A DNA stretch of 64,000 bases from Sapientia aquatica (lineage in GTDB: Bacteria; Pseudomonadota; Gammaproteobacteria; Burkholderiales; Burkholderiaceae_D), in the NCBI RefSeq assembly GCF_004358105.1, contig NZ_SMYL01000002.1, positions 62,001 to 126,000 on the forward strand, in the 5' to 3' direction. This document shows, piece after piece, positions 1-64,000 of the stretch (position 1 is its first letter; each line of letters begins with the position of its first letter). The translations under genes and the position numbers were made by a program. Below the pieces are notes generated by a model, which ran no database searches, was not told where the DNA came from, and was given only the letters and a program-made list of their open reading frames with translations.

Positions 1-156
1 TGTGGCTGAGCATGGAATAGTGTGAAAGAGATTGGTTGAGCGATTGCCGTCAAAGTTGCGACCGACGAAGTGCGTATGATAGCTAGAAACGGTTGGATTG
101 AAAAATGATTCCGGTTGTCCGAATTCGATTCACATCGAGAGAAAAGGCGCTAAGTG

Positions 157-921
157 ATGGAAAATTCATTATTTTCATTAGAGGCATATTTCAAGCGAAT
201 TGATTATCAAGGTGAAGCCAAGCCCAACTTGGCGACAGTGACGGCGTTAATGCGCCGTCAGTTATTGAGCGTTCCATTTGAAAATTTGGATATCCAAGAT
301 GGAAAAATTATTTCGCTTAACCCGAACGACATCGTTCAGAAAATCCTTCACCAACAGCGCGGCGGTTATTGCTACGAAGTAAATGGCTTGTTCGCCATGG
401 CGCTGGCAGCATTGAGCATTCCTTACTTCTTTATCGCGGCTCGTCCTATTACCCACGGCGCGAGAAAGCCCAAAACCCACATGGCCTTGGTGGCTAAGTT
501 GCAAGGCGAAAAATGGCTCTGTGATTTAGGATTCGGCGGCTACGGTATTCGCGCACCGATCCGCTTGAGCGCTTTAGACCTTGAAGTTAATCAAGATGGC
601 GAACTGTTTATGCTGAGCTTAGACCAAGAAAATGAGCTGATACTAAAAATGCACAATAAAGCAGCTTGGGAAGAGTTGTACGGATTTGATCTAACCCCGC
701 AGAATTGGGCCGACTTCGCCCCCGCCAACTACTTCAATTCCACTCACCCTGATTCTATTTTTACCCGCAAATTATTGGTCGCCATTTGCACACCAACGGG
801 ACGGAAAATCGCCTTTGGTAATCGGTTTAAAAAAATCGAAAACGGTCAAGAATCCAAACAACTCCTCAGCACAGAAAATCGTTCGCAGATTCTGCGTGAG
901 GAATTTGGATTACATTGGTAA
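157..921 (+). CDS. arylamine N-acetyltransferase
   Basis: Transfers an acetyl group from acetyl-CoA to arylamines or hydrazines; cytosolic. The Cys-His-Asp triad of the NAT family is visible in the 254-residue protein: Cys72 in RGGYCYEVN, His108 in KTHMAL and Asp123 in CDLGFGGYG. The usual N-terminal phrase VPFENLDI is also present. The length is close to the usual 260-280 residues. A GTG lies one codon upstream (154), but ATG 157 follows a purine-rich stretch (gagagaaaagg) at good distance and is preferred. The gene converges with the next one without a single spare base. The family is clear; the natural substrate is unknown. Confidence 0.9.
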   Translation: MENSLFSLEAYFKRIDYQGEAKPNLATVTALMRRQLLSVPFENLDIQDGKIISLNPNDIVQKILHQQRGGYCYEVNGLFAMALAALSIPYFFIAARPITHGARKPKTHMALVAKLQGEKWLCDLGFGGYGIRAPIRLSALDLEVNQDGELFMLSLDQENELILKMHNKAAWEELYGFDLTPQNWADFAPANYFNSTHPDSIFTRKLLVAICTPTGRKIAFGNRFKKIENGQESKQLLSTENRSQILREEFGLHW

Positions 922-2682
922 TTACTTACTCAACGCGGCATCGCGGATTGCATCCAGGGTAGCGCCCGGCGTAATCAAATTCACGTCATACCGCAATTCA
1001 ATCAAAGCTGGCAACGAATGCTCGCGGCTGAACGCTAAAGCGCGGCTCAGCGCTGGGCCGAATTGGTCGGTCTTCGTCACAATCTCGCCCGATCCGCCGT
1101 AAGCGCGCGCTAGGGCGGCGAAGTCGGGATTATGCAATTCGGTACCGACTTGGCGATTTGGGAATTCGCGTTCTTGGTGCATGCGTATCGTGCCGTACAT
1201 GCCGTTGTTAAACAGAAGGATCACCACGCCGGCGCGGTATTGCGCGGCGGTGGCGAGTTCTTGGCCGTTCATCATAAATTCACCGTCCCCTGCAAACGTA
1301 ATGACGGTGCGCTCAGGATGGGTGATTTTAGCCGCGATTCCAGAAGGCACGCTGTAGCCCATGGCGCCCGAAGTCGGTGCCAATTGGGTACGCATTTCGC
1401 CATAGCGATAGTAGCGGTGTGCCCAGGTGGTGTGGTTACCTGCACCGTTGGTGATGATGGTGTCTGCGGGAACTTGGCGATTGAGTTCTTGGACGCATTC
1501 CCACAAATTGAGCGGATGGTTGCCGTCTTTGAAAATCGCCGATGGACCCTGATTGGCTTCGTATTCCGCGCGCGCTTGTGCAACGCTGGCTTGCCAAGCG
1601 CTGGAATCCAAGGTCGGCAAGGCGGCTAACGATTCTGCGATCTGCGCCATGCCACTATTGAGCAACATATCGGCTTGATACACCCGTCCCAGTTCTAAGG
1701 CATCGCTATGAATGTGAATCAAGCTTTGCTTGGGGACTGGCGCTTCAAGAATGCTGTAGCCGCTCGTGGTCATTTCCCCCAAACGCGGGCCGATGGCGAT
1801 GACCAAATCGGATTGTTTGATGCGCTCAGCGAGCTTGGGATTAATTCCAATACCAACGTCGCCGATATAGTTTGGATGTTGGTTGTCGAATAAATCCTGA
1901 AAGCGAAACGCGCAGGCGATGGGAAGTTTTTGTTGCTCGGCAAAGTGGCGCAAATTAGCACAGGCTTGTTTATTCCACCCGCCGCCGCCCAAAATTACGA
2001 CCGGGCGTTTTGCTTTGGATAGGCGTGTTTTTAATTCATCGATTTGCGCTTGGCTAGGCGAGGCTTGCACCGCTTGGTAGTGACGCATCGCAGGAATCGC
2101 GTTGATTGGCACTTGCTGCGACAACATGTCTTCAGGCAGGGCCAATACGACCGGCCCGGGCCGACCGCTGGTGGCTACTTGGAAGGCGCGCGCCACGTAT
2201 TCATGCACTCGATCAGCGCGGTCAATTTGCGCCACCCATTTGGCCATTTGGCCGTACATGCGACGATAATCAATTTCTTGAAACGCTTCGCGCTCAACAA
2301 AATCGTTGCCAACTTGACCGATGAATAAAATCATCGGGGTGGAATCTTGGTAAGCCGTGTGCACGCCGATGGATGCATTTGTCGCACCTGGGCCGCGGGT
2401 AACAAAGCAAATCCCCGGTTTGCCGGTTAACTTACCGTAGGCTTCAGCCATGAAAGCCGAGCCACCTTCTTGACGATTGATGATGAAGCGAATCGGTTTG
2501 TCCAGACCTTTAGCATTGCTTTTATGCTCATGCAACGCATCCAGCACTGGCAAATAACTCTCACCCGGAACACCAAAAATCGTATCGACGCCATGAATTT
2601 GCAGGGCATCAACAATCAGTTGACCGCCGGAGCGGGATGGGTTGGAAGCGGGGGAGTTTGAGCTAGAAGTTGGGTTCGTCAT
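922..2682 (-). CDS. acetolactate-synthase-like ThDP-dependent enzyme
   Basis: A 586-residue thiamine diphosphate enzyme of the acetohydroxyacid synthase / pyruvate oxidase superfamily. The three domains are in the usual order. The N-terminal Pyr domain has the cofactor-activating Glu72 in NRQEGGSAFMAEAYG, a middle Rossmann-like domain has VVILGGGG near residue 230, and the C-terminal PP domain has the ThDP/Mg motif GDGEF (465-469) ending in NN (492-493). No AHAS regulatory subunit (ilvH) lies next to it and it stands alone, so a role in branched-chain amino acid synthesis is not supported. It could act on pyruvate or another 2-oxoacid. The first about 18 residues are a Ser/Asn-rich extension not typical of the family. 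Confidence 0.85.
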   Translation of the reverse strand: MTNPTSSSNSPASNPSRSGGQLIVDALQIHGVDTIFGVPGESYLPVLDALHEHKSNAKGLDKPIRFIINRQEGGSAFMAEAYGKLTGKPGICFVTRGPGATNASIGVHTAYQDSTPMILFIGQVGNDFVEREAFQEIDYRRMYGQMAKWVAQIDRADRVHEYVARAFQVATSGRPGPVVLALPEDMLSQQVPINAIPAMRHYQAVQASPSQAQIDELKTRLSKAKRPVVILGGGGWNKQACANLRHFAEQQKLPIACAFRFQDLFDNQHPNYIGDVGIGINPKLAERIKQSDLVIAIGPRLGEMTTSGYSILEAPVPKQSLIHIHSDALELGRVYQADMLLNSGMAQIAESLAALPTLDSSAWQASVAQARAEYEANQGPSAIFKDGNHPLNLWECVQELNRQVPADTIITNGAGNHTTWAHRYYRYGEMRTQLAPTSGAMGYSVPSGIAAKITHPERTVITFAGDGEFMMNGQELATAAQYRAGVVILLFNNGMYGTIRMHQEREFPNRQVGTELHNPDFAALARAYGGSGEIVTKTDQFGPALSRALAFSREHSLPALIELRYDVNLITPGATLDAIRDAALSK

Positions 2683-2749
2683 GGCTAAAAGTGCTTGTGG
2701 GAAAAATTGCTACGCTACCAGAAAAGCGCCTTGCTAAGGTGAATTGAGT

Positions 2750-2755
2750 TAAAAT
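2750..2755 (+). promoter_or_regulatory. -10 element for rnpB
   Basis: TAAAAT lies 7 bases before the G at 2763 that begins the RNase P RNA, which is the expected distance from a -10 hexamer to +1. No good -35 hexamer is visible at 16-18 bp; TTGCTA at 2731 is too close. Confidence 0.4.
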
Positions 2756-2762
2756 CTCGCCC

Positions 2763-3127
2763 GAAGCAAGCCAGACAGTCGCTGGTTTTGTTGTATTTGT
2801 CTATACAAATGCAGCAGGACGGGAGGAAGGTCCGGACTCCATAGAGCAGGGTGACGGTTAACGACCGTCCGCCGAAAGTCGCAAGCGCAAGCCCAAGATA
2901 TAAGGCGAGGAATAGGGCCACAGAGACGAGCGTATTTAGTTACGGTGAAACGCGGTAACCTCCACTCGGAGCAATTTCAAATAGGCACGCATTGATGCTG
3001 CTCGCGGAGCGTGCGGGTAGAAAGCTTGAGCCTTGGAGTAATTCAAGGCCTAGAGGAATGACTGTCATAACCGGCTTTAGCAATAGAGCCAGTCGTAACA
3101 GAATCCGGCCTATCGGCTTGCTTCACT
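2763..3127 (+). ncRNA. rnpB: RNase P RNA (type A)
   Basis: The catalytic RNA of RNase P, which removes 5' leaders from pre-tRNAs. It starts with GAAGCAAGCCAGACAGTCGC, and its P1 strand GAAGCAAGC pairs with GCTTGCTTC at 3116-3124. Conserved core segments are present: GAGGAAGGTCCGGACTCC near 2822, GCCGAAAGTCG near 2872, TAGAGGAATGACTGTC near 3051 and ACAGAATCCGGCCTATCGG near 3098. About 365 nt, normal for bacteria. The 3' end is set from the P1 pairing and could vary by a few bases. Confidence 0.95.
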
Positions 3128-3502
3128 TTATTTTTGATCGCCTCAGTGGCCTTTTTTGAGCCTTTTTTGACCTTTTGTCCCCCCCGTAGTTGGCGGTGTT
3201 GGTGGGCGCAAGGTTGATTCAGTTAAGCTTTTTTCTGCCCCGATTAATCGGTTTTAGCAGCATTCCTCATCAATTTCCGCTCTCGCGTTAATTCGCTCCA
3301 AAGCAACACAGTTTTTATCTGATTTTCGATGATGGTCAGCGATCGAAAATCCGGATAACCATGTGTACAGCTAATCCTTAACTTTCACAGTATTTGCTAA
3401 GTGCTTAATTTTACGCATTATTTCATTTATTTGATTCTTTAGCAGATTGCGCTAAGTCCTTGACTTCATTATAAAAAATCGTGTTTTTCCGCTTTATTTC
3501 GC
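3128..3502. other. gene-free stretch between rnpB and the mra promoter
   Basis: No credible gene. Just after rnpB an 11-bp sequence GCCTTTTTTGA is directly repeated (3149-3159 and 3160-3170), with a degenerate third partial copy and then a run of seven C (about 3179-3185). The T-rich tracts may serve as the rnpB terminator, but only a weak GCC/GGC stem (3140-3150) precedes the first tract. The remainder is AT-rich with nothing recognisable. Confidence 0.5.
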
Positions 3503-3531
3503 TTGACCACGTGAAATTCCTCCTCTACAGT
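3503..3531 (+). promoter_or_regulatory. mra promoter of the division/cell wall cluster
   Basis: TTGACC (3503-3508), a 17-bp spacer and TACAGT (3526-3531) give a good sigma70-type promoter with a predicted start near 3538. It is the only strong promoter seen in front of mraZ and probably drives the long operon that follows. The first MraZ box begins on the last base of the -10 hexamer, so bound MraZ would block polymerase. Confidence 0.75.
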
Positions 3532-3565
3532 GGGAGCCTGTGTGAAAAAGTGTATAAAAGTGGGA
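3531..3565 (+). promoter_or_regulatory. MraZ operator: four repeats at 10-bp period
   Basis: TGGGA (3531), TGTGA (3541), TGTAT (3551) and TGGGA (3561) recur exactly every 10 bp, one helical turn. The MraZ operator of E. coli is a set of TGGG repeats separated by short spacers next to Pmra. The outer two copies match it; the inner two are degenerate. The array starts on the -10 and covers the predicted start site, as expected for autorepression by the MraZ ring. Confidence 0.8.
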
Positions 3566-3627
3566 TGAAATGACGAATTTTACCCATTTTACAGTGGCCA
3601 AATTAAGCGATTAAAAAGAGGTTTCCC

Positions 3628-4056
3628 GTGTTTCAAGGCGCGTCAGCACTAACTCTCGATGTGAAAGGCCGGATGTCTATCCCAGCCAAGCATCGTGACG
3701 CCTTGTTAGTTCAGTGCGAAGGGCGCGTGACCTTGACCCGCCATCCACACGGCTGCTTGTTGCTGTTCCCGCGTCCAACGTGGGAAACGCATCGCGCCGA
3801 AATCGCCCAATGGCCTATGTCGGCACGCGCTTGGCAGCGGATTTTCTTGGGTAACGCCTGCGATGTCGAAATGGATGGCGCTGGCCGTATCTTGGTGGCA
3901 CCAGAACTGCGTGACGCGGTTGAATTAAGCCGCGATGTGATGATGCTGGGCATGGGCACGCATTTTGAAGTCTGGAATGCCCAAAAATTAGCCGACAGCG
4001 AAGCGCAAGCGATTGCTAATGGCATGCCAGACGTATTGAGTAATTTCTCTTTCTAA
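3628..4056 (+). CDS. mraZ: transcriptional regulator MraZ
   Basis: DNA-binding regulator of the cell division cluster; forms a ring of subunits with an AbrB-like fold and represses its own operon. The 142-residue protein has the family start [20 protein letters not shown] and the second copy of the motif ([14 protein letters not shown], about 87-100), as in E. coli MraZ (152 residues). The start is GTG, supported by the family N terminus and by AAAGAGG about 8 bases upstream. First gene of the operon, with its operator array about 65 bp upstream. Confidence 0.95.
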
Positions 4057-4066
4057 TGAGGGGCGC

Positions 4067-5077
4067 ATGACTACTCCCTCAACTTCCGATCAAACTACCA
4101 ACGCAGCACAGTCATCTTTCGATGCTGCGGCGGCCTTTGCGCACAGCACCGTGCTGCTCGATGAAGCTATTGCAGCGCTGCATCCGCTCAAAGATGACGG
4201 CATCTATATAGACGGTACATTTGGTCGCGGCGGCCACAGCCGTTTGCTGTTATCTCAACTCGCACCCGGCGCACGCTTAATCGCCTTCGATAAAGACTTG
4301 CAGGCAATCGCCAACGCCAATCAAATTAACGATCCACGTTTTTCCATCGTCCATAACAGTTTTGCCGCCATGCGCGACGAGTTGCACGCGCTGGGCATTA
4401 CGCAAGTGGACGGCGTGTTGATGGATTTAGGAATTTCATCCCCACAGGTCGATGATGCGGCCCGTGGTTTTAGTTTTCGCGCCGATGGTCCACTCGATAT
4501 GCGCATGGATACCACTCGCGGTATGTCAGCAGCAACTTGGTTAGAGACAGCGACGGAAAAACATATAGAGGAGGTTGTAAAAAATTATGGGGAAGAACGG
4601 TTTGCTTTTCAGATTGCAAAGGCGATTATTGCTCGCCGACAGACAGCACCAATTTCAACCACACGAGAGCTTGCCGAACTCGTGGCAAGTACCGTCAAGA
4701 CGCGTGAAAAGGGTAAAGATCCGGCCACTCGCACCTTCCAGGCTATCCGGATTTTCATCAACCAAGAGCTTGAAGACCTTGAAAGCGGCTTAGCGCAATC
4801 GTTTGATTTATTAGCGCCCAGTGGCAAGTTGGTGGTGATTAGCTTTCATTCTTTAGAAGATCGCATCGTCAAGCAGTTTATGGCTTCCAAGGCGGTGGTA
4901 AAGCAACCTGATCGTCGCTTGCCAATTCGTACTGAAAATTTACCGCAACCGCTGATGAAATTGCTCGGTCGTGTTAAGCCAAGCGATGCCGAAGTCGAAG
5001 CTAATCCGCGCGCACGCTCTGCCATCATGCGCGTGGCGCAGCGATTAATTAGCGTTGAATCGGGTACGGCAGCATGA
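4067..5077 (+). CDS. rsmH: 16S rRNA (cytosine1402-N4)-methyltransferase
   Basis: Methylates N4 of C1402 in the 30S P site using S-adenosylmethionine. The SAM-binding motif [13 protein letters not shown] lies at about 47-59 and MDLGISSPQ near 119. The conserved [11 protein letters not shown] is near 256 and [10 protein letters not shown] is close to the C terminus. At 336 residues it is about 20 longer than the E. coli protein, owing to a Thr/Ser/Ala-rich N-terminal extension. A GAGGGG ribosome site at 4058-4063 supports ATG 4067. It follows mraZ by 10 bases and overlaps ftsL by 4. Confidence 0.95.
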
Positions 5078-5346
5078 ACGGTAGGCTAAATGTGTTGCTG
5101 CTAATCGCTTTGTTGGCCTGCGCGTTGATTTTGGTCAAAACCCAATACCAAGCGCGCCATTTGTTTATTGAATTAGAGCGCTCCCAAACCGAAGCGCGGC
5201 AGTTAGAAGTGGAATGGTCGCAATTGCAATTGGATCAGTCCAACCTAGGTAAGCATGAACGTATTCAAGCTAATGCGATTAAAGATTTAAACATGGTGCC
5301 GGTGACGAATGACCGCACCCAATACATCACCCTAAACACTAAGTGA
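5074..5346 (+). CDS. ftsL: cell division protein FtsL
   Basis: Small bitopic division protein of the FtsQLB complex. The 90 residues hold one N-terminal transmembrane segment (about 5-22, [17 protein letters not shown]) followed by a coiled-coil stretch rich in Glu, Gln and Leu. FtsL proteins are poorly conserved, so the call rests on size, topology and position between rsmH and ftsI. The start overlaps the rsmH stop as ATGA. Confidence 0.88.
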
Positions 5347-5359
5347 GCCAAATACCAAA

Positions 5360-7126
5360 ATGAGCAGCAAATCTCGTCCAACCGCACGCAACGCTACAGC
5401 GAAAGGAGTTCCGTTTTCTAAAAATCCGGTGCTCGCTTTAAAGCTGTCTGCTTGGCGTTCGCGCTTGGTGATGTTTGGCTTATTTATCGGTTTTATCGCA
5501 TTAGTGAGTCGCGCATTTTGGCTGCAAGCCATGAGTACCGATTTTCTGCAAAAGCAAGGTGAATCGCGTTACGCCCGCACGATCGAATTGCCTGCCACGC
5601 GCGGCAAAATCACAGATCGAAACGGTGTGGTGTTAGCTTCATCGGTACCTGTTAAGGCGATCTGGGCGATTCCAGAAGATGTGCTAGCGGAACCTAAAGA
5701 AAAGATCGCGCAATTGGCTGCCTTATTAGAAATGAGCGATGCTGATTTACGCAAGAAGCTCGATTCTGACCGGCAGTTTGTTTATCTCAAACGCCAAGTA
5801 GAGCAGACGACGGCCGATAAGATCGTAGCGCTTGGTATCAACGGGATTGAAACCCGCAAAGAATATAAGCGTTTCTATCCTGAAGGTGAAGCGATGGCGC
5901 ATGTGGTCGGCTTTACCAATGTGGAAGATGCCGGTCAAGAAGGCATGGAGTTGGCCGAGCAAGCCAGTTTGGCCGGTAAGCTAGGTAGTCGCCGCGTGAT
6001 CAAAGATCGTTTGGGGCGTATCGTCGAAGATTTGCGCGCCGTCAATGAGCCGCACGATGGTAAAGAATTGGTACTCTCCATTGATAGCAAAATTCAATAT
6101 TTGGCTTACGCGCAGCTAAAAGAAACGATAGAAAAATTCCACGCCAAAGCAGGTGGTGTGGTCGTGGTGGATGTGCAAACCGGCGAAATTTTAGCCTTGG
6201 CCAATCTGCCTTCCTACAATCCGAATCAACGTGCTGATTTAACTGGCGCGCAGTTGCGCAATCGGATTATGACGGATGCCTATGAGCCAGGTTCGGTGAT
6301 GAAGCCGTTTACGATTTCGTTGGCTTTAGAGACTAATCGAGTCAAACCAGAAACCGTGTTCCAAACCGCCGGGAAAATGAAAATCGGTACGCAAAGTATT
6401 GGCGATGCGCACGAGAGCGCCGCCTTAACAGTGTCGCAAATCATCGAAAAATCATCCAACATCGGCACCGCCAAAATTGCCTTGCAAATGCCAGCGCAAG
6501 AAATGTGGGAGTTGTTTACCAAAGTTGGCTTCGGTCAGGCGCCTAAATTTGATTTCCCTGGCGCGGCTACTGGCCGTTTGAAGAACTACAAAACATGGCG
6601 TCCGATTGAGCAAGCGACCATGAGCTATGGACACGGCTTGTCGGCATCGACAATTCAGTTAGCGCATGCTTACACCATCTTTGCGCGTGACGGTGAATTG
6701 ATTCCGTTGACGTTTAAAAAAACGACCCAGTCGCCTGTGCCAGAACGTATTTTCTCAGTGAAAACAGCATTAGAAATGCGCGCGATGTTGGAAACCGTAA
6801 CCGGTCCGGAAGGCAGTGCAATTCGCGCCCGCGTGCCTGGATATCGGGTTGCTGGTAAAACTGGAACCGCTTACAAAGTCGAGCGTGGTCAATATGTGCG
6901 TAAATACATCGCATCGTTCTGCGGCTTTGCGCCCGTGTCCAATCCGCGCATTATTGTGGCAGTGATGATTGATGAACCCGATCCATCCGGCCCGCATTTT
7001 GGTGGATCGGTTGCCGCGCCTTTGTTCTCCACAATTACCGCTAACGCACTACGTACCTTGAATGTGGCACCCGACACAACAGTTACCAGCGTGCTTCCCG
7101 ACAATGGTTTGGGAGACATAATGTGA
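5360..7126 (+). CDS. ftsI: septal peptidoglycan transpeptidase FtsI (PBP3)
   Basis: Class B penicillin-binding protein that cross-links septal peptidoglycan; anchored in the inner membrane with a periplasmic catalytic domain. A membrane anchor lies at about 35-56. The pedestal domain begins at ELPATRGKITDRNG. The catalytic motifs are S312-V-M-K315, S365-S-N367 and K500-T-G502. 588 residues, equal to the E. coli protein. It lies 13 bases after ftsL and its TGA overlaps the murE start. Confidence 0.96.
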   Translation: MSSKSRPTARNATAKGVPFSKNPVLALKLSAWRSRLVMFGLFIGFIALVSRAFWLQAMSTDFLQKQGESRYARTIELPATRGKITDRNGVVLASSVPVKAIWAIPEDVLAEPKEKIAQLAALLEMSDADLRKKLDSDRQFVYLKRQVEQTTADKIVALGINGIETRKEYKRFYPEGEAMAHVVGFTNVEDAGQEGMELAEQASLAGKLGSRRVIKDRLGRIVEDLRAVNEPHDGKELVLSIDSKIQYLAYAQLKETIEKFHAKAGGVVVVDVQTGEILALANLPSYNPNQRADLTGAQLRNRIMTDAYEPGSVMKPFTISLALETNRVKPETVFQTAGKMKIGTQSIGDAHESAALTVSQIIEKSSNIGTAKIALQMPAQEMWELFTKVGFGQAPKFDFPGAATGRLKNYKTWRPIEQATMSYGHGLSASTIQLAHAYTIFARDGELIPLTFKKTTQSPVPERIFSVKTALEMRAMLETVTGPEGSAIRARVPGYRVAGKTGTAYKVERGQYVRKYIASFCGFAPVSNPRIIVAVMIDEPDPSGPHFGGSVAAPLFSTITANALRTLNVAPDTTVTSVLPDNGLGDIM

Positions 7127-8685
7127 TGAACACGACAATGAATTCAAACGTTTTAAAAGTGGTTGCGTGGCTTAATCAGTTGGGCAGCAATCAACCACTG
7201 AAATTAGTCTCCGATTCCCGCAAGGTCGAAGTCGGCGATGTATTTTTTGCCTATCCAGTTGGTAATGCCGATGGACGCAATTACATAGATCAAGCGATCG
7301 AGCGCGGTGCTAGTGGCATCGTTTTTGAGGAAAATGATTTCACTTGGAACCCAGCATGGGACGTGCCCCATATCGGCGTGGGCGAATTGCTGTGGAATTC
7401 AGGCTTTATTGCTAACAGCTATTTTGGACAACCGGATGCAGCAATGTTTACTGTTGCGGTCACCGGAACCAATGGTAAAACATCGTGCACTCAATGGCTA
7501 GGAAGTGCCTTGGCTAGCTTAAGAACGCCGACCACAGTCGTTGGGACATTAGGCATCGGCTTGGTGAAAAGTGGTTTCCCCACCAATTTCGATGTAACCG
7601 GATTCACTACACCTGACGCCATTCAATTACAGCAAAAAATCAGCGCGCAGCGTGCACTTGGTTCTGGCGCAATCGCGATTGAAGCCTCGTCTATCGGCTT
7701 AGTGCAAGGGCGCATGAATGGCATGCATATTGATGTTGCAGTGTTGACCAATTTTACCCGCGATCACCTTGATTTTCATGGTGATATGGCCAATTACGAA
7801 GCCGCTAAAACCAAATTGTTCACTTGGGCTGAGCTCAAAACAGCGGTCGTTAATTTGGATGATGCCTATGGCATCCGTTTGGCTCAATTGTGCCAAACGC
7901 GCAAAACTGCGGTAATCGGCTATACGGTTGAAGATCAAGTCGACGTTAATTCACACGTCAATCAATTGCTAAAAGCCAGCGCAATTCGCAGCGTGATCGG
8001 TGGAACTAGCTTTCACCTCGATTCCCCATTTGGCTCGGGTAACGTTAAAGTCAAAATGATTGGGCGCTTTAACGTTAGCAACGTCTTGGCGGTGCTGGCA
8101 ACGTTGTTTGCCAAGGGCGTTGAGTGGCGCGACGCGATTAATGCAATTGAGCAGCTCAATCCAGTTGCTGGCCGTATGGAGCAACTCAGCTCTCCCGGCC
8201 GCGCCTTAGTCATCATTGATTACGCGCATACGCCGGACGCCTTAGAAAAAACATTGTTGAACTTAAAAGAAGTCGCCCGTGATCGCCAAGGTAAATTGTG
8301 GTGTGTGTTTGGATGTGGTGGTGATCGTGATCCCGGCAAGCGATCAGTCATGGGCCAGATTGCCGAATTGGCCGATGAAATTATCGTGACTAGCGACAAT
8401 CCGCGCAGCGAAAATCCGGAGGGCATCATCGCTCAAATCGCCGCCGGCATTTCCTCAACTCGTATGCCCGCGCCCCTGTTGGAAATCGACAGAGCGAAAG
8501 CGATTTTGTATGCCATTAAGCATGCCGATAAAAACGATGTCGTGCTATTAGCGGGTAAAGGGCACGAAGCCTATCAAGAAATTAATGGTAAAAAATTCCC
8601 GTTCTCAGATGTTGAGCACGCACAAATTGCGCTAGCCGACATGGGCAATTTGGCGGGAATGACTTTTAAAGGGAGTGGACAATGA
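7126..8685 (+). CDS. murE: UDP-MurNAc-tripeptide synthetase (meso-DAP adding)
   Basis: Cytosolic Mur ligase adding the third residue to UDP-MurNAc-L-Ala-D-Glu. The ATP loop TGTNGKTS is at about 113-120 and the carbamylated-lysine region lies around 215-225. D424-N-P-R427 is the signature of enzymes that choose meso-diaminopimelate rather than lysine. A GTG at 7123 would add one residue; ATG 7126 is chosen because it shares its first base with the ftsI stop (TGATG) and GGGAG at 7111-7115 is well placed. It overlaps murF by 4 bases. Confidence 0.95.
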   Translation: MNTTMNSNVLKVVAWLNQLGSNQPLKLVSDSRKVEVGDVFFAYPVGNADGRNYIDQAIERGASGIVFEENDFTWNPAWDVPHIGVGELLWNSGFIANSYFGQPDAAMFTVAVTGTNGKTSCTQWLGSALASLRTPTTVVGTLGIGLVKSGFPTNFDVTGFTTPDAIQLQQKISAQRALGSGAIAIEASSIGLVQGRMNGMHIDVAVLTNFTRDHLDFHGDMANYEAAKTKLFTWAELKTAVVNLDDAYGIRLAQLCQTRKTAVIGYTVEDQVDVNSHVNQLLKASAIRSVIGGTSFHLDSPFGSGNVKVKMIGRFNVSNVLAVLATLFAKGVEWRDAINAIEQLNPVAGRMEQLSSPGRALVIIDYAHTPDALEKTLLNLKEVARDRQGKLWCVFGCGGDRDPGKRSVMGQIAELADEIIVTSDNPRSENPEGIIAQIAAGISSTRMPAPLLEIDRAKAILYAIKHADKNDVVLLAGKGHEAYQEINGKKFPFSDVEHAQIALADMGNLAGMTFKGSGQ

Positions 8686-10100
8686 CATCCACGTTGCAAG
8701 CTAATTTAGCGCAAATCAAAAAAAATATTAGCTGCTTAAAAGTCAGTGAAAAAGACGCGTTGGCTAACGATTTATCCATCCATGATTTGACTATTCGTGG
8801 CGTGGTGACCGACAGCCGCAAAATTACTCCCGGTTGCTTGTTCGTGGCGTTGCGCGGCGAAAAGTTTGATGCTCATGATTTCTTAGCGGACGTGGCACAG
8901 CAGGGCGCTGGTGCGGTCGTGGTGGAACGTGTTCCAGAAAATTTCCCGATTCCCGCCTTAGTGGTGGCCGATACCCGCATCGCATTAGGTGAAATCGGCC
9001 GGTTCTGGCGCGCGCAGTTTTCGTTGCCTGTTATCGGCGTTACCGGCAGTAATGGCAAGACGACGGTAAAAGAAATGATCGCTTCCATTCTCGCTGCAAC
9101 GTTTGGTGCTGAACATTCCTTGGCGACTCAAGGAAATCTAAATAATGACATTGGCGTTCCGCAAACGATTTTCCGATTGAGCGCGCAGCATCAAGCTGCA
9201 GTCATTGAGTTGGGCATGAATCACCCTGGTGAAATCGCTGAGCTGACCAAAATCGCCTTGCCAACCGTTGGCCTTGTCAACAATGCACAACGCGAACACC
9301 AAGAATTTATGCAGAGCGTGCAAGCGGTAGCAATCGAAAATGGCGCAGTGATTTTGAGCTTGCCGGAAGATGGTGTCGCCGTGTTCCCGGCTAATGATGA
9401 ATTCACTAGCTTATGGCGTGGCTACGCTGGTCAGCGTCGCGTGGTGACATTTGGTGTTGTAGATCACGCTAATCAAACTACTCAAGCGGATGTTTCTGCT
9501 ACCTATGAAGCGAGTGTATTTGGCAGTCAACTGGCAGTGCGTATCGGCCATGATCAATTTTCGGTTCAACTCCATGCAGCCGGCTTGCATAACGTAAATA
9601 ACGCTTTGGCCGCAATTGCATGTACCCATGCAATTGGCTGCAGTGTTGCGTCCATCATCGCCGGTTTAGAAAATTTCAAACCAGTGTCTGGTCGCTTGCA
9701 AAAGAAAGAAGCCGCCAACTTAGCCACCATTATTGACGACACGTACAACGCTAATCCCGATTCCGTGCGCGCTGCGATTGATGTTTTAGCGCAAGCACAA
9801 GGGCAGAAGATTTTAGTGCTCGGTGATATGGGCGAAGTCGGGGTCGATGGGCCCGCTTATCACGATGAAATTGGTCGTTACGCCAAGCAACGCGGCATCG
9901 ATATTTTATATACCTTAGGCGAATTGGCGCGTAACAGCAGCGCAGTATTTGGTGAGTCGGCTGAGCATTTTGAGCAGATCGAAGCACTGTTCAAAGCCTT
10001 GGACGACAGTGCGACAAATAGCAGTACCGTTTTAATCAAAGGATCGCGTTTCATGAAGATGGAACGTGTAGTCGCTTATTTAATGAATTCAGAAAGATAG
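8682..10100 (+). CDS. murF: UDP-MurNAc-tripeptide D-alanyl-D-alanine ligase
   Basis: Adds D-Ala-D-Ala to the UDP-MurNAc tripeptide, the last cytosolic step of precursor synthesis. ATP loop [12 protein letters not shown] around 123, NLNNDIGVP around 154, and [10 protein letters not shown] around 178 are all typical. [10 protein letters not shown] marks the C-terminal domain. 472 residues, normal size. The start overlaps the murE stop as ATGA, with GGGAGTGG just upstream. Confidence 0.95.
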
Positions 10101-10104
10101 TTCT

Positions 10105-11274
10105 ATGTTGCTTTGGCTAGCTCAATATTTTCAGCAAGACGTTGGCGTGTTCCGCGTATTTAATTTCATTACGTTCCGCGCGGTGTTTGCCACCTTGACT
10201 GCGATCACCATCGGCTTGGCGGCGGGCCCTGGCGTGATCCGTATGTTGACTCGATTAAAAGTTGGGCAAGCAGTGCGTACCGACGGTCCACAAACGCATT
10301 TGATTAAATCCGGCACGCCAACGATGGGCGGCGTTTTGCTACTGATTTCGATCGGTATTTCGACTTTGCTGTGGGCTGATTTAAGTAATCGTTTTGTGTG
10401 GGTATTGTTGCTAGTGACGCTGGGATTTGGTGCGATTGGTTGGGTCGATGATTACCGCAAGGTGGTGTTTAAAGATCCAAAAGGCATGGCATCGGCAGAG
10501 AAATATTTTTGGCAATCCTTGATCGGATTGATCGCCGCGATTTATTTGGCGTTCTCGGTGTCAGCGCCATCTAACGGTCAATTCCTAGGTATTTTTGTGC
10601 AATGGGTGGAATCGGGTTTCACGCTGGATTTACCAAACAAGGCCGATTTGATTGTGCCGTTTTTTAAAACAATTAGCTATCCCCTAGGTGTCTGGGGCTT
10701 TATTGCGCTGACCTATTTTGTAATTGTGGGGACTAGTAATGCGGTCAATTTAACCGATGGTTTGGATGGTTTGGCGATTATGCCGACAGTGATGGTTGGC
10801 AGTGCGTTAGGTCTGTTTGCCTATGTGACCGGCAATGCGACGTATTCAAAATATTTATTGTTGCCGCATATTCCGGGCGCGGGGGAATTGCTGATTTTCT
10901 GCGGCGCTATGGCCGGTGCTGGTTTGGCGTTCTTATGGTTCAACGCTTATCCCGCGCAAGTCTTTATGGGTGATGTGGGAGCGTTGGCCCTAGGCGGCGC
11001 GCTTGGCACGATTGCAGTCATCGTTCGCCAAGAAATCGTGTTGTTTATGATGGGCGGCGTGTTTGTGGTTGAGACCATTTCGGTAATGCTACAAGTCGGC
11101 TACTTTAAATTCACCAAGAAAAAATTTGGTACTGGTAAGCGATTATTTTTAATGGCACCTTTGCATCATCATTTTGAACAAAAAGGCTGGAAAGAAACGC
11201 AAGTCGTTGTGCGCTTTTGGATTATTACGATGATGTTGGTTTTGCTGGGATTATCGACGTTGAAGTTACGTTGA
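10105..11274 (+). CDS. mraY: phospho-MurNAc-pentapeptide transferase
   Basis: Integral membrane enzyme that makes lipid I from UDP-MurNAc-pentapeptide and undecaprenyl phosphate. The 389-residue protein has about ten hydrophobic segments. Conserved motifs include GTPTMGG near 71, GWVDDYRK near 112, [11 protein letters not shown] near 212 and the HHHFE of the histidine loop near 350. Lies 4 bases after murF in the operon. Confidence 0.96.
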
Positions 11275-11311
11275 ATTAACGACTCAATTTTAAAATCAGG
11301 TTACGAAATAA

Positions 11312-12811
11312 ATGATGAGTTACTTGGATAAAAAAGTATTGGTACTAGGACTGGGAGAATCCGGTCTGGCTGCGGCGCACTGGTTGGTGCGTTGTGGCGC
11401 AATACTGCGCGTGGCCGATACGCGTGAAAATCCTGAGCGCCTAGTTCAACTCAAAGAGATTGCGCCTAGCGTTGAATTTATCGCGGGCGAATTTTCAGCG
11501 CAATTGTTGGACGAGATTGATTTTGTGGTGGTGAGTCCGGGCTTATCCGAGTTAGCCGAATTGGCGCAGATTACTCCAGTTGCAAAAGAGAAGAATATTC
11601 CCGTTTGGAGTGAAATTGAAATTTTCGCCCAAAGCTTGCAGCAGTTAGTCGAGTCGCAAAACTACCAACCCAAAATCCTCGCGATTACAGGAACCAATGG
11701 CAAAACCACTGTCACCAGTTTGGTCGGCTTGTTGGTTGAGCGCGCTGGTAAAAAAGTCCAAATCGCAGGCAACATCAGCCCATCGGTATTGGATGTGTTG
11801 CGCGTAGCGGTGCAGGAGCAGACTTTGCCCGATGTGTGGGTATTAGAATTATCCAGCTTCCAGTTGCATAGCACTTACAGTCTCAAAGCAAATGCGGCGA
11901 CGGTGTTAAACGTGACCCAAGATCACTTAGATTGGCACGGCAGCATGGATGCCTATGCTGCTGACAAAGCGAGAATTTTTGCTGAAAGCACGGTGCAGGT
12001 ATTGAATCGTGACGACAGCACAGTGATGCAGATGCAAAAGCTGTCGGCAGATCAATTTAGCTTCGGCATTTCAGTTCCCAAGAAGCCGAACGAATTCGGC
12101 CTGCAATCCGAAAACGGCATGAATTGGCTTTGCATCGCGAATGCGGTGGACGACGAAGCCGCGCCATCGAAGCGCAAGGCAAAAAATCAACCAATAACAG
12201 AAGTCGATGTCAGCATTGCGCGCTTAATGCCAGCTGACGCATTAAAAATTCGTGGCAATCACAATGCGATGAATGCCCTAGCCGCACTGGCTTTATGCCG
12301 CGCAATTGATTTACCAATGGCGAAATTGCTACATGGCCTGCGCGAATATCAAGGTGAGCCGCATCGGGTGGAATTGATTGCCTCAATCGATCAGGTTGAT
12401 TATGTCGATGACAGCAAAGGCACTAATGTCGGCGCAACTGTCGCGGCGCTCAAAGGATTGGCTAAACCCAACGCAAAAATAGTCTTAATCGCTGGCGGGG
12501 TTGGCAAAGGACAGGATTTTTCTCCTTTGTACGATGCAGTAGCGCAAGCGGTATCGGTCGTTTGTTTGATCGGTGAAGCGAGTGAAGAAATCGCGACCGC
12601 GCTGGATGGTTCGGGCGCGGAATTAATTCGCTGCTCTGATATGGAGCAAGCCGTAACGAGTGCAGCAGAAAAAGCCCGCAGTGGCGACACCGTGTTGCTT
12701 TCACCCGCTTGTGCCAGTTTCGATATGTTTAAAAATTACGCGCATCGCGCTCAAGTATTTATTGAAGCAGTAAAAGAAGTCGGTTATTCGCGCGGTGAGG
12801 TTGGTCTGTGA
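11312..12811 (+). CDS. murD: UDP-MurNAc-L-alanine:D-glutamate ligase
   Basis: Adds D-Glu to UDP-MurNAc-L-Ala in the cytosol. [15 protein letters not shown] marks the N-terminal nucleotide fold, [14 protein letters not shown] the ATP loop, and YVDDSKGTN the C-terminal domain. At 499 residues it is some 60 longer than the E. coli enzyme. The surplus is mainly an Asn/Lys-rich insertion in the central domain (about 255-310), common in this bacterial group. A second ATG follows directly at 11315, so the start may be one codon later. Confidence 0.94.
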
Positions 12812-13995
12812 AATCGCGCTTTTCAGCATTATGGTCCTCCAAGCACAGCGGTCGGGTGCAGATGATGGATTACGACCAAATGCTGGTTTGGGTGACGATG
12901 TTGTTGATGTTGTTTGGCATGGTCATGGTCTATTCGGCGTCGATTTCTTTGCCGGATTCGCCTAAGTATGTTGGCTACACTAATAATTATTTTTTGATTC
13001 GGCAAGCGCTGTTTATTGCGTTTTCATCGGTGGTTGCGTTGGGTGTGTTCCAAATCCGGATTGAGATTTGGCAAAAATATGCTCCGTACTTTTTCGTGAT
13101 TACCTTAATTTTATTGGCCGCGGTGTTGATCCCCGGCCTAGGCAAAGGTGTCAACGGTGCGAAGCGTTGGTTATCGTTGAAGGTGATCAATATTCAGCCA
13201 TCTGAATTAATGAAATTATTTGTGGTGTTATACGCCGCCGATTACACGGTACGTAAGCAAGAATTTATGCATAAATTATCCAAAGGCTTTATGCCGATGG
13301 CCGGTGCAGTGGGATTGGTTGGATTGCTGTTGCTGTTGGAACCGGATTTAGGCGCGTTTGGCGTCATCGTTTGTATCGCGATGGGGATTTTATTTTTAGG
13401 CGGCATCAACGGTATTTGGTTTGGCGGGATTGCAACCTTGCTGGTCGGGATTTTTAGCTTGGTGATTATGCTGTCCCCTTGGCGGCGCGAACGGATTTTT
13501 GCCTACTTGAACCCGTGGCAAGAAGATAATGCCTTAGGCAAGGCTTACCAGTTATCGCATTCTTTGATTGCCTTTGGTCGCGGTGAAATCTTTGGAGTTG
13601 GTTTAGGTGGTAGTGTCGAAAAGCTGCATTACTTGCCGGAAGCGCATACCGACTTTTTGCTTGCTGTGATCGGTGAGGAATTGGGTTTCGCTGGCGTGGT
13701 TGTGGTGGTGTATTTATTTTATTGGTTGGTAAAACGTGCCTTTGATATTGGTCGCCAGTCGATTGCCTTGGATTTGACCTTTTCTGGCTTGACCGCCAAA
13801 GGCATCGGAATTTGGATAGGCGTGCAAGCGTTCATTAACATGGGCGTAAATATGGGCTTGTTGCCAACCAAAGGCTTGACCTTACCGTTAATGAGTTATG
13901 GCGGTTCGGGTGTGTTGATTAACTGTATAGGATTAGCCATTTTGTTGCGGATTGATTTTGAAAACCGGGTCTTAATGCGTGGAGGACGTGCTTAA
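12808..13995 (+). CDS. ftsW: septal peptidoglycan polymerase FtsW
   Basis: SEDS-family glycosyltransferase that polymerises lipid II at the septum together with FtsI. 395 residues with about ten membrane segments. VYSASISLP lies after the first segment, [11 protein letters not shown] near 111, [13 protein letters not shown] near 170 and [18 protein letters not shown] near 350. The start is GTG within the end of murD (4-base overlap), supported by tight packing of the operon. Confidence 0.95.
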
Positions 13996-15107
13996 TGAAT
14001 GCACTGACTACGCAATCACCCAAACGCTTAATGATTATGGCGGCTGGCACGGGCGGGCATATTTTCCCCGGCTTAGCAATTGCTAAAACCATGCAAGCGC
14101 GGGGCTGGGAAGTGACTTGGCTAGGCACCGAACATGGCATGGAAGGTGAGATTGTTCGGGCAAATAAGATTGCCATCGATACGCTGAATTTTTCTGGCAT
14201 GCGTGGAAAAGGTTTGTGGCACAGCGTCACTGGTGCGTTTAAATTGCTGTTGAGCTTTGTGCGTTGCTTTCAAATTATGGGGCAGCGTAAGCCAGATGTT
14301 GTATTGGGTATGGGCGGTTATGTGACGGTGCCGGGCGGCGTGATGGCAAATTTACGCGGTGTTCCGTTGGTGGCGATGAATGCCGATGCGGCCCTGATGT
14401 TATCGAACAAGGCATTAACCCGATTTGCTAAGCGCGTGTTGTTTGGCTTTCCGGCCGATTTTGGTGATGCAGTAGACAAGGCGCTAGTGACAGGTAATCC
14501 AGTGCGCGATGAAATCGTTGCAGTTGCTCAGCCGGCCGAGCGTTTTACTGGTCGTACTGGCCGATTAAATGTTTTAGTCGTTGGTGGAAGCTTAGGCGCG
14601 AAAGTATTGAATGAAACTGTGCCAGCCGCCTTGGCTTTGTTGCCCGAAGAATTGCGACCAACCGTTACACATCAATCGGGCAAACAACATATCGCTGCAT
14701 TGCAAGCGACCTATGAACGCTTGAATGTTAAAGCAGAAGTCGTGGCGTTTATCGACGATATGCCTAAGCGTTACTCGGAGTGCGATATTGTGATTTGCCG
14801 CGCGGGAGCTATTACGGTTTCTGAATTAACCGCTGCCGGAGTAGCGAGTGTCTTGGTGCCATTAATGGCGTCCTCGACCACGCATCAAAATAACAATGCA
14901 ATTTGGATGGCGCAACAACAAGCCGCGATTCATTTGCCGCAAAAAGAAATGAGCGCTGAAAAATTAGCGGAATTAATAAAGACTCTGCAACGTTCTGATT
15001 GCCAAAAACTCGCCGAGGCAGCTTACAAAATTGGCCGACGTCAAGCCAATAGCGTCATTGCAGATGTGTTGGAAGAAATCGACAATAACAACAGAAATGA
15101 CCGTTAA
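13995..15107 (+). CDS. murG: lipid II synthase MurG
   Basis: Transfers GlcNAc from UDP-GlcNAc to lipid I on the cytosolic face of the membrane. The Gly-rich loop GTGGHIFPGLAIA is at about 18-30. GMGGYVTVPGG and VVGGSLGAKVLNE follow, and ICRAGAITVSEL is the UDP-GlcNAc site near 275. 370 residues. The ATG shares a base with the ftsW stop (TAATG). Confidence 0.95.
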   Translation: MNALTTQSPKRLMIMAAGTGGHIFPGLAIAKTMQARGWEVTWLGTEHGMEGEIVRANKIAIDTLNFSGMRGKGLWHSVTGAFKLLLSFVRCFQIMGQRKPDVVLGMGGYVTVPGGVMANLRGVPLVAMNADAALMLSNKALTRFAKRVLFGFPADFGDAVDKALVTGNPVRDEIVAVAQPAERFTGRTGRLNVLVVGGSLGAKVLNETVPAALALLPEELRPTVTHQSGKQHIAALQATYERLNVKAEVVAFIDDMPKRYSECDIVICRAGAITVSELTAAGVASVLVPLMASSTTHQNNNAIWMAQQQAAIHLPQKEMSAEKLAELIKTLQRSDCQKLAEAAYKIGRRQANSVIADVLEEIDNNNRNDR

Positions 15108-15125
15108 GCATTCAGGGAAAAGAAC

Positions 15126-16532
15126 ATGAAACATAAAGTAAAACATTTGCATTTTGTGGGAATCGGCGGCTCAGGAATGAGTGGTATTGCTGAGGTGTTG
15201 ATGAACCTTGGTTACACCGTTTCGGGGTCGGATTTATCCAGCAATGCTGCGTCGCAGCGTCTTGCAAGTTTGGGCGCGCAAATTAAATTGGGTCACGATG
15301 CTAGCAATATTGCAGGAGCCGATGCGATTGTGACCTCAACCGCGGTGAAATCAGATAACCCAGAAGTGATCGCAGCGCGCGCCGCGCATGTGCCTATCGT
15401 GCCGCGCGCGATGATGTTAGCCGAATTAATGCGTCTCAAACGCGGTATCGCGATTGCTGGTACGCACGGTAAAACCACCACGACAAGTTTGGTTGCCAGT
15501 GTGTTAGCGCAAGGCGGTTTAGATCCAACTTTTGTGATCGGTGGCTTGTTAAATAGCGCCGGTGCCAACGCCAAGCTCGGCAGCGGCGACTTCATCGTAG
15601 CCGAAGCGGACGAATCGGATGCCTCGTTTTTAAATTTATCGCCAGTGATTTCGGTCATCACCAACATCGACGCCGATCACATGGAAACCTATGGCCACGA
15701 TTTCGCCAAGTTGAAACAGGCCTTTGTTGAATTTACTCAGCGTTTGCCGTTTTATGGCGTCGCGGTGTTATGTCTGGACGACGTACATGTGCGTGAAATT
15801 ATGCCGTTCATTTCTAAGCCCATTACCACCTATGGCTTCCATGAAGAAGCCGATGTGCGCGCAATTAATGCACATGCTAGTGGCGGCAAAATGCATTTCA
15901 CGGTCATTCAAAAAGATTACCAAGATATGCCCATTAGCTTGAATCAGCCCGGCGTGCACAATGTACAAAATGCCTGCGCGGCGATTGCAATCGCGCGTGA
16001 GTTGGGTGTGTCGAACGAAAACATTCAGCAAGCGCTGACCGAATTCAACGGCGTTGGTCGTCGCTTTACCCGCTACGGTGAAATCGCGCTGCCGAAAAAG
16101 GATGGGCAAGCAACTGGTCACTTTGCGTTGGTCGACGATTATGGTCACCATCCTGTTGAGATGGCCGCCACCTTGGCAGCTGCGCGTGGTGCTTTTCCGG
16201 GGCGACGTTTGGTATTGGCTTTTCAGCCGCATCGTTATACCCGCACCCGCGATTTGTTTGAAGATTTTGTCAAAGTCATGTCGAGCGCCGACGTGGTGGT
16301 GTTGGCTGAAGTGTATGCCGCTGGTGAGCCACCCATTGTCGCCGCTGACGGTCGCAGTTTAAGTCGCGCTTTACGTGTGTTCGGTCAAGTGGACCCAGTT
16401 TTTGTTGAAAATATCGCCGATTTTCCAGAGACTTTGTTGAATGTATTAAAAGATGGCGATGTGGTCATTACGATGGGCGCTGGTTCCATCAATGCTGTTC
16501 CCGCCAAGTTGGTCAATCGTAGCGATGACTGA
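15126..16532 (+). CDS. murC: UDP-MurNAc:L-alanine ligase
   Basis: First Mur ligase; adds L-Ala to UDP-MurNAc. [14 protein letters not shown] is the N-terminal nucleotide fold, [11 protein letters not shown] the ATP loop (about 114-124), [10 protein letters not shown] follows, and [12 protein letters not shown] lies in the C-terminal domain. 468 residues, normal. A purine-rich AGGGAAAAG stretch precedes the ATG. It lies 18 bases after murG. Confidence 0.95.
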
Positions 16533-16560
16533 TTAACGAGCTAAAGAGAATTGAATCGAT

Positions 16561-17532
16561 ATGGAAAATAAATTATCCGTAAAAGAGTTAGGTAAAGTAG
16601 GCGTGTTGTTCGGCGGCCGTTCTGCTGAACGCGAAGTGTCCATCATGTCTGGCTCAGGCGTTTTGGCCGCGTTAATTAGTAAAGGTGTTGATGCACATGC
16701 CTTCGATCCAGGCCAGCAATCGTTGGCAGAGCTGGCGGAGCAAAAGTTTGATCGCGTGTTTATCGCGCTGCACGGACGTTATGGTGAAGATGGCACTTTA
16801 CAGGGCGCGTTAGAACAATTAGGAATTCCTTATACTGGCTCGGGCACGTTGGCTTCCTCTTTGGCGATGGATAAAGCAATGACTAAGCGGATTTGGTTGG
16901 CAAGCGGTTTGTCCACGCCAAAATTCGCGATGTTAGCCGATGATAGCGATTGGGCTGCAATTGCCGCCGATTTAGAATTGCCATTAATCGTCAAGCCTGC
17001 CCACGAAGGCTCAACAATGGGTTTAACCAAAGTCACTGACGTTGCTCAGCTACCGGCGGCCTACAAATTAGCAGCGCGTTTTGATTCAGCGGTAATTGCT
17101 GAACAGTTTATCGAGGGCATGGAATTAACCTGCGCGGTGTTAGGTCGGGATGAAAATGCACAAGCGTTTCCGCTAATTCGCATCGTGGCGCCGGATGCAA
17201 ACTACGATTACCAGAATAAATATTTTACCGACGATACCAAGTATTTTTGCCCGGCCGGTATTCCCGACGAACAAGAACAAGAAATCAGCGCGATGGTGTT
17301 GGCGTCTTACCGTGCGCTAGGTTGTCGCGGTTGGGGTCGCGCTGATGTAATGGTGCGCGCCACGGATAACAAGCCATTTTTGTTGGAAATGAATACTTCG
17401 CCTGGCATGACGAGTCATTCATTGGTGCCAATGGCGGCTAAAGTTGCTGGTTTGGATTACGCCGAGTTGTGCCTTGAAATTATCCGATCGGCAGAATTAG
17501 ATTTACATGCCTCATCCGACTGGAAGCCTTGA
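16561..17532 (+). CDS. ddl: D-alanine:D-alanine ligase
   Basis: ATP-grasp enzyme producing the D-Ala-D-Ala dipeptide used by Mur[18 protein letters not shown] is the family N-terminal motif, [14 protein letters not shown] lies near 69, [10 protein letters not shown] near 147, and the metal-binding end is [15 protein letters not shown]. 323 residues. Its place between murC and ftsQ matches the ddlB position in proteobacteria. Confidence 0.95.
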
Positions 17533-17577
17533 GTGCGTAAGCAATCTCAAGAAAATACTTAAGGCGAGCAGAAACGA

Positions 17578-18348
17578 ATGTGGCAAGACGTCAAATTATT
17601 GAATGCATCGGCAAATTTTTTGTTTGGCGTCTGTGCGTTATTGCTGCTTTTGGCGGGCTTATGGGTGTTTGCTAACCAGCCGATGTTTACGCTTAAGGTG
17701 ATTGATGTAGAAGGTTTGGACAATGTAGCGCTGCGACACGTTAATGCTGAAATCATTCGCAGCGCTACTTTGCCGAGAATTAAAGGGAATTTTTTTACGA
17801 CCAACTTAGACGTTATTCGCCATTCATTTGAGTTGGTACCGTGGGTGAGAAAAGCTAGTGTGCGGCGTGAATGGCCGGATAAATTGATCGTGACCTTGGA
17901 AGAACATGTGCCACTCGGGACCTGGGGCGAAGAGGGACAGTTGTTATCCGTGAAGGGCGAAGTGTTTACCGCCAATTTAGCGGAAGCAGAAGAAGATACG
18001 CGCTTGTTGGAATTTAGTGGTCCGGTTGGCAGTGAGAAAGAAGTAATGAACCATTTTTTAGCGTTTAAAGAATGGTTCAAACCGATCTCACTGGCCCCAG
18101 AATCGGTGGCGTACAGCAAACGCTATGCGTGGTTGATCAAGATGAATTCGGGTTTAGAAGTACAGTTGGGACGCGAAGAAAATAGTACGGTGTTGAAAGA
18201 GCGGGTTGATCGGTTACTGCAGGTGTATCCTGAACTAATCAATCGGCTGCAAGGAAAAATTGAGAGCGTGGACCTGCGCTATCCAAACGGCTTGGCATTA
18301 AAAGCTACAGGGCAGGAATTGAACGTGGTGAGTAAAAAGAAGAAGTAA
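17578..18348 (+). CDS. ftsQ: cell division protein FtsQ
   Basis: Bitopic membrane protein of the FtsQLB complex. A membrane segment lies at about 14-34 (LFGVCALLLLLAGLWVFAN). It is followed by a POTRA domain (FTLKVIDVEGLDN onwards) and the FtsQ beta domain containing VRREWPDKLIVTLEEHVPLGTWG. 256 residues, close to the E. coli length. Sits 45 bases after ddl and 4 before ftsA. Confidence 0.93.
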   Translation: MWQDVKLLNASANFLFGVCALLLLLAGLWVFANQPMFTLKVIDVEGLDNVALRHVNAEIIRSATLPRIKGNFFTTNLDVIRHSFELVPWVRKASVRREWPDKLIVTLEEHVPLGTWGEEGQLLSVKGEVFTANLAEAEEDTRLLEFSGPVGSEKEVMNHFLAFKEWFKPISLAPESVAYSKRYAWLIKMNSGLEVQLGREENSTVLKERVDRLLQVYPELINRLQGKIESVDLRYPNGLALKATGQELNVVSKKKK

Positions 18349-18352
18349 TGAC

Positions 18353-19585
18353 ATGACAAAAGATGCAAAAAACTTGATCGTTGGTTTGGATATCGGTACC
18401 TCAAAGGTAGTGGCCGTGGTGGCGGAAGTCATGCCGGATGGTCGCCATGAAGTCATCGGCTTGGGTCAGCATGAATCCAAAGGATTGAAAAAAGGCGTTG
18501 TGGTCAACATCGAAGCCACGGTCGAATCAATTCAACGCGCACTCGAAGAAGCCGAATTAATGGCTGATTGCAAAATCAGAAATGTCTACACCGGCATCGC
18601 TGGTAGCCATATTCGCTCGATAAATTCGCGCGGAATGGTCGCCATCAAAGATAAAGAAGTTACCGCCGCCGACGTGTCGCGTGTGATTGAAACCGCCAAA
18701 GCGATCAACATCTCAACCGATCAGCAATTGCTGCACACCGTTCCGCAAGAGTTTATCGTTGATAATCAGGACGATGTGCGTGAGCCGATCGGCATGAGCG
18801 GCATTCGATTAGAAGTCAAAGTGCACATCGTCACCGGTGCGGTGTCGGCAGTACAGAACATCGTCAAATGCGTGCGCCGTTGTGGTTTGGAAGTCGCTGA
18901 TTTAATTTTGCAGCCGATGGCTTCCGCTGAAGCGGTGCTGACGTTGGATGAAAAAGAACTCGGTGTTGTGTTGATCGATATCGGCGGAGGAACGACTGAC
19001 GTGGCCGTTTTCAGCGAAGGCGCCATTCGCCACACCGTGACCATTCCTATCGCTGGCGACCAGATTACCAACGATATCGCGATGGCGATTCGCACACCAA
19101 CCGCTGAAGCCGAAGAAATCAAAATCCGTTTTGGTGTTGCAAAACAAGCCCTAGCCGACCCCGCACAAACCTTGGAAGTGCCAGGTTTGGGTGATCGCGA
19201 ACCGCGTTCGATGTCGCGCCAAGCCTTGGCAGCGGTGATTGAGCCGCGCGTTGAAGAATTATTCGCCTTCGTGCATCAAGTTATTCGTGAGTCGGGTTAT
19301 GAGGATGTATTGTCGTCCGGTGTAGTGCTAACTGGTGGAACTAGCATAATGCCGGGCATGGTTGAAATGGCCGAAGACATCTTCCTAAAACCAACGCGCA
19401 TCGGTATGCCGGAATATCACGGACAGTTATCGGACGTGGTTCGCAGCCCAAGATATGCGACCGTTTTGGGACTTTTACTTGAAGCGAAAAAACAGTATTT
19501 GCGCGGCCATTTAGTTTCGCGCCAAGAAGGTTCTGCAAAAGCCGTTTGGCAGAGGATGAAAGAGTGGTTTTTTGGGACTTTTTAA
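18353..19585 (+). CDS. ftsA: cell division protein FtsA
   Basis: Actin-like ATPase that anchors the FtsZ ring to the membrane. The phosphate-1 motif GLDIGTSKVVAVVAEV is at the N terminus, and the SHS2-like 1C domain contains GIAGSHIRSINS. The phosphate-2 motif is VVLIDIGGGTTDVAVF and the adenosine motif is GVVLTGGTSIMPGM. The C-terminal amphipathic helix (VWQRMKEWFFGTF) is the membrane target sequence. 410 residues. Confidence 0.96.
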   Translation: MTKDAKNLIVGLDIGTSKVVAVVAEVMPDGRHEVIGLGQHESKGLKKGVVVNIEATVESIQRALEEAELMADCKIRNVYTGIAGSHIRSINSRGMVAIKDKEVTAADVSRVIETAKAINISTDQQLLHTVPQEFIVDNQDDVREPIGMSGIRLEVKVHIVTGAVSAVQNIVKCVRRCGLEVADLILQPMASAEAVLTLDEKELGVVLIDIGGGTTDVAVFSEGAIRHTVTIPIAGDQITNDIAMAIRTPTAEAEEIKIRFGVAKQALADPAQTLEVPGLGDREPRSMSRQALAAVIEPRVEELFAFVHQVIRESGYEDVLSSGVVLTGGTSIMPGMVEMAEDIFLKPTRIGMPEYHGQLSDVVRSPRYATVLGLLLEAKKQYLRGHLVSRQEGSAKAVWQRMKEWFFGTF

Positions 19586-19607
19586 TGTTAAATGTCTTGA
19601 AATTTGC

Positions 19608-19635
19608 TGTAAAAAAATAAGCGTCAATTTATAAT
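19608..19635 (+). promoter_or_regulatory. possible ftsZ promoter
   Basis: A perfect -10 hexamer TATAAT (19630-19635) lies in the 146-bp gap between ftsA and ftsZ, the longest gap in the cluster. The best spaced -35 is TGTAAA (19608-19613, 16-bp spacer), only a half match. An extra promoter for ftsZ is common in this cluster, so it is plausible. Confidence 0.5.
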
Positions 19636-19731
19636 GTTGTGCACACATGCAGTGTTTAGTCGTTAGTCGTGACACCTTAGAAGTTCTGTGATGATTAATG
19701 ACTAGGAACTGCCAACCTGGAGGAAGATACG

Positions 19732-20943
19732 ATGGAATTTGAAATGATCGATAATGCTACGCAAGGGACCATCATCAAAGTGGTCGGAGTTGGCGGTGCT
19801 GGCGGCAATGCAGTTCAGCATATGATTAACAAAGGTGTGAGCGGCGTTGAATTCATCGCGGCCAATACCGATGCTCAAGCGCTGGCTCAATCCAAGGCGC
19901 ATAACGTCATTCAAATCGGCGAAACCGGTTTAGGTGCCGGTATGAAGCCTGACGTTGGTCGTCAGTTGGCAGAAGAATCCAAATCGCGCATCGAAGATGC
20001 TTTGCGCGGCGCACACATGGTATTTATCGCTGCTGGTATGGGCGGCGGTACCGGTACTGGTGCAGCACCGATCGTGGCAAAAATCGCGAAAGAACAGGGC
20101 GCGTTAACCGTTGCCGTCGTTTCTAAACCATTTTCCTACGAAGGCCAAAAATGCATGGACATCGCTGATGCAGGTTTAGAAGCGTTGTCTGAGCATGTCG
20201 ATTCGTTGATTATCATCCTCAACGAAAAACTGGAAGAAATCTACGAAGACGATTCCATGCTCGAATGGATGCAGCATGCTGATGACGTTTTAAACAACGC
20301 CGTTGCCGGTATCGCTGAAATCATCAATGTCCCAGGTCATATCAACGTCGATTTCAATGACGTGAAAACGATTATGTCCGAACAAGGCAAAGCAATGATG
20401 GGTACAGCGACCGCTTCCGGTATTGATCGTGCGCGTATCGCAGCAGAACAAGCAGTTGCTTCGCCATTGTTAGACGGTATCGATTTATCTGGCGCGCGCG
20501 GTGTGTTGGTCAATGTGACTGCAAGCCGTTCGTTGAAAGGTAAAGAAATCCGTGAAGTGATGGCAGCAGTTCGTGCCTTCGCTGCTCCTGACGCATCGAT
20601 TGCACAAGGTATTGCGTATGACGACAATATGGGCGACGACATTCGCGTAACGGTTGTCGCAACAGGTTTAGGTCGCGGCAAAAAGCCAATGTCCTTGGTT
20701 CAACCACAAACGATGTTGCGCACTGGTACTCACAACGAGCCAATGATGACGGCAAATGTTGGCTTAAATATCGGCCAAGTTGGCAATGCACCAGCGATGG
20801 GCGGCGCGTCTCACAGCTTTGATAGTCCAAAAGGTCCAGCCGTTTGGCGTCGTGAGTCAGCTTCTGAAACAGTGCGCGCATTAGAGAAAAACGGCATGGA
20901 AACTTACGATATTCCAGCGTTCTTGCGCAAACAAGCTGACTGA
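19732..20943 (+). CDS. ftsZ: cell division GTPase FtsZ
   Basis: Tubulin-like GTPase that forms the division ring. GVGGAGGNAVQHM is the N-terminal nucleotide loop, GMGGGTGTGAAPIVA the tubulin signature, and NVDFNDVKTIM the T7 loop region. The C-terminal peptide ETYDIPAFLRKQAD is the site that binds FtsA and ZipA-type partners. 403 residues. A strong GGAGGA ribosome site at 19719-19724 fixes the start and suits high expression. Confidence 0.97.
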   Translation: MEFEMIDNATQGTIIKVVGVGGAGGNAVQHMINKGVSGVEFIAANTDAQALAQSKAHNVIQIGETGLGAGMKPDVGRQLAEESKSRIEDALRGAHMVFIAAGMGGGTGTGAAPIVAKIAKEQGALTVAVVSKPFSYEGQKCMDIADAGLEALSEHVDSLIIILNEKLEEIYEDDSMLEWMQHADDVLNNAVAGIAEIINVPGHINVDFNDVKTIMSEQGKAMMGTATASGIDRARIAAEQAVASPLLDGIDLSGARGVLVNVTASRSLKGKEIREVMAAVRAFAAPDASIAQGIAYDDNMGDDIRVTVVATGLGRGKKPMSLVQPQTMLRTGTHNEPMMTANVGLNIGQVGNAPAMGGASHSFDSPKGPAVWRRESASETVRALEKNGMETYDIPAFLRKQAD

Positions 20944-20961
20944 TCCAGTGTGATCTCTCCA

Positions 20962-20999
20962 GCTGAAAGCGGATGTTTTTGGTAAATTCCGCTTTCAGC
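20962..20999. terminator. 12-bp perfect hairpin after ftsZ
   Basis: GCTGAAAGCGGA (20962-20973) pairs perfectly with TCCGCTTTCAGC (20988-20999) across a 14-base loop, 18 bases after the ftsZ stop. No T run follows on the plus strand. It may protect the ftsZ 3' end or act as a weak terminator. A second stem (CTAAGGC 21013-21019 with GCCTTAG 21028-21034) follows. Confidence 0.55.
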
Positions 21000-21041
21000 A
21001 AAGAAAATAAGACTAAGGCATACTAGCGCCTTAGCTGTAGA

Positions 21042-21074
21042 CGCCGCAAACAGCATTGTTTGTGGCGTTTTTTT
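21042..21074 (+). terminator. intrinsic terminator in the leader of the peroxiredoxin gene
   Basis: CGCCGCAAACA (21042-21052) pairs with TGTTTGTGGCG (one G-U) over a GCAT loop and is followed by seven T (21068-21074). It is a textbook intrinsic terminator, but it ends only 26 bases before the peroxiredoxin ATG. There is no room for a separate promoter downstream, so it either trims read-through from ftsZ or is a conditional leader terminator. Confidence 0.85.
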
Positions 21075-21100
21075 AATCAAAACCTCACTCGGGAGATGCA

Positions 21101-21619
21101 ATGACTACTAATGCACAAATCAAGATTGGCGATACTTTGCCAGCCGGCAGCTTAGCTGAATATGTTGAAGTGGCAACCGGCGTATGCGCTGTTGGCCCAA
21201 ATACATTTAACGTCGCCGACATCACCAAAGGCAAAACCATCGCTATTTTCGGTCTGCCAGGCGCATTCACTCCAACATGTTCCGCGCAGCACGTTCCGGG
21301 TTATGTCGCGTTAGCCGACAAATTCAAAGCCGCTGGTGTCGATGAAATCTGGTGCATTTCAGTCAATGATGCGTTCGTCATGGGCGCATGGGGTCGTGAT
21401 CAAAAAGCGACCGGTGTGGTGCGCATGATGGGCGATGGTAATGCAGATTACAGCCGCGCTTTAGGTTTGTCCGCCGATTTCAGCAAATTCGGCATGGGTA
21501 CTCGCTCCCAGCGTTATTCAATGTTGGTAGTGGATGGCGTTGTTAAGCAATTGAACGTAGAGCAGGGCGGTAAGTTTGAAGTGTCGAATGCAGAAACCTT
21601 GTTAGCACAATTAGGATAA
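21101..21619 (+). CDS. peroxiredoxin (Prx5 type)
   Basis: Thiol peroxidase that reduces hydrogen peroxide and organic hydroperoxides. The peroxidatic site PGAFTPTCS (Cys60, Thr57) is the Prx5-family motif. SVNDAFVMGAWG and GTRSQRYSMLVVDG follow as in that family. 172 residues, no signal peptide. A GGGAG ribosome site lies 6 bases before the ATG. It sits between ftsZ and lpxC, as often seen in Burkholderiales. The reducing partner, probably glutathione/glutaredoxin, is inferred. Confidence 0.9.
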   Translation: MTTNAQIKIGDTLPAGSLAEYVEVATGVCAVGPNTFNVADITKGKTIAIFGLPGAFTPTCSAQHVPGYVALADKFKAAGVDEIWCISVNDAFVMGAWGRDQKATGVVRMMGDGNADYSRALGLSADFSKFGMGTRSQRYSMLVVDGVVKQLNVEQGGKFEVSNAETLLAQLG

Positions 21620-21651
21620 AACCCAGCGTCAATTCAGCAGTTAATTCTAAA

Positions 21652-21691
21652 ATCGGCTTAATTTTTAAAATAAATGAAAGATTAAGCCGAT
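21652..21691. terminator. 11-bp hairpin after the peroxiredoxin gene
   Basis: ATCGGCTTAAT (21652-21662) and ATTAAGCCGAT (21681-21691) form a perfect stem with an 18-base AT-rich loop, 32 bases after the stop. A-rich rather than T-rich sequence follows, so termination on the plus strand would be weak. Confidence 0.4.
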
Positions 21692-21792
21692 AAAAAATAG
21701 AATAAATAAAATTCTCTAAGTACCACCCAAGAAGAACTTAGCCACTCAAAGCATGGCTACTGAACCAAGCATCCAATCACCCTACGTGATTT

Positions 21793-21816
21793 CGTTATGT
21801 AACATCGTTATGTAAC
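21793..21816. promoter_or_regulatory. repeated GTTATGTAAC boxes upstream of lpxC
   Basis: CGTTATGTAAC occurs at 21793-21803 and again at 21806-21816, a 13-bp period, with a degenerate third copy following. Each box holds the short palindrome GTTA-N2-TAAC. They lie 75-98 bp before the lpxC start and could be operator sites; no regulator can be named. Confidence 0.35.
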
Positions 21817-21890
21817 TTCGCTATCTAGACTTATCATCTAAGTAGTTATTTCTCTCAATATTTGCCCTGTGAGTACCATTCATCGCAACC

Positions 21891-22826
21891 ATGTTAAAAC
21901 AAAGAACAATTCAAAAAGTCGTTAAAACCATCGGCGTCGGCCTGCACTCTGGCACTAAAGTCGAGTTGACCCTGCGCCCCGCCGATGTGGATGTTGGTAT
22001 TGTGTTTCGGCGGGTCGATTTTGATCCTCCGGTTGAGTTTCCCGCTTCTGCTCTGGGTGTTGGTGATACACGCATGGCATCTACCTTGACGCATGAAAAA
22101 GCTAAAATCTCCACGGTCGAACACGTGATGTCGGCTTGCGCCGGCTTGGGCATCGACAATTTGTACATTGATGTCAGTGCGGAAGAGATCCCGATCATGG
22201 ATGGTTCGGCGTCTTCCTTTGTTTTTCTGTTGCAGCAAGCGGGCAAAGTTGAGCAATCCGCACCGAAAAAATTCATCCGTATTTTGAAGCCTATCGAAGT
22301 ACGCGAAGGCTCCGGCGCTGCTGAAAAATGGGCGCGTCTCGACCCATATCACGGGTTTAAACTGAAATTTTTTATCGAATTTAATCACCCCGCCGTGGAT
22401 GGCACCAATCAAACTGCCGAGGTCGATTTCGGTAATGTCTCTTATGTTAAAGATGTCGCCCGCGCGCGTACTTTTGGCTTTATGCAGGATGTCGAAAGCT
22501 TGCGCGGAATCGGTTTAGCGCGCGGCGGTTCGTTTGAAAACGCGATTGTGTTGGATGAATTCCGTATTTTGAATGCCGATGGATTGCGTTACGAGGACGA
22601 ATTTGTGCGCCATAAAATCTTAGATGCGATTGGCGATTTGTACTTAATTGGTCACCCATTATTAGCTAGTTACAGCGCGCATAAATCAGGTCATGGAATG
22701 AACAATCAACTTCTGCGCGCCATGTTGGATCAACCCGATTCGTATGAATTAGTGAGTTTCGACAGCGAGGAATTGGCGCCGCATTCGTACCTGAAACAAG
22801 TGGCTCAACAATGGTTGCCAACCTAA
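21891..22826 (+). CDS. lpxC: UDP-3-O-acyl-GlcNAc deacetylase
   Basis: Zinc enzyme for the committed step of lipid A synthesis. Zinc ligands are His78 (VEHVMSA), His241 and Asp245 (HKILDAIGD). The catalytic His268 is in HKSGHG. 311 residues, normal. It sits 271 bases after the peroxiredoxin gene, so it probably has its own promoter. Its end is shared with a terminator that also closes the convergent dciA gene. Confidence 0.96.
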
Positions 22827-22838
22827 TGAAATAAATCT

Positions 22839-22867
22839 AAGCGCTGCCTTCAGCGCTTATTTTTTGT
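22839..22867. terminator. terminator shared by lpxC and dciA
   Basis: AAGCGCTG (22839-22846), CCTT loop, CAGCGCTT (22851-22858), then A and a T run: an intrinsic terminator 12 bases after the lpxC stop. Its right arm covers the stop codon of the convergent dciA gene. Confidence 0.8.
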
Positions 22868-23378
22868 GCCGTTGTAAAAGGTTGCGTAAAGCGCCGAGCA
22901 ACTCTTCATTGTGTTTGGATTTGGAGAGGTTTTTTTCGAGCGAGCCGAAAGCTGACAATGCCGAATCAGTCATGTGACATTGTTTCTCTAAAGTTTCATT
23001 TTGTAGCGACTGGTTCACTTGTACTTTGATGCGGATTGCGTTAATCTGCCAGCCTGTTTTTTGTAATGAAGTTTGAAGTTTGGGAAGTTGTTGTTTAAGT
23101 TTAGTGGCAAGTGCCGCATTGGGCGCCGCCAAAATAAGCTGATGTTCTTCATAGTGCAGAACTTGGCAATACAAGAATAATTGGGGCAGCGCCGCGACAC
23201 ATTCTTTTTGCAACGCGTTGATGTTAGCGATAGCTGGCCATAAATGCGCAATTTCACTTTGTAATAGCGAATTCACTTCGACGCTTTGATATTGTTTTTT
23301 TTGCTTCACGATCGATCGAAACGGATTAGTCGCGGATGCTGAAGCGGGCTGACGAGTTGTTTTCATTGCTAATGTCAT
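22857..23378 (-). CDS. dciA: DciA-like protein (DUF721), helicase loader candidate
   Basis: DciA proteins interact with the replicative helicase DnaB and replace DnaC/DnaI in most bacteria. The 173-residue protein has a basic N terminus, then a DUF721-like region (about 35-120) containing SLLQSEIAHLWPAI, LPQLFLYCQVLHYEEHQLILAAPNAALATKLKQQLP. Its position next to lpxC and a divergent M23 peptidase matches dciA in related genomes. A later ATG (23366) is a possible start. The family assignment rests on pattern and context, so it is fairly sure rather than certain. Confidence 0.7.
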   Translation of the reverse strand: MTLAMKTTRQPASASATNPFRSIVKQKKQYQSVEVNSLLQSEIAHLWPAIANINALQKECVAALPQLFLYCQVLHYEEHQLILAAPNAALATKLKQQLPKLQTSLQKTGWQINAIRIKVQVNQSLQNETLEKQCHMTDSALSAFGSLEKNLSKSKHNEELLGALRNLLQRHKK

Positions 23379-23424
23379 TACCTTGCTGTGACCTGAGATT
23401 TACTTGGGTATTACTGGAGTATTG

Positions 23425-24393
23425 ATGCAAATAATTGTAATGCACCCGCGGTTTACGCGAGCAAAATCAATCAAGATTACGCAAAAGCATGTGTATTTAT
23501 CACTGCTTGGATTGGTTATATTGGTGCTCATCAGCAGTTTTTTGCTATCCGTATTATGCCTGCGTTTAGCAGGTAGCTCCGAAACTATTCGCAATATCCT
23601 TCCGGCCGAATTCAGTGTGTTAGACAGCAATTCGCAAGCCAAATACATGAAGCAAAACTTGGCAAAAATGGCAATTAAGCTGGGCGAAATGCAAGCGCAA
23701 ATGATGCAGCTAGACGCATTGGGCGAGCGCGTTCAAGGTTTGGCTGGCGTTAAACCAGAAGAATTTAATTTCAAAAAAGTCCCACCCCGCGGCGGAATAG
23801 CCCCGCCTGCTAATGCGCCGACGTTGAGCATGTCCGAATTCCAAGCGACTTTAGATGCGTTGTCCAACGATTTGGACAATCGTGCTGATTTCTTGAATGT
23901 GGTCGAAACAACATTAATGGAATACAAAGTCAGGTCACGTTTATTGCCAACAACGCAACCAGTTAATGTGCCATTTAACTCGTCCACCTTTGGCTGGCGT
24001 TTAGACCCATTTACTGGTCAGAACGCGTTTCATGAAGGGATTGATTTCCCCGCGCCGGTTGGCACACATATTGTGGCCGCGGCCGGCGGCGTGGTGATTA
24101 CGTCGGAATACCACCCGCAGTTTGGTAATGTGCTGGAAATCGATCATGGTAACGATTTGGTAACCCGCTACGCGCATTGTTCGCGCATTCTCGCTAAGGT
24201 GGGCGATATTGTTAAGCGCGGCCAATATGTGGCCGACATTGGCACTTCTGGACGTTCAACCGGTGCACATTTGCATTTTGAGGTGCTGCTCAAAGGCCGC
24301 CCTCAGAATCCCAATAAATTCTTATCCGCTGGCGCCAGCCAAACCGCATCGGCTAATTCCATCAATCCGGCAAGTCCGGTTGCGGCAAATTGA
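23425..24393 (+). CDS. M23-family (LytM) peptidase, membrane anchored
   Basis: Periplasmic peptidoglycan endopeptidase or LytM-type amidase activator. An N-terminal membrane segment (about 24-45) is followed by a coiled-coil stretch (about 75-100) and a C-terminal LytM domain. The zinc ligands are intact: His203 and Asp207 in HEGIDF, and His282/His284 in HLHFE. This argues for an active peptidase rather than an EnvC/NlpD-type degenerate activator. The start chosen is ATG 23425 with TGGAG just upstream; a TTG at 23404 would extend it by 7. Divergent from dciA with a 46-bp gap. Confidence 0.85.
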   Translation: MQIIVMHPRFTRAKSIKITQKHVYLSLLGLVILVLISSFLLSVLCLRLAGSSETIRNILPAEFSVLDSNSQAKYMKQNLAKMAIKLGEMQAQMMQLDALGERVQGLAGVKPEEFNFKKVPPRGGIAPPANAPTLSMSEFQATLDALSNDLDNRADFLNVVETTLMEYKVRSRLLPTTQPVNVPFNSSTFGWRLDPFTGQNAFHEGIDFPAPVGTHIVAAAGGVVITSEYHPQFGNVLEIDHGNDLVTRYAHCSRILAKVGDIVKRGQYVADIGTSGRSTGAHLHFEVLLKGRPQNPNKFLSAGASQTASANSINPASPVAAN

Positions 24394-24474
24394 TAGCAAG
24401 CTAGACCGCTTCCCCGTTACAATAGCGCTTTCTATTTTTCAGCGTTTGTGGAAATCACAAGCCGATTGCACTCC

Positions 24475-25860
24475 ATGAAAGTTCGCACCCGTTTCGCTCC
24501 CAGTCCCACCGGTTATCTGCATTTAGGCGGTGCCCGCACAGCCTTGTTCTCCTGGGCGTTTGCTCGTCATTTTGGCGGCACGTTTGTATTACGCATCGAA
24601 GATACCGATTTAGAACGTTCCACTCCAGAAGCGGTACAAGCCATTATCGAAGGCATGCAATGGCTGGGATTGCAGCACGACGAAGGTCCGTTCTATCAAA
24701 TGAAACGCATGGATCGCTATTCCGCTGTGTTGGCAGAAATGCTGGGTGCAGGCACTGCCTACCATTGCTATTCATCGCCAGAAGAAGTTGAAGCGATGCG
24801 TGAAAAGCAGCGTGCTATTGGTGAGAAACCGCGCTATGACGGCACTTGGCGTCCGGAGCCGGGCAAGACCTTGCCCGCGATTCCCGCTGACCGCAAGCCT
24901 GTCATTCGTTTCAAAAATCCGTTGGAGGGTGAAGTGACTTGGGACGATGTAGTCAAAGGTCAAATAACCATCGCCAATCGTGAAATGGATGACCTGGTTA
25001 TCGCTCGTCCTGACGGCACGCCGACTTACAATTTTTGCGTAGCGGTGGACGATTGGGATATGCAAATTACCCACGTTATTCGTGGTGACGATCACGTCAA
25101 CAACACGCCACGTCAAATCAATATTTTGCTGGCACTCGGTGCAACCTTGCCGAAATACGGACATGTGCCCATGATCCTCGGCGCGGATGGCGAGAAACTG
25201 TCTAAACGTCATGGTGCTGTGAGCGTGATGGATTATCCAGCGCAAGGTTATTTGCCCGAAGCGATGCTCAATTATTTATCGCGTTTAGGCTGGAGTCACG
25301 GCGATGATGAAGTGTTTTCGATGGAGCAAATGTGTAGCTGGTTTAATTTAGATCATTTATCCAAATCGCCCGCGCAATTTAATCCAGAAAAGCTCGCTTG
25401 GCTCAATAATCATTACATCAAGTTGGCCGATAACAAACGCTTAGCCGATTTGATTAAACCTATCATGCACGAGGCGCAGTTTGATGGCGCCCCCGATTTG
25501 GAAGCAGTAATTGCATTGCTCAAAGAGCGCGCCAATACGACCGTTGAGTTAGCCAATAGCGCGATGCTGTTTTACCGCCAACCGCAACCGGAAGCGGCAT
25601 TATTGGCTCAACATTTAACCGATGCAGTGCGACCAGCCTTGCAAGCTTTTGCGGCCCAACTGGTCACAGTCACTTGGACTAAAGCCGATATTTCTGCCGT
25701 AATGAAATCGACCTTAGCTGAGCATGGATTAAAGATGCCACAATTAGCAATGCCGCTGCGTTTATTAATCACTGGCCAATTGCAGACGCCATCGATCGAT
25801 GCAGTGCTCGAATTGTTTGGTCGTGAGGTGGTGTTAAGCCGCATCAATCAAGGGCTGTAA
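24475..25860 (+). CDS. gltX: glutamyl-tRNA synthetase
   Basis: Class I aminoacyl-tRNA synthetase charging tRNA-Glu. The HIGH-like motif is in [15 protein letters not shown] (16-19) and the KMSKS-like motif is K241-L-S-K-R245. 461 residues from ATG 24475, which matches the family start [13 protein letters not shown]; a GTG at 24448 would add nine unneeded residues. TACAAT at 24418-24423 may be its -10. Its substrate tRNA-Glu is encoded 0.6 kb downstream. Confidence 0.95.
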
Positions 25861-25889
25861 GCAGAAACTAATTAGCCCGTTTTTAATGA

Positions 25890-25928
25890 AAGCACTGACC
25901 GAGGTACAAACTTGGTGAGTGCTTTTTT
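25890..25928 (+). terminator. gltX terminator
   Basis: AAGCACT (25890-25896) pairs with AGTGCTT (25918-25924); an inner ACCGAG/CTTGGT stem extends it past one G-G mismatch. A T run follows. Intrinsic terminator 30 bases after the gltX stop. The rest of the gap to the tRNA-Ala promoter holds no recognisable gene. Confidence 0.75.
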
Positions 25929-26118
25929 ATTGCGCGTTGATTTTTTTTGGAACAGCCTTGATTGCCTGCCGTGCTGCGCGTCAAGCGGATGCGGTTTGAA
26001 AATTATCCGAAAAGAATCATTTTATTTATTTTGATCGAATCGGTTTTACCCAAATCGGCAACACTAATCAGCTCAACGAAAAATACGCAGTGAACCGCTA
26101 AAAACGGGAGAAAAAACT

Positions 26119-26147
26119 TGTAACGCACAGCAAGTTTTGCTATAGTC
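26119..26147 (+). promoter_or_regulatory. promoter of tRNA-Ala
   Basis: TTGTAA (26119-26124), 17-bp spacer, TATAGT (26142-26147); predicted start near 26154, about 9 bases before the mature tRNA. Confidence 0.7.
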
Positions 26148-26162
26148 TCGTTTCTTCGCAAG

Positions 26163-26238
<76 letters not shown>

Positions 26239-26318
26239 GTTACTGATGTATCAAAGCGACAGTTTTGTTACTAAAGTAAAAGCAGCGAGAGAAAAATGCA
26301 GAAAATAAGAATTTTTTC

Positions 26319-26347
26319 TTGCAGAGATCGAAAAGTCATAATATAAT
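26319..26347 (+). promoter_or_regulatory. promoter of tRNA-Glu
   Basis: TTGCAG (26319-26324), 17-bp spacer and a perfect TATAAT (26342-26347) between the two tRNA genes. tRNA-Glu and the repeat array behind it therefore probably form a unit separate from tRNA-Ala. Confidence 0.75.
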
Positions 26348-26416
26348 TTCGGTCTTGCTTCGGGGCTAGTTAGTAAAAAGTACCAAGCATTAGGTCGGTA
26401 ACAAGGACAGATTTCT

Positions 26417-26492
26417 GTCCCCATCGTCTAGAGGCCTAGGACATCACCCTTTCACGGTGAGTACAGGGGTTCGAATCCCCTTGGGGACGCCA
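26417..26492 (+). tRNA. tRNA-Glu (TTC)
   Basis: Complete 76-nt cloverleaf. Acceptor stem GTCCCCA/TGGGGAC, anticodon arm TCACC/GGTGA with loop CTTTCAC (anticodon TTC), T arm AGGGGTTCGAATCCCCT, discriminator G and encoded CCA. Its last 21 nt are copied three more times downstream in the tandem array. Confidence 0.97.
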
Positions 26493-26502
26493 GTAAAAAA
26501 AG

Positions 26503-26536
26503 AAAACCGTTATGCCAACGCATAGCGGTTTTTTTT
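26503..26536 (+). terminator. terminator of repeat unit 1
   Basis: AAAACCGTTATGC and GCATAGCGGTTTT pair (one G-U) over loop CAAC and end in eight T. Strong intrinsic terminator 10 bases after the tRNA CCA. It is A/T-flanked on both sides and could also work on the minus strand. Confidence 0.9.
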
Positions 26537-26654
26537 CGCCCATACGTAGCGAAGCACTGCTTCGCGGTCTTGGGATTCGAAGGGTGCCGCATACCGGCGG
26601 CAGCGCGGCCCGCAGAATGTGGGCGAATCCCCTTGGGGACGCCAGTAAAAAAAG

Positions 26655-26688
26655 AAAACCGTTATGCCAACGCATAGCGGTTTTTTTT
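26655..26688 (+). terminator. terminator of repeat unit 2
   Basis: Identical copy of the unit-1 hairpin and T run, exactly 152 bp downstream. Confidence 0.88.
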
Positions 26689-26803
26689 CGCCCATACGTA
26701 GCGAAGCACTGCTTCGCGGTCTTGGGATTCGAAGGATGCCGCATACCGGCGGCAGCGCGGCCCGCAGAATGTGGGCGAATCCCCTTGGGGACGCCGGTAA
26801 AAA

Positions 26804-26837
26804 AAAACCGTTATGCTAACGCATAGCGGTTTTTTTT
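26804..26837 (+). terminator. terminator of repeat unit 3
   Basis: Same stem as unit 1; the only change within the hairpin is in the loop (TAAC for CAAC). Eight T follow. Confidence 0.88.
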
Positions 26838-26954
26838 CGCTCATGCGTAGCGAAGCACTGCTTCGCGGTCTTGGGATTCGAAGGGTGCCGCATACCGGCG
26901 GCACCGCGGCCCGCAGAATGTGGGCGAATCCCCTTGGGGACTCCAGTAAAAAAG

Positions 26955-26988
26955 AAAACCGTTATGCCAACGCATAGCGGTTTTTTTT
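26955..26988 (+). terminator. terminator of repeat unit 4 (partial unit)
   Basis: Same stem and loop as unit 1 with eight T. Last recognisable part of the array before homology is lost. Confidence 0.88.
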
Positions 26989-27091
26989 CGCCTAAAGCCA
27001 GATAAGCTTTGCTTCGCGGCTTTATAAAGCTGGCTCAATGGTAGCCAGAGGAATAACTAGGTTGATTAAGTTGATCAAGTTGTAAATCCGA

Positions 27092-28408
27092 TCATCCCGG
27101 TAAAAACATACAAACCGCTGCGGCTCCCATCACCGCTGTAGCAATCCAGCCCAGTAAAATAATCGGGCGACTCGCGGTGTATGCGCCCATGACGGATTGC
27201 TTTGACGCGAGAATAATCACGACGACCATTAATGGTACTGCGACGACGCCGTTGATGACTGCGCTCCAGAACAGGGCTTTCATTGGGCTGATGGGGGAAT
27301 ACTGGATGACTAAACCGGCCAAAACACTGAAGGCAATGATGGCGTAAAAGCCTTTGGCGTCAGCGACTTTGCGTTCTAAGCCCCAGTTCCAATTCATGGC
27401 TTCTGACATGGCGTAAGCGGCTGAGCCGGCCAGTACTGGAACACCGATTAGGCCCACGCCTAGGATGCCTAGCGCGAATAAAATATAGGCGAAATCACCA
27501 GCAATCGGGCGCAGGGCGCTAGCGGCTTGGGCGGCGGTGTTGATGTCGGTTACGCCCGCCACGTGCAATGTGACAGCGGTGGCTAGGATGATGAAGTAGG
27601 CCGTCAGATCGGAATACGCCATGCCGCTCCACGTGTCCCAGCGTATGCGGCGTAATTCGGATTGTGCTTGGCAGGGAGCTTGGATTAACGGCGCTGCATC
27701 TTGATTGATGCGCATATCTTCTACTTCTTCCGACGCTTGCCAGAAAAATAAATAGGGGCTAATCGTGGTGCCAAATATGGCCACGATGACGGCGGCGGAG
27801 TTGGCATTAAGGGTAAAACTTGGCCAAACCGTGCGCAGCGCAACTTGCGTCCACGGGACGTGAACGGTGAAAAGTACGGCGGCATAGGCTAACAGCGATA
27901 AGGTTAGCCATTTTAGAAAAAATACGTATTTGTGATACGGGATAAAAATTTGCATCAGCAGTGTTGCGAACACAAAAAATCCGGTCATTAAATGCCGATT
28001 CAATCCCGTGACCAATTCCGCCACTTCCCCCATCGCTGCCACGTCTGCGGCGATGTTTAAGGTGTTCGCCACTAGCAGCAACAGAACAACTATTTGCAGC
28101 ACGATAGGCGGAAAAGTGGTTTTGATATTGGCGGCTAATCCTTTGCCAGTCACGCGCCCGATTTGCGCGCACATAGATTGGATCGCTGACATGAGCGGAA
28201 ACGCCAGCGGCATGGTCCACAGCATATTTAAACCAAATTGCGCTCCCGCTTGCGAATAGGTCGCGATGCCGCTTGGGTCGTCGTCGGCTACACCGGTGAT
28301 TAGTCCGGGGCCAATTTTAGCGAGTGGATGTTGCTTGCAGCGTTGCCAAAATGATGGCGTGACGATCGGCGGCGTTGTCTCGTTTTCTGGCTGTTGGGAA
28401 GAATGCAT
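27092..28408 (-). CDS. Nramp-like divalent metal transporter with altered metal site
   Basis: Inner membrane protein of 438 residues with about 11 hydrophobic segments and the LeuT-type Nramp pattern. In the first segment the canonical DPGN is D44-P-S-G47. In the sixth the canonical MPH is S217-P-Y219. The usual Asn and Met metal ligands are thus missing while the Asp is kept. This places it outside the classical MntH manganese transporters, so Mn2+ cannot be assumed. It lies 37 bases after a response regulator gene on the same strand and may be its target or partner in an operon. Confidence 0.82.
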   Translation of the reverse strand: MHSSQQPENETTPPIVTPSFWQRCKQHPLAKIGPGLITGVADDDPSGIATYSQAGAQFGLNMLWTMPLAFPLMSAIQSMCAQIGRVTGKGLAANIKTTFPPIVLQIVVLLLLVANTLNIAADVAAMGEVAELVTGLNRHLMTGFFVFATLLMQIFIPYHKYVFFLKWLTLSLLAYAAVLFTVHVPWTQVALRTVWPSFTLNANSAAVIVAIFGTTISPYLFFWQASEEVEDMRINQDAAPLIQAPCQAQSELRRIRWDTWSGMAYSDLTAYFIILATAVTLHVAGVTDINTAAQAASALRPIAGDFAYILFALGILGVGLIGVPVLAGSAAYAMSEAMNWNWGLERKVADAKGFYAIIAFSVLAGLVIQYSPISPMKALFWSAVINGVVAVPLMVVVIILASKQSVMGAYTASRPIILLGWIATAVMGAAAVCMFLPG

Positions 28409-28445
28409 ACGCTGCGCCCGTTAGGTTTAATGAATATGGTTGCAG

Positions 28446-29108
28446 CTAAGTGAGATAATTTTTATCCGTGGACAAAAGTCCATGTTTCTGAGCGAATAGG
28501 ACGATTCCAACCGTGTCCTTTTCGCCGATTTTGATCAAAATTTGAGTGCGATGGGCGGTCACGGTTTTAGGACTTAACCCAAGTTCAAAGGCGATTTGTT
28601 TAGTGGTTTTTCGATTGCCTATCATTACAATAATTTGTAATTGACGCGCCGTCAGTGAGTGTAGTGGATTAGCTAGTAAGTCGGTGGGAAAGGTTAGGCG
28701 TTGTATCATTTTGGTCGAAATACGCGGACTCAGATACGATTCATGCCGCGCCACTGCGCGCAATGCAATCTCTAATTCGGTTTGCGTGACGTCTTTTAGC
28801 AAATAAGCTGATGCGCCAGCCTCCATGGCGCTCATCACTGCCGCGTCTGAATCTTCCATCGTCAACACCACAATGCTAAGCGCCGGATATAAACGCTTAA
28901 GCCGCGCAATAATCGCGCTACCCGTGGTCATCTCCGAGTTGATATCGATGGTAAGAATAGTAGGAAGCGATTGGCCTAGTAAAGCGGCTGCTTGGCTTTG
29001 ATCGGACACTTCTGCACTGATGCAAAAGTCGGGCATGCGCTCGATCAAGCAACGGATTCCTGCTCGCACCAATACTTCATCATCGAGCAACATAACGCTA
29101 ATTGTCAT
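28446..29108 (-). CDS. NarL/FixJ-family response regulator, orphan
   Basis: Two-component regulator of 220 residues. The receiver domain has the acidic pair Asp9/Asp10, phospho-acceptor Asp55 (TIDIN), Thr83 and Lys105 (LLKD). The C-terminal LuxR-type helix-turn-helix runs from about LTARQLQIIVMIGN to SPKTVTAHRTQILIKI (152-194). No histidine kinase gene is in the window. ATG 29108 is chosen; TTG 29120 would add four residues. It lies between the YaiO-like gene and the Nramp-like gene with short gaps (61 and 37 bases), so co-transcription is likely. Confidence 0.88.
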   Translation of the reverse strand: MTISVMLLDDEVLVRAGIRCLIERMPDFCISAEVSDQSQAAALLGQSLPTILTIDINSEMTTGSAIIARLKRLYPALSIVVLTMEDSDAAVMSAMEAGASAYLLKDVTQTELEIALRAVARHESYLSPRISTKMIQRLTFPTDLLANPLHSLTARQLQIIVMIGNRKTTKQIAFELGLSPKTVTAHRTQILIKIGEKDTVGIVLFAQKHGLLSTDKNYLT

Positions 29109-29169
29109 CACAGCTACCAAGCAGAACTGCGACGCACCAAGTCATCAAGTCCACCGAAATAATGCTCCG

Positions 29170-30030
29170 CTAAAACTGATAAAAAATACCAATATTGCCA
29201 CCTTTGCGCTGGTAATATGGGTTGGTGTAGTAATCCAGTTTGGTCACTAAACCAAGTGTGGGCGAGAGCCAATGCCGCCACGCCAAGCTGGCTTCGTGAC
29301 TTTGAAAATCCACTAAAGCGACTTGATCAGAAATGGTCAAATAGCCCTCGCCACCCCAGCCATAACGCCCCGTGATTACGTCTTGTTTATCGTGTCCGTA
29401 AGTTACCGCCACAAATTGCTGATGGGTTGAAACCTGATTCGGATTACTTTTATTGAGCCGCACACCTGCTTCGACAATCCACGCTTGCTCAAAATAATAG
29501 GTCGCACCAAAGTTCAAATTGCGATCAATATGTCCATCTGGCGCGTCGTAATAGCCCAAGCCAATCGTGGTGATTAACGCGCGATTGCTCATCCATTTTC
29601 GACTAAGAGAAATATCGCTGCGTATCTTAGGCAGATAAAACGCACCATCGCCCGCACCGATAGACAAGCGTGTGAACCAATCAGGATTCAACACAATCGT
29701 ATCGGCAATGCCAGCGAAGGTTCCGCCAACGTGAAATTCCTCTTTGGACGACAACTCCATTTGCCAAACCTGACTATCGATTTGGTACGTGCCGACCAAG
29801 GTCACGTTAGTCCAATTGCCATAACCAGCGCTTAGTTCTTCCCCTCCAACGGTAAGTTCGATACTTCGAATTGGGGCAGCGGTCAACGCGCTCGGCAACA
29901 CAATTTCGGACTCGATGGCGGGATCTTGTTGTGCAGCTGATTGCATCTGCGCTCGCGCAGGACTCGTCGCAAAGCTTGCCGCGCAAGTGCTTAAAACAAG
30001 TAAAACGATAGTTGAATATTTAGGCGTCAC
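29170..30030 (-). CDS. YaiO-family outer membrane beta-barrel protein (probable)
   Basis: 286 residues with a cleavable signal peptide (about 1-27, ending SPARA). The rest is rich in alternating polar and aromatic strands and ends in FYQF, a terminal Phe typical of outer membrane barrels. Phrases such as TTIGLGYYDAPDGH and VTYGHDKQDVITGRYGWGGEGY fit the YaiO family. In E. coli yaiO is an orphan barrel; in other bacteria it accompanies polysaccharide synthesis genes. It could form the outer membrane exit or a surface receptor for the glycan system encoded at 32-39 kb. Family call by eye, hence moderate. Confidence 0.6.
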   Translation of the reverse strand: MTPKYSTIVLLVLSTCAASFATSPARAQMQSAAQQDPAIESEIVLPSALTAAPIRSIELTVGGEELSAGYGNWTNVTLVGTYQIDSQVWQMELSSKEEFHVGGTFAGIADTIVLNPDWFTRLSIGAGDGAFYLPKIRSDISLSRKWMSNRALITTIGLGYYDAPDGHIDRNLNFGATYYFEQAWIVEAGVRLNKSNPNQVSTHQQFVAVTYGHDKQDVITGRYGWGGEGYLTISDQVALVDFQSHEASLAWRHWLSPTLGLVTKLDYYTNPYYQRKGGNIGIFYQF

Positions 30031-30097
30031 ATTGACCTTGAAGGAGATAAAAAAGAAGTTAGAAATCGCAGCGAATGGGCGCGTTATGCATGCAACT

Positions 30098-30226
30098 TTA
30101 TTTGCTTAGCTTAGTTCCGCCATCGTTAGCATCGCCCCATTCCTGCCAAGCTGGCATTAGTACGAACAAATACAAACCAGTACAAATAGCGCTGAATCCT
30201 ATCGACAGGATTAGATTGATCATCAT
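30098..30226 (-). CDS. 42-residue single-pass membrane protein with PAWQEW motif
   Basis: Starts at the tandem ATG pair 30226/30223 behind AGGAAG. It has one hydrophobic helix (about 5-24) and then VLMPAWQEWGDANDGG. The same position after the first membrane helix of the bactofilin-like protein at 35681 reads AFRPAWQEWRTPTD. The shared PAWQEW suggests a common partner or a split copy of that N terminus. It precedes the YaiO-like gene by 67 bases on the same strand. Small and unnamed, but motif and spacing make it credible. Confidence 0.6.
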   Translation of the reverse strand: MMINLILSIGFSAICTGLYLFVLMPAWQEWGDANDGGTKLSK

Positions 30227-30697
30227 GGCGGTTCTTCCTTTCAAGGAATCATTTTTGAATTCAACATATCCACGCGCAATCCCGCGAATACGCATACGCG
30301 ATCAAGCAAAGCGATTGTTCGATAAAGAGCGTGTTGATTTTTGCTTGAATCACGCTGGCGACGATATAGGGTGGCTGCGTCGCGCTCTGTACGCTGGCGA
30401 ACTAAGGATTTAACGGTTAATCGTTTTTGCGTCGAATATCATCTGAAGCGCGGGAACTCTCGCCGCTCAATAGGTGATTAGGACCGAGAGGGTAATAGTA
30501 AAAAATTGCCATAATTCAATATTTAACTTAGTATTTTGAAGTGGGTGTCCCACGGTTAAATGTGAAGAACTCGGCCCGCCTGTTTGCCTGAGAAGCCCCA
30601 GCACAATGTCGCTGCGCGATGTAAAGGGCTGAAGTTGGAATGTGCTAAAGCCATCAACTGCTTAAATATCGACGATGAACTGCACTAAGAATTGATC
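30227..30697. other. gene-free stretch with a candidate regulatory site
   Basis: No convincing gene on either strand. It holds GTACG-CTGG-CGAAC (30389-30402), one base off the palindrome GTTCG-N4-CGAAC. On the minus strand TATCGT (30361-30366) lies where the site would be centred at -41.5 of a promoter for the small membrane protein / YaiO row. A poorer copy (GTTCG-ATAA-AGAGC) is at 30317-30330. Confidence 0.4.
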
Positions 30698-31150
30698 ATG
30701 AATGCACAAGCTGTCAATTTTAGGTTGGTCTATGACGGAATAGGGCCAATCAAATGGAGTGGTGGAACAAACGATTTTGGTTTGCAGGATAAGGCGGGCA
30801 ATTTGAGTACGGGCCTAGTCATCGATAAAGATCAACGTGCCTTCACTTTCTCGCTGCAGGTGAAATCCGACCAATTCGGTGCGCCAGTTTTTTCTGGGCC
30901 CTTCTGTCATGGTTCGCCCAAAGACCGATTTATTTATTTGAGTTGGCGTAATGCGCAAGGTGGATTTGATCAACGACTTAAGTTGCCTTTGGTCGGCATT
31001 ACTTGGACAGATATTCAGATGGCGTTATCGCATCAAGCAATCATTGTTGGTGTCCTATGCGACCATCACCCAAAGCTGACTTCAACCGGAGAAAATATCG
31101 GTGGAACTCGTTCGATAACGTGGCAAACCAACCGAATTGAGAATACATAA
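30698..31150 (+). CDS. DUF5990-like protein
   Basis: 150 residues, no signal peptide. The pattern VFSGPFCHGSPKDRFIYLSWRN near residues 63-85 and FDQRLKLPL after it match the DUF5990 family as I remember it; function unknown. ATG 30698 is used rather than the upstream TTG 30692. First of three small plus-strand genes (30.7-32.4 kb) that interrupt the envelope genes. Confidence 0.6.
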   Translation: MNAQAVNFRLVYDGIGPIKWSGGTNDFGLQDKAGNLSTGLVIDKDQRAFTFSLQVKSDQFGAPVFSGPFCHGSPKDRFIYLSWRNAQGGFDQRLKLPLVGITWTDIQMALSHQAIIVGVLCDHHPKLTSTGENIGGTRSITWQTNRIENT

Positions 31151-31266
31151 TTATTAGACTAAAGTTGGCACATAGTGTCGCAGTTTGTACGTTTTCTAAA
31201 TTTGATTGTGGAGTAGTCCTTGCGAGTAATTTCAATCGGAAAGTCGCCTGTTTAGGAGAAAAAACC

Positions 31267-31740
31267 ATGAAAAACGTGATGCTGTGGTTGCTATGTTGTG
31301 TTCCACTTCTTGGCAATGCACAAAGTACTCCTCAGGCTGCGCTAAACGCGCCGCCAGGATATAACGAAGAGCTTGCCAAATCCCTCGGTGCTGACGAACA
31401 CGGCATGAAGAAATATGTGTTGGTAATTCTGAAAACTGGACCCAATAAGGTAGCAAAAGGGCCAGAACGAGATGCCATGTTCAGCGGCCATTTCGCGAAT
31501 ATCCAACGCTTGGCGGATGAAGAAAAACTGGCAATTGCCGGTCCGCTCGACGGCACCGACGGTTGGCGTGGTTTATTTATCTTTGCAACTGGAGACATTG
31601 AGCTGGCAAAAACGTGGATGGCGGCTGATCCCGTCATTATCAATGGCGAAATGGTGGCGGAGTACCACAAGTATTACGGTTCCGCAGCATTGATGTCGGT
31701 GACTAAGTTGCACAAAACAATAGCGTTGAAGGACTTTTGA
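31267..31740 (+). CDS. secreted YCII-related protein
   Basis: 157 residues: a signal peptide (about 1-19, MKNVMLWLLCCVPLLGNAQ), a short linker, then a YCII-type ferredoxin-like domain. This domain contains YVLVILKTGP, FSGHFANIQRLADEEKLAIAGP and the closing region on AKTWMAADPVI. YCII domains are usually cytosolic; the exported form is less common. AGGAG at 31254-31258 supports ATG 31267. Reaction unknown. Confidence 0.7.
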   Translation: MKNVMLWLLCCVPLLGNAQSTPQAALNAPPGYNEELAKSLGADEHGMKKYVLVILKTGPNKVAKGPERDAMFSGHFANIQRLADEEKLAIAGPLDGTDGWRGLFIFATGDIELAKTWMAADPVIINGEMVAEYHKYYGSAALMSVTKLHKTIALKDF

Positions 31741-31814
31741 AAAAGAACAGGCTACGGCTAAGTGTTTGAATGCGGCGAATTGAGCTCATAACGGACAGTC
31801 AATGGAGGGGCTAA

Positions 31815-32441
31815 TTGGTCGCAAAAAAACATGATGCTGTGGCTGCTAAGACTAACGATCGGGCGCAGGTCGAATTCAAAAATCGCGCAGAATTAAGGGC
31901 ATGGCTAAAGGCAAATTCGTCTCTTTATGCAGGTATTTGGGTGATCTATTTCAAGAAGCATCATCAGGATTACCTTCCCTATGATGCAATCGCTGAAGAA
32001 TGCCTCTGTTTTGGATGGGTTGATAGCCTGCCGCGCAAATTGGATGATGACAGGGCGATGCTCTACATTTCACCTAGAAAAGCGGGAAGTAATTGGTCTA
32101 ACGCAAATAAGGCCAGAATAGAAAAACTTATTCGGCAAGAGTTAATGACTAAGGCCGGGATGAAAAAGGTTGAGGACGCAAAATTGGACGGAAGTTGGGA
32201 TGCTTTGGTCGAGATTCAGGCCGGGGTTATACCAAAGGATTTGAATTTGGCACTGAACGCGAATAGGGTAGCCAAGCGCAATTTTGATTTATTCCCTCCT
32301 TCATCCAAGCGAATTATTCTTGAATGGATTGCTGGGGCGAAAACCCCAGAAACCAGATCAAAACGAATTTACGAAACGGTGTCTAACGCAGCAGAAAATA
32401 TTCGGGCAAATCATTATCGCCAGCCTACTCGTGCCGAATAA
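31815..32441 (+). CDS. YdeI/OmpD-associated family protein
   Basis: 208 residues. ELRAWLKANSSLYAGIWVIYFKKHH, AIAEECLCFGWVDSLPRKLDDDRAMLYISPRKAGSNWSNANKARIEKL matches the YdeI family of small stress or peptide-resistance proteins. The start is TTG with a very strong ribosome site GGAGGGG 4 bases away, and no ATG fits. Codon choice differs from neighbours (several AGA, AGG and ATA codons), hinting at recent acquisition. Confidence 0.75.
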   Translation: MVAKKHDAVAAKTNDRAQVEFKNRAELRAWLKANSSLYAGIWVIYFKKHHQDYLPYDAIAEECLCFGWVDSLPRKLDDDRAMLYISPRKAGSNWSNANKARIEKLIRQELMTKAGMKKVEDAKLDGSWDALVEIQAGVIPKDLNLALNANRVAKRNFDLFPPSSKRIILEWIAGAKTPETRSKRIYETVSNAAENIRANHYRQPTRAE

Positions 32442-32620
32442 ATACCCGGTTGGTAGCACCTCAAACACCAGCCAAATACGCAAACCAACCAGCCCGAAAC
32501 TCTCCGTGAGTCCATTACCAAGTCTGTGCCCGCTAATCAGCCGACGCTCGCTGATACCTTCGCAAACCGGCATAAAAATTATCCGATATCTGTATTCCCA
32601 AGGCGTCATGCTAGTGCAGC

Positions 32621-33706
32621 TTAATAGGCAGAATTCCCCGCCAACAGACTTTTAGTACGCTGATAAAAGCCCAACTCATTCATCGTAATCAGACCGCGAT
32701 TATTGATGAATTTGGATTCAATCATATGCTGTTGAGCTTGGGCCACGGCGGGTTGTTGACGCAGCGCTGCGACGTAACCTAACACTGCCCACGGAAATGG
32801 GTCGTAAGTCCCGTTCTGCCAATTGGGCGTATGCAAACTAAGATAAGTCCAGCCTTTGTCGTAATACGCCGAAAGCTCGTTTAGCGCGAATGCTTGCGGA
32901 AAAACCTGGCAAGTCGTCCCTGCGTAAAACGCGGTTGTCGCTTGTGCGTCGCCATCAATGGTTTTAAAGCCAGCATGGGCGCTATCGTATAAATAGTTAC
33001 TGATGCCGTTGACTATTCCGGTTGCGACCAAATCGTAATAATTGGCGTCGCTGGTTTCACCCAAATCACGCAACATGCCGGCGAAGTCGCGCAAGCCGCG
33101 GTAGTCTTCGGCGTTATCCATCAAATAGCCTAACGAATTCGTTTGGGTGCGCGGCGGTTGGAAAGTGGCGATTAATCCATCGCTCGCTTTTTGCATCACG
33201 GCCAAATTGCGATAGGCGATATTTTTTAGCGTCGCTTCGTTCGCTGTCCACCAGACGCTGTTATGACTAAGACGCTCATACTTGACCGCTAAGGATAAAA
33301 AGGTCGCTGCGTACGAATCATCCGAATCCGATCCCACCAACGTGACACTCACCATATTACCCGCCACAAAATTGACATCAGCAATGGTTGAGTTGACGTT
33401 GAGTTTAGCGATGTAGAGATTGAGGTAGCTCAGCACGTAGGTGTTCAAATCGGCGGGCGACAAATATTGCACGATAGGCAGCAAGCCTAAATTGCTGAAA
33501 TACCAGTTGATTCGTCCAGCCGGTGCAATCAAATAGCCGTTGGTGAACGGCCCAGTTTTGATTTGCAGATTTTTGATCTGTTGCACCACATCGATGCCCG
33601 CAGTTGGCTGGGTTGCGCTTTGTGCTGTGCTTGGAGTGGGAAGCCCGATTGCTAGCGCGATTGCTAGTGCTGCTGCGATATGTGACAAGTGCCGGCGGTT
33701 GAACAT
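32621..33706 (-). CDS. periplasmic alpha-rich protein, possible glycan-active enzyme
   Basis: 361 residues with a signal peptide (about 1-28, ending PSTAQ). The mature part is mostly helical. Four patterns match the protein at 36709 in the same order: SDSDDSYAATFLSLAVKY, NSLGYLMDNAEDYRG, TTAFYAGTTCQVFPQAF and PFPWAVLGYVAAL. The acidic clusters and aromatic-rich helices suggest an alpha/alpha toroid fold as in some glycoside hydrolases and polysaccharide lyases. It lies divergent from the glycan operon at 34101. No named family recognised. Confidence 0.6.
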   Translation of the reverse strand: MFNRRHLSHIAAALAIALAIGLPTPSTAQSATQPTAGIDVVQQIKNLQIKTGPFTNGYLIAPAGRINWYFSNLGLLPIVQYLSPADLNTYVLSYLNLYIAKLNVNSTIADVNFVAGNMVSVTLVGSDSDDSYAATFLSLAVKYERLSHNSVWWTANEATLKNIAYRNLAVMQKASDGLIATFQPPRTQTNSLGYLMDNAEDYRGLRDFAGMLRDLGETSDANYYDLVATGIVNGISNYLYDSAHAGFKTIDGDAQATTAFYAGTTCQVFPQAFALNELSAYYDKGWTYLSLHTPNWQNGTYDPFPWAVLGYVAALRQQPAVAQAQQHMIESKFINNRGLITMNELGFYQRTKSLLAGNSAY

Positions 33707-34000
33707 GGTGTTGTCCTAAGTGATCGAAAAGTTTTAATTCCAGCGGTGCAGCTTATATAGCGTAGGCTGCGCAATATATTGCTGCATGGAATTATTTCAC
33801 TATAGGGGAAAAGTTGCCCTAGCGCACTAGGAAATGGCTTAGTCCGAGCGAGTATTTATCGCTGTTGGCAATTGTTCAAAATTCGTCATGGGCGAGTAAA
33901 TTTGCTGGCTTTTAGCAGGAGCAAGTACAGATTTGATGACGCAAGTTGCTCGGGGCGATTGGTAAGTGATCATGGCTAAATAACATGGTGGTTGCTATAC
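33707..34000. other. divergent intergenic stretch before the glycan operon
   Basis: No gene. On the minus strand TATATA (plus 33754-33760 region) is a possible -10 for the 33706 gene, and the 12-bp palindrome GCAATATATTGC at 33771-33782 sits about where its -35 would be. Nothing else recognised. Confidence 0.35.
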
Positions 34001-34042
34001 GTTCGCTAACGAACTGACTTGCTTGTGTCCAGTCGTTATGGT
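34001..34042 (+). promoter_or_regulatory. palindrome GTTCG-N4-CGAAC and -10 of the glycan operon
   Basis: GTTCGCTAACGAAC (34001-34014) is a perfect 5-4-5 palindrome. TATGGT at 34037-34042 places its centre at -41.5 of a start near 34049, the position of a class II activator site. No good -35 hexamer competes with it. The gene starts at 34101. Confidence 0.5.
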
Positions 34043-34100
34043 GAGTTGGTCGTCAAAACTTGCCCAATTTCCTTAACCTGCACAAGGCGCGCCATTGCCC

Positions 34101-35684
34101 ATGAACCCAAATCCGATCCGTGTCTTTAAACAACTTTTCACTGCAGCGTTGGTTTTGACCGTCCTATTATTTTGGAGCTTGAGTGCGCTGTTATCACCCG
34201 CGTGGGCGCAAAGCGAGAATGCTGTTGCCGCGAAGCCCGTATTAATTAGCGCCAGTGAAGATTCCATTATCAACTGGCCTTATCAGACTCTGCCGATGTC
34301 AGAAAATGGGATCGAAGCGAATTTGTTTTCTGATCCGGTGTGGAGTTTTAAGTCCAACCATCGCTACCCAGAATTAGATTTCAACGAGCACAGTTCAGTG
34401 CCTGATTCGGCGTTAAAACAAATCATCGTCTCCACGATGGCCATCGTCTTGTTGGCGATTGTGGTGCTGATGATGATCTACGCGATTCGGCACATGCTAT
34501 TTACCCTCAATCGTATATTTGGTCGCCAGAGGCATCCCTACATCGATATCGACGACGCGCATTGGCCGCAAATTACCGTACTAATTGCCGCGCATAACGA
34601 AGAGAAAGTGATCGCTGGCTGCATCGAAGCGCTGCTCAACAGTAATTACCCCACCGACTGTTTAAAAATTGTGCCAGTCAATGACCGCTCAACTGACCAA
34701 ACACGATTCATCATTGATAACTACGTGGCGCGCTTTCCCAATCGCATTAAGCCGTTTCATCGCGCTGCTGGTAAGCCTGGCAAAGCGGCGGCGCTCAAAG
34801 ATGCACTCGCGCATGTGGACGGCGATATCGTCATTATTTTTGATGCCGACTATGTTCCCGGTTGCGGATTAATCAAGCAATTGGTCGCTCCGTTTTTTGA
34901 TCCCGAAGTGGGCGCAGTAATGGGGCGGGTGGTGCCGTTAAACGTGGGTAGTAATCTACTCACCCGCATGTTGGATTTAGAGCGCTCGGGTGGCTATCAA
35001 GTCGATCAGCAAGCGCGGATGAATATGAAGATGGTGCCGCAATTTGGCGGAACCGGCGGCGGAGTGCGAGTCTCGGCGGTACAAGCCGTCGGTGGTTGGC
35101 ATGAGAACGTATTAGCCGAAGATACCGATATTACCTACCGTTTATTGCTCAACGGTTGGAAGACGATTTACACCAATCGCACCGAATGTTACGAAGAAGT
35201 GCCGGAAGAATGGGCGGTGCGGATTAAGCAAGTCAAGCGCTGGTCCAAAGGCCATAACCAAGTACTGTTCCGTTACTGGTACCAATTTTTAACTAGCCCC
35301 TATTTGAGTTTGGTCGAGCGCATCGATGGCATGTTGCTGCTGCTAGTTTTTGTCATGCCGCCCTTATTGCTGCTTGGTTGGATCTTGGCCTTAGCGCTGT
35401 ATTTCATCAACGCCAGTTATGTCGTGACCAATGCTATTCCAATCTTTGCCTTGATGGCGTATGGAACATTAGGCAATTTTGCCGCGTTTTTTGAAATTGT
35501 CATTGCTGTTTTATTGGATGGAAATCGACGTCGCCTGCGCTTGCTGCCCTTTAATCTCTTTGGCTTCTTCATCAGCATGTTTTCAATCTCGGCTTCCTTT
35601 TACAGCTTGATCGTTGATGTTGTCTTTAAGCGCGAACTGATCTGGGAAAAAACCCTGCGTTACCGGAAAGATGCTTCCCAATGA
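34101..35684 (+). CDS. processive family 2 glycosyltransferase (glycan synthase)
   Basis: 527-residue membrane synthase of the BcsA/PgaC/NfrB type. An N-terminal hydrophobic segment ends like a signal peptide (about 12-36, SPAWA). A periplasmic stretch of about 70 residues and a membrane helix (108-130) follow. The GT2 domain has AAHNEE (163-168), ND195, the DAD motif (248-250), GTGGGVR, acceptor-site ED (340-341) and Q377-x-x-R380-W381. Three to four C-terminal membrane helices follow. The last motif marks processive polymerising enzymes. With wecB downstream, the product may be an amino-sugar polymer. ATG 34101 preferred over TTG 34095. Confidence 0.85.
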   Translation: MNPNPIRVFKQLFTAALVLTVLLFWSLSALLSPAWAQSENAVAAKPVLISASEDSIINWPYQTLPMSENGIEANLFSDPVWSFKSNHRYPELDFNEHSSVPDSALKQIIVSTMAIVLLAIVVLMMIYAIRHMLFTLNRIFGRQRHPYIDIDDAHWPQITVLIAAHNEEKVIAGCIEALLNSNYPTDCLKIVPVNDRSTDQTRFIIDNYVARFPNRIKPFHRAAGKPGKAAALKDALAHVDGDIVIIFDADYVPGCGLIKQLVAPFFDPEVGAVMGRVVPLNVGSNLLTRMLDLERSGGYQVDQQARMNMKMVPQFGGTGGGVRVSAVQAVGGWHENVLAEDTDITYRLLLNGWKTIYTNRTECYEEVPEEWAVRIKQVKRWSKGHNQVLFRYWYQFLTSPYLSLVERIDGMLLLLVFVMPPLLLLGWILALALYFINASYVVTNAIPIFALMAYGTLGNFAAFFEIVIAVLLDGNRRRLRLLPFNLFGFFISMFSISASFYSLIVDVVFKRELIWEKTLRYRKDASQ

Positions 35685-36721
35685 ATAGCCACCTAATCCA
35701 TCTGGTCGAATTTGCCGTATTCATGTCAGCAATGTTACTGATCGCCTTCCGCCCAGCATGGCAAGAATGGCGCACGCCTACTGACTTCCAACCGCTGTCA
35801 GTGAGCCCCGATTACAGCATTGATATTGATTATTTCGCGGCCAATTTTTATACCAAAGTGATTAACTTTTTGAATAAAGAATCGCCGCGCGAACATCAGC
35901 ATAAGTTTCAATTGATTCCGGCCAGCGCCGGAGTGATCGATTGGTCTGTAGTTCGATTGCCCGTCATTGCAATGAATTCCATATTCGCCAAAGAAGTCAT
36001 TAGTTGCCAGTTGCCGATTTTCGTCAATGGCGACCTCAGCACCGTGGGCGCTGATAATCTGCAATCGCTCTACACTCAAGGCAAAATTTCGCTCGGGCCA
36101 TACAGCCGTATCCGCGATTGGGCGCATGCTAAAGAGGATATTTCGTTGGGACATGAAAGCAACGCACCGCGCCGTTTGTCTTCGTCTAGTTCTGTTTTGT
36201 TAGAACATGGTTGCTATTTTGAGCGCGTCAACGCGCCAACAATCGCATTTGGTGCGCGTAAAAATAATTCCATCTTTAACGCCAATGAATTGATCGAATC
36301 GTCGTTCTTAGAGCTAAGCGGCGCGATCAAGAAAACCAATTCGCTCACCTTAATTCGCGGTGATTGTGATATTCCTAGCGGTCGGATTTATCACGGCTCA
36401 TTAATCGTCACGGGGCGACTCACAGTGGGTGAGCGTTCGCGCATCATCGGAGATGTCAAAGCACGCGATACGATTGTGATTGGCGCGCATGCGTTAATTG
36501 GCGGCGCGTTGATCGGTGAAAAAAATATCGAACTCAAAGAACAAGTGTGCATAAAAGGCCCGATTATTTCGGAAACGCTCATTACGATCGGCGCCGATTC
36601 CACTGTTGGCATGCATGAGCTACCCACTACCGTCAGCGCGCAACGTATTTTGGTGGATGCCGGCGTGGTGGCCCACGGCACGGTGTGGGCCAGAGATTTT
36701 GGCGTGACATGTCCAAGCTGA
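35681..36721 (+). CDS. membrane-anchored bactofilin-like polymer-forming protein
   Basis: 346 residues. One N-terminal membrane helix (about 5-23) is followed by AFRPAWQEWRTPTDFQPL. A mixed domain (30-180) and a C-terminal repeat region (about 235-330) of short beta strands with Ile/Val/Gly periodicity follow (SLIVTGRLTVGERSRIIGDV and successive turns), as in bactofilin beta-helices. Bactofilins are cytosolic scaffolds, so this may position the synthase encoded just upstream, with which it overlaps by 4 bases. No enzyme motif seen. Confidence 0.7.
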   Translation: MNSHLIHLVEFAVFMSAMLLIAFRPAWQEWRTPTDFQPLSVSPDYSIDIDYFAANFYTKVINFLNKESPREHQHKFQLIPASAGVIDWSVVRLPVIAMNSIFAKEVISCQLPIFVNGDLSTVGADNLQSLYTQGKISLGPYSRIRDWAHAKEDISLGHESNAPRRLSSSSSVLLEHGCYFERVNAPTIAFGARKNNSIFNANELIESSFLELSGAIKKTNSLTLIRGDCDIPSGRIYHGSLIVTGRLTVGERSRIIGDVKARDTIVIGAHALIGGALIGEKNIELKEQVCIKGPIISETLITIGADSTVGMHELPTTVSAQRILVDAGVVAHGTVWARDFGVTCPS

Positions 36722-37716
36722 ACTCGCAACACCTCACGTCAATTGGTTCTAGCCTGTTTGGACTGTTGCTAAGCTGCCTTAACGCTGCTCATGCCGCCGC
36801 ACCGGCTGCGCTGGACTTAACTGGTTATGTCGATAAGCAGGGCGCAATTTCGGTGCAATTTAATGGTGACACGATAGACCCATACTTCACCTTACAAGCA
36901 CTATTACTGGCGCGCGAAAACGGATTAGATATTTCGCCCTATGCGATGAAATGGGCTAATTGGATGATAGATCGGCAAAAGCCGGATGGCACTTTTGACC
37001 GCTTTTGTTTAACTCAGGGCGTGTGGTCACCCTGTAAAACCGCCGATGCGGACGATGCCTTAATGGCGCTATGGTTGAAGTTTTTAAGTACGATGCCGCA
37101 TGAGCAGGCCACCAATTCGCGTTGGACGCACAGTACGCAATTGAGCCAAGCTAATCTTGATCGGTTGATCGACACGAAGCGCGGGATTTATCTGGTGTCG
37201 CCGGTGTATCAACATGGCTTATTGATGGATAACTTGGAAGTCTTGTCCTACCAAATTCAGCCTGACAACAAAGCAAAAGCAGCGGCCGCTAAACAATTGG
37301 CGCTCTCAATACGCGACGTTTTTTCTGATCAAAAAACGCACCGTTTTTTAGTCTCTACCCAAGCCGAGCAAAAAGAGCTGGCCTCTGCGTTCTATCCCGA
37401 TCAAGTCGCACAGATTTTTCCCTTATTAGTTGACTTCGATTTCAACCTGCTCCCCAGCCCCAAAGCCAACTATTACAAACAATGGATGAAGCAGTATCGC
37501 CAAAGCTGGCTAACCCAATCGCGCCATGATTTTGCCTGGGGCGTGATTGCAGTGTTGGCTTTAAAGCAGGGTGATAGTTCGTCCGCCGCTTGCTGGTTGC
37601 GCGAATCTTCCGCTGCTCAACACACCGCACATTGGATTGCCACCGACGAGGTCGCGCGCCAAGTGTTAATGCGCCACCGTATTGAGCCTGCGGGACTGGA
37701 CGTAGATTGCAACTGA
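36709..37716 (+). CDS. periplasmic alpha-rich protein, paralogue of the 32621-33706 product
   Basis: 335 residues with a signal peptide (about 1-30, ending NAAHAA). The helical mature part contains WANWMIDRQKPDGTFDRFC, then DADDALMALWLKFL, HGLLMDNLEVLSY, SAFYPDQVAQIFPLL and DFAWGVIAVLAL, which line up with the divergent gene upstream. The WMIDRQKPDGTF phrase is like those lining alpha/alpha barrels of polysaccharide-active proteins. ATG 36709 overlaps the previous gene by 13 bases; a GTG at 36685 would spoil the signal peptide. Possibly trims or modifies the polymer during export. Confidence 0.65.
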   Translation: MSKLNSQHLTSIGSSLFGLLLSCLNAAHAAAPAALDLTGYVDKQGAISVQFNGDTIDPYFTLQALLLARENGLDISPYAMKWANWMIDRQKPDGTFDRFCLTQGVWSPCKTADADDALMALWLKFLSTMPHEQATNSRWTHSTQLSQANLDRLIDTKRGIYLVSPVYQHGLLMDNLEVLSYQIQPDNKAKAAAAKQLALSIRDVFSDQKTHRFLVSTQAEQKELASAFYPDQVAQIFPLLVDFDFNLLPSPKANYYKQWMKQYRQSWLTQSRHDFAWGVIAVLALKQGDSSSAACWLRESSAAQHTAHWIATDEVARQVLMRHRIEPAGLDVDCN

Positions 37717-37755
37717 ATCTGTTAAAAAAATCTGAAAAGTTAAAAGGATAGTCGC

Positions 37756-38931
37756 ATGAAGAATCAAGTGTATTTAGCCTGTATTGGTACCCGTCCCGAA
37801 ATTATTAAAATGGCGCCGATTTATCACGAACTCAAAGCGCGTGGCGACCAAATATTGTTAGTTCACACCGGTCAACACGAAGCGATTGCCGAAGCCCTCT
37901 ACGACTTCTTCGACATGCCGCCCGATATCAATGTGGTGCTCAAGCGCAAATCGACTTCGCTGGCGCATTTAACCTCTGCCTTGTTGGACGCCGTTGATGA
38001 CGCCATGCAAGAGCTCAAGCCCGATGTGATCTTGGTGCAGGGTGACACAACGTCGGCTATGGTGGGTTCGCTAATCGCGTATTACTACGGCAAGCCAGTC
38101 GCGCACGTTGAAGCCGGATTGCGCACGCACGAGCACGAACCTTTTCCTGAAGAAAAAAATCGTGAATTAATAGGTCGATTAGCGCATTGGCATTTTTCAC
38201 CGACTAAACAAGCGTCAAACAATTTGCTGCAAGAAGGCATCGATGCCTCGCGTATTTTTGACGTGGGCAATACCGTGATCGACGCCGCGCTGTGGACGCG
38301 CCAGCGCATTATGCAAAACAATGGTGAGCGCAGTGCGGCCATGCCTGCCAATTTGCAGCAGTTTGAATTAGATTTCCCCGACGAACGTTTGATCTTAGTT
38401 ACCGCGCACCGACGCGAAAACTGGGGCCAGCCGATACGTAACATTGCCAAAGCAATTGGATTAGTGCTTAGTCAGCACGAAGATGTGGTCGCGGTTTGGC
38501 CGGTGCATCCTAATCCAGCGGTACGGACGGATATCGAAGCTGAGTTAAAAAAATTGCCTTTGGACGTGCGCCAACGCATTTGTCTGACTGAATCGTTGGG
38601 CTATCAAACCTTAATCGCGCTACTTATGCGTTGCGATTTCACTTTGACCGATTCTGGCGGAATTCAAGAAGAAGCCTCTGCCTTTGGCAAACCAGTTTTG
38701 ATTGCACGCACTAGCACCGAAAGGCAAGAATTGGTCGACAACGGCGGTGCCTTATTGGTCGGCACCGACGTCGCCAACATCGTCGCCCACATTGATTTGC
38801 TGCTGGAAAACCAAGCTCATTACGACAGCATGAAGCTCGATAAAAGTCCTTTTGGTGACGGCAACAGCGCGCAGCGCATCGTCGATATTTTGTCCAATAA
38901 AACGCTACTGCAAGAACAGGCTTACGTTTAA
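37756..38931 (+). CDS. wecB: UDP-N-acetylglucosamine 2-epimerase (non-hydrolysing)
   Basis: Interconverts UDP-GlcNAc and UDP-ManNAc. GTRPEIIKMAPI at the N terminus, VQGDTTSAMVGSL, HVEAGLRTHEHEPFPEEKNRELIGRLAHWHF, VTAHRRENWG and LTDSGGIQEEASAFGKPVLIARTSTERQE are all family hallmarks. 391 residues, normal. In E. coli WecB is needed, with NfrA/NfrB, for the surface glycan used by phage N4. Its place directly behind a processive synthase suggests the polymer here contains ManNAc. A 39-base gap separates it from the previous gene. Confidence 0.93.
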   Translation: MKNQVYLACIGTRPEIIKMAPIYHELKARGDQILLVHTGQHEAIAEALYDFFDMPPDINVVLKRKSTSLAHLTSALLDAVDDAMQELKPDVILVQGDTTSAMVGSLIAYYYGKPVAHVEAGLRTHEHEPFPEEKNRELIGRLAHWHFSPTKQASNNLLQEGIDASRIFDVGNTVIDAALWTRQRIMQNNGERSAAMPANLQQFELDFPDERLILVTAHRRENWGQPIRNIAKAIGLVLSQHEDVVAVWPVHPNPAVRTDIEAELKKLPLDVRQRICLTESLGYQTLIALLMRCDFTLTDSGGIQEEASAFGKPVLIARTSTERQELVDNGGALLVGTDVANIVAHIDLLLENQAHYDSMKLDKSPFGDGNSAQRIVDILSNKTLLQEQAYV

Positions 38932-38998
38932 TTCTCGCTCAAACAGTGCAGCCAGATTGTTTAATCCTTAACCGAATATTTTCACCAGAAGGAAATCA

Positions 38999-39808
38999 AT
39001 GACGACCAAACACATACCAATTCCAATGGACGGCGCGAGCTTTCAACGAACGCTGGCATTGCAACATCGTGCGATAACGCGAATCGCGTTCCCTCCTAGT
39101 TTGTTGTTGCAGCTAGTGTATTTGCCGATTCTGTTTTGCGGCTTAATTCTGTGGGTGAAGCCCTATCTGTTTTCTTTTTGGGCGCAATGCATTGCTTTCT
39201 GGAGCGGCTTTCTAGGTTTATCGTTAGGCTTTCCAAGCAATGGAGCAGCGCCGGCAGAGACTGATCCGCTTGGCTTAATTTGGAGCGGCGGTGCGATGGC
39301 GATGTATTCGCCCACCGCGCTTGAATTAGTAATTAGTGCGCTCTTGGTGATCGCCGCGTTGGCAGCCAGTGCGCTGATGATTGGGGCGCTAGCGCCGCTT
39401 AAATATGTGATCCGAATTTTGGCAACAGTGGTGGCGGTGTCTATCGCTTATTTTATGTTTTGGCCGACTCAGTTTCCGTATTCGATCGCCAGCCATATTC
39501 GCGATATTGCCAGTTTGGGCTATGTGCTACTTCTCGTCGTTCCGGTAATGCTGACGTTTGGCTATTACGTTTTTCCGTTTAGCTTAGCGCTTAAGATTAA
39601 AAATACCTTATTAATTTTGGCGTATTTCGTGATTTTTATTCCCTTGCAGATTGTGTTGCACGTGCTGATTTTGCAGAATTTTTCCTTATTGTTTGCACCA
39701 GTTTTGTATATCTGCTTCGGCACGCTGCTTGATGTATTGATCTTTATCGCGCTCTATTCTTGGGCGGCTAGCACCATTCCAGAAGAAGCAACAATACCCG
39801 CTACCTAG
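38999..39808 (+). CDS. integral membrane protein of unknown function
   Basis: 269 residues with about six hydrophobic helices (starts near 32, 50, 110, 135, 175, 205 and 225) and no recognised motif. It is the last gene of the glycan operon, 67 bases after wecB. It may assist export or anchoring. Purine-rich AGAAGGAAA precedes the ATG. A small CCTAGC/GCTAGG stem at 39804-39818 overlaps the stop and separates it from the convergent next gene. Confidence 0.65.
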   Translation: MTTKHIPIPMDGASFQRTLALQHRAITRIAFPPSLLLQLVYLPILFCGLILWVKPYLFSFWAQCIAFWSGFLGLSLGFPSNGAAPAETDPLGLIWSGGAMAMYSPTALELVISALLVIAALAASALMIGALAPLKYVIRILATVVAVSIAYFMFWPTQFPYSIASHIRDIASLGYVLLLVVPVMLTFGYYVFPFSLALKIKNTLLILAYFVIFIPLQIVLHVLILQNFSLLFAPVLYICFGTLLDVLIFIALYSWAASTIPEEATIPAT

Positions 39809-39825
39809 CCAAGCTAGGCAGTTTG

Positions 39826-40656
39826 TTAGGCGCGGGTGAATAACATTGCAATTCCAACCAAGGGCCACTCGACCATTTTCCGAATAGGTGTGACGAGTGG
39901 AATTGGCTTCAATAGCATTTTGATCGCCATGGCGAACGGATAATGATCGCGTGCTAAGCGTTTGACGGTCAGGCTGTAGTTAGTCCAATCGGCGGGCACA
40001 AATTGACGATGAGGATAAAAGCCTTGATGCACATGTTTGAAAGCGATGTAGGCATCTTGACTTTGGATGCCGCCCAAACGTCGCCAAATTGCCATGATTA
40101 GTGCTGGTACGCTGTGCTGTTCAATCGCATGGTATTTGCTGAAATACTGCCGAAAATGGTTGTAATGCATCACTTCATCGGCTTTGATTAACGCTAAAAT
40201 TTGCCGCAAAACTGGTTCGCGCACGTAGTGTTGCAGGGCGCGATAGAAGCTTGATGTGCCAGTCTCTACCACGCAGCGCGCCATGAGTTCCAAGCTTTTG
40301 TGTGCTTCGAGCTGATCGATGGTGCACAGTGCGCTGTACTGCAAATAAAACGCTTTAAAGCTTGTTTTCCAATCGAACTCGGGCCAGACCGTTTGCACAT
40401 ACGTTTTGAGCGCCGTGCCATGTTGCACCTCTTCCTTTTGCCAACATTCTGCTAGCCATTTGGTGAGCGTTTTATCCTCCTTAAATAGTTGAATCAAATT
40501 ACCCGCATACATTTCGGACAGAATTTCGACAAACGATGCTGAGGCTAAGGTCAGGAATAAAAAATGGTCATCCGCCACCAATGTTTTATCCACTTCATTA
40601 AACGGAATAGTCGCCAGCGTAGCGCGGGGTTTGCTGCCAAGATCGGTTTCTGTCAT
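39826..40656 (-). CDS. ferritin-like diiron protein, acyl-ACP-desaturase-like
   Basis: 276 residues, helical. The two Glu-x-x-His motifs of a carboxylate-bridged diiron centre are clear: E76-x-x-H79 in WQKEEVQHGTAL and E161-x-x-H164 in IKADEVMHYNHF. Additional Glu at about 44 and 131 fit the remaining ligands. The EEVQHG and ADEVMH contexts resemble EENRHG and ADEKRH of acyl-ACP desaturases, so a desaturase or oxygenase role is more likely than iron storage. No electron donor gene is adjacent. Function uncertain. Confidence 0.7.
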   Translation of the reverse strand: MTETDLGSKPRATLATIPFNEVDKTLVADDHFLFLTLASASFVEILSEMYAGNLIQLFKEDKTLTKWLAECWQKEEVQHGTALKTYVQTVWPEFDWKTSFKAFYLQYSALCTIDQLEAHKSLELMARCVVETGTSSFYRALQHYVREPVLRQILALIKADEVMHYNHFRQYFSKYHAIEQHSVPALIMAIWRRLGGIQSQDAYIAFKHVHQGFYPHRQFVPADWTNYSLTVKRLARDHYPFAMAIKMLLKPIPLVTPIRKMVEWPLVGIAMLFTRA

Positions 40657-40742
40657 TAAATTGCTCCAAATACTTACTTTGTTATTGCCATACGCAGGCG
40701 GGCTAATTAAGCCGTTTATTGCAGCAGCGGCACCAATTTAAT

Positions 40743-41783
40743 TTAGCGATGTTCCTCCGAATGTGGTTCATTCGCTCTTGGGCTTTGTGGTGCTGGTCTG
40801 GATTGTTGTGGAACGGGATGTGCTTGTTGTTCTGGTCGAGATTGCGGCGGCGTTGGACGCGCTTGTTGTGGGGCGGGATGCGGTTGCTGCGCTTGTTGAT
40901 GGGCCGGTTGATTCGGCGCTGCTGCGGGACGGTTCGCTTGATTCATATGCTGATCTTGCGGATTCCTATTTTGTGGTTGTTGATTCGGACGCGTCATGTG
41001 CTGACCTTTTGGTCTCATGTCTCCCGCATGCATAGTTCCGGCGGGATGAGCAGCTTCAGGCGGGGCAGCATGACTTGGCTCGATATTGCCGGTCTTAAAA
41101 TTGCCTAGCTCCGAGGTCGCGGCAACGTGCGGCTGACCGTGGTTCACACTATGGCGCTGCTCGTCGCTGCTGTGCGCGGCGTTTTCATGGTTAGCTTGTT
41201 CATTGGTGGCGCGGTTGTGCGGCATGTTGTTGATGATCAGGTCGCCTTTGCTCGGTTGAGCGCGCGTGCCGCCGTTGCCACCATTAAAGCTACTGCGCCG
41301 TTCATCACCGTGATTTTCTAAACGGGCGGAATACATATTGGGAATAGCGGAACGACCGATATTATTCGCTTCGCGGTTATAACGAAATGCGCCGCCATTC
41401 CAATAGCCGCCTTGATAGCCGTTGCCGGAATAACCGTAACCGTAATTAATCCCGCCGTAATAACCGATATGCGCACCCCAATACCCACCGCGCCACGCGT
41501 AATTGTTACCCTCAAAAGCCCAATATCCCGGCGTCCATAAAGCGCCTTCATAAGGTGCTACCACCCAAGTACCGGGCACCCAGTAATAGTCATTATTATC
41601 GGGGTCCCACGACCAATAACCTGGCGTCCACAAATACCCGTTCCCCGGAATTGGCGGCTGGGCATAGATAGGCAAAATCGGCGGTGCAATGGTGATACTG
41701 ATTTGTGCTAGTGCGCCAGTGGTTAATGCGCCAAATCCAATTAAGCCTACTAATAGCAGGGCGTGGGGCGAAATTTTGTTCAT
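40743..41783 (-). CDS. secreted YXWGXW-repeat protein with Q/P/H-rich tail
   Basis: 346 residues from ATG 41783. A signal peptide (about 1-27, ending GALAQ) is followed by aromatic repeats of the type YLWTPGYWSW, YYWVPGTWV, ALWTPGYWA and YAWRGGYWG (about 45-115). A Gly/Tyr/Asn stretch follows, then a long low-complexity tail (about 190-346) rich in Gln, Pro, His, Ala and Asn. The repeat family is common in proteobacteria and of unknown function. The tail looks disordered and might bind metal or surface polymers. ATG 41798 is a less likely start. Confidence 0.8.
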   Translation of the reverse strand: MNKISPHALLLVGLIGFGALTTGALAQISITIAPPILPIYAQPPIPGNGYLWTPGYWSWDPDNNDYYWVPGTWVVAPYEGALWTPGYWAFEGNNYAWRGGYWGAHIGYYGGINYGYGYSGNGYQGGYWNGGAFRYNREANNIGRSAIPNMYSARLENHGDERRSSFNGGNGGTRAQPSKGDLIINNMPHNRATNEQANHENAAHSSDEQRHSVNHGQPHVAATSELGNFKTGNIEPSHAAPPEAAHPAGTMHAGDMRPKGQHMTRPNQQPQNRNPQDQHMNQANRPAAAPNQPAHQQAQQPHPAPQQARPTPPQSRPEQQAHPVPQQSRPAPQSPRANEPHSEEHR

Positions 41784-41978
41784 GGGTGGTCCAGTCATTT
41801 CGCGTTATGCGAGGTAAGGAATAGCGCTTTGAACTGCCAAAGCAATAGGATTCAATAAATAGAAAAATGCGGCGCAATTGCTGCCCGCTTGCTAGTCTGA
41901 ATGATGCGCTTTATAAAATTTTGGTCTGTGTCGTGACGTACATAGTGCGCTAATACCAGCGTTTTGCAGTAGGCGAAT

Positions 41979-42020
41979 GTTCGTCATCGCACCGAGCGCA
42001 AACTGATCATTATTTATAGT
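41979..42020 (+). promoter_or_regulatory. palindrome GTTCG-N4-CGCAC and -10 of the Old Yellow Enzyme gene
   Basis: GTTCG-TCAT-CGCAC (41979-41992) is one base off the palindrome seen elsewhere. TATAGT (42015-42020) puts its centre exactly at -41.5 of a start near 42027. This is the best -10 among the sites of this type. The 300-bp divergent gap (41784-42083) shows nothing else. Confidence 0.5.
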
Positions 42021-42083
42021 TCTTGTTGGACTTCATCCCCGACCAAAATCACTCTACATCGATCCCACACTAGGAGAATCAAG

Positions 42084-43157
42084 ATGCTCTTCGATACCTA
42101 CACTGCCCGTAAGTTGGTACTGCGTAACCGCATCGTTATGTCCCCGATGACGCGCAATCGGGCTTTGCACGCCAATACACCGAATCAATTAATGGCGCAG
42201 TATTACGGCCAACGTGCAGATGCCGGTTTGATCATCACCGAAGGTACATCGCCATCACCTAACGGCTTGGGTTACGCCCGCATTCCGGGTATGTTTAATT
42301 CCGAGCAAGTCGAAGGCTGGAAGTTGATTACTAAAACCGTGCATGACAAAGGCGGGAAAATCGTATTGCAATTAATGCATACCGGTAGAGTCAGCCACAC
42401 CAGCAATCTACCGCAAGGTGCGGAAGTCATCGGCCCGAGCGCGGTCGTTTGTCCGGGCGAAGTGCATATTTATAACGACGGTGTGGAGCCATACAGCTTG
42501 CCGCGTGCCATGACGGAGAGCGATATTAGTCAAACCGTTGCGGAATATGCGCGCGCTGCTTCATTAGCAATGGAGGCTGGCTTTGATGGGGTAGAGCTGC
42601 ATGCGGCCAATGGCTATTTAATCGAGCAATTCTTAAATCCGCTGATCAATTTACGCAAGGATAAATACGGTGTGGATATGACTGGCCGCAATCGTTTTGC
42701 GTTAGATCTAGCCCACGCGGCTAGCGCGGCAATTGGGGCAGAGCGAGTCGGAATTCGCTTGTCGCCTTATGGGAATTTCAACGGCACAGGCGCTTTTCCT
42801 GAAGTGGACGAACAGTATTTAGCGCTAGTGCAGGCCTTGTCGACGTTAGGTTTGTTGTATGTGCATTTGCTAGATCATTCCGCAATGGGCGCGCCGCCAG
42901 TCCCTGCCGAGCTGAAAACTCGTCTGCGCAACGCTTTTGACGGCCCATTTATTGTGGCCGGCGGCTTTAATGCGGCCACTGCAGAACAAGCTTTGGTCGA
43001 CAATCAAGCCGATTTGATTGCTTTTGGTCGTCCGTTTTTAGCCAATCCCGATTTGGTTACCCGCTTAAAAACAGGTGCCGCGCTCAATATTCCAGATATG
43101 GAAACTTTTTATACGCCTGACGCAAAAGGCTATACCGATTACCCAGCGCTGGATTAA
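42084..43157 (+). CDS. Old Yellow Enzyme family ene-reductase (NemA-like)
   Basis: FMN-dependent NAD(P)H:enoate reductase that reduces activated C=C bonds and often nitro compounds. 357 residues forming a TIM barrel. The N-terminal NRIVMSPMTRNRA, the substrate-binding HAANGYLIEQFLNP (His/Asn pair) and the FMN phosphate region GGFNAATAEQAL plus LIAFGRPFLANPDL are typical. GAGAATC precedes the ATG. It stands alone between divergent and convergent neighbours. A role in electrophile detoxification is likely by family. Confidence 0.93.
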   Translation: MLFDTYTARKLVLRNRIVMSPMTRNRALHANTPNQLMAQYYGQRADAGLIITEGTSPSPNGLGYARIPGMFNSEQVEGWKLITKTVHDKGGKIVLQLMHTGRVSHTSNLPQGAEVIGPSAVVCPGEVHIYNDGVEPYSLPRAMTESDISQTVAEYARAASLAMEAGFDGVELHAANGYLIEQFLNPLINLRKDKYGVDMTGRNRFALDLAHAASAAIGAERVGIRLSPYGNFNGTGAFPEVDEQYLALVQALSTLGLLYVHLLDHSAMGAPPVPAELKTRLRNAFDGPFIVAGGFNAATAEQALVDNQADLIAFGRPFLANPDLVTRLKTGAALNIPDMETFYTPDAKGYTDYPALD

Positions 43158-43163
43158 TTCATT

Positions 43164-43192
43164 CAGGTGTTGGGCGCAGCGCTCAACACCTG
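43164..43192. terminator. terminator between convergent genes
   Basis: CAGGTGTTGGGC (43164-43175), loop GCAGC, GCTCAACACCTG (43181-43192): a 12-bp stem with one G-U, 6 bases after the ene-reductase stop and followed by TTAATT. It serves the gap between the ene-reductase and the convergent ABC operon. Confidence 0.6.
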
Positions 43193-43208
43193 TTAATTCC
43201 GCAGTCGA

Positions 43209-44351
43209 TCAGCCTCGGAAAATATCAAACGGTTCGATCATCAACACCTTTCTAATGCCAAAGTAGCTCGAAATCCCGGCAATTAAAATCACCATCCCAA
43301 ACGCTGATTCCAAATTCATAAACGTAATCGTTGAGGCATAGTTAGGCATATTCCACTTGGCTAAGGTAATCATTAAGGTTACTAAACCAATGCCTAAGCC
43401 GTATCCGGTGATGCAGGTAAAACTAGCCATAAATAAAATCATCACGATCAATTCGCGACTCTTTGCGCCTATTGCTTTGAGTGCGCCGAATTTGTCCACG
43501 TTTTCAATCACGAAGGTATAAAAGGTTTGCCCTGAGATCGACAATCCCACCAAAAAAGCAATCGCGGTCATCATTAAGATATTGGTGCCGATACCAGTTT
43601 TGTAGGTGTAATAGTCGGCAATGCGTTGATTAAATTCGTCTTTGCTGAGCGCGATATAACCCAGATCAGCTACCTTCTTTTTAATCGAAACCAACGCTGC
43701 TGGACTTTTTGCTTGTGCCAATACATAGGAAATAGTGAAGCGCGGACTAGGTATGTATTCGATTGCCCGGCTATAGGTGGTGTACAACGTTGGAATCCCG
43801 TTTAATCCGTTCGAAGCGACTTTGGCGATGCCAACGATTACGCCGCGGTGATCATTTAATTCAAACACAGTACCGACTTTGGGATTATTTAATTTATAGA
43901 ATTCGGCATCATTGACGGCGATAAAGGAGTTGTCGGCGTAAATGTCCAAAATATTGCCCTGCTCCAGTTCAGGCCGTCCGAACAAGCTAGTGTCATCGAG
44001 ACCCACGACTACAACGGATTGAAAAATCCCATTCTCCAACCTAAGCTGCGCTCCACCGATATACAGCGGCGCTGCATAAGTGACGCCATCCATACTCAGC
44101 ACTGCATCCAATAAATAGTCGGGCAAGGGAATAGATGAACTGGCGGTGTTGACCGCTGGATCCATAATCCAGAGATCGGCCCCGATATTGGTTACGGTGG
44201 AATAGGCCCGATTCAGAATTCCTGCAAACATCGACGTCATTTGCACCATCAAAAATACCGAAAACGTAATCCCGATTAACAAAGCGGTAAATTTTGCCTT
44301 ATCGTTGACCAGCAGCTTAAAGCCGATGCGTATGATGCCGCTGTATTTCAT
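43209..44351 (-). CDS. ABC transporter permease, DevC-like
   Basis: 380 residues with the MacB/FtsX topology: one N-terminal membrane helix (about 17-38), a large periplasmic domain and three C-terminal helices (from about 255). FGALKAIGAKSRELI before the last helices is the usual coupling region. Its ATG overlaps the preceding outer membrane channel gene by 4 bases (ATGA). Last gene of the four-gene efflux operon. DevC-type permeases work with a DevA ATPase and a DevB adaptor; the substrate is unknown. Confidence 0.85.
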   Translation of the reverse strand: MKYSGIIRIGFKLLVNDKAKFTALLIGITFSVFLMVQMTSMFAGILNRAYSTVTNIGADLWIMDPAVNTASSSIPLPDYLLDAVLSMDGVTYAAPLYIGGAQLRLENGIFQSVVVVGLDDTSLFGRPELEQGNILDIYADNSFIAVNDAEFYKLNNPKVGTVFELNDHRGVIVGIAKVASNGLNGIPTLYTTYSRAIEYIPSPRFTISYVLAQAKSPAALVSIKKKVADLGYIALSKDEFNQRIADYYTYKTGIGTNILMMTAIAFLVGLSISGQTFYTFVIENVDKFGALKAIGAKSRELIVMILFMASFTCITGYGLGIGLVTLMITLAKWNMPNYASTITFMNLESAFGMVILIAGISSYFGIRKVLMIEPFDIFRG

Positions 44352-45901
44352 GGCGCGGCTCCGGTAATTGCTGCTTGATCTGCATTCCACCAGCCACCAC
44401 CGAGTGCCACGTACAACGCGACCGTATCCTGGTAGCGCTGCACCAAGGCTTGTAGATAGTTAATTTTCGCTTGGTGTAATTGCACATCAGCCGCGAGTAC
44501 ATCGGCATAGGCGGTCAGACCGGAAGTGTTAGTGACTTGCAGTAGCTGCCAATTGGTGAGCGCATAACTTTGCGCTGCCCACTGCGCCTGATTATTTTCA
44601 GCGTCGTGTTCCAAACCGTTAAGCGTATCGGCTACTTGGGCGAATGCTAGTAAAACTGTTTGTTGATAATTTCCCTGCGCTGCGTCGAACGCATCGATAG
44701 CTGCCTTGCGTTGGTACCATAAAGTCCCACCTTGAAAGATAGGAATCGCAATCGACGGACCAAAGCTCCAGAAGCGCCCGCCCGGTAACGATAGATGATG
44801 AACATTGTTTCCTGCTACGCCATAGCTGGCCGATAAACTAATGCTGGGAAACAGCGCCGCTGTGGCGACGCCAATATTGGCACTGGCGACATGTAAGAGG
44901 GCTTCGGATTCTAAAATATCGGGACGCTGCCTGACCAACTTTGACGGCAAACTCAGTGGCAAATTAGTGGGTAATTCCAATTCGGAAAATTCAATATCAA
45001 GCAACTTGGCATTAGCGGGTAGCACGCCTTCTAAGATCGCTAACAAATGTTCGCTTTGGTCATACTTCAATCGGAGCGACGCTAAATTCGATTGACTGGC
45101 GCTAATCGCACTTTGTGCAATTAAAACGGTTGAATAAGCCGCTGTGCCCGCTTGATATTGCGCTTGGCGGGCCTGTAATTGTTGCTGTTGCAGCGCGATT
45201 AATTGCTGGGTAAGTTGGATTTGGCTGTGATAAGCAGCGCGTGCGATTGCGGTATTGACGACATTAGCGGTGAGCGTTAAATAAGCGGCCGTGGTTAAGT
45301 GCTGCTGATACTCCGCTTGCGCTTTCAGGCCTTCGACCATGCGCCGTTCACCGCCAAAAATATCGAGTGGGTAACCGATAGATCCGCTGACGGTGACCAA
45401 GTTATAAATACTGCCTTTGCTGTCTAATCCGGTTTGAAGCGGCGCGGAACGGGATCGGCTTGCTCCCGCATCCAACTCGACGGTTGGGAAAAAAATCCCA
45501 TAGCCCGAGCGTAAATTATCCTGACTCTGGCGTAGCGTGGCGTTCGCCGCTTGGATGGTCGGATTAGCGCTTAAGGCTTGCTGCACTAAGGAATTGAGTT
45601 GGGTAGATTTAAATAGCATCCACCAGTTGTTGTGAACTTCAGACGAAATATCGACATGTTGACTGACCTGTGTTGCGCCGCCAATTCCATTGGGCGCAAT
45701 CGCTACAAGCGGTACTTTGGTGTACTGCGTCACGTTAGGCGCAACGGGACTTACAAAGTCTGGCCCAACTGCGCAACCGCCTAATATCAGCAGCAATAAC
45801 CATATCAATAAAAACAACAGCGAACCGCTAGGATGTTGGATTGATCGGGAACAGAGAAATCGTGCAGCAATATTGAATAAAGCCGGAGCTGATGCATTCA
45901 T
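44348..45901 (-). CDS. NodT-type outer membrane efflux lipoprotein
   Basis: 517 residues. A signal sequence with lipobox LILGGC (Cys43) is followed by AVGPDFVSP, the hallmark of the NodT/OprM family of TolC-like channels. Two TolC repeats follow with long helices rich in Gln and Ala (VRQRPDILESEALLHVASANIGVATAALFPSISLSAS in the second). It shares one base with the adaptor gene (TAATG). Having the channel inside a DevABC-type operon, between adaptor and permease, makes the transporter self-contained across both membranes. Confidence 0.88.
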   Translation of the reverse strand: MNASAPALFNIAARFLCSRSIQHPSGSLLFLLIWLLLLILGGCAVGPDFVSPVAPNVTQYTKVPLVAIAPNGIGGATQVSQHVDISSEVHNNWWMLFKSTQLNSLVQQALSANPTIQAANATLRQSQDNLRSGYGIFFPTVELDAGASRSRSAPLQTGLDSKGSIYNLVTVSGSIGYPLDIFGGERRMVEGLKAQAEYQQHLTTAAYLTLTANVVNTAIARAAYHSQIQLTQQLIALQQQQLQARQAQYQAGTAAYSTVLIAQSAISASQSNLASLRLKYDQSEHLLAILEGVLPANAKLLDIEFSELELPTNLPLSLPSKLVRQRPDILESEALLHVASANIGVATAALFPSISLSASYGVAGNNVHHLSLPGGRFWSFGPSIAIPIFQGGTLWYQRKAAIDAFDAAQGNYQQTVLLAFAQVADTLNGLEHDAENNQAQWAAQSYALTNWQLLQVTNTSGLTAYADVLAADVQLHQAKINYLQALVQRYQDTVALYVALGGGWWNADQAAITGAAP

Positions 45902-46986
45902 TATTTTTTTCCAATAAATACGTCAACCTGCTGACCGGGAAATACTAATGGCACATCTTTTTTAGCGAATTTAAAAATAATCGGCAAGACCCGCAAATCG
46001 ACTTTCTCTTGACGTTGATTCGATAGCTCGATCTTTGGAGAGACCAACGGTTGAATCCGCACAAATTCTAGGTTGACCTTTTGCGTGCTGCCGCGAATTT
46101 GCATCTGCGCTTTCATGTGATTGACATCAGGAATGCGCGACAGCAGGATTTCATCGACGAAGCAGCGCACGGCCAGATACTCTTGCGGAGTGCCAAGCAC
46201 CAAGACCGGATTACTGCCTTGGGTATAAGTGTCATAAGCGCCGGCTGATGAAACATAACTGCCTATGCTGGCATTGACCGCTAACACCACACCGTCGGCT
46301 TGCGCTTTGATGACATATTTAGCGACTAAGGCCGTGGCCGAGAAGTAAGCTTGTTTGGCAGCATCGCTTAGTTTTTGTTGACTTTTAATGTCGTAACTCC
46401 ATGCGCCCGCTTTGGTGAGCAGGTATTGTTTATTCGCTAAAGCTAACGTGGTGCTAGCTTCTAAAACGGTATTTTTGGCCGTATCGACAATATCTTTGCT
46501 AATCGAACGCGGATCGAGTTGGTATGCCACTTGCCGTTTGGCGTATTGATCCTCGGCAGTTTTTAATGCCGATTCGGCTTGTGCGACTTGCGCTTGGCTA
46601 ATGGCTAAAGTCTCTTTGCGCGGTTGCGCTTTTAATTCTTGCAGCAACTCCAGCGCTGATTCCGATTGCAACCGTAATTGTTCGGCCGTGGCTTTTTGTA
46701 CCGAATCATCGATTGATAGCAGCAATGCCCCAGCCGCAACCGTTTGGCCTTCATGCACCCATATTTTAGTAATTGGCCCTGCAACTTCAGGGAAGATAGA
46801 AATATTTTCGCCCGACTCTTGATCACTCTCTATCATCCCATTGGAATAAATTGCCGATTCGTAGGGATTGCTGGTTGGAGTAAAAACGGGTGGCTGCGCG
46901 GTGCGCACAATGCCGAAAATATAGGCGCTAATTAAACCCGCAATAATGCCCAAAACCGCTAGGCCAAAGATGATGTTGTTTCTCAT
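45901..46986 (-). CDS. periplasmic adaptor (HlyD/DevB-like)
   Basis: 361 residues with an N-terminal membrane anchor (about 5-27), a lipoyl-type half motif (ISIFPEVAGPITKIWVHEGQTVAAGALLLSIDD), a helical hairpin (about 95-210) and the second lipoyl half (VIKAQADGVVLAVNASIGSYV). A C-terminal beta domain follows. Links the inner membrane ABC complex to the outer membrane channel. It overlaps the ATPase gene by 4 bases. Confidence 0.88.
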   Translation of the reverse strand: MRNNIIFGLAVLGIIAGLISAYIFGIVRTAQPPVFTPTSNPYESAIYSNGMIESDQESGENISIFPEVAGPITKIWVHEGQTVAAGALLLSIDDSVQKATAEQLRLQSESALELLQELKAQPRKETLAISQAQVAQAESALKTAEDQYAKRQVAYQLDPRSISKDIVDTAKNTVLEASTTLALANKQYLLTKAGAWSYDIKSQQKLSDAAKQAYFSATALVAKYVIKAQADGVVLAVNASIGSYVSSAGAYDTYTQGSNPVLVLGTPQEYLAVRCFVDEILLSRIPDVNHMKAQMQIRGSTQKVNLEFVRIQPLVSPKIELSNQRQEKVDLRVLPIIFKFAKKDVPLVFPGQQVDVFIGKK

Positions 46987-47702
46987 TCTGTGCCTTTATC
47001 TAATCCGGTGATGCGTCCGTCTTCCATATGGATGATGCGATCGGCAAAGTCATTAATCCGGTTGTCGTGTGTGACGATGATGATGCAGCGATGTTCATTA
47101 AGAACTTGTTCTTTGACGAATTGCACAATCAAGCGACCGGTATCGCCATCGAGCGACGCCGTTGGTTCGTCAAAGATTAAAATTTCTGGTCCGCTGACAA
47201 TGGCGCGCGCAATCGCTACCCGCTGTTGTTCGCCGCCGGATAATTTGATGGGAAGCAGTTCTGAGCGGCCTTTTAGTCCGACAATATCCAGATATTTTTT
47301 TGCCTGAATAATTGCGTGATCCCAGTTTTCTTGCTTTAAGATCAGCGGAATAGCGACATTCTCGGCACTGGTTAAGCGCGGAAATAAATGGTAATCCTGA
47401 AACACAAAACCAATGGTGTTTAAACGAAAGTCAGCCAATTTGTCGTTGGAGTAATTCCAAATATTTTGACCATCCACGGTGACCGTTCCTTGGTCGGGTT
47501 TCAAGATGCCTGAAATCATGCTTAGCAGTGTAGTCTTGCCGCTTCCCGACGGGCCGACGATGAACAGCATTTCACCAAAATGGGCAACGAAATTGACGGC
47601 GTTGACGGCGGTCATTCTGGTTTCACCTTCGCCAAACCATTTCGTCACGTTGGTAACGACGATCGCTTCTTTATTCGCCTCAGGATGGAGTGAGATGGTC
47701 AT
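46983..47702 (-). CDS. ABC transporter ATPase, DevA/LolD-like
   Basis: 239 residues. Walker A GPSGSGKTTL (about 51-60), Q-loop FVFQDYHLF, signature LSGGEQQRVAIARA, Walker B ILIFDEPTASLD and switch His VTHD are all intact. The MacB/LolD subfamily fits the permease downstream. First gene of the operon, whose four genes overlap by 1-4 bases each. Confidence 0.92.
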   Translation of the reverse strand: MTISLHPEANKEAIVVTNVTKWFGEGETRMTAVNAVNFVAHFGEMLFIVGPSGSGKTTLLSMISGILKPDQGTVTVDGQNIWNYSNDKLADFRLNTIGFVFQDYHLFPRLTSAENVAIPLILKQENWDHAIIQAKKYLDIVGLKGRSELLPIKLSGGEQQRVAIARAIVSGPEILIFDEPTASLDGDTGRLIVQFVKEQVLNEHRCIIIVTHDNRINDFADRIIHMEDGRITGLDKGTE

Positions 47703-47755
47703 TATTTAGCACTGCTGCTACTCCCTAATTGGAAAGACCTGACAGCATAGGCTAG

Positions 47756-47811
47756 GCAATAAATAGCAATAACTGATTAAACCGACGCGATTTAATCAGC
47801 TTATTTATTGC
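47756..47811. promoter_or_regulatory. two-tier palindrome upstream of the efflux operon
   Basis: Outer arms GCAATAAATA (47756-47765) and TATTTATTGC (47802-47811) enclose inner arms CTGATTAAA (47773-47781) and TTTAATCAG (47791-47799) around CCGACGCGA. It lies 54-109 bp before the ATPase start and just after the stop of the next gene. It could be an operator of the efflux operon or a terminator for the small gene, though no T run follows. Confidence 0.4.
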
Positions 47812-47838
47812 ACAAATTAAATTCGGAATCTAGTACGA

Positions 47839-48096
47839 CTAGCGCCGACCGCGTCCGCCGTGATCATCGCCACGCCCGCGACCGCGGTCGCCATGGCCAT
47901 GATATTCACGTCCGCCGCCCCAATTTCCGCGGCCTAGATACACACCAACAGGTGGATCGTAGTAGGGGCAAGTTTGATATAGGCCGGGATAGCCGCAAGT
48001 ATTGACGCCAAAACTAATGCCGATTTGTGCATAGGAACTCGCGCTAGCTGTCAGAACAATTGCGCCTAAACCTATCGTTAGAAATTTCATTTTCAT
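47839..48096 (-). CDS. small secreted Gly/Arg/His/Asp-rich protein
   Basis: 85 residues. A clear signal peptide (about 1-23, ending SSYAQ) is followed by a short part with two Cys (GVNTCGYPGLYQTCPYYDPP), then a tail made almost only of Gly, Arg, His and Asp (from about residue 55). Small proteins with this kind of N-terminal part and tail are common in Burkholderiales; function unknown. The tail could bind metals or nucleic acid. Confidence 0.7.
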   Translation of the reverse strand: MKMKFLTIGLGAIVLTASASSYAQIGISFGVNTCGYPGLYQTCPYYDPPVGVYLGRGNWGGGREYHGHGDRGRGRGDDHGGRGRR

Positions 48097-48162
48097 ACCA
48101 TATCCTTTATTTCAAAACCAATTGAATGACTAGTGAACTCAATAACAGCGAGTGCTGCGTGC

Positions 48163-48627
48163 TCAAGATTTCTTCTTGTCGTGGTCGTGGTGCATAAAGA
48201 CTTCATCCGCAATTTTTTTCTGCGGCTCAGACATGGCGGCATACAACGGGCCAAATACCATGGCTAATTTTTTCACTGAATCAGCATGGGCTTGTGCCAC
48301 ATTAGCGTAGGCGTTTAGATCGTCGATAGCGCTAGAAGTGTTGACCATGGCTTCACGTTTTTCAACAGCAGCGTCTATCAGAGTGGCGTTGTCGCGCATG
48401 GTCTTGGCAACAGTGGCCCACAAGGTTTCTTGATCGGCGGTGATTTTCAATTTAGTGTGTAATTCTTTGATGTGCTTTTCATTATTGGCTTCATGCTTAG
48501 CGCTCGCCTTAGTTGCTGTAGTGGTCGTTGTTGTGCTGGTGGTAGTGCTGCTTCCAGTGGTGGCGGTTTGGGCATAAATACTGCTAACGAATAACGATGA
48601 GACCAAAACGGCGATAATTTTTTTCAT
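48163..48627 (-). CDS. periplasmic LTXXQ-type (Spy/CpxP-like) protein
   Basis: 154 residues from ATG 48627 (GGAGC 8 bases upstream). Signal peptide (about 1-19), a threonine run (about 22-38), then helices starting with LHTKLKITADQETLWATVAKTMRDN, the LTXXQ-like signature of Spy/CpxP periplasmic chaperones, and a His/Lys-rich end. Spy-like proteins buffer unfolded proteins during envelope stress. The Thr run is coded by mixed ACN codons. Confidence 0.78.
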   Translation of the reverse strand: MKKIIAVLVSSLFVSSIYAQTATTGSSTTTSTTTTTTATKASAKHEANNEKHIKELHTKLKITADQETLWATVAKTMRDNATLIDAAVEKREAMVNTSSAIDDLNAYANVAQAHADSVKKLAMVFGPLYAAMSEPQKKIADEVFMHHDHDKKKS

Positions 48628-48802
48628 TTGAAGCTCCATAAAAAGTAGAAAAACGAGAAGTTGGCGAGCAGTCAGCGGGTAGTAAGTGATTTGCCCCAAT
48701 GACTCACCATTCGACAAACTCCAAACCGGCTGAATTCATGGGCCCGTCTACGGAGGAATCCAGCTTGGAATGAAGCGAGGCAATGAAGAATGCTTGGTCG
48801 TT

Positions 48803-48844
48803 ATTGAATCATTGCGCGCAAAAATAGTATGTTCGTTAGCGAGC
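48803..48844 (-). promoter_or_regulatory. GTTCG-N4-CGAGC site and -10 of the LTXXQ gene
   Basis: GTTCG-TTAG-CGAGC (48831-48844) differs from the palindrome by one base and is 13/14 identical to the reverse complement of the site at 34001. On the minus strand TTCAAT (48803-48808) puts its centre at -41.5 of a start near 48796. The 331-bp divergent gap holds no gene. Confidence 0.45.
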
Positions 48845-48886
48845 ATTGATTGGTGTGTTGGTTCATTGTGCAAATAATTACTATTT

Positions 48887-48928
48887 GTTCGGTTCCGAAC
48901 AGAGCGCCGATTGGCTTTATTTGAGAAT
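48887..48928 (+). promoter_or_regulatory. palindrome GTTCG-N4-CGAAC and -10 of the BON operon
   Basis: TGTTCGGTTCCGAACA (48886-48901) is perfect over seven bases on each side of TT. GAGAAT (48923-48928) places its centre at -41.5 of a start near 48935, 24 bases before the ATG. Confidence 0.5.
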
Positions 48929-48958
48929 GAATGCTCCTAACTACACCATCTCATTGCC

Positions 48959-49465
48959 ATGAACAAGAATCGGAATCGAGCAACAATCAATAAGGAAACC
49001 ACGATCGATTCTGGCCGGCATACGTCAGGATTTGGGGTGATTAAAAACGGCGATGTGGTCGACAGTTTCAATTCTGGCTTTGGGATTTTGAAGTCGGCTA
49101 AAAAGCAAGCATTGACTCAGCTAGAAGAAATTCAACATAACATCCCATCCAACAAAATCGTCAAACCGCGCATTGTGCACAGCAAATTGAATGTGAAATC
49201 GGTCAAGAACAAGGAAGTGCAACCGACCGATCAAAGCATTTTTGACTCAATTGAGCGAGTCTTTGATCTGATGCGTATTTTTCCTAAAAATACTCTGCAA
49301 GTCGATGTTAAGGAAGGCTGGGTTACGCTTGCTGGCACAGTCGATTGGCAGTTTCAACACGACGCCACAATGGCGGCGATTAATCATTTAACTGGCGTGC
49401 GTGGTTTAGTCGATCGCATTCATGTGCTGCCCGACTTAAACGCGTTAGAAAAGATCACCAACTAA
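48959..49465 (+). CDS. BON-domain protein
   Basis: 168 residues. A basic, Asn/Lys-rich N-terminal half without signal peptide is followed by one BON domain (about 105-165): LQVDVKEGWVTLAGTVDWQFQHDATMAAINHLTGVRGLVDRI. The domain closely parallels the second BON domain of the protein at 61580. BON domains bind membranes or other ligands and occur in osmotic and envelope stress proteins. First of a row of small plus-strand genes. Confidence 0.82.
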   Translation: MNKNRNRATINKETTIDSGRHTSGFGVIKNGDVVDSFNSGFGILKSAKKQALTQLEEIQHNIPSNKIVKPRIVHSKLNVKSVKNKEVQPTDQSIFDSIERVFDLMRIFPKNTLQVDVKEGWVTLAGTVDWQFQHDATMAAINHLTGVRGLVDRIHVLPDLNALEKITN

Positions 49466-49473
49466 GGATTGCT

Positions 49474-49887
49474 ATGCACTATAACCATGTCATTGTGTGG
49501 CTCGATCATGTGAGCGCGCAAATAATTCACTTCAACCCTGAGCAGTCGGAATTGCGGGTGATTAAATCCCATTCCTTGCAGCCGCATTTACACATCAAAT
49601 CGGCATCAATCGGTGAGGGCAATGCGCCAGAAAATCGGCGCTATTTTGCCGACATTGCCAGCGATATTGAATCTGCATTGGAAATTGTCTTGGTTGGGCC
49701 AAGTAACGAAAAGCACGAATTGATGCATTACTTGACCAAACATGATCACGAGTTAGCCGCCAAAGTGGTCGGCGTCGAGGTCGTCGATCATCCAACCGAC
49801 GGACAACTATTGGCCTACGCGCGCCACTATTTTGAAAAGGCCGATCTTATGCGTAGCGACCCGATGGCGGCGTTGCGTCATGCTTAG
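49474..49887 (+). CDS. conserved protein of the 'translational machinery' type (eRF1/Dom34-like)
   Basis: 137 residues. HVIVWLDHVSAQIIHF at the start, FADIASDIESALEIVLVGPSNEKHELMHYLTKHD in the middle and VVGVEVVDHPTDGQLLAYARHYF at the end match a small family common in Burkholderiales and often labelled translational machinery protein. The label is by weak similarity to eRF1-like folds; the role is unknown. Lies 8 bases after the BON gene, so it is probably co-transcribed. Confidence 0.7.
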   Translation: MHYNHVIVWLDHVSAQIIHFNPEQSELRVIKSHSLQPHLHIKSASIGEGNAPENRRYFADIASDIESALEIVLVGPSNEKHELMHYLTKHDHELAAKVVGVEVVDHPTDGQLLAYARHYFEKADLMRSDPMAALRHA

Positions 49888-50200
49888 TCGATCCGGAGTA
49901 TTGCGCTATCTGCCCAGAGCGCCAGACATGGACCAAAGTGCCATTGGCAAGCCGTCGATTTTGCACTCCAATTCAGTCATCGTTTATAAGCAGTGGAAGA
50001 TACTTCCCTTTGCATTGCCGTTGCCCGATGGGCGCTGGTCGGCTAGTTGCGAGGTAGAGGAAATCGATGGTGACGGGCTGGAGAGCTTTCAAGGGTCTTT
50101 CCCCAATTTTGTCTCTAACAGTAAATCAGAGGCAGTTCATCTAGCCTGCGAAGATGCCAAAAAACAGATAGACGATATTCTTGCTTGTCCTGACGAGTAG
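49880..50200 (+). CDS. small conserved hypothetical protein
   Basis: 106 residues from ATG 49880, overlapping the previous gene by 8 bases; ATG 49928 is an equally possible start. Contains VIVYKQWKILPFALPLPDGRWSASCEVEEIDGDG, a beta-rich pattern seen in many small proteobacterial proteins, and an acidic helical end. No function known. Position supports membership of the BON operon. Confidence 0.55.
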   Translation: MLSRSGVLRYLPRAPDMDQSAIGKPSILHSNSVIVYKQWKILPFALPLPDGRWSASCEVEEIDGDGLESFQGSFPNFVSNSKSEAVHLACEDAKKQIDDILACPDE

Positions 50201-50233
50201 CCAACCATCGATGAACGATGTAGCGAGATTTGT

Positions 50234-50467
50234 ATGCCTCTAAATCACAGCAATAACAAAGCAGCCGTTAGCGCCAATATTAAGCAAATTGTCGATGAAT
50301 GGAAGTTGTCCGGCAAAATCGGAACCAGTTCCCCGCGCTCTAAAATCCAAGCAGTGCGGCAGGCCGTAGCGATTGCATTGTCAATTTCTGATCACAATCA
50401 AAAGCGACTATATCGCAAAAAGCAGCCTGCCATTAAAAGCAAAAACATCGGTCATGCTGCGAGCTGA
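50234..50467 (+). CDS. small basic protein, DUF6496-like
   Basis: 77 residues, Lys/Ser-rich. The region IVDEWKLSGKIGTSSPRSKIQAVRQAVAIALSIS resembles the DUF6496 pattern (a short helix, a Ser/Lys-rich hinge, then QAVAIALS). Small proteins of this sort may bind nucleic acid; that is inference from charge. Same strand and close behind the preceding genes. Confidence 0.55.
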   Translation: MPLNHSNNKAAVSANIKQIVDEWKLSGKIGTSSPRSKIQAVRQAVAIALSISDHNQKRLYRKKQPAIKSKNIGHAAS

Positions 50468-50545
50468 TCTGGTACTTAGCGATATAAAGTCGCTGGCTAG
50501 CGTGAAGTATTTCCTTGGCCGCGTGAACAATTTACGGAGAAAGTC

Positions 50546-50902
50546 ATGAGCAAAAGTAGCACCCTAGATCATCACACTATTAAAGTTTTGGACAGCACAG
50601 GCTTTAATAACAAGGTGCTATCCGCCGAGGGGCGATTCGCCGTGGAGTTTATGTCCTATGGCTGCGGTCATTGCCGTGCGATTGAGCCAGCCTTGCAGCA
50701 AGTGGCGCAAAGCATCGCGCCGGACGAAACCATTTATCAAGTCGATATTACGGCCGATCCTGATTTAGCCGATCAATACCAAGTTACGGGAACGCCGACT
50801 TTTGTCATGTTTGAAGATGGTCAAGAAGTTGGACGCGCGGAAGGCCCAAATCCTGATTTCACCAGTGTGCAGGATGCGGTTACTGCACCCTTTGTATTGT
50901 GA
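50546..50902 (+). CDS. thioredoxin-like protein (CGHC)
   Basis: 118 residues, cytosolic. Active site C40-G-H-C43 in MSYGCGHCRAIEP, and the cis-proline region TGTPTFVMF. CGHC is the motif of protein disulfide isomerases and is more oxidising than the CGPC of ordinary thioredoxins. CGGAGAAAG supports the start. It overlaps the DUF393 gene by 4 bases, so the two redox proteins are translationally coupled. Confidence 0.88.
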   Translation: MSKSSTLDHHTIKVLDSTGFNNKVLSAEGRFAVEFMSYGCGHCRAIEPALQQVAQSIAPDETIYQVDITADPDLADQYQVTGTPTFVMFEDGQEVGRAEGPNPDFTSVQDAVTAPFVL

Positions 50903-51495
50903 GCCCGCCGCTGGATTCGCTCACGTCAACTAAGCTCACTCCGCTAACCCCGCTAACTCAATCTGCTGCGATAGTGCCGATTTTGCTATTTGATGGTGGC
51001 TGCCAAACTTGCTCTGCGATTGCCGCTTGGGTGCGACGTTGCGCGACCAAGTCGGACGGTCGTCAACGCATTATTGCTCGGCCTATCGGACACGACCCAG
51101 TCGAAGTCGGGCAGTTTATTGCCGGTCTTAATATTTGGGATGCGTATGCGGTGGTGCACGTCAAAATGCCAGACGGCTCAGTCAAGCTCGGCGGGGAAGC
51201 GGTGACGGAAGTGTTACGCTGCTTGCCGATGACTAGATGGATTGCTTGGTGTTGTGATCGGCGGATTTTTGGTATTCAGCCAGCACAATTGGTGCTGAAT
51301 TTGGCTTATCACATTCTTGACGATATTCGTCCGATTTTGGGATGCGATAGCTGCGGTCGCGCTAAGCCTTGGGTTCGTCCATTTGAGCGGCTAACGAAAT
51401 GGGTAGCAGGGATGGGGCACGATAAAGTTCGACCGACTCAGCATTTGCATTTCAAACCGCTTCCCACCGCGCCACGTAATCCAAACCGCGAATGA
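50899..51495 (+). CDS. DUF393 (DCC) family protein
   Basis: 198 residues with GTG start overlapping the thioredoxin-like gene. ILLFDGGCQTCSAIAAWVRR (D32, C35, C38) is the DxxCxxC motif that names the family, predicted to be thiol-disulfide oxidoreductases. A second Cys pair (ILGCDSCGRAKPW) near 150 is unusual and could bind metal. The N terminus has an imperfect TPLTPLT repeat. Overlaps the next gene by 4 bases. Confidence 0.78.
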   Translation: MSPPLDSLTSTKLTPLTPLTQSAAIVPILLFDGGCQTCSAIAAWVRRCATKSDGRQRIIARPIGHDPVEVGQFIAGLNIWDAYAVVHVKMPDGSVKLGGEAVTEVLRCLPMTRWIAWCCDRRIFGIQPAQLVLNLAYHILDDIRPILGCDSCGRAKPWVRPFERLTKWVAGMGHDKVRPTQHLHFKPLPTAPRNPNRE

Positions 51496-52667
51496 AGCGG
51501 CGCTCTTTTATCCGCGTCGTTGGTGGCGGTGTAATTGTGGCAGCCACCATTGGTGGGGTGGTTTATTCTGGCTGCACCCAAAGTATGCCTGCGGGAGCCA
51601 TCGCCGCTTGGAAAGGGCCAGGACCGCAAGACGATATTCGGCGTTGGTTAGTTGGCTACGCGATTTTGGCGCCGCATTCGCATAATCTGCAATCGTGGTT
51701 GGTGGACTTGAGTATTCCGAATGAAATTGGATTGAGTTGCGATTTGACGCGAGTATTACCGCAAGCTGATCCTTATGGTCGCCAGATTATGATGAGCCAT
51801 GGCACGTTTCTGGAGCTATTGGATATCGCGGCGCGTGAATGTGGTTTGCGCGCCGACATTACCTTGTTTCCCGAGGGAGCATTTAGCCGTACCAAGTTAG
51901 ATCAGCGACCCATCGCACAGATTCGCCTGTCGGTCGATTCTAGTGTGAGTAAAGATCCGCTGTTCGCGCAAATTGTATTTCGACTCACTAATCGCGCCGC
52001 CTATGATGCGCTGCGCAGCGTACCAGTCGATGTGCTGCAAGCCATGACCGAAAGTGTGCAAGCCTATCCGGTGCAATTTGGTTTTATCGGTCGCGATCAA
52101 CCGGAAACGCTACGACTGCACCGAGAGATCGCCAACGAAGCGTGGGCAATTGAATTAACTACCCCGCGCGTCATCATGGAAACTTACAACGTGTTGCGGG
52201 TTGGTGCTGCCGAGATTGATCAGCATCGCGATGGTTTGTATGTATTAGATCGGATTCCGATTTTAATGAATCAAGTTGGTTTGTTTGACCGCAGTAAGCC
52301 TCCCGCGCCAAATGATTACGCCACCACCAGCCAAATCGCTAGCTTTGCCAGCAATATCAATACCACGCCTAATTTTTTGTGGCTGACCAGCGCGAGTAAT
52401 GATCGCGTCACCCAAGTCAATGCCGGACGCGCTTATATGCGACTACAACTTGCCGCGACTGCGGCGGGAATCTCCTTGCAACCGTTGTCGCAAGCATTGC
52501 AAGAATATCCCGAACAAGCCAGTACTTACGCCAAAATCCACCGTTTGTTGGATGCCGCGCAAACACATCGCACAGTGCAAATGTGGGTGCGCGCTGGCTA
52601 TGCGCCGCAGATCGGGCCAGCTCCGCGGCGCGGCGTGGAGGCACAGTTGCTTAGCGCTTCCGCTTAG
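51492..52667 (+). CDS. Acg-family FMN-binding oxidoreductase, Tat-type leader
   Basis: 391 residues. An N-terminal MKRRSFIRVVGGGVIVAAT looks like a twin-arginine leader and is followed by a nitroreductase-like fold. AILAPHSHNLQSWLV is the flavin-binding start of Acg-type proteins, and NEAWAIELTTPR and SFASNINTTPNFLWLTSA follow. In Mycobacterium tuberculosis acg belongs to the DosR dormancy regulon; Acg proteins bind FMN but lack part of the active site and may store it. The gene is coupled to thioredoxin-like and DUF393 genes, hinting at a redox role. Confidence 0.75.
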   Translation: MKRRSFIRVVGGGVIVAATIGGVVYSGCTQSMPAGAIAAWKGPGPQDDIRRWLVGYAILAPHSHNLQSWLVDLSIPNEIGLSCDLTRVLPQADPYGRQIMMSHGTFLELLDIAARECGLRADITLFPEGAFSRTKLDQRPIAQIRLSVDSSVSKDPLFAQIVFRLTNRAAYDALRSVPVDVLQAMTESVQAYPVQFGFIGRDQPETLRLHREIANEAWAIELTTPRVIMETYNVLRVGAAEIDQHRDGLYVLDRIPILMNQVGLFDRSKPPAPNDYATTSQIASFASNINTTPNFLWLTSASNDRVTQVNAGRAYMRLQLAATAAGISLQPLSQALQEYPEQASTYAKIHRLLDAAQTHRTVQMWVRAGYAPQIGPAPRRGVEAQLLSASA

Positions 52668-52687
52668 TTGCTCAGTTGCTTGCGTAC

Positions 52688-53956
52688 TTAGCGATTGACT
52701 ACATCGGCGTCAGAGAGTGTTTTAAGGAATGCGATCATGTCCGCAACGTCCGCGTCGTTCCATACTGGTTTTTCGCCGCGTTTAGAGGTCATCGGCGCGT
52801 CGATCACATTAACATTGGTTCGCAACGATTTTGGTAGATCGTCAAATTTGGTCACGTTTTTTCCTGAGTGCGGATACCAACGTTGCGGATTGGTGTCGCG
52901 TTGCACATAAAATTCCAACGCCGATTTCAAGCTGTGCGAATAGCCATTATGAAAAAACACGCCACGGCTAGCAACATTACGCAAGCTCGGCGCTTTAAAG
53001 TAACCGCATAGCTCGGTATGTGAACTCAATTCAGTCCGACTCGGCCCGCACAAACCTAGATCGTAGTAATTGGGATTGGCATTGGCTTTGATCTCGGTAT
53101 TACGCGGCACGCCCAAGGCTTCATATTGGAAATTGGTAAAAAGAGGATGCGAGCCATCTGCGCCTTTGGTCGCGGTGTGGCAACTGGCGCAATTGCCTTT
53201 TTCGGGATCGTTAAACAGCGCAAATCCGCGTGCTTCGCTGGCGGTGAGTTGCGCCTTGCCATCCAACACTGCATCAAATTTGCTGGAATAGGGATGGAAG
53301 CTTGGGTCGTCGAGTTCGAAGCGTTCAATGGCGAGTAAGGCGTTTTGATAAGCCTGCTCGGGCGTATCGAAAATACGGTCGCCAAACAATTGACGGAATT
53401 GCTCGGCGTAATTTGCCTTTGCTAGTTTTTGGCTGATTTCCGCTATCGACTCATTTGCCATTTCGTTTGGTGCCAAGAGCGGGAATCCTGCTTGTTGGTG
53501 CAAGCTGTTAAAGCGACCATCCCAAGCAAATCCGCCCGAGGGTGATTCTATCCCTTCACGAATCCGCTCTCCCAAACTGGCGACAAAAGGCAGGTGCCAG
53601 GTCGGCGTGCGATTGAGTACATAACGCAGTGAAGGCACAGCGCGAGCACCTTGTTGGTCCATGTGTTCACCACCCAACTGCACCGCTAAATCATTGGCGG
53701 GCGCGTAGGCGTGCGCTGGGTCGTGGCAAGTCGCGCAGGATTGTTGGCCTGAGCGCGATAAATTTTTATCGAAAAAAAGTTGGCGACCGAGTTCGGCTAA
53801 TTGCTGCTTAGATTGGGTTGCCAACTGGGGTGCGGCGGTGGATGTGCTGCCGGTTTTGTTTGCTTCGGTTTGGTTGCAGCCGCTGATCGTGCTGATTAAC
53901 GCACTTATTAAAACGAGCGCAGGCGGAATGCAGGGTATTTGCTGGAACAATTTCAT
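52688..53956 (-). CDS. dihaem cytochrome c peroxidase-like lipoprotein
   Basis: 422 residues. Signal peptide with lipobox STISGC (Cys27), then two haem c sites, C74-A-T-C77-H78 and C256-A-S-C259-H260, as in the CcpA/MauG family. Reduces hydrogen peroxide in the periplasm in the classical enzymes; MauG-like members oxidise other substrates. The start is ATG 53956, because upstream codons would bury the signal peptide. Convergent with the Acg gene. A 15-bp palindrome lies 20 bases upstream. Confidence 0.88.
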   Translation of the reverse strand: MKLFQQIPCIPPALVLISALISTISGCNQTEANKTGSTSTAAPQLATQSKQQLAELGRQLFFDKNLSRSGQQSCATCHDPAHAYAPANDLAVQLGGEHMDQQGARAVPSLRYVLNRTPTWHLPFVASLGERIREGIESPSGGFAWDGRFNSLHQQAGFPLLAPNEMANESIAEISQKLAKANYAEQFRQLFGDRIFDTPEQAYQNALLAIERFELDDPSFHPYSSKFDAVLDGKAQLTASEARGFALFNDPEKGNCASCHTATKGADGSHPLFTNFQYEALGVPRNTEIKANANPNYYDLGLCGPSRTELSSHTELCGYFKAPSLRNVASRGVFFHNGYSHSLKSALEFYVQRDTNPQRWYPHSGKNVTKFDDLPKSLRTNVNVIDAPMTSKRGEKPVWNDADVADMIAFLKTLSDADVVNR

Positions 53957-53975
53957 GGAATTCTGAGGACTGGTT

Positions 53976-53990
53976 TGGTCAACTTGACCA
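53976..53990. promoter_or_regulatory. palindrome TGGTCAACTTGACCA before the peroxidase gene
   Basis: Perfect seven-base arms around a single C, 20 bp before the peroxidase start codon. A likely operator by its position; the regulator cannot be named. Confidence 0.4.
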
Positions 53991-54074
53991 GAAGATAGGG
54001 TAGGCACAGACGGCAAGTTGTCTGTGCCTAGGAGCTGCTTTTCACTACTTTATACAAGAGCCTTGGAAACGGTA

Positions 54075-55550
54075 TTAGTTAAAAATAGCCGAGTCGTCGC
54101 CAATACGCGATAAGTTGGAATCGTTGGCGTAGCCTAAATACGCTGGCAAACCAAAGATCTGTTCCAAGCTACGCAGCATCGAATAGTGATTGTATTGCGT
54201 GGTTGAGATCGAGCCCGCTTTGACGAACGGTGACAGAATCAACGCGCCGACTTTATCACCACCGTAGTTGCTAAAGCCAAAGGTCAAATTCACACCAGTT
54301 GGTGCCACCGCTGCCGTTGGCAAACCAAACGCCGATGCATAAGCCTGAGGCAAGGCAACGCTGTAGCTAGTCGGGCGCGAGGCAGTGATGTTAGGGCCAG
54401 GTTGTTGGTTGCAGCACAGCGCGCCAGGGTAAGTTACGGTCAAGCCAGTGATTAAATTCGAGGCGTTAAACGTAAAGCTGGATGTAGATTCGCCTTCGTC
54501 AAAGGTGATGACGATCATGCCGTCTTTTTGATAAGCAGGCGACGCTTGGATAATAGGAATCCAGTATTTGAGGAAAGCATCTGGGGATGCTAGGCCGCCC
54601 GGTTGACCGTTAGCGCAAGGCGATGTGCCAGTGCCGTTACCGTCGTGACCGTCATTACACAAGTTAGGTGTAATAAATACCAAATTCGGTGTAGTCGCAT
54701 AGCTGCTTAAATCTTGCCCTAATTGCGAAGTTGGGCCCGGTGTTGTAGCTGCTACTGCCGGGCTGGTTGTGGCCGTTGGAATATAGGTTGGCAGACCGAC
54801 GACGTTGCATTGCGCATCCAAAGAATGGAAGTATGCAAATGGATTGTGGCGTGTTGCGTAAGCGTCGCCATATGGCACGGCAGCGCTTGGTGCTGTTCCG
54901 CTGCTGGACGGATCATACACAACGGTGGTTGAACCGACTGGAGCCGAGACTGGATGACCGCAGGAACCGGCTGGTTCGCGTGTTGGGTCATTGCCCATGT
55001 CTTCCATATAACCTTTCCAAGTTAAGCCCGCTGCCGCTAATTGATCCGGCAATGTTTTAACCGTTGCTGGATAAACGCAACCGCCAGTTGCGATAACTTG
55101 ACCGTCAGGTGTTGTGCCGGTTTGTTGCACATCTAAAAACTGCTGTTTGGCACCCGCAAATAATTTCCCTAGGCCGCCCGGTACGCAATCGTTAATTGTG
55201 TCTTGGGTTGCTGCCTGACCGCTAATGAGAGAAATATAGTTGTCTAAACTAACGTGACCAGTACCGAAATATTCGGATAACAAAGCACCTTTAGGAACCA
55301 AGGTTTTTTGCATGTAAGGATTTTGTGTGCTGGAACCGAACGTATCGTTGTAGCCATGATTTTCCAACATGATGACGAACACATGTTTAATTTGGCTTGC
55401 GCTCGTCGTTGGAACGCCTAATGGTGGTACTACGATAGGCGCAGGGATCGCGCCGCTTGTGGTACCGCTACCAGAACATCCTGCTAAAAACAGCGCCGCT
55501 GCACTGAGCAGACCTGCTAAGGCATAGGTGCATTTATCTTTATGTTTCAT
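54075..55550 (-). CDS. secreted phosphoesterase lipoprotein (acid phosphatase / phospholipase C superfamily)
   Basis: 491 residues from ATG 55550 (GGAG 6 bases upstream). Lipobox FLAGC near residue 24, then the catalytic domain with HVFVIMLENHGYNDTFG, GTGHVSLDNYISLISGQ and VITFDEGES, the metal and phosphate residues of the alkaline-phosphatase-like phosphoesterase family (AcpA, PlcC). It releases phosphate from organic esters outside the inner membrane. A site resembling the Pho box lies 146 bp upstream, fitting phosphate-starvation control. Confidence 0.85.
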   Translation of the reverse strand: MKHKDKCTYALAGLLSAAALFLAGCSGSGTTSGAIPAPIVVPPLGVPTTSASQIKHVFVIMLENHGYNDTFGSSTQNPYMQKTLVPKGALLSEYFGTGHVSLDNYISLISGQAATQDTINDCVPGGLGKLFAGAKQQFLDVQQTGTTPDGQVIATGGCVYPATVKTLPDQLAAAGLTWKGYMEDMGNDPTREPAGSCGHPVSAPVGSTTVVYDPSSSGTAPSAAVPYGDAYATRHNPFAYFHSLDAQCNVVGLPTYIPTATTSPAVAATTPGPTSQLGQDLSSYATTPNLVFITPNLCNDGHDGNGTGTSPCANGQPGGLASPDAFLKYWIPIIQASPAYQKDGMIVITFDEGESTSSFTFNASNLITGLTVTYPGALCCNQQPGPNITASRPTSYSVALPQAYASAFGLPTAAVAPTGVNLTFGFSNYGGDKVGALILSPFVKAGSISTTQYNHYSMLRSLEQIFGLPAYLGYANDSNLSRIGDDSAIFN

Positions 55551-55679
55551 ATTTTCTCCGCAATTGGTGTGCTCGAACATTTCTTCAAATGCCGTGTTGA
55601 ACTTGGGTGGTGATGATTTTTGTTCAGATAACAAACTGAACCGCTTACCGTTTGGCCGTACTTTGGAAACCAGCGAAGG

Positions 55680-55713
55680 ATTGAAACATACAAATATGTC
55701 TTTTTAATGACAG
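55680..55713 (-). promoter_or_regulatory. Pho-box-like site and -10 of the phosphoesterase gene
   Basis: On the minus strand CTGTCAT-TAAA-AAGACAT (55713 to 55696) matches the PhoB consensus CTGTCAT-N4-CTGTCAY fully in its first half and in 4 of 7 in the second. TTCAAT (55685 to 55680) follows after 10 bases, the usual distance to the -10. A second inverted pair GTTCAG-N8-CTGAAC sits at 55622-55641. The rest of the 316-bp gap (55551-55866) shows nothing. Confidence 0.5.
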
Positions 55714-55866
55714 GCAGGCATTAATATCATTTAGAAATACTTAATTAGCAATTTTAAAGACGGGCGTGAGATCACCTCCGCAGAACAAACGGCGAGGCGG
55801 AGCGAATTTTAAAAGTGGTGGGTTTGCAGAAACGAACAGGGTGGAGCGGTGGGAAACCAGCCGAAG

Positions 55867-56487
55867 TTAAGCGACTTCCTGACGTGCGCGCACCATATGT
55901 GCGGCGCGTTCTACGATGGCGGGTGGAACCGGTAAAAAGTTAAGTATCCAACCTATCATTTGATTCAGACCTTCAGGCGAATAGTCTTTTTGGAAGCGAT
56001 ACATACTGGCGCCGTGCAACAAACAGCGCAAAGCCAGCATTTCTGGATTGGTTTGACCGCTGGTAATACCGAGAACGCGCGCGTTGGCGCTTTCCATGAT
56101 CGGTTCGATCGCAGCCAATAATTTGGTATCACCGCGCGCCGCCATAGAAACTTCTAACATGGCAATCGTGTCGGCAGAAGGAGGGCGCACGCGCATTGAC
56201 ATTAAGAACAAATACATCCGTTCCACCGGCGTGAGCGCACCGAGTGACTCCACCATGCGGGTATCTTGGGCAATCACCGATTCGATAAAAGCAGGGAATA
56301 AATCGTAGCGCCCGTTAGGGAACTGATACCGAAACGCACCGCGTGAGCATTCGCACAGTTCGCATAAATGCTCTTCGTTCCACGCAGCATAGCCCTCCAG
56401 ACTCAAAATTTGAGCCGTAATGGCAAACATTTTCTGCCGAGTTAGTTGCGCTCTCGGGGTGGAAATATGGTTTTTGGGACTAGTCAT
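55867..56487 (-). CDS. TetR/AcrR-family transcriptional regulator
   Basis: 206 residues. The N-terminal helix-turn-helix (about 15-60: RQKMFAITAQILSLEGYAAWNEEHLCELCECSRGAFRYQF) has the TetR pattern, with GAFRYQFPN in place of the usual YHHFxs. A helical ligand-binding domain follows. The target is unknown; neighbours are the phosphoesterase and amidase genes. Confidence 0.82.
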   Translation of the reverse strand: MTSPKNHISTPRAQLTRQKMFAITAQILSLEGYAAWNEEHLCELCECSRGAFRYQFPNGRYDLFPAFIESVIAQDTRMVESLGALTPVERMYLFLMSMRVRPPSADTIAMLEVSMAARGDTKLLAAIEPIMESANARVLGITSGQTNPEMLALRCLLHGASMYRFQKDYSPEGLNQMIGWILNFLPVPPAIVERAAHMVRARQEVA

Positions 56488-56958
56488 AAGTTGCGTTCGA
56501 GTAACCCTGAATTATGACATGAAAGTTGCCTATTCCTAATAGTTGGTGTTGTATAAGCAAAGGTTATGGCAGCCCAATTTATCGGACGTTTCTTATTCCA
56601 ATTCAGAGAAAAAATTGTCGAATTAAATAGGAATTCAATTATTTTTACCCAATGTACTGAGCCCATTAGTAAGAAACTAGCTCAACAAGCTTGTGAATTT
56701 GCCCAGTTATTATGGCGCTTCGCTGCTCAGACTTTCCGTTCGCTACGCCGCTTAAAAATTGGTTAAACGTTTACTAAAAACACCGAAGTACAAATGCGCG
56801 AATTTACTTCACAATTTGAGGATCAACATCGGTCGAGCCCGCGAAACAAGACAGAGTAGGGACCAGCCCCAGCAACACGACAACACTACTCTGCCTCATT
56901 TCATTCTCTTTAAAACGAACCAATCGATTCGTTCAACCAAGCTCTGTGCTTACCCGTA
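56488..56958. other. gene-free stretch between tetR-type and amidase genes
   Basis: No supported gene; a 66-residue open frame at 56566-56766 has no ribosome site and no recognisable pattern. AGAGTAG (56850 region) and CTACTCT (56892 region) can pair across a long loop. AACGAACCAATCGATTCGTT (56918 region) is an imperfect palindrome near the end of the amidase gene. Confidence 0.35.
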
Positions 56959-58758
56959 TTAAAATCCAGGAGGACGCTCGCGGGCTACATCGAAATGGCG
57001 CTCCAAAGCGATGCCGACTTGGGCAATTGTACCTTCATCAAATAAGCGCCCGATCAAGGTTACGCCATAAGGCACGCGCCGAGGTGTGGCAAACTTTGGC
57101 ACTGGATTGGCCGGATCAGGCGCCCAATCGCTGCGCGCTTCCGACACGCTAACCCAGCCAGTGCGCAAGGTCAGCGAAGGGTGGCCAGTATTATTGGAAA
57201 TTACCAGCATCTCATCGCGCAACGAAGGCACTAACAGCAAATCGACTTCAGAATAAATCCGCGCCATCTCGACAGCCACTTTGCGCCGCATTCGATCACC
57301 TTGTACAAAATCCACCGCCGACAAGAAACGCGAACTGCGGAACACATTTGGCCACGCATCCGGCACCTGTGCTTTGAGTTGATCCACTTTGTGATCTAAG
57401 GTGATTTCTTCAAACGCGGCTGCCGCTTCGGCAAATAAAATCACGTTTAAGGAATCGTACGACCAATCAGGCAACGTGACAGGAGTCGGAATCAAGCCTA
57501 ATTTTTCCAACGCTTGCAAAGCAGCGCGATCGACGTCGGTGGCGGGGTCTTCTTTCATCCAACCGGGGAAATAACCGACCTTTAAACCACGTACCGAAGC
57601 ATTGGCATCAAATTCTAATTTGGCTGGCTTGCTCGCTAAGTCACCTGCATCCGGCCCAGATATCGCGTGCAACACCAGCATCGCATCTTCAACGGTACGT
57701 GTCATTGGACCTAATTTATCCAGCGACCAGCACAAGGTCATCGCACCAGTGCGCGGCACCCGACCAAAAGTGGGGCGCAAGCCTGTTACACCGCAACGCA
57801 TACTCGGGCTAACAATACTGCCGCCGGTCTCGCTACCAATCGAAAAGCCCACCAAGCCAGCGGCGGTAGCCGAACCCGGTCCAGCGCTGGAACCCGAAGC
57901 ACCTTCTTCTAACAACCACGGATTCATGGTCTGTCCACCAAACCAAATATCGTTTAACGCCAACGCACCCAAACTCAATTTACCCACCAACACCGCGCCC
58001 GCTTCGCTCAGACGATGCACCACCGCAGAATCTTTAGTCGGTACGCGATCTTTAAACGGTTCCGCGCCATAAGTCGTGGCAATGCCAGCGGTATCGAGCA
58101 AATCTTTCACGCCATACGGAATCCCGTGCAACGGCCCACGGTATTTACCCGCCGCGATATCTTTATCTGCCTGCCGCGCCTGCGCCAGTGCATGTTCTTC
58201 GGTCACGGTAATGACACAGCGCAGCGTCGGATTAAAACGCCGAATCCGCTCTAAATAAATTTTAGTTAAGCGTTCAGAGCTGATTTGTTTAGTCTGAATC
58301 CAGTGGGATAAATGTGTGACGGGTGAAAATGCAATGTCGGCATCCGACTTAGGCAACGGCAGCGCACTCACTTTACTGCGCACAAATTGCTCCTTGTTTG
58401 GCCCAACTTTAATCCCTGGCAAAGCCGGATTCCACAGCGTAGCCGGCACATCTGCCGCAGTCAGTTCGGTTTTGCGCGGTCCAGTGCGGCGCTCCAGCAG
58501 CCCCGCCATTAAAGTGCGCCAACTCCCACTAGCCATTTGCCGATCGGCCGCGGTCATCTCAATTTGCATCAGCTTTTCAGCCTCGGCAAAGGTCGTCACC
58601 GACACTTCAGGCCCGACTGCAGGCGCATTGCCAAACACCGGCGGCGCCCCCGCAGTCGAGGCCGCCTCCTGCGTAGTCTGCCCAACAACCCGACCCGCTC
58701 CCGCGACAGCCAACAAGCCCAACGGAGCCTTAATCAAAAACTGACGGCGTTTATTCAT
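56959..58758 (-). CDS. exported amidase-signature enzyme
   Basis: 599 residues. The N terminus NKRRQFLIKAPLGLLAVAGAG looks like a twin-arginine leader. The amidase-signature domain has catalytic Lys218 (PYGVKDLL), the cis-Ser pair S290/S291 in GASGSSAGPGS and nucleophile Ser314 in SETGGSIVSP. An extra segment of about 120 residues lies between leader and catalytic core. Hydrolyses amide bonds of unknown substrate, probably in the periplasm. Stands alone. Confidence 0.87.
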   Translation of the reverse strand: MNKRRQFLIKAPLGLLAVAGAGRVVGQTTQEAASTAGAPPVFGNAPAVGPEVSVTTFAEAEKLMQIEMTAADRQMASGSWRTLMAGLLERRTGPRKTELTAADVPATLWNPALPGIKVGPNKEQFVRSKVSALPLPKSDADIAFSPVTHLSHWIQTKQISSERLTKIYLERIRRFNPTLRCVITVTEEHALAQARQADKDIAAGKYRGPLHGIPYGVKDLLDTAGIATTYGAEPFKDRVPTKDSAVVHRLSEAGAVLVGKLSLGALALNDIWFGGQTMNPWLLEEGASGSSAGPGSATAAGLVGFSIGSETGGSIVSPSMRCGVTGLRPTFGRVPRTGAMTLCWSLDKLGPMTRTVEDAMLVLHAISGPDAGDLASKPAKLEFDANASVRGLKVGYFPGWMKEDPATDVDRAALQALEKLGLIPTPVTLPDWSYDSLNVILFAEAAAAFEEITLDHKVDQLKAQVPDAWPNVFRSSRFLSAVDFVQGDRMRRKVAVEMARIYSEVDLLLVPSLRDEMLVISNNTGHPSLTLRTGWVSVSEARSDWAPDPANPVPKFATPRRVPYGVTLIGRLFDEGTIAQVGIALERHFDVARERPPGF

Positions 58759-59605
58759 TTTTATCTACCTCATTGATTGGTGATGACGGATGACCAGTGG
58801 TACTACCTTTGTATTAAGTTGCTGATAGTAAATGATTGGGGGAATTTTTGTAAATTGGGATTCGGGGGAATTGTGGGACAGGGGGGCTTTGATGGAAGTG
58901 ACATCTGCTTCGGAATGAATAAATAGCTTTTTAGCTACAGTGAACATGCTCAACGACCTAGCAGTGCATCGTTGTTACTAGCTCTGCTGCTTGTCGGTAG
59001 TTGAATTCCAACTTAGTTTTGAGAGTGCTTCTTCTCTACGTAGTTAATGGTCATTTTTTTCCGGTTTCATCGATAGTACGTAGCCTGAGGTGTAATCCCA
59101 ACATCAACGGATAGTCTTCTGGAGCGGCATCCCAGACTACGGCAACATATCCATCAACCTTTTGCGATTTAGGATGTAATGTTGCTTTTTTTGGGTCGCC
59201 ATATTCCCGATAACTTGTCCTTCCCGCGCAGGCGGGAATCAAGTCGCGATAGCGCTTTGGGTTGAAATTGCAACCTGATGGATGGCATAGAGTTTGAGGC
59301 GCGTAGATCTCAGCTCAGCTCAGTTTGTTTGCTTGATTCCCGCTTGCGCGGTAATGACGAATTTGCTAGGTGGGCCAAATTAACAAATGAAGCTCAAACT
59401 TCGGCAGCTAATTTAGCTGGGTTGGGCGATTCGACTGATTTCTCGTACACGGAGGAGTTAGCTGAATCGGTTGATCTAGCTAAATTAGCTGGTGAGGAAT
59501 CGCATAAAAAATCCCAAAGATAAAAACAAGCACATTCCAACAACGCAGGTCGATCGAATAAACCACCAAACCAACCCGCGTCGTCCTCAAGCCAAGATTA
59601 AAACC
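58759..59605. other. long gene-free stretch with an inverted repeat
   Basis: 847 bp without a convincing gene. Open frames of 60-80 codons exist on both strands (58765-58953, 59051-59242, 59278-59523), but two are seeded by the inverted repeat at 59224-59351 and none has a recognisable domain. A remnant of an inactivated gene is possible on the minus strand (59051-59220), but there is no match to judge by. Confidence 0.45.
59224..59351. repeat. inverted repeat of dRS3-like elements
   Basis: CTTGATTCCCGCTTGCGCGG (59332-59351) and the reverse complement of 59224-59243 agree in 19 of 20 bases and face each other across 88 bp. Each arm contains ATTCCC-N8-GGxAAx, the plan of the 20-bp dRS3 repeats of Neisseria, which are common in betaproteobacteria. 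Such pairs are often sites of rearrangement or of small non-autonomous elements. Confidence 0.65.
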
Positions 59606-61531
59606 CTACTTCGCTTCAGGCACCTTCTCAAACTCCGCATCCACGCTATCGGCCTGCTTGGCTTCAGCTTGGCCGCCTTGCTGTTGTCCAGCATGGTCTT
59701 TTGGCGTTTGCTCTTTGGCTTCCATTTTGTGCGCAACCACTTCCATTGAACTGGTCAGATTGGTGTGAGCTTCTTCGATGTGCTCTTTGTTATCAGCGCT
59801 CATCACTTTTTCCAATTGCGTGATGCCGGACTTAATCGTTTCCATATCGCCGGTTTCTAGTTTGGCACCGGATTCGGAGATGAATTTGTTGGCGTTGTGG
59901 ATTAAGGTGTCGGCGCCGTTACGCACCTCGGCTAGCTCCTTGAGTTTGGCGTCGTCCACCGCGTGCAAGGCAGCGTCATCGACCATTTTTTGGATCTCTG
60001 TTTCGCTTAAGCCCGAGCTGGCTTTGATCGTGATGGATTTCTCTTTACCTGAGGCTTTGTCTTTGGCACTGACATGCAGGATGCCGTTGGCGTCGATATT
60101 GAAGCTCACTTCGATTTGTGGCGTGCCGCGGGTGGCGGGTTGGATGCCTTCTAGGTTGAATTCGCCCAAGGTTTTGTTGCCCGCGGCGATCTCACGTTCA
60201 CCTTGAAAAACTTTGATGGTGACCACCGATTGATTATCGTCGGCAGTCGAAAAGGTTTGGCTGTGTTTGGTTGGGATGGTGGTGTTTTTCGGGATCATTT
60301 TGGTCATGATGCCGCCCATGGTCTCAATTCCTAGTGACAACGGGGTAATGTCTAGTAGCAGCAAATCTTTTTGGTCGCCCGACAAGACTGCGCCTTGGAT
60401 CGCTGCGCCAACGGCTACGGCTTCATCGGGGTTGACGTCTTTGCGCGCTTCTTTGCCGAAATATTTTTTAACTTCTTCCTGTACTTTTGGCATGCGGGTC
60501 ATGCCGCCAACCAAAATAATATCGTCGATGTCAGTGACTTTTAATCCAGCATCTTTCATCGCGGTGCGACATGGTTCAATTGTAGCGATGATTAAATCTT
60601 CCACTAACGATTCCAATTTAGCGCGCGTGATTTTTTGGGTTAAATGGACTGGCGCGCCATTGCTCATTGCGATGTACGGTTCATTAATTTCGGTTTGCTG
60701 CGCGGACGATAATTCGATCTTGGCGCGTTCTGCGGCGGCTTTAATGCGTTGCAATGCGATGGGGTCTTTCTTCAAATCGATACCGTGCAGTTTGTTAAAT
60801 TCTGCGATGATGAAATCAATAATGCGTTGATCAAAATCTTCGCCGCCTAAAAAGGTGTCGCCATTGGTGGCTAAGACTTCAAACTGTTTTTCTGATTCGA
60901 TGTGTGCGATTTCGATGATGGAAATATCAAACGTGCCGCCGCCCAAATCATAGACCGCAATTTTTCGGTCGCCTTTTTGATTTTTTTCCATCCCGAACGC
61001 GAGCGCCGCGGCAGTTGGTTCATTAATGATGCGCTTCACATCTAAGCCAGCAATCCGACCGGCATCTTTGGTTGCCTGGCGTTGCGAATCGTTGAAGTAG
61101 GCTGGCACGGTAATGACTGCTTCGGTCACTTCTTCGCCTAAATAATCCTCGGCGGTTTTTTTCATCTTACGGAGAATTTCAGCCGAGATTTGTTGCGCTG
61201 CCAATTTTTTGTCGCGCACTTCTATCCATGCGTCACCGTTCGGTGCGGCGATGATTTTGAAGGGCATGAGTTGGATATCTTTTTGGACTTCTTTCTCGCT
61301 AAATTTGCGCCCGATCAGGCGCTTAACGGCATACAGAGTATTTTTAGGATTGGTCACAGCTTGGCGTTTGGCGGTGGCGCCGACCAAGATTTCACCGTTT
61401 TCTTGATAGGCCACGATGGATGGCGTAGTACGAGCGCCTTCGGCGTTTTCAATGACTTTGGGCTTGCCGTTTTCCATCACTGCGACGCAAGAATTGGTGG
61501 TACCTAGATCAATGCCGATGATTTTACCCAT
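59606..61531 (-). CDS. dnaK: chaperone DnaK (Hsp70)
   Basis: 641 residues, full length. The ATPase domain starts [21 protein letters not shown], with [43 protein letters not shown] and [15 protein letters not shown]. The linker is [16 protein letters not shown]. The substrate domain ends in a helical lid and [11 protein letters not shown], a variant of the usual DAEFEEVKDK tail. No grpE or dnaJ is next to it. It follows a BON gene by 48 bases on the same strand with AAGGAA before the ATG. It may be a second, stress-specific copy. Confidence 0.96.
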
Positions 61532-61579
61532 GATGATTCCTTAGTTGATTATTGTGTGTTTAGTGCCTTGCAGATGTGC

Positions 61580-62233
61580 TTAATACGCCATCACCATGTT
61601 GTCGATCACTTTGCTCACTCCCGGCGCGGCCCAGGCTGATTTGCGAATGGCGGAGCGTTCATCCCAGTTATTAACTTTGCCGGACAGCGTTACATCGGTG
61701 CCATCAACTTGGACGGTAATATTTTTAACGTCGTTGGAAGTGTTACGTTGCAGGGCCTGTTCGATATCAGCCTTGAGCGATTTGGGAGTGAGTTTTGGGA
61801 TAATTTGAATTTGGTCAAATACGCCCTTGACGCCCATCAAATAACGCACCGCGACCACGGCGGCGACTTGTTGGTATTTCCATTCCACGTCACCGGTTAA
61901 GGTGATCCAACCGTTTTCAACCATGACCTTGACAGCATCGCTTGGGATAATGGATAGCCATTGAATGACATTTTTTGCAGTCAAGGCAATGTCGGCATCC
62001 GTTCGCTCGCTGGAGTTGGCGAGCTTGACGTCCAATTGCACCGCCAACGCTTTAACGCCGCTAACGCGCTGGGTGACATGTTCAGCTTCTAGTTTTTCCG
62101 AATAGCTGGCGACACTGCCTGCCAAGGTCACGATGCCATTTTTAACTTCAACACCGATTTGCGATGCGTTGATCGAGGGCGACCAGCGTAATTCAGCAGC
62201 AACATCGTCTTTTAATTGTTCGTCGGTTTTCAT
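61580..62233 (-). CDS. triple BON-domain protein
   Basis: 217 residues from ATG 62233, no signal peptide. Three BON domains in a row: about 3-70 (VEVKNGIVTLAGSVASYSEK), 78-145 (VMVENGWITLTGDVEWKYQQ) and 150-217 (VQVDGTDVTLSGKVNNWDER). It is immediately upstream of dnaK and probably co-transcribed. Domain two resembles the single BON domain of the protein at 48959. Likely linked to stress protection, by context. Confidence 0.87.
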   Translation of the reverse strand: MKTDEQLKDDVAAELRWSPSINASQIGVEVKNGIVTLAGSVASYSEKLEAEHVTQRVSGVKALAVQLDVKLANSSERTDADIALTAKNVIQWLSIIPSDAVKVMVENGWITLTGDVEWKYQQVAAVVAVRYLMGVKGVFDQIQIIPKLTPKSLKADIEQALQRNTSNDVKNITVQVDGTDVTLSGKVNNWDERSAIRKSAWAAPGVSKVIDNMVMAY

Positions 62234-62421
62234 AATCATTTCTTTGGTAATGAATCGGAACTTTAGCTTGCGCGGGTCGGCTGACTTGCTCTGTACGCTA
62301 GCCAGCATTATTTAGTCGTAGCGAATAAATAAGGTTTGCAAATTGACTCAGCCATAAGCGGTACAGCGCACTGAGGAACGCGGCGGGCAAGCTAACAATC
62401 GTTTGTTCGATACACTTTTTA

Positions 62422-63060
62422 ATGGAATTGGATATGAACGATATTGCACAAGCAGAACGACTGAATCGAAAAACTCCAATAGCGCCCAGCGATATGAAAG
62501 CGATTGATGCGATCTACGAGCGCCAGTCGGTGCGCGACTACACCGCCGAAAAGCTTGATGAATCAACCGTGTTTGATTTAGTAAACGCGGCGATCCACGC
62601 GCCCACGGCGATGGATGAGGAACCTTGGGCGTTTGTCATTATTCAGGACAAAACACTGCTAAATCGGATGTCGGACAACGCCAAAAAATTGATGCAAAGC
62701 GGCTTTGAAGCCAATCTGACCCAAGGCAATAAATTGCAGCAGGAGCATTTCCTCGTGCCAGAATTTAACGTGTTTTATAACGCCACCACCTTGATTGTTA
62801 TTTGCGCTAAACCGGTGAGCGATTTTGTCAGCGCCGATTGTTGGCTAGCCACGCAAAATATTCTGTTGGCCGCAACCGCCAGAAAAATCGGTAGCTGCGT
62901 GATAGGTTTGGCGGTGCAAATTTTAAACACCCCAAAATGGAAGCAAGAGCTAGGCATTGCGGAAGATATGTCGGTCTTTGTGCCGATTATCTTGGGCTTT
63001 CCTAGTAAAGAAACATCCATCAAACCGCGCAAACCAGCCAATATCTTGACGTGGAAATAA
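62422..63060 (+). CDS. nitroreductase-family flavoprotein
   Basis: 212 residues. IYERQSVRDYTAEKLD is the FMN phosphate-binding start, AIHAPTAMDEEPWAFVIIQD and LATQNILLAATARKIGSCVIG follow as in NfsB-type enzymes, and PIILGFPS closes the flavin site. Reduces nitroaromatics or quinones with NAD(P)H by family. ATG 62434 is an alternative start. Divergent from the BON-dnaK pair. Confidence 0.85.
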   Translation: MELDMNDIAQAERLNRKTPIAPSDMKAIDAIYERQSVRDYTAEKLDESTVFDLVNAAIHAPTAMDEEPWAFVIIQDKTLLNRMSDNAKKLMQSGFEANLTQGNKLQQEHFLVPEFNVFYNATTLIVICAKPVSDFVSADCWLATQNILLAATARKIGSCVIGLAVQILNTPKWKQELGIAEDMSVFVPIILGFPSKETSIKPRKPANILTWK

Positions 63061-63069
63061 GCGCGCTAT

Positions 63070-63109
63070 TTGGGACGAATTGGACGACTGGGGCGACTTG
63101 GACGAATGG
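63070..63109. repeat. four imperfect 9-10-bp tandem repeats
   Basis: TTGGGACGAA, TTGGACGAC, TGGGGCGAC and TTGGACGAA follow one another in the short gap between the nitroreductase and the convergent DsbA-like gene. Probably slippage-derived. Confidence 0.6.
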
Positions 63110-63113
63110 AAGA

Positions 63114-63671
63114 TTACCAATCGCTTTGCTGCATCAGAGCGATGACGCTGTTCTCTAAATTTTCTAATCCAAACGTGACATCAATTGGCGTGCCGTTGAG
63201 GAAGAAGCTGGGTGATGTTCTGATATTGAGTGCTTCGCCCGATTGACGCTCTTCTTTTATGCGTTGTAAATAGATGCGCTCCTTCATCTCGGCAGCGAAG
63301 CGGATCATGTCGAGTTCCAATTGCTCGGCATAATTCATCAAGGATGCCATTTTTAAATGCTCTTGATGCGTGAACAATAAATCATGCATGCCCCAAAAAT
63401 GCCCTTGCGCGCCGGCTGCCTCAGCGGCTTCGGCGGCCAATTCAGCGTGCGGATGGATTTCGGTCAGCGGAAAATGCCGGTAAATCAAGCGCATCTCGTC
63501 GCCAAACACATCAATCAAATGCTTGGTCAAGAGTTCAGCCGATGCGGCGCCGGGGCATTCGTAATCGCCGTATTCCAGCAGGATAATGTCGGCAGTGGGT
63601 GAGCCTATGCTGTGATCGGTTTGGCTAAATTTATTGATTGAGCGTTTGATTTGCAGGCTGATGCTGTCCAT
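63114..63671 (-). CDS. cytosolic DsbA-like thioredoxin-fold protein with a single active-site Cys
   Basis: 185 residues from ATG 63671 (AGGAA upstream), no signal peptide. LLEYGDYECPGAASAELL is the Thioredoxin_4 start, but the usual CPYC is C39-P-G-A42, lacking the second cysteine. VFGDEMRLIYRHFPL, HPHAELAAEAAEAAGAQGHFWGMHDLLF and the cis-proline TSPSFFLNG complete the DsbA fold. A one-cysteine site cannot form an internal disulfide, so isomerase, glutathione-linked or detoxifying roles are more likely than oxidation. Confidence 0.8.
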   Translation of the reverse strand: MDSISLQIKRSINKFSQTDHSIGSPTADIILLEYGDYECPGAASAELLTKHLIDVFGDEMRLIYRHFPLTEIHPHAELAAEAAEAAGAQGHFWGMHDLLFTHQEHLKMASLMNYAEQLELDMIRFAAEMKERIYLQRIKEERQSGEALNIRTSPSFFLNGTPIDVTFGLENLENSVIALMQQSDW

Positions 63672-63729
63672 AAGATTCCTAGGTAATGAGTGAAGGGCGG
63701 GCGGCATTAAATTGCCAAGCAGACTTTGC

Positions 63730-63770
63730 AGTATGGTTACTCCAGCCATCAATACAGTTCGATAGCGAAC
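63730..63770 (-). promoter_or_regulatory. palindrome GTTCG-N4-CGAAC and -10 of the DsbA-like gene
   Basis: GTTCG-ATAG-CGAAC (63757-63770) is a perfect 5-4-5 palindrome 86 bp before the DsbA-like start. On the minus strand CATACT (63735 to 63730) puts its centre at -40.5. A spacer-less relative CGTTCGAACG is at 63866-63875, 40 bp before the next gene. Confidence 0.45.
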
Positions 63771-63914
63771 ACGTCAGATTAAATTCTTTTCAGCCCAACT
63801 TTCTAACTTACGTGTGCAATCGCACAGTGCAGCCAATCATTAGCGTCTAACTTGGCATCACACCCCGTTCGAACGCTGTGTCAACCCTCTTAATCACATT
63901 AGTTAGGAATCATC

Positions 63915-64000
63915 ATGTTAAAAGCCAGCGAAACCAGCGGTCTGCATAAAAAAGCCGCCAGTGACCACACAGAAGCCGCCAAAAACCATTTGGCTGCCGC
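63915..64000 (+). CDS. start of a small Ala/His/Lys-rich protein (cut by window end)
   Basis: ATG 63915 behind AGGA (63905-63908). The 28 visible residues, MLKASETSGLHKKAASDHTE onward, are rich in Ala, Lys and His with a heptad-like AAxxH spacing. They resemble small hypothetical proteins of Burkholderiales made of such repeats. The stop lies outside the window. Confidence 0.55.
   Translation, partial: MLKASETSGLHKKAASDHTEAAKNHLAA

Follow-up and report, generated by a model that had tools for sequence, protein, structure and literature searches.

A tandem tRNA-tail array behind a tRNA-Glu gene of Sapientia aquatica as a probable member of a Burkholderiales family of TLR-like structured elements

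The closest described systems are the tRNA-linked repeats (TLRs) of Escherichia coli; according to PMC8144298, their first description dates from 1978, and in 2021 they still lacked a known function. The same source counts 22 TLRs at ten E. coli loci, with a tail identity of 18–19 bp. Those named RrA, RrB and RrF (at rrnA, B and D) lie between the terminators T1 and T2 behind a stable RNA, a copy of whose 3′ end closes the element. They are described as read-through products that are processed and bind Hfq and CsrA, and as conserved in Enterobacteriales; T1 terminates 87% of the transcripts, and RNase E has been suggested as the cutter at the repeat (PMC8144298). For RtT, a tandem GA motif has been named in PMC7657543. 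Another RNA whose source is the 3′ portion of a tRNA operon transcript is the sRNA 3′ETS-leuZ; RNase E produces it, its pairing partners are RyhB and RybB, and the description in PMC8144298 mentions no tail copy.

A check of E. coli K-12, covering 23 tRNA genes and one 5S gene, found exact 18-nt tail copies outside tRNA genes for eight tRNAs (tyrT, tyrV, lysT, lysW, lysY, lysZ, lysQ and lysV); the 18-nt test missed the known rrn repeat because that repeat overlaps the 5S end. The TLRs at tyrT/tyrV and in the lysT operon (RF00391, RtT) sit behind a tRNA singly or in tandem, have hairpins inside and end in the tail copy. An inverted piece of the tail also occurs within the unit, 10 nt long at tyrV and 9 nt at lysQ and lysV. 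At lysT, lysW, lysY and lysZ this piece is just 5 nt, unlike the arms of the Burkholderiales elements described below, and since inverted pieces of 6–9 nt are also found near E. coli tRNAs that have no tail copy, the arm is weaker in E. coli. RrA, RrB and RrF differ further, as they follow 5S rRNA and an inverted piece of the 5S end of at least 6 nt is absent within 260 nt.

The window analyzed here is a 64-kb stretch of the Sapientia aquatica genome, and all genes and elements named in it are on the forward strand. An open reading frame at 24448–25860, which from its sequence we take to be gltX (glutamyl-tRNA synthetase), lies upstream of a tRNA-Ala/tRNA-Glu pair. The tRNA-Ala (ggc) at 26163–26238 is preceded by a promoter-like site (26118–26146), a consensus match at 9 of 12 positions, and the tRNA-Glu (ttc) at 26417–26492 ends in a 21-nt, CCA-ending tail at 26472–26492. 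TRF reports a single array in the window, at 26472–26992, with a period of 152, 3.5 copies and 95% matches. This agrees with the starts of the tRNA-Glu tail at 26472, within the real tRNA, and at 26624, 26776 and 26925, a spacing of 152, 152 and 149, and bears out the tandem repetition of tail and terminator reported in the first-pass annotation. The tail array behind tRNA-Glu is real and well above chance: with up to 2 mismatches the 21-nt tail occurs four times in the 64 kb, versus never in 100 dinucleotide shuffles of the window.

The four tails are thus present as first described, but the further claim of a 21-nt tail with CCA at the head of every unit holds in part only. The sole exact extra copy is that at 26624–26644, with CCA; the other two have 1 mismatch in 21 each, which at 26925–26945 leaves the CCA in place and at 26776–26796 changes the last base from A to G, so that this copy ends in CCG and the CCA is lost. 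Each copy does have its own terminator, with a hairpin and a T run behind every tail (26499–26536, 26651–26688, 26800–26837 and 26951–26988; one unit was folded). A simple terminator scan of the window listed none of these four hairpins, perhaps because their stems extend into the A/T tracts. Behind the last of them, at 26989–27019, is a remnant resembling the start (hairpin I region) of a further unit, with 88% identity over 26948–27019, terminator included. Three open frames of 80–104 aa, at 26436–26744 (−), 26512–26826 (+) and 26662–26904 (−), cross the array; they are not likely to be genes, and would be by-products of the repeats and of the antisense strand of the tRNA.

Copies 1–3 differ in 9 alignment columns, which amount to six substitutions and one 3-nt deletion. 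In the terminator region there is no substitution in the stem and one in the loop, and the deletion falls in the A tract before the stem. The observation that substitutions avoid the terminator stems is therefore correct as a count but weak, since by simple arithmetic (about 22 stem bases per 152-base unit) chance alone would keep all six out of the stem in about 39% of cases. With so few differences among the copies, the copy number in the window reads as probably recent and perhaps neutral. The extra copies probably arose by recent tandem duplication of a single functional unit, and copy number at this array is probably labile.

The main feature of the unit, missed at first reading, is the content of what had been called an 85-nt spacer. 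Between a terminator and the next tail the unit runs through hairpin I, the arm GGGATTCG, hairpin II, hairpin III and CGAATCCC, the last being the start of the tail copy, and in the predicted fold of the window sequence GGGAUUC pairs with GAAUCCC and encloses hairpins II and III. In element 1, hairpin I is predicted at 26549–26565 and the core at 26570–26633 (model R2 match, 69.8 bits), with the two arms at 26572–26579 and 26624–26631 and a G26612–U26620 pair in hairpin III; the cores of elements 2 and 3 match R2 at 26722–26785 (70.4 bits) and 26871–26934 (76.1 bits). Rather than a spacer, this is a conserved structured element, in which hairpin I is followed by the T-arm of the tRNA in inverted copy, then by hairpins II and III, and last by the tail copy.

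The pairing in this element is that of a structured RNA. In the MAFFT alignment A2, which has 48 distinct rows and no structure fitted, 96.6% of the cells pair versus 80.2% when shuffled, there are 176 double-change cells versus 49.2, and sliding the partners brings pairing down to 45% or less. The larger alignment A3 (113 distinct rows) was fitted to the model, and the unfitted A2 agrees with it: 95.6% of the cells pair versus 77.8% in shuffles, double-change cells number 471 versus 125, and the signal is again lost on sliding. On such evidence the element reads as a structured RNA. It is fair to point out that folding energy gives modest help and in this respect speaks against the RNA reading, with a z of −1.46 versus shuffles for the 109-nt element alone; the 152-nt unit, terminator included, has −4.29.

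In hairpin III, columns 46 and 73 of A3 form a G-U pair in 101 of the 105 rows, and in alignment A4 in 74 of 77, while double changes are seen at 45-74 (33/105) and 48-71 (38/105) and the inner neighbour 47-72 is invariant; the helix has further G-U pairs, and no A-C in either alignment. A G-T mismatch would not stay fixed in a palindrome maintained at the DNA level or made perfect by template switching, and selection on the sense RNA is thus the better reading of the fixed G-U, with sequence-specific binding a possible alternative cause of the pattern. Four loci (L207, L208, L209 and L213) have short variants, with matches of 48–51 nt and without a normal hairpin III, two of them without a nearby tRNA; these are possibly decaying or freed elements.

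The loop of hairpin III bears on the proposal, made for E. coli RrA/B/F, of a sponge for CsrA/RsmA. RrB binds CsrA, as stated in PMC8144298, and among the 173 matches with a readable hairpin III, 56 have the loop GGA. The loop letter varies, however, with GAA in 52, GCA in 45 and GTA in 15 of these matches and GAA in 3 of 3 copies in the window, so that GGA is not a conserved feature. We rejected the sponge as a general explanation on these counts, and regard it as highly improbable here.

The inverted arm, in turn, changes in step with the host tRNA. Removal of identical sequences left 156 elements, 133 of them with a tRNA, and 121 once 12 had been dropped; in 75 of the 121 the arm forms all 8 Watson-Crick pairs with the tail of its own tRNA, versus a shuffled mean of 24.7 and a maximum of 39 over 2000 shuffles. 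The outermost pair is T-A at Ser-cga (28/33), G-C at Glu (10/15), C-G at Asp (47/52) and T-A or A-T at Ser-gct, and an inner position is T-A at Ser and Glu but C-G at 42 of 52 Asp elements. Among the exceptions are the elements at the species' own tRNA-Asp (CGGGAATC versus GAGTCCCG) and the window itself, with an outermost pair of T-C. Extended to the acceptor side, arms of all types match their own tRNA at a mean of 8.50 of 12 positions versus 7.18 for other tRNAs. For tRNA-Glu an acceptor-side arm finds no support in the window, which counts against the RNA reading, the Glu mean of 7.0/12 being at the background level of 7.08 for shuffled arms of all types; the window arm likewise makes 17 of 21 pairs with its tail where foreign tails average 16.9. 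With one insertion allowed, a test with separate filters (n = 147), 94 arms pair at 18 or more of 21 positions, versus 783 of 2399 comparisons with foreign tails, and in 78 of these 94 the insertion is at tail position 9 or 10, approximately at the T-stem/acceptor junction. The arm alone is not diagnostic, since a 9-nt inverted T-arm with 1 mismatch is also found near three tRNAs of the same genome (Trp, Gly and Met) that lack a tail copy.

As for the company these elements keep, 185 of 217 model matches have a tRNA on the same strand within 700 nt upstream, in a set that counts some genomes twice and several members of one array. The hosts are tRNA-Asp (79), Ser-cga (41), Glu (23), Ser-gct (17), Ser-gga (16) and Leu-cag (6), with one case each of Gly, Thr and Ser-tga. 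For 14 of the 32 matches without a tRNA, the available sequence begins no more than 300 bases away; the rest are far members of arrays or solitary. In the deduplicated set, 112 of 133 elements are within 130 nt of the tRNA, with a median of 77. Over 18 nt, 102 of the 185 tail copies are exact, 20 differ at one position, 2 at two and 58 at four or more, and 3 are not measurable. By position the elements are placed as TLRs are, behind a tRNA on its strand, single or tandem, and their tails typically correspond to the last 18–19 nt of the upstream tRNA, exactly so for the window copy at 26624.

The array type is not special to the window; related elements occur behind tRNA genes in many Burkholderiales. 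Within the genome itself, two of 46 tRNA genes have an exact 18-nt tail copy downstream outside tRNA genes, the tRNA-Glu of the window and a tRNA-Asp, and at the other 44 the best downstream tail has at least 5 mismatches. That tRNA-Asp locus (L195, G000:C11:885800-887300) has two elements and a decayed third, before a gene that from its sequence we take to be prpB-like; a second tRNA-Asp locus (L196, G000:C19) has a decayed element (R2 E 2.1e-5) that keeps the arm and has lost the tail copy, which has 7 mismatches. Altogether the genome has six model matches, three of them in the window. In the genus, tRNA-Glu is followed by an intact array in this genome, by a decayed element in G003 (L049) and by none in G002 (L048); among the matches listed for model R1, the same-genus relatives G003 and G004 appear and G002 does not.

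A DNA search of 39 genomes, own included, matched 25, mostly at tRNA-Glu genes themselves, several of them in tandem. Several apparent tail arrays at tRNA-Glu in relatives turned out to be full tandem tRNA-Glu genes and were discarded; the search also found tail-only copies, and a similar core with a different tail behind tRNA-Ser genes. A search by pattern brought up 94 of 195 family genomes, the own one among them; many of these matches lack the hairpin and are probably coding sequence. Model R1 was built from 50 elements at loci picked by eye for a clear hairpin, and for this reason favours tRNAs whose tails have GAATCC. At E 0.01 it found matches in 70 of 116 family genomes (own included), in 52 of them below 1e-10. 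The 46 family genomes without a match count against the RNA reading, with filters that lose weak matches. In the order R1 matched 20 of 300 genomes, six of them of the own family and the own genome included, and in the class the wider model R2 matched 2 of 321, the own genome and one weak match. A scan of named genomes returned 105 stretches, and the 80 listed, which went into model matching with 18 others, bear names that we take for Burkholderiales, among them Massilia, Herminiimonas, Herbaspirillum, Duganella, Burkholderia and Cupriavidus, the lineage having been checked for two species. A short core pattern matched 29 of 274 class genomes (own included), and at 20 such loci, one of them own, a tRNA within 400 nt upstream was found at the own locus only; a core pattern of the E. 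coli type was found in 3 of 200 phylum genomes, which belong to a single family.

Arrays longer than that of the window exist behind tRNA-Asp, with five elements at 177-nt spacing at L197 (G053:C1) and four at 189-nt spacing in Pseudoduganella buxea (L270), and at L102 (G083:C329) a contig ends in repeated elements. Short-read assemblies may break at arrays of this kind, and copy numbers may therefore be underestimated.

Could the elements be small mobile or selfish units that insert at the 3′ ends of tRNAs and duplicate their target, which would then be the tail copy? The order tail-element-tail does resemble attL/attR, one core is found at several tRNAs, and the arms match the resident tRNA. 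Hairpin I is also slightly more alike between different tRNAs within a genome (0.529, 19 pairs) than between genera (0.467, 1696 pairs), and the pairs L107/L108 and L131/L132 are close. But hairpins that share a genome and not a tRNA are no more similar than those that share a tRNA across genera, the similarities being 0.580 versus 0.629 for hairpin II and 0.529 versus 0.522 for hairpin I (19 versus 382 pairs), and the window unit has no match in plasmids. The neighbourhoods are shared as well. At 10 of 12 other fetched loci, Glu-type elements lie behind a gltX-like C-terminus (two of the loci, L101 and L243, are of one genome). The start of a gene presumably like ppiD, mostly at 40–60% protein identity to the query from L198, is found downstream of 30 of the 77 Asp-type matches that had 300 nt or more of DNA behind them (each member of an array counted separately), in Oxalobacteraceae, Burkholderia and Cupriavidus; the own tRNA-Asp array sits elsewhere, before the prpB-like gene. 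We consider mobility quite improbable. These comparisons speak for elements that have stayed long at their respective tRNAs, where they are duplicated and lost locally.

Neutral tandem duplication deserves more attention. On this account, recombination or slippage between tail repeats makes and loses copies that have no function, and it would sit well with the few differences among copies 1–3, with the decayed or missing element at tRNA-Glu in same-genus relatives, and with the 58 of 185 tails that have four or more mismatches, a decay that also counts against the RNA reading. The first-pass annotation had itself proposed that a lack of transcripts beyond the first terminator, together with a lack of conservation in any relative, would make the array a neutral duplication. 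The element turns out to be conserved in relatives, which speaks against pure neutrality, while copy number looks labile. The covariation, the arms that follow the tRNA and the fixed G-U are not expected of neutral sequence, and neither is a tRNA-Asp/ppiD-like locus with the element in two families. We therefore find neutrality unlikely for the element as a whole; it may still account for the copy number.

Two of the functions first suggested fare less well than the third. Graded termination, in which stacked terminators insulate downstream genes and the remainder is a passenger, has in its favor the four terminator-like hairpins of the window and a T-rich run between the tRNA and the first element in 120 of 147 cases by a crude test (5 T in 6). 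By the same crude test, the run is missing in the other 27; moreover, the E. coli lysT-operon elements sit between tRNAs of one operon, and the part that covaries is not the terminator. It could be part of the explanation at most, and as the whole of it is very unlikely. Two points weaken the idea that the tails are decoys for tRNA 3′-end enzymes: the predicted fold pairs the start of the tail copy, and one of the three copies has lost its CCA. Release of a small RNA would fit best.

How close, then, is the likeness to E. coli, where the first annotation had pointed to the rtT repeats? The architecture corresponds to that at tyrT/tyrV and in the lysT operon, where a tail copy also ends a hairpin unit, but the models do not cross-match. 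RF00391 matches the E. coli tyrT and lysT elements; it has no match at six Burkholderiales loci, none at its gathering score of 45 bits in 60 family genomes, own included (two weak matches were seen), and is absent among the Rfam matches in the window at E up to 5. Conversely, R2 found none of the E. coli TLRs. Rfam matches in the window, e.g., Bp2_287 (minus strand, 26.4 bits versus a cut-off of 70), were set aside as below their cut-offs, and on sixteen Burkholderia loci Rfam gave only tRNA matches above gathering scores. By eye, a CGRCCCG follows a hairpin at E. coli tyrT, lysT and rrnB, near the CGGCCYG of the Burkholderiales elements, and in E. coli one more hairpin stands ahead of the tail. 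The likeness would thus be one of shared layout only, though the elements fit the description of a TLR and may work like one. In the open-access literature, which leaves out most subscription journals, we found no record of elements of the TLR type outside Enterobacterales, and the available text on B. cenocepacia sRNAs does not mention them. The remark that no case on tRNA-Glu in betaproteobacteria was known stands to this extent, whereas the array is not unique, given the tRNA-Glu elements in other genera.

We are inclined, with some reservation, to view the array as three tandem elements from a family in Burkholderiales whose members work like E. coli TLRs, giving an RNA by read-through from the tRNA promoter that is cut by the tRNA 3′-end machinery. 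The read-through, processing and Hfq/CsrA binding of RrA/B/F lend this support by analogy. Polymerase would pass the terminator behind the tRNA, or transcribe the element directly where none intervenes, and the tail copy would offer the tRNA 3′-end maturation enzymes a cutting site that releases a short structured RNA, the amount of which would track transcription of the tRNA. By pairing with the tail copy, the inverted arm may keep it from pairing with the real tRNA and misfolding it, and hairpin III, with its fixed G-U and GNA loop, may be the part that a protein or another RNA recognizes. What the sequence shows is the position, the tail copy, the folded core, the match of arm to tRNA and the G-U; the read-through, the cutting, the guarding by the arm and the recognition of hairpin III are steps that we infer.

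A bolder and rather doubtful version would have the element be an RNA built around the mirror of its own tRNA, with the T-stem re-created by the inverted strand and hairpin I at the acceptor/T-stem junction. In good cases at Ser, Leu and Thr, the mirror would extend over the acceptor stem too, through CCA. The released RNA would be a tail mimic with a buried CCA, kept matched to the host tRNA by selection, that reports or regulates the synthesis or 3′ maturation of that tRNA; the class would be order-wide, with the E. coli repeats as a distant branch or a parallel invention.

A second, order-wide TLR-like set with its own conserved core would bring comparative power beyond that of the enterobacterial set alone. 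The Burkholderiales set separates what is fixed, namely the G-U of hairpin III and the pairing of arm and tail, from what drifts, such as the letters of the hairpins, the terminators and the copy number, and in doing so it names the bases to mutate. Repeats of tail and terminator behind tRNA genes should thus not be dismissed at once as duplications or integration scars.
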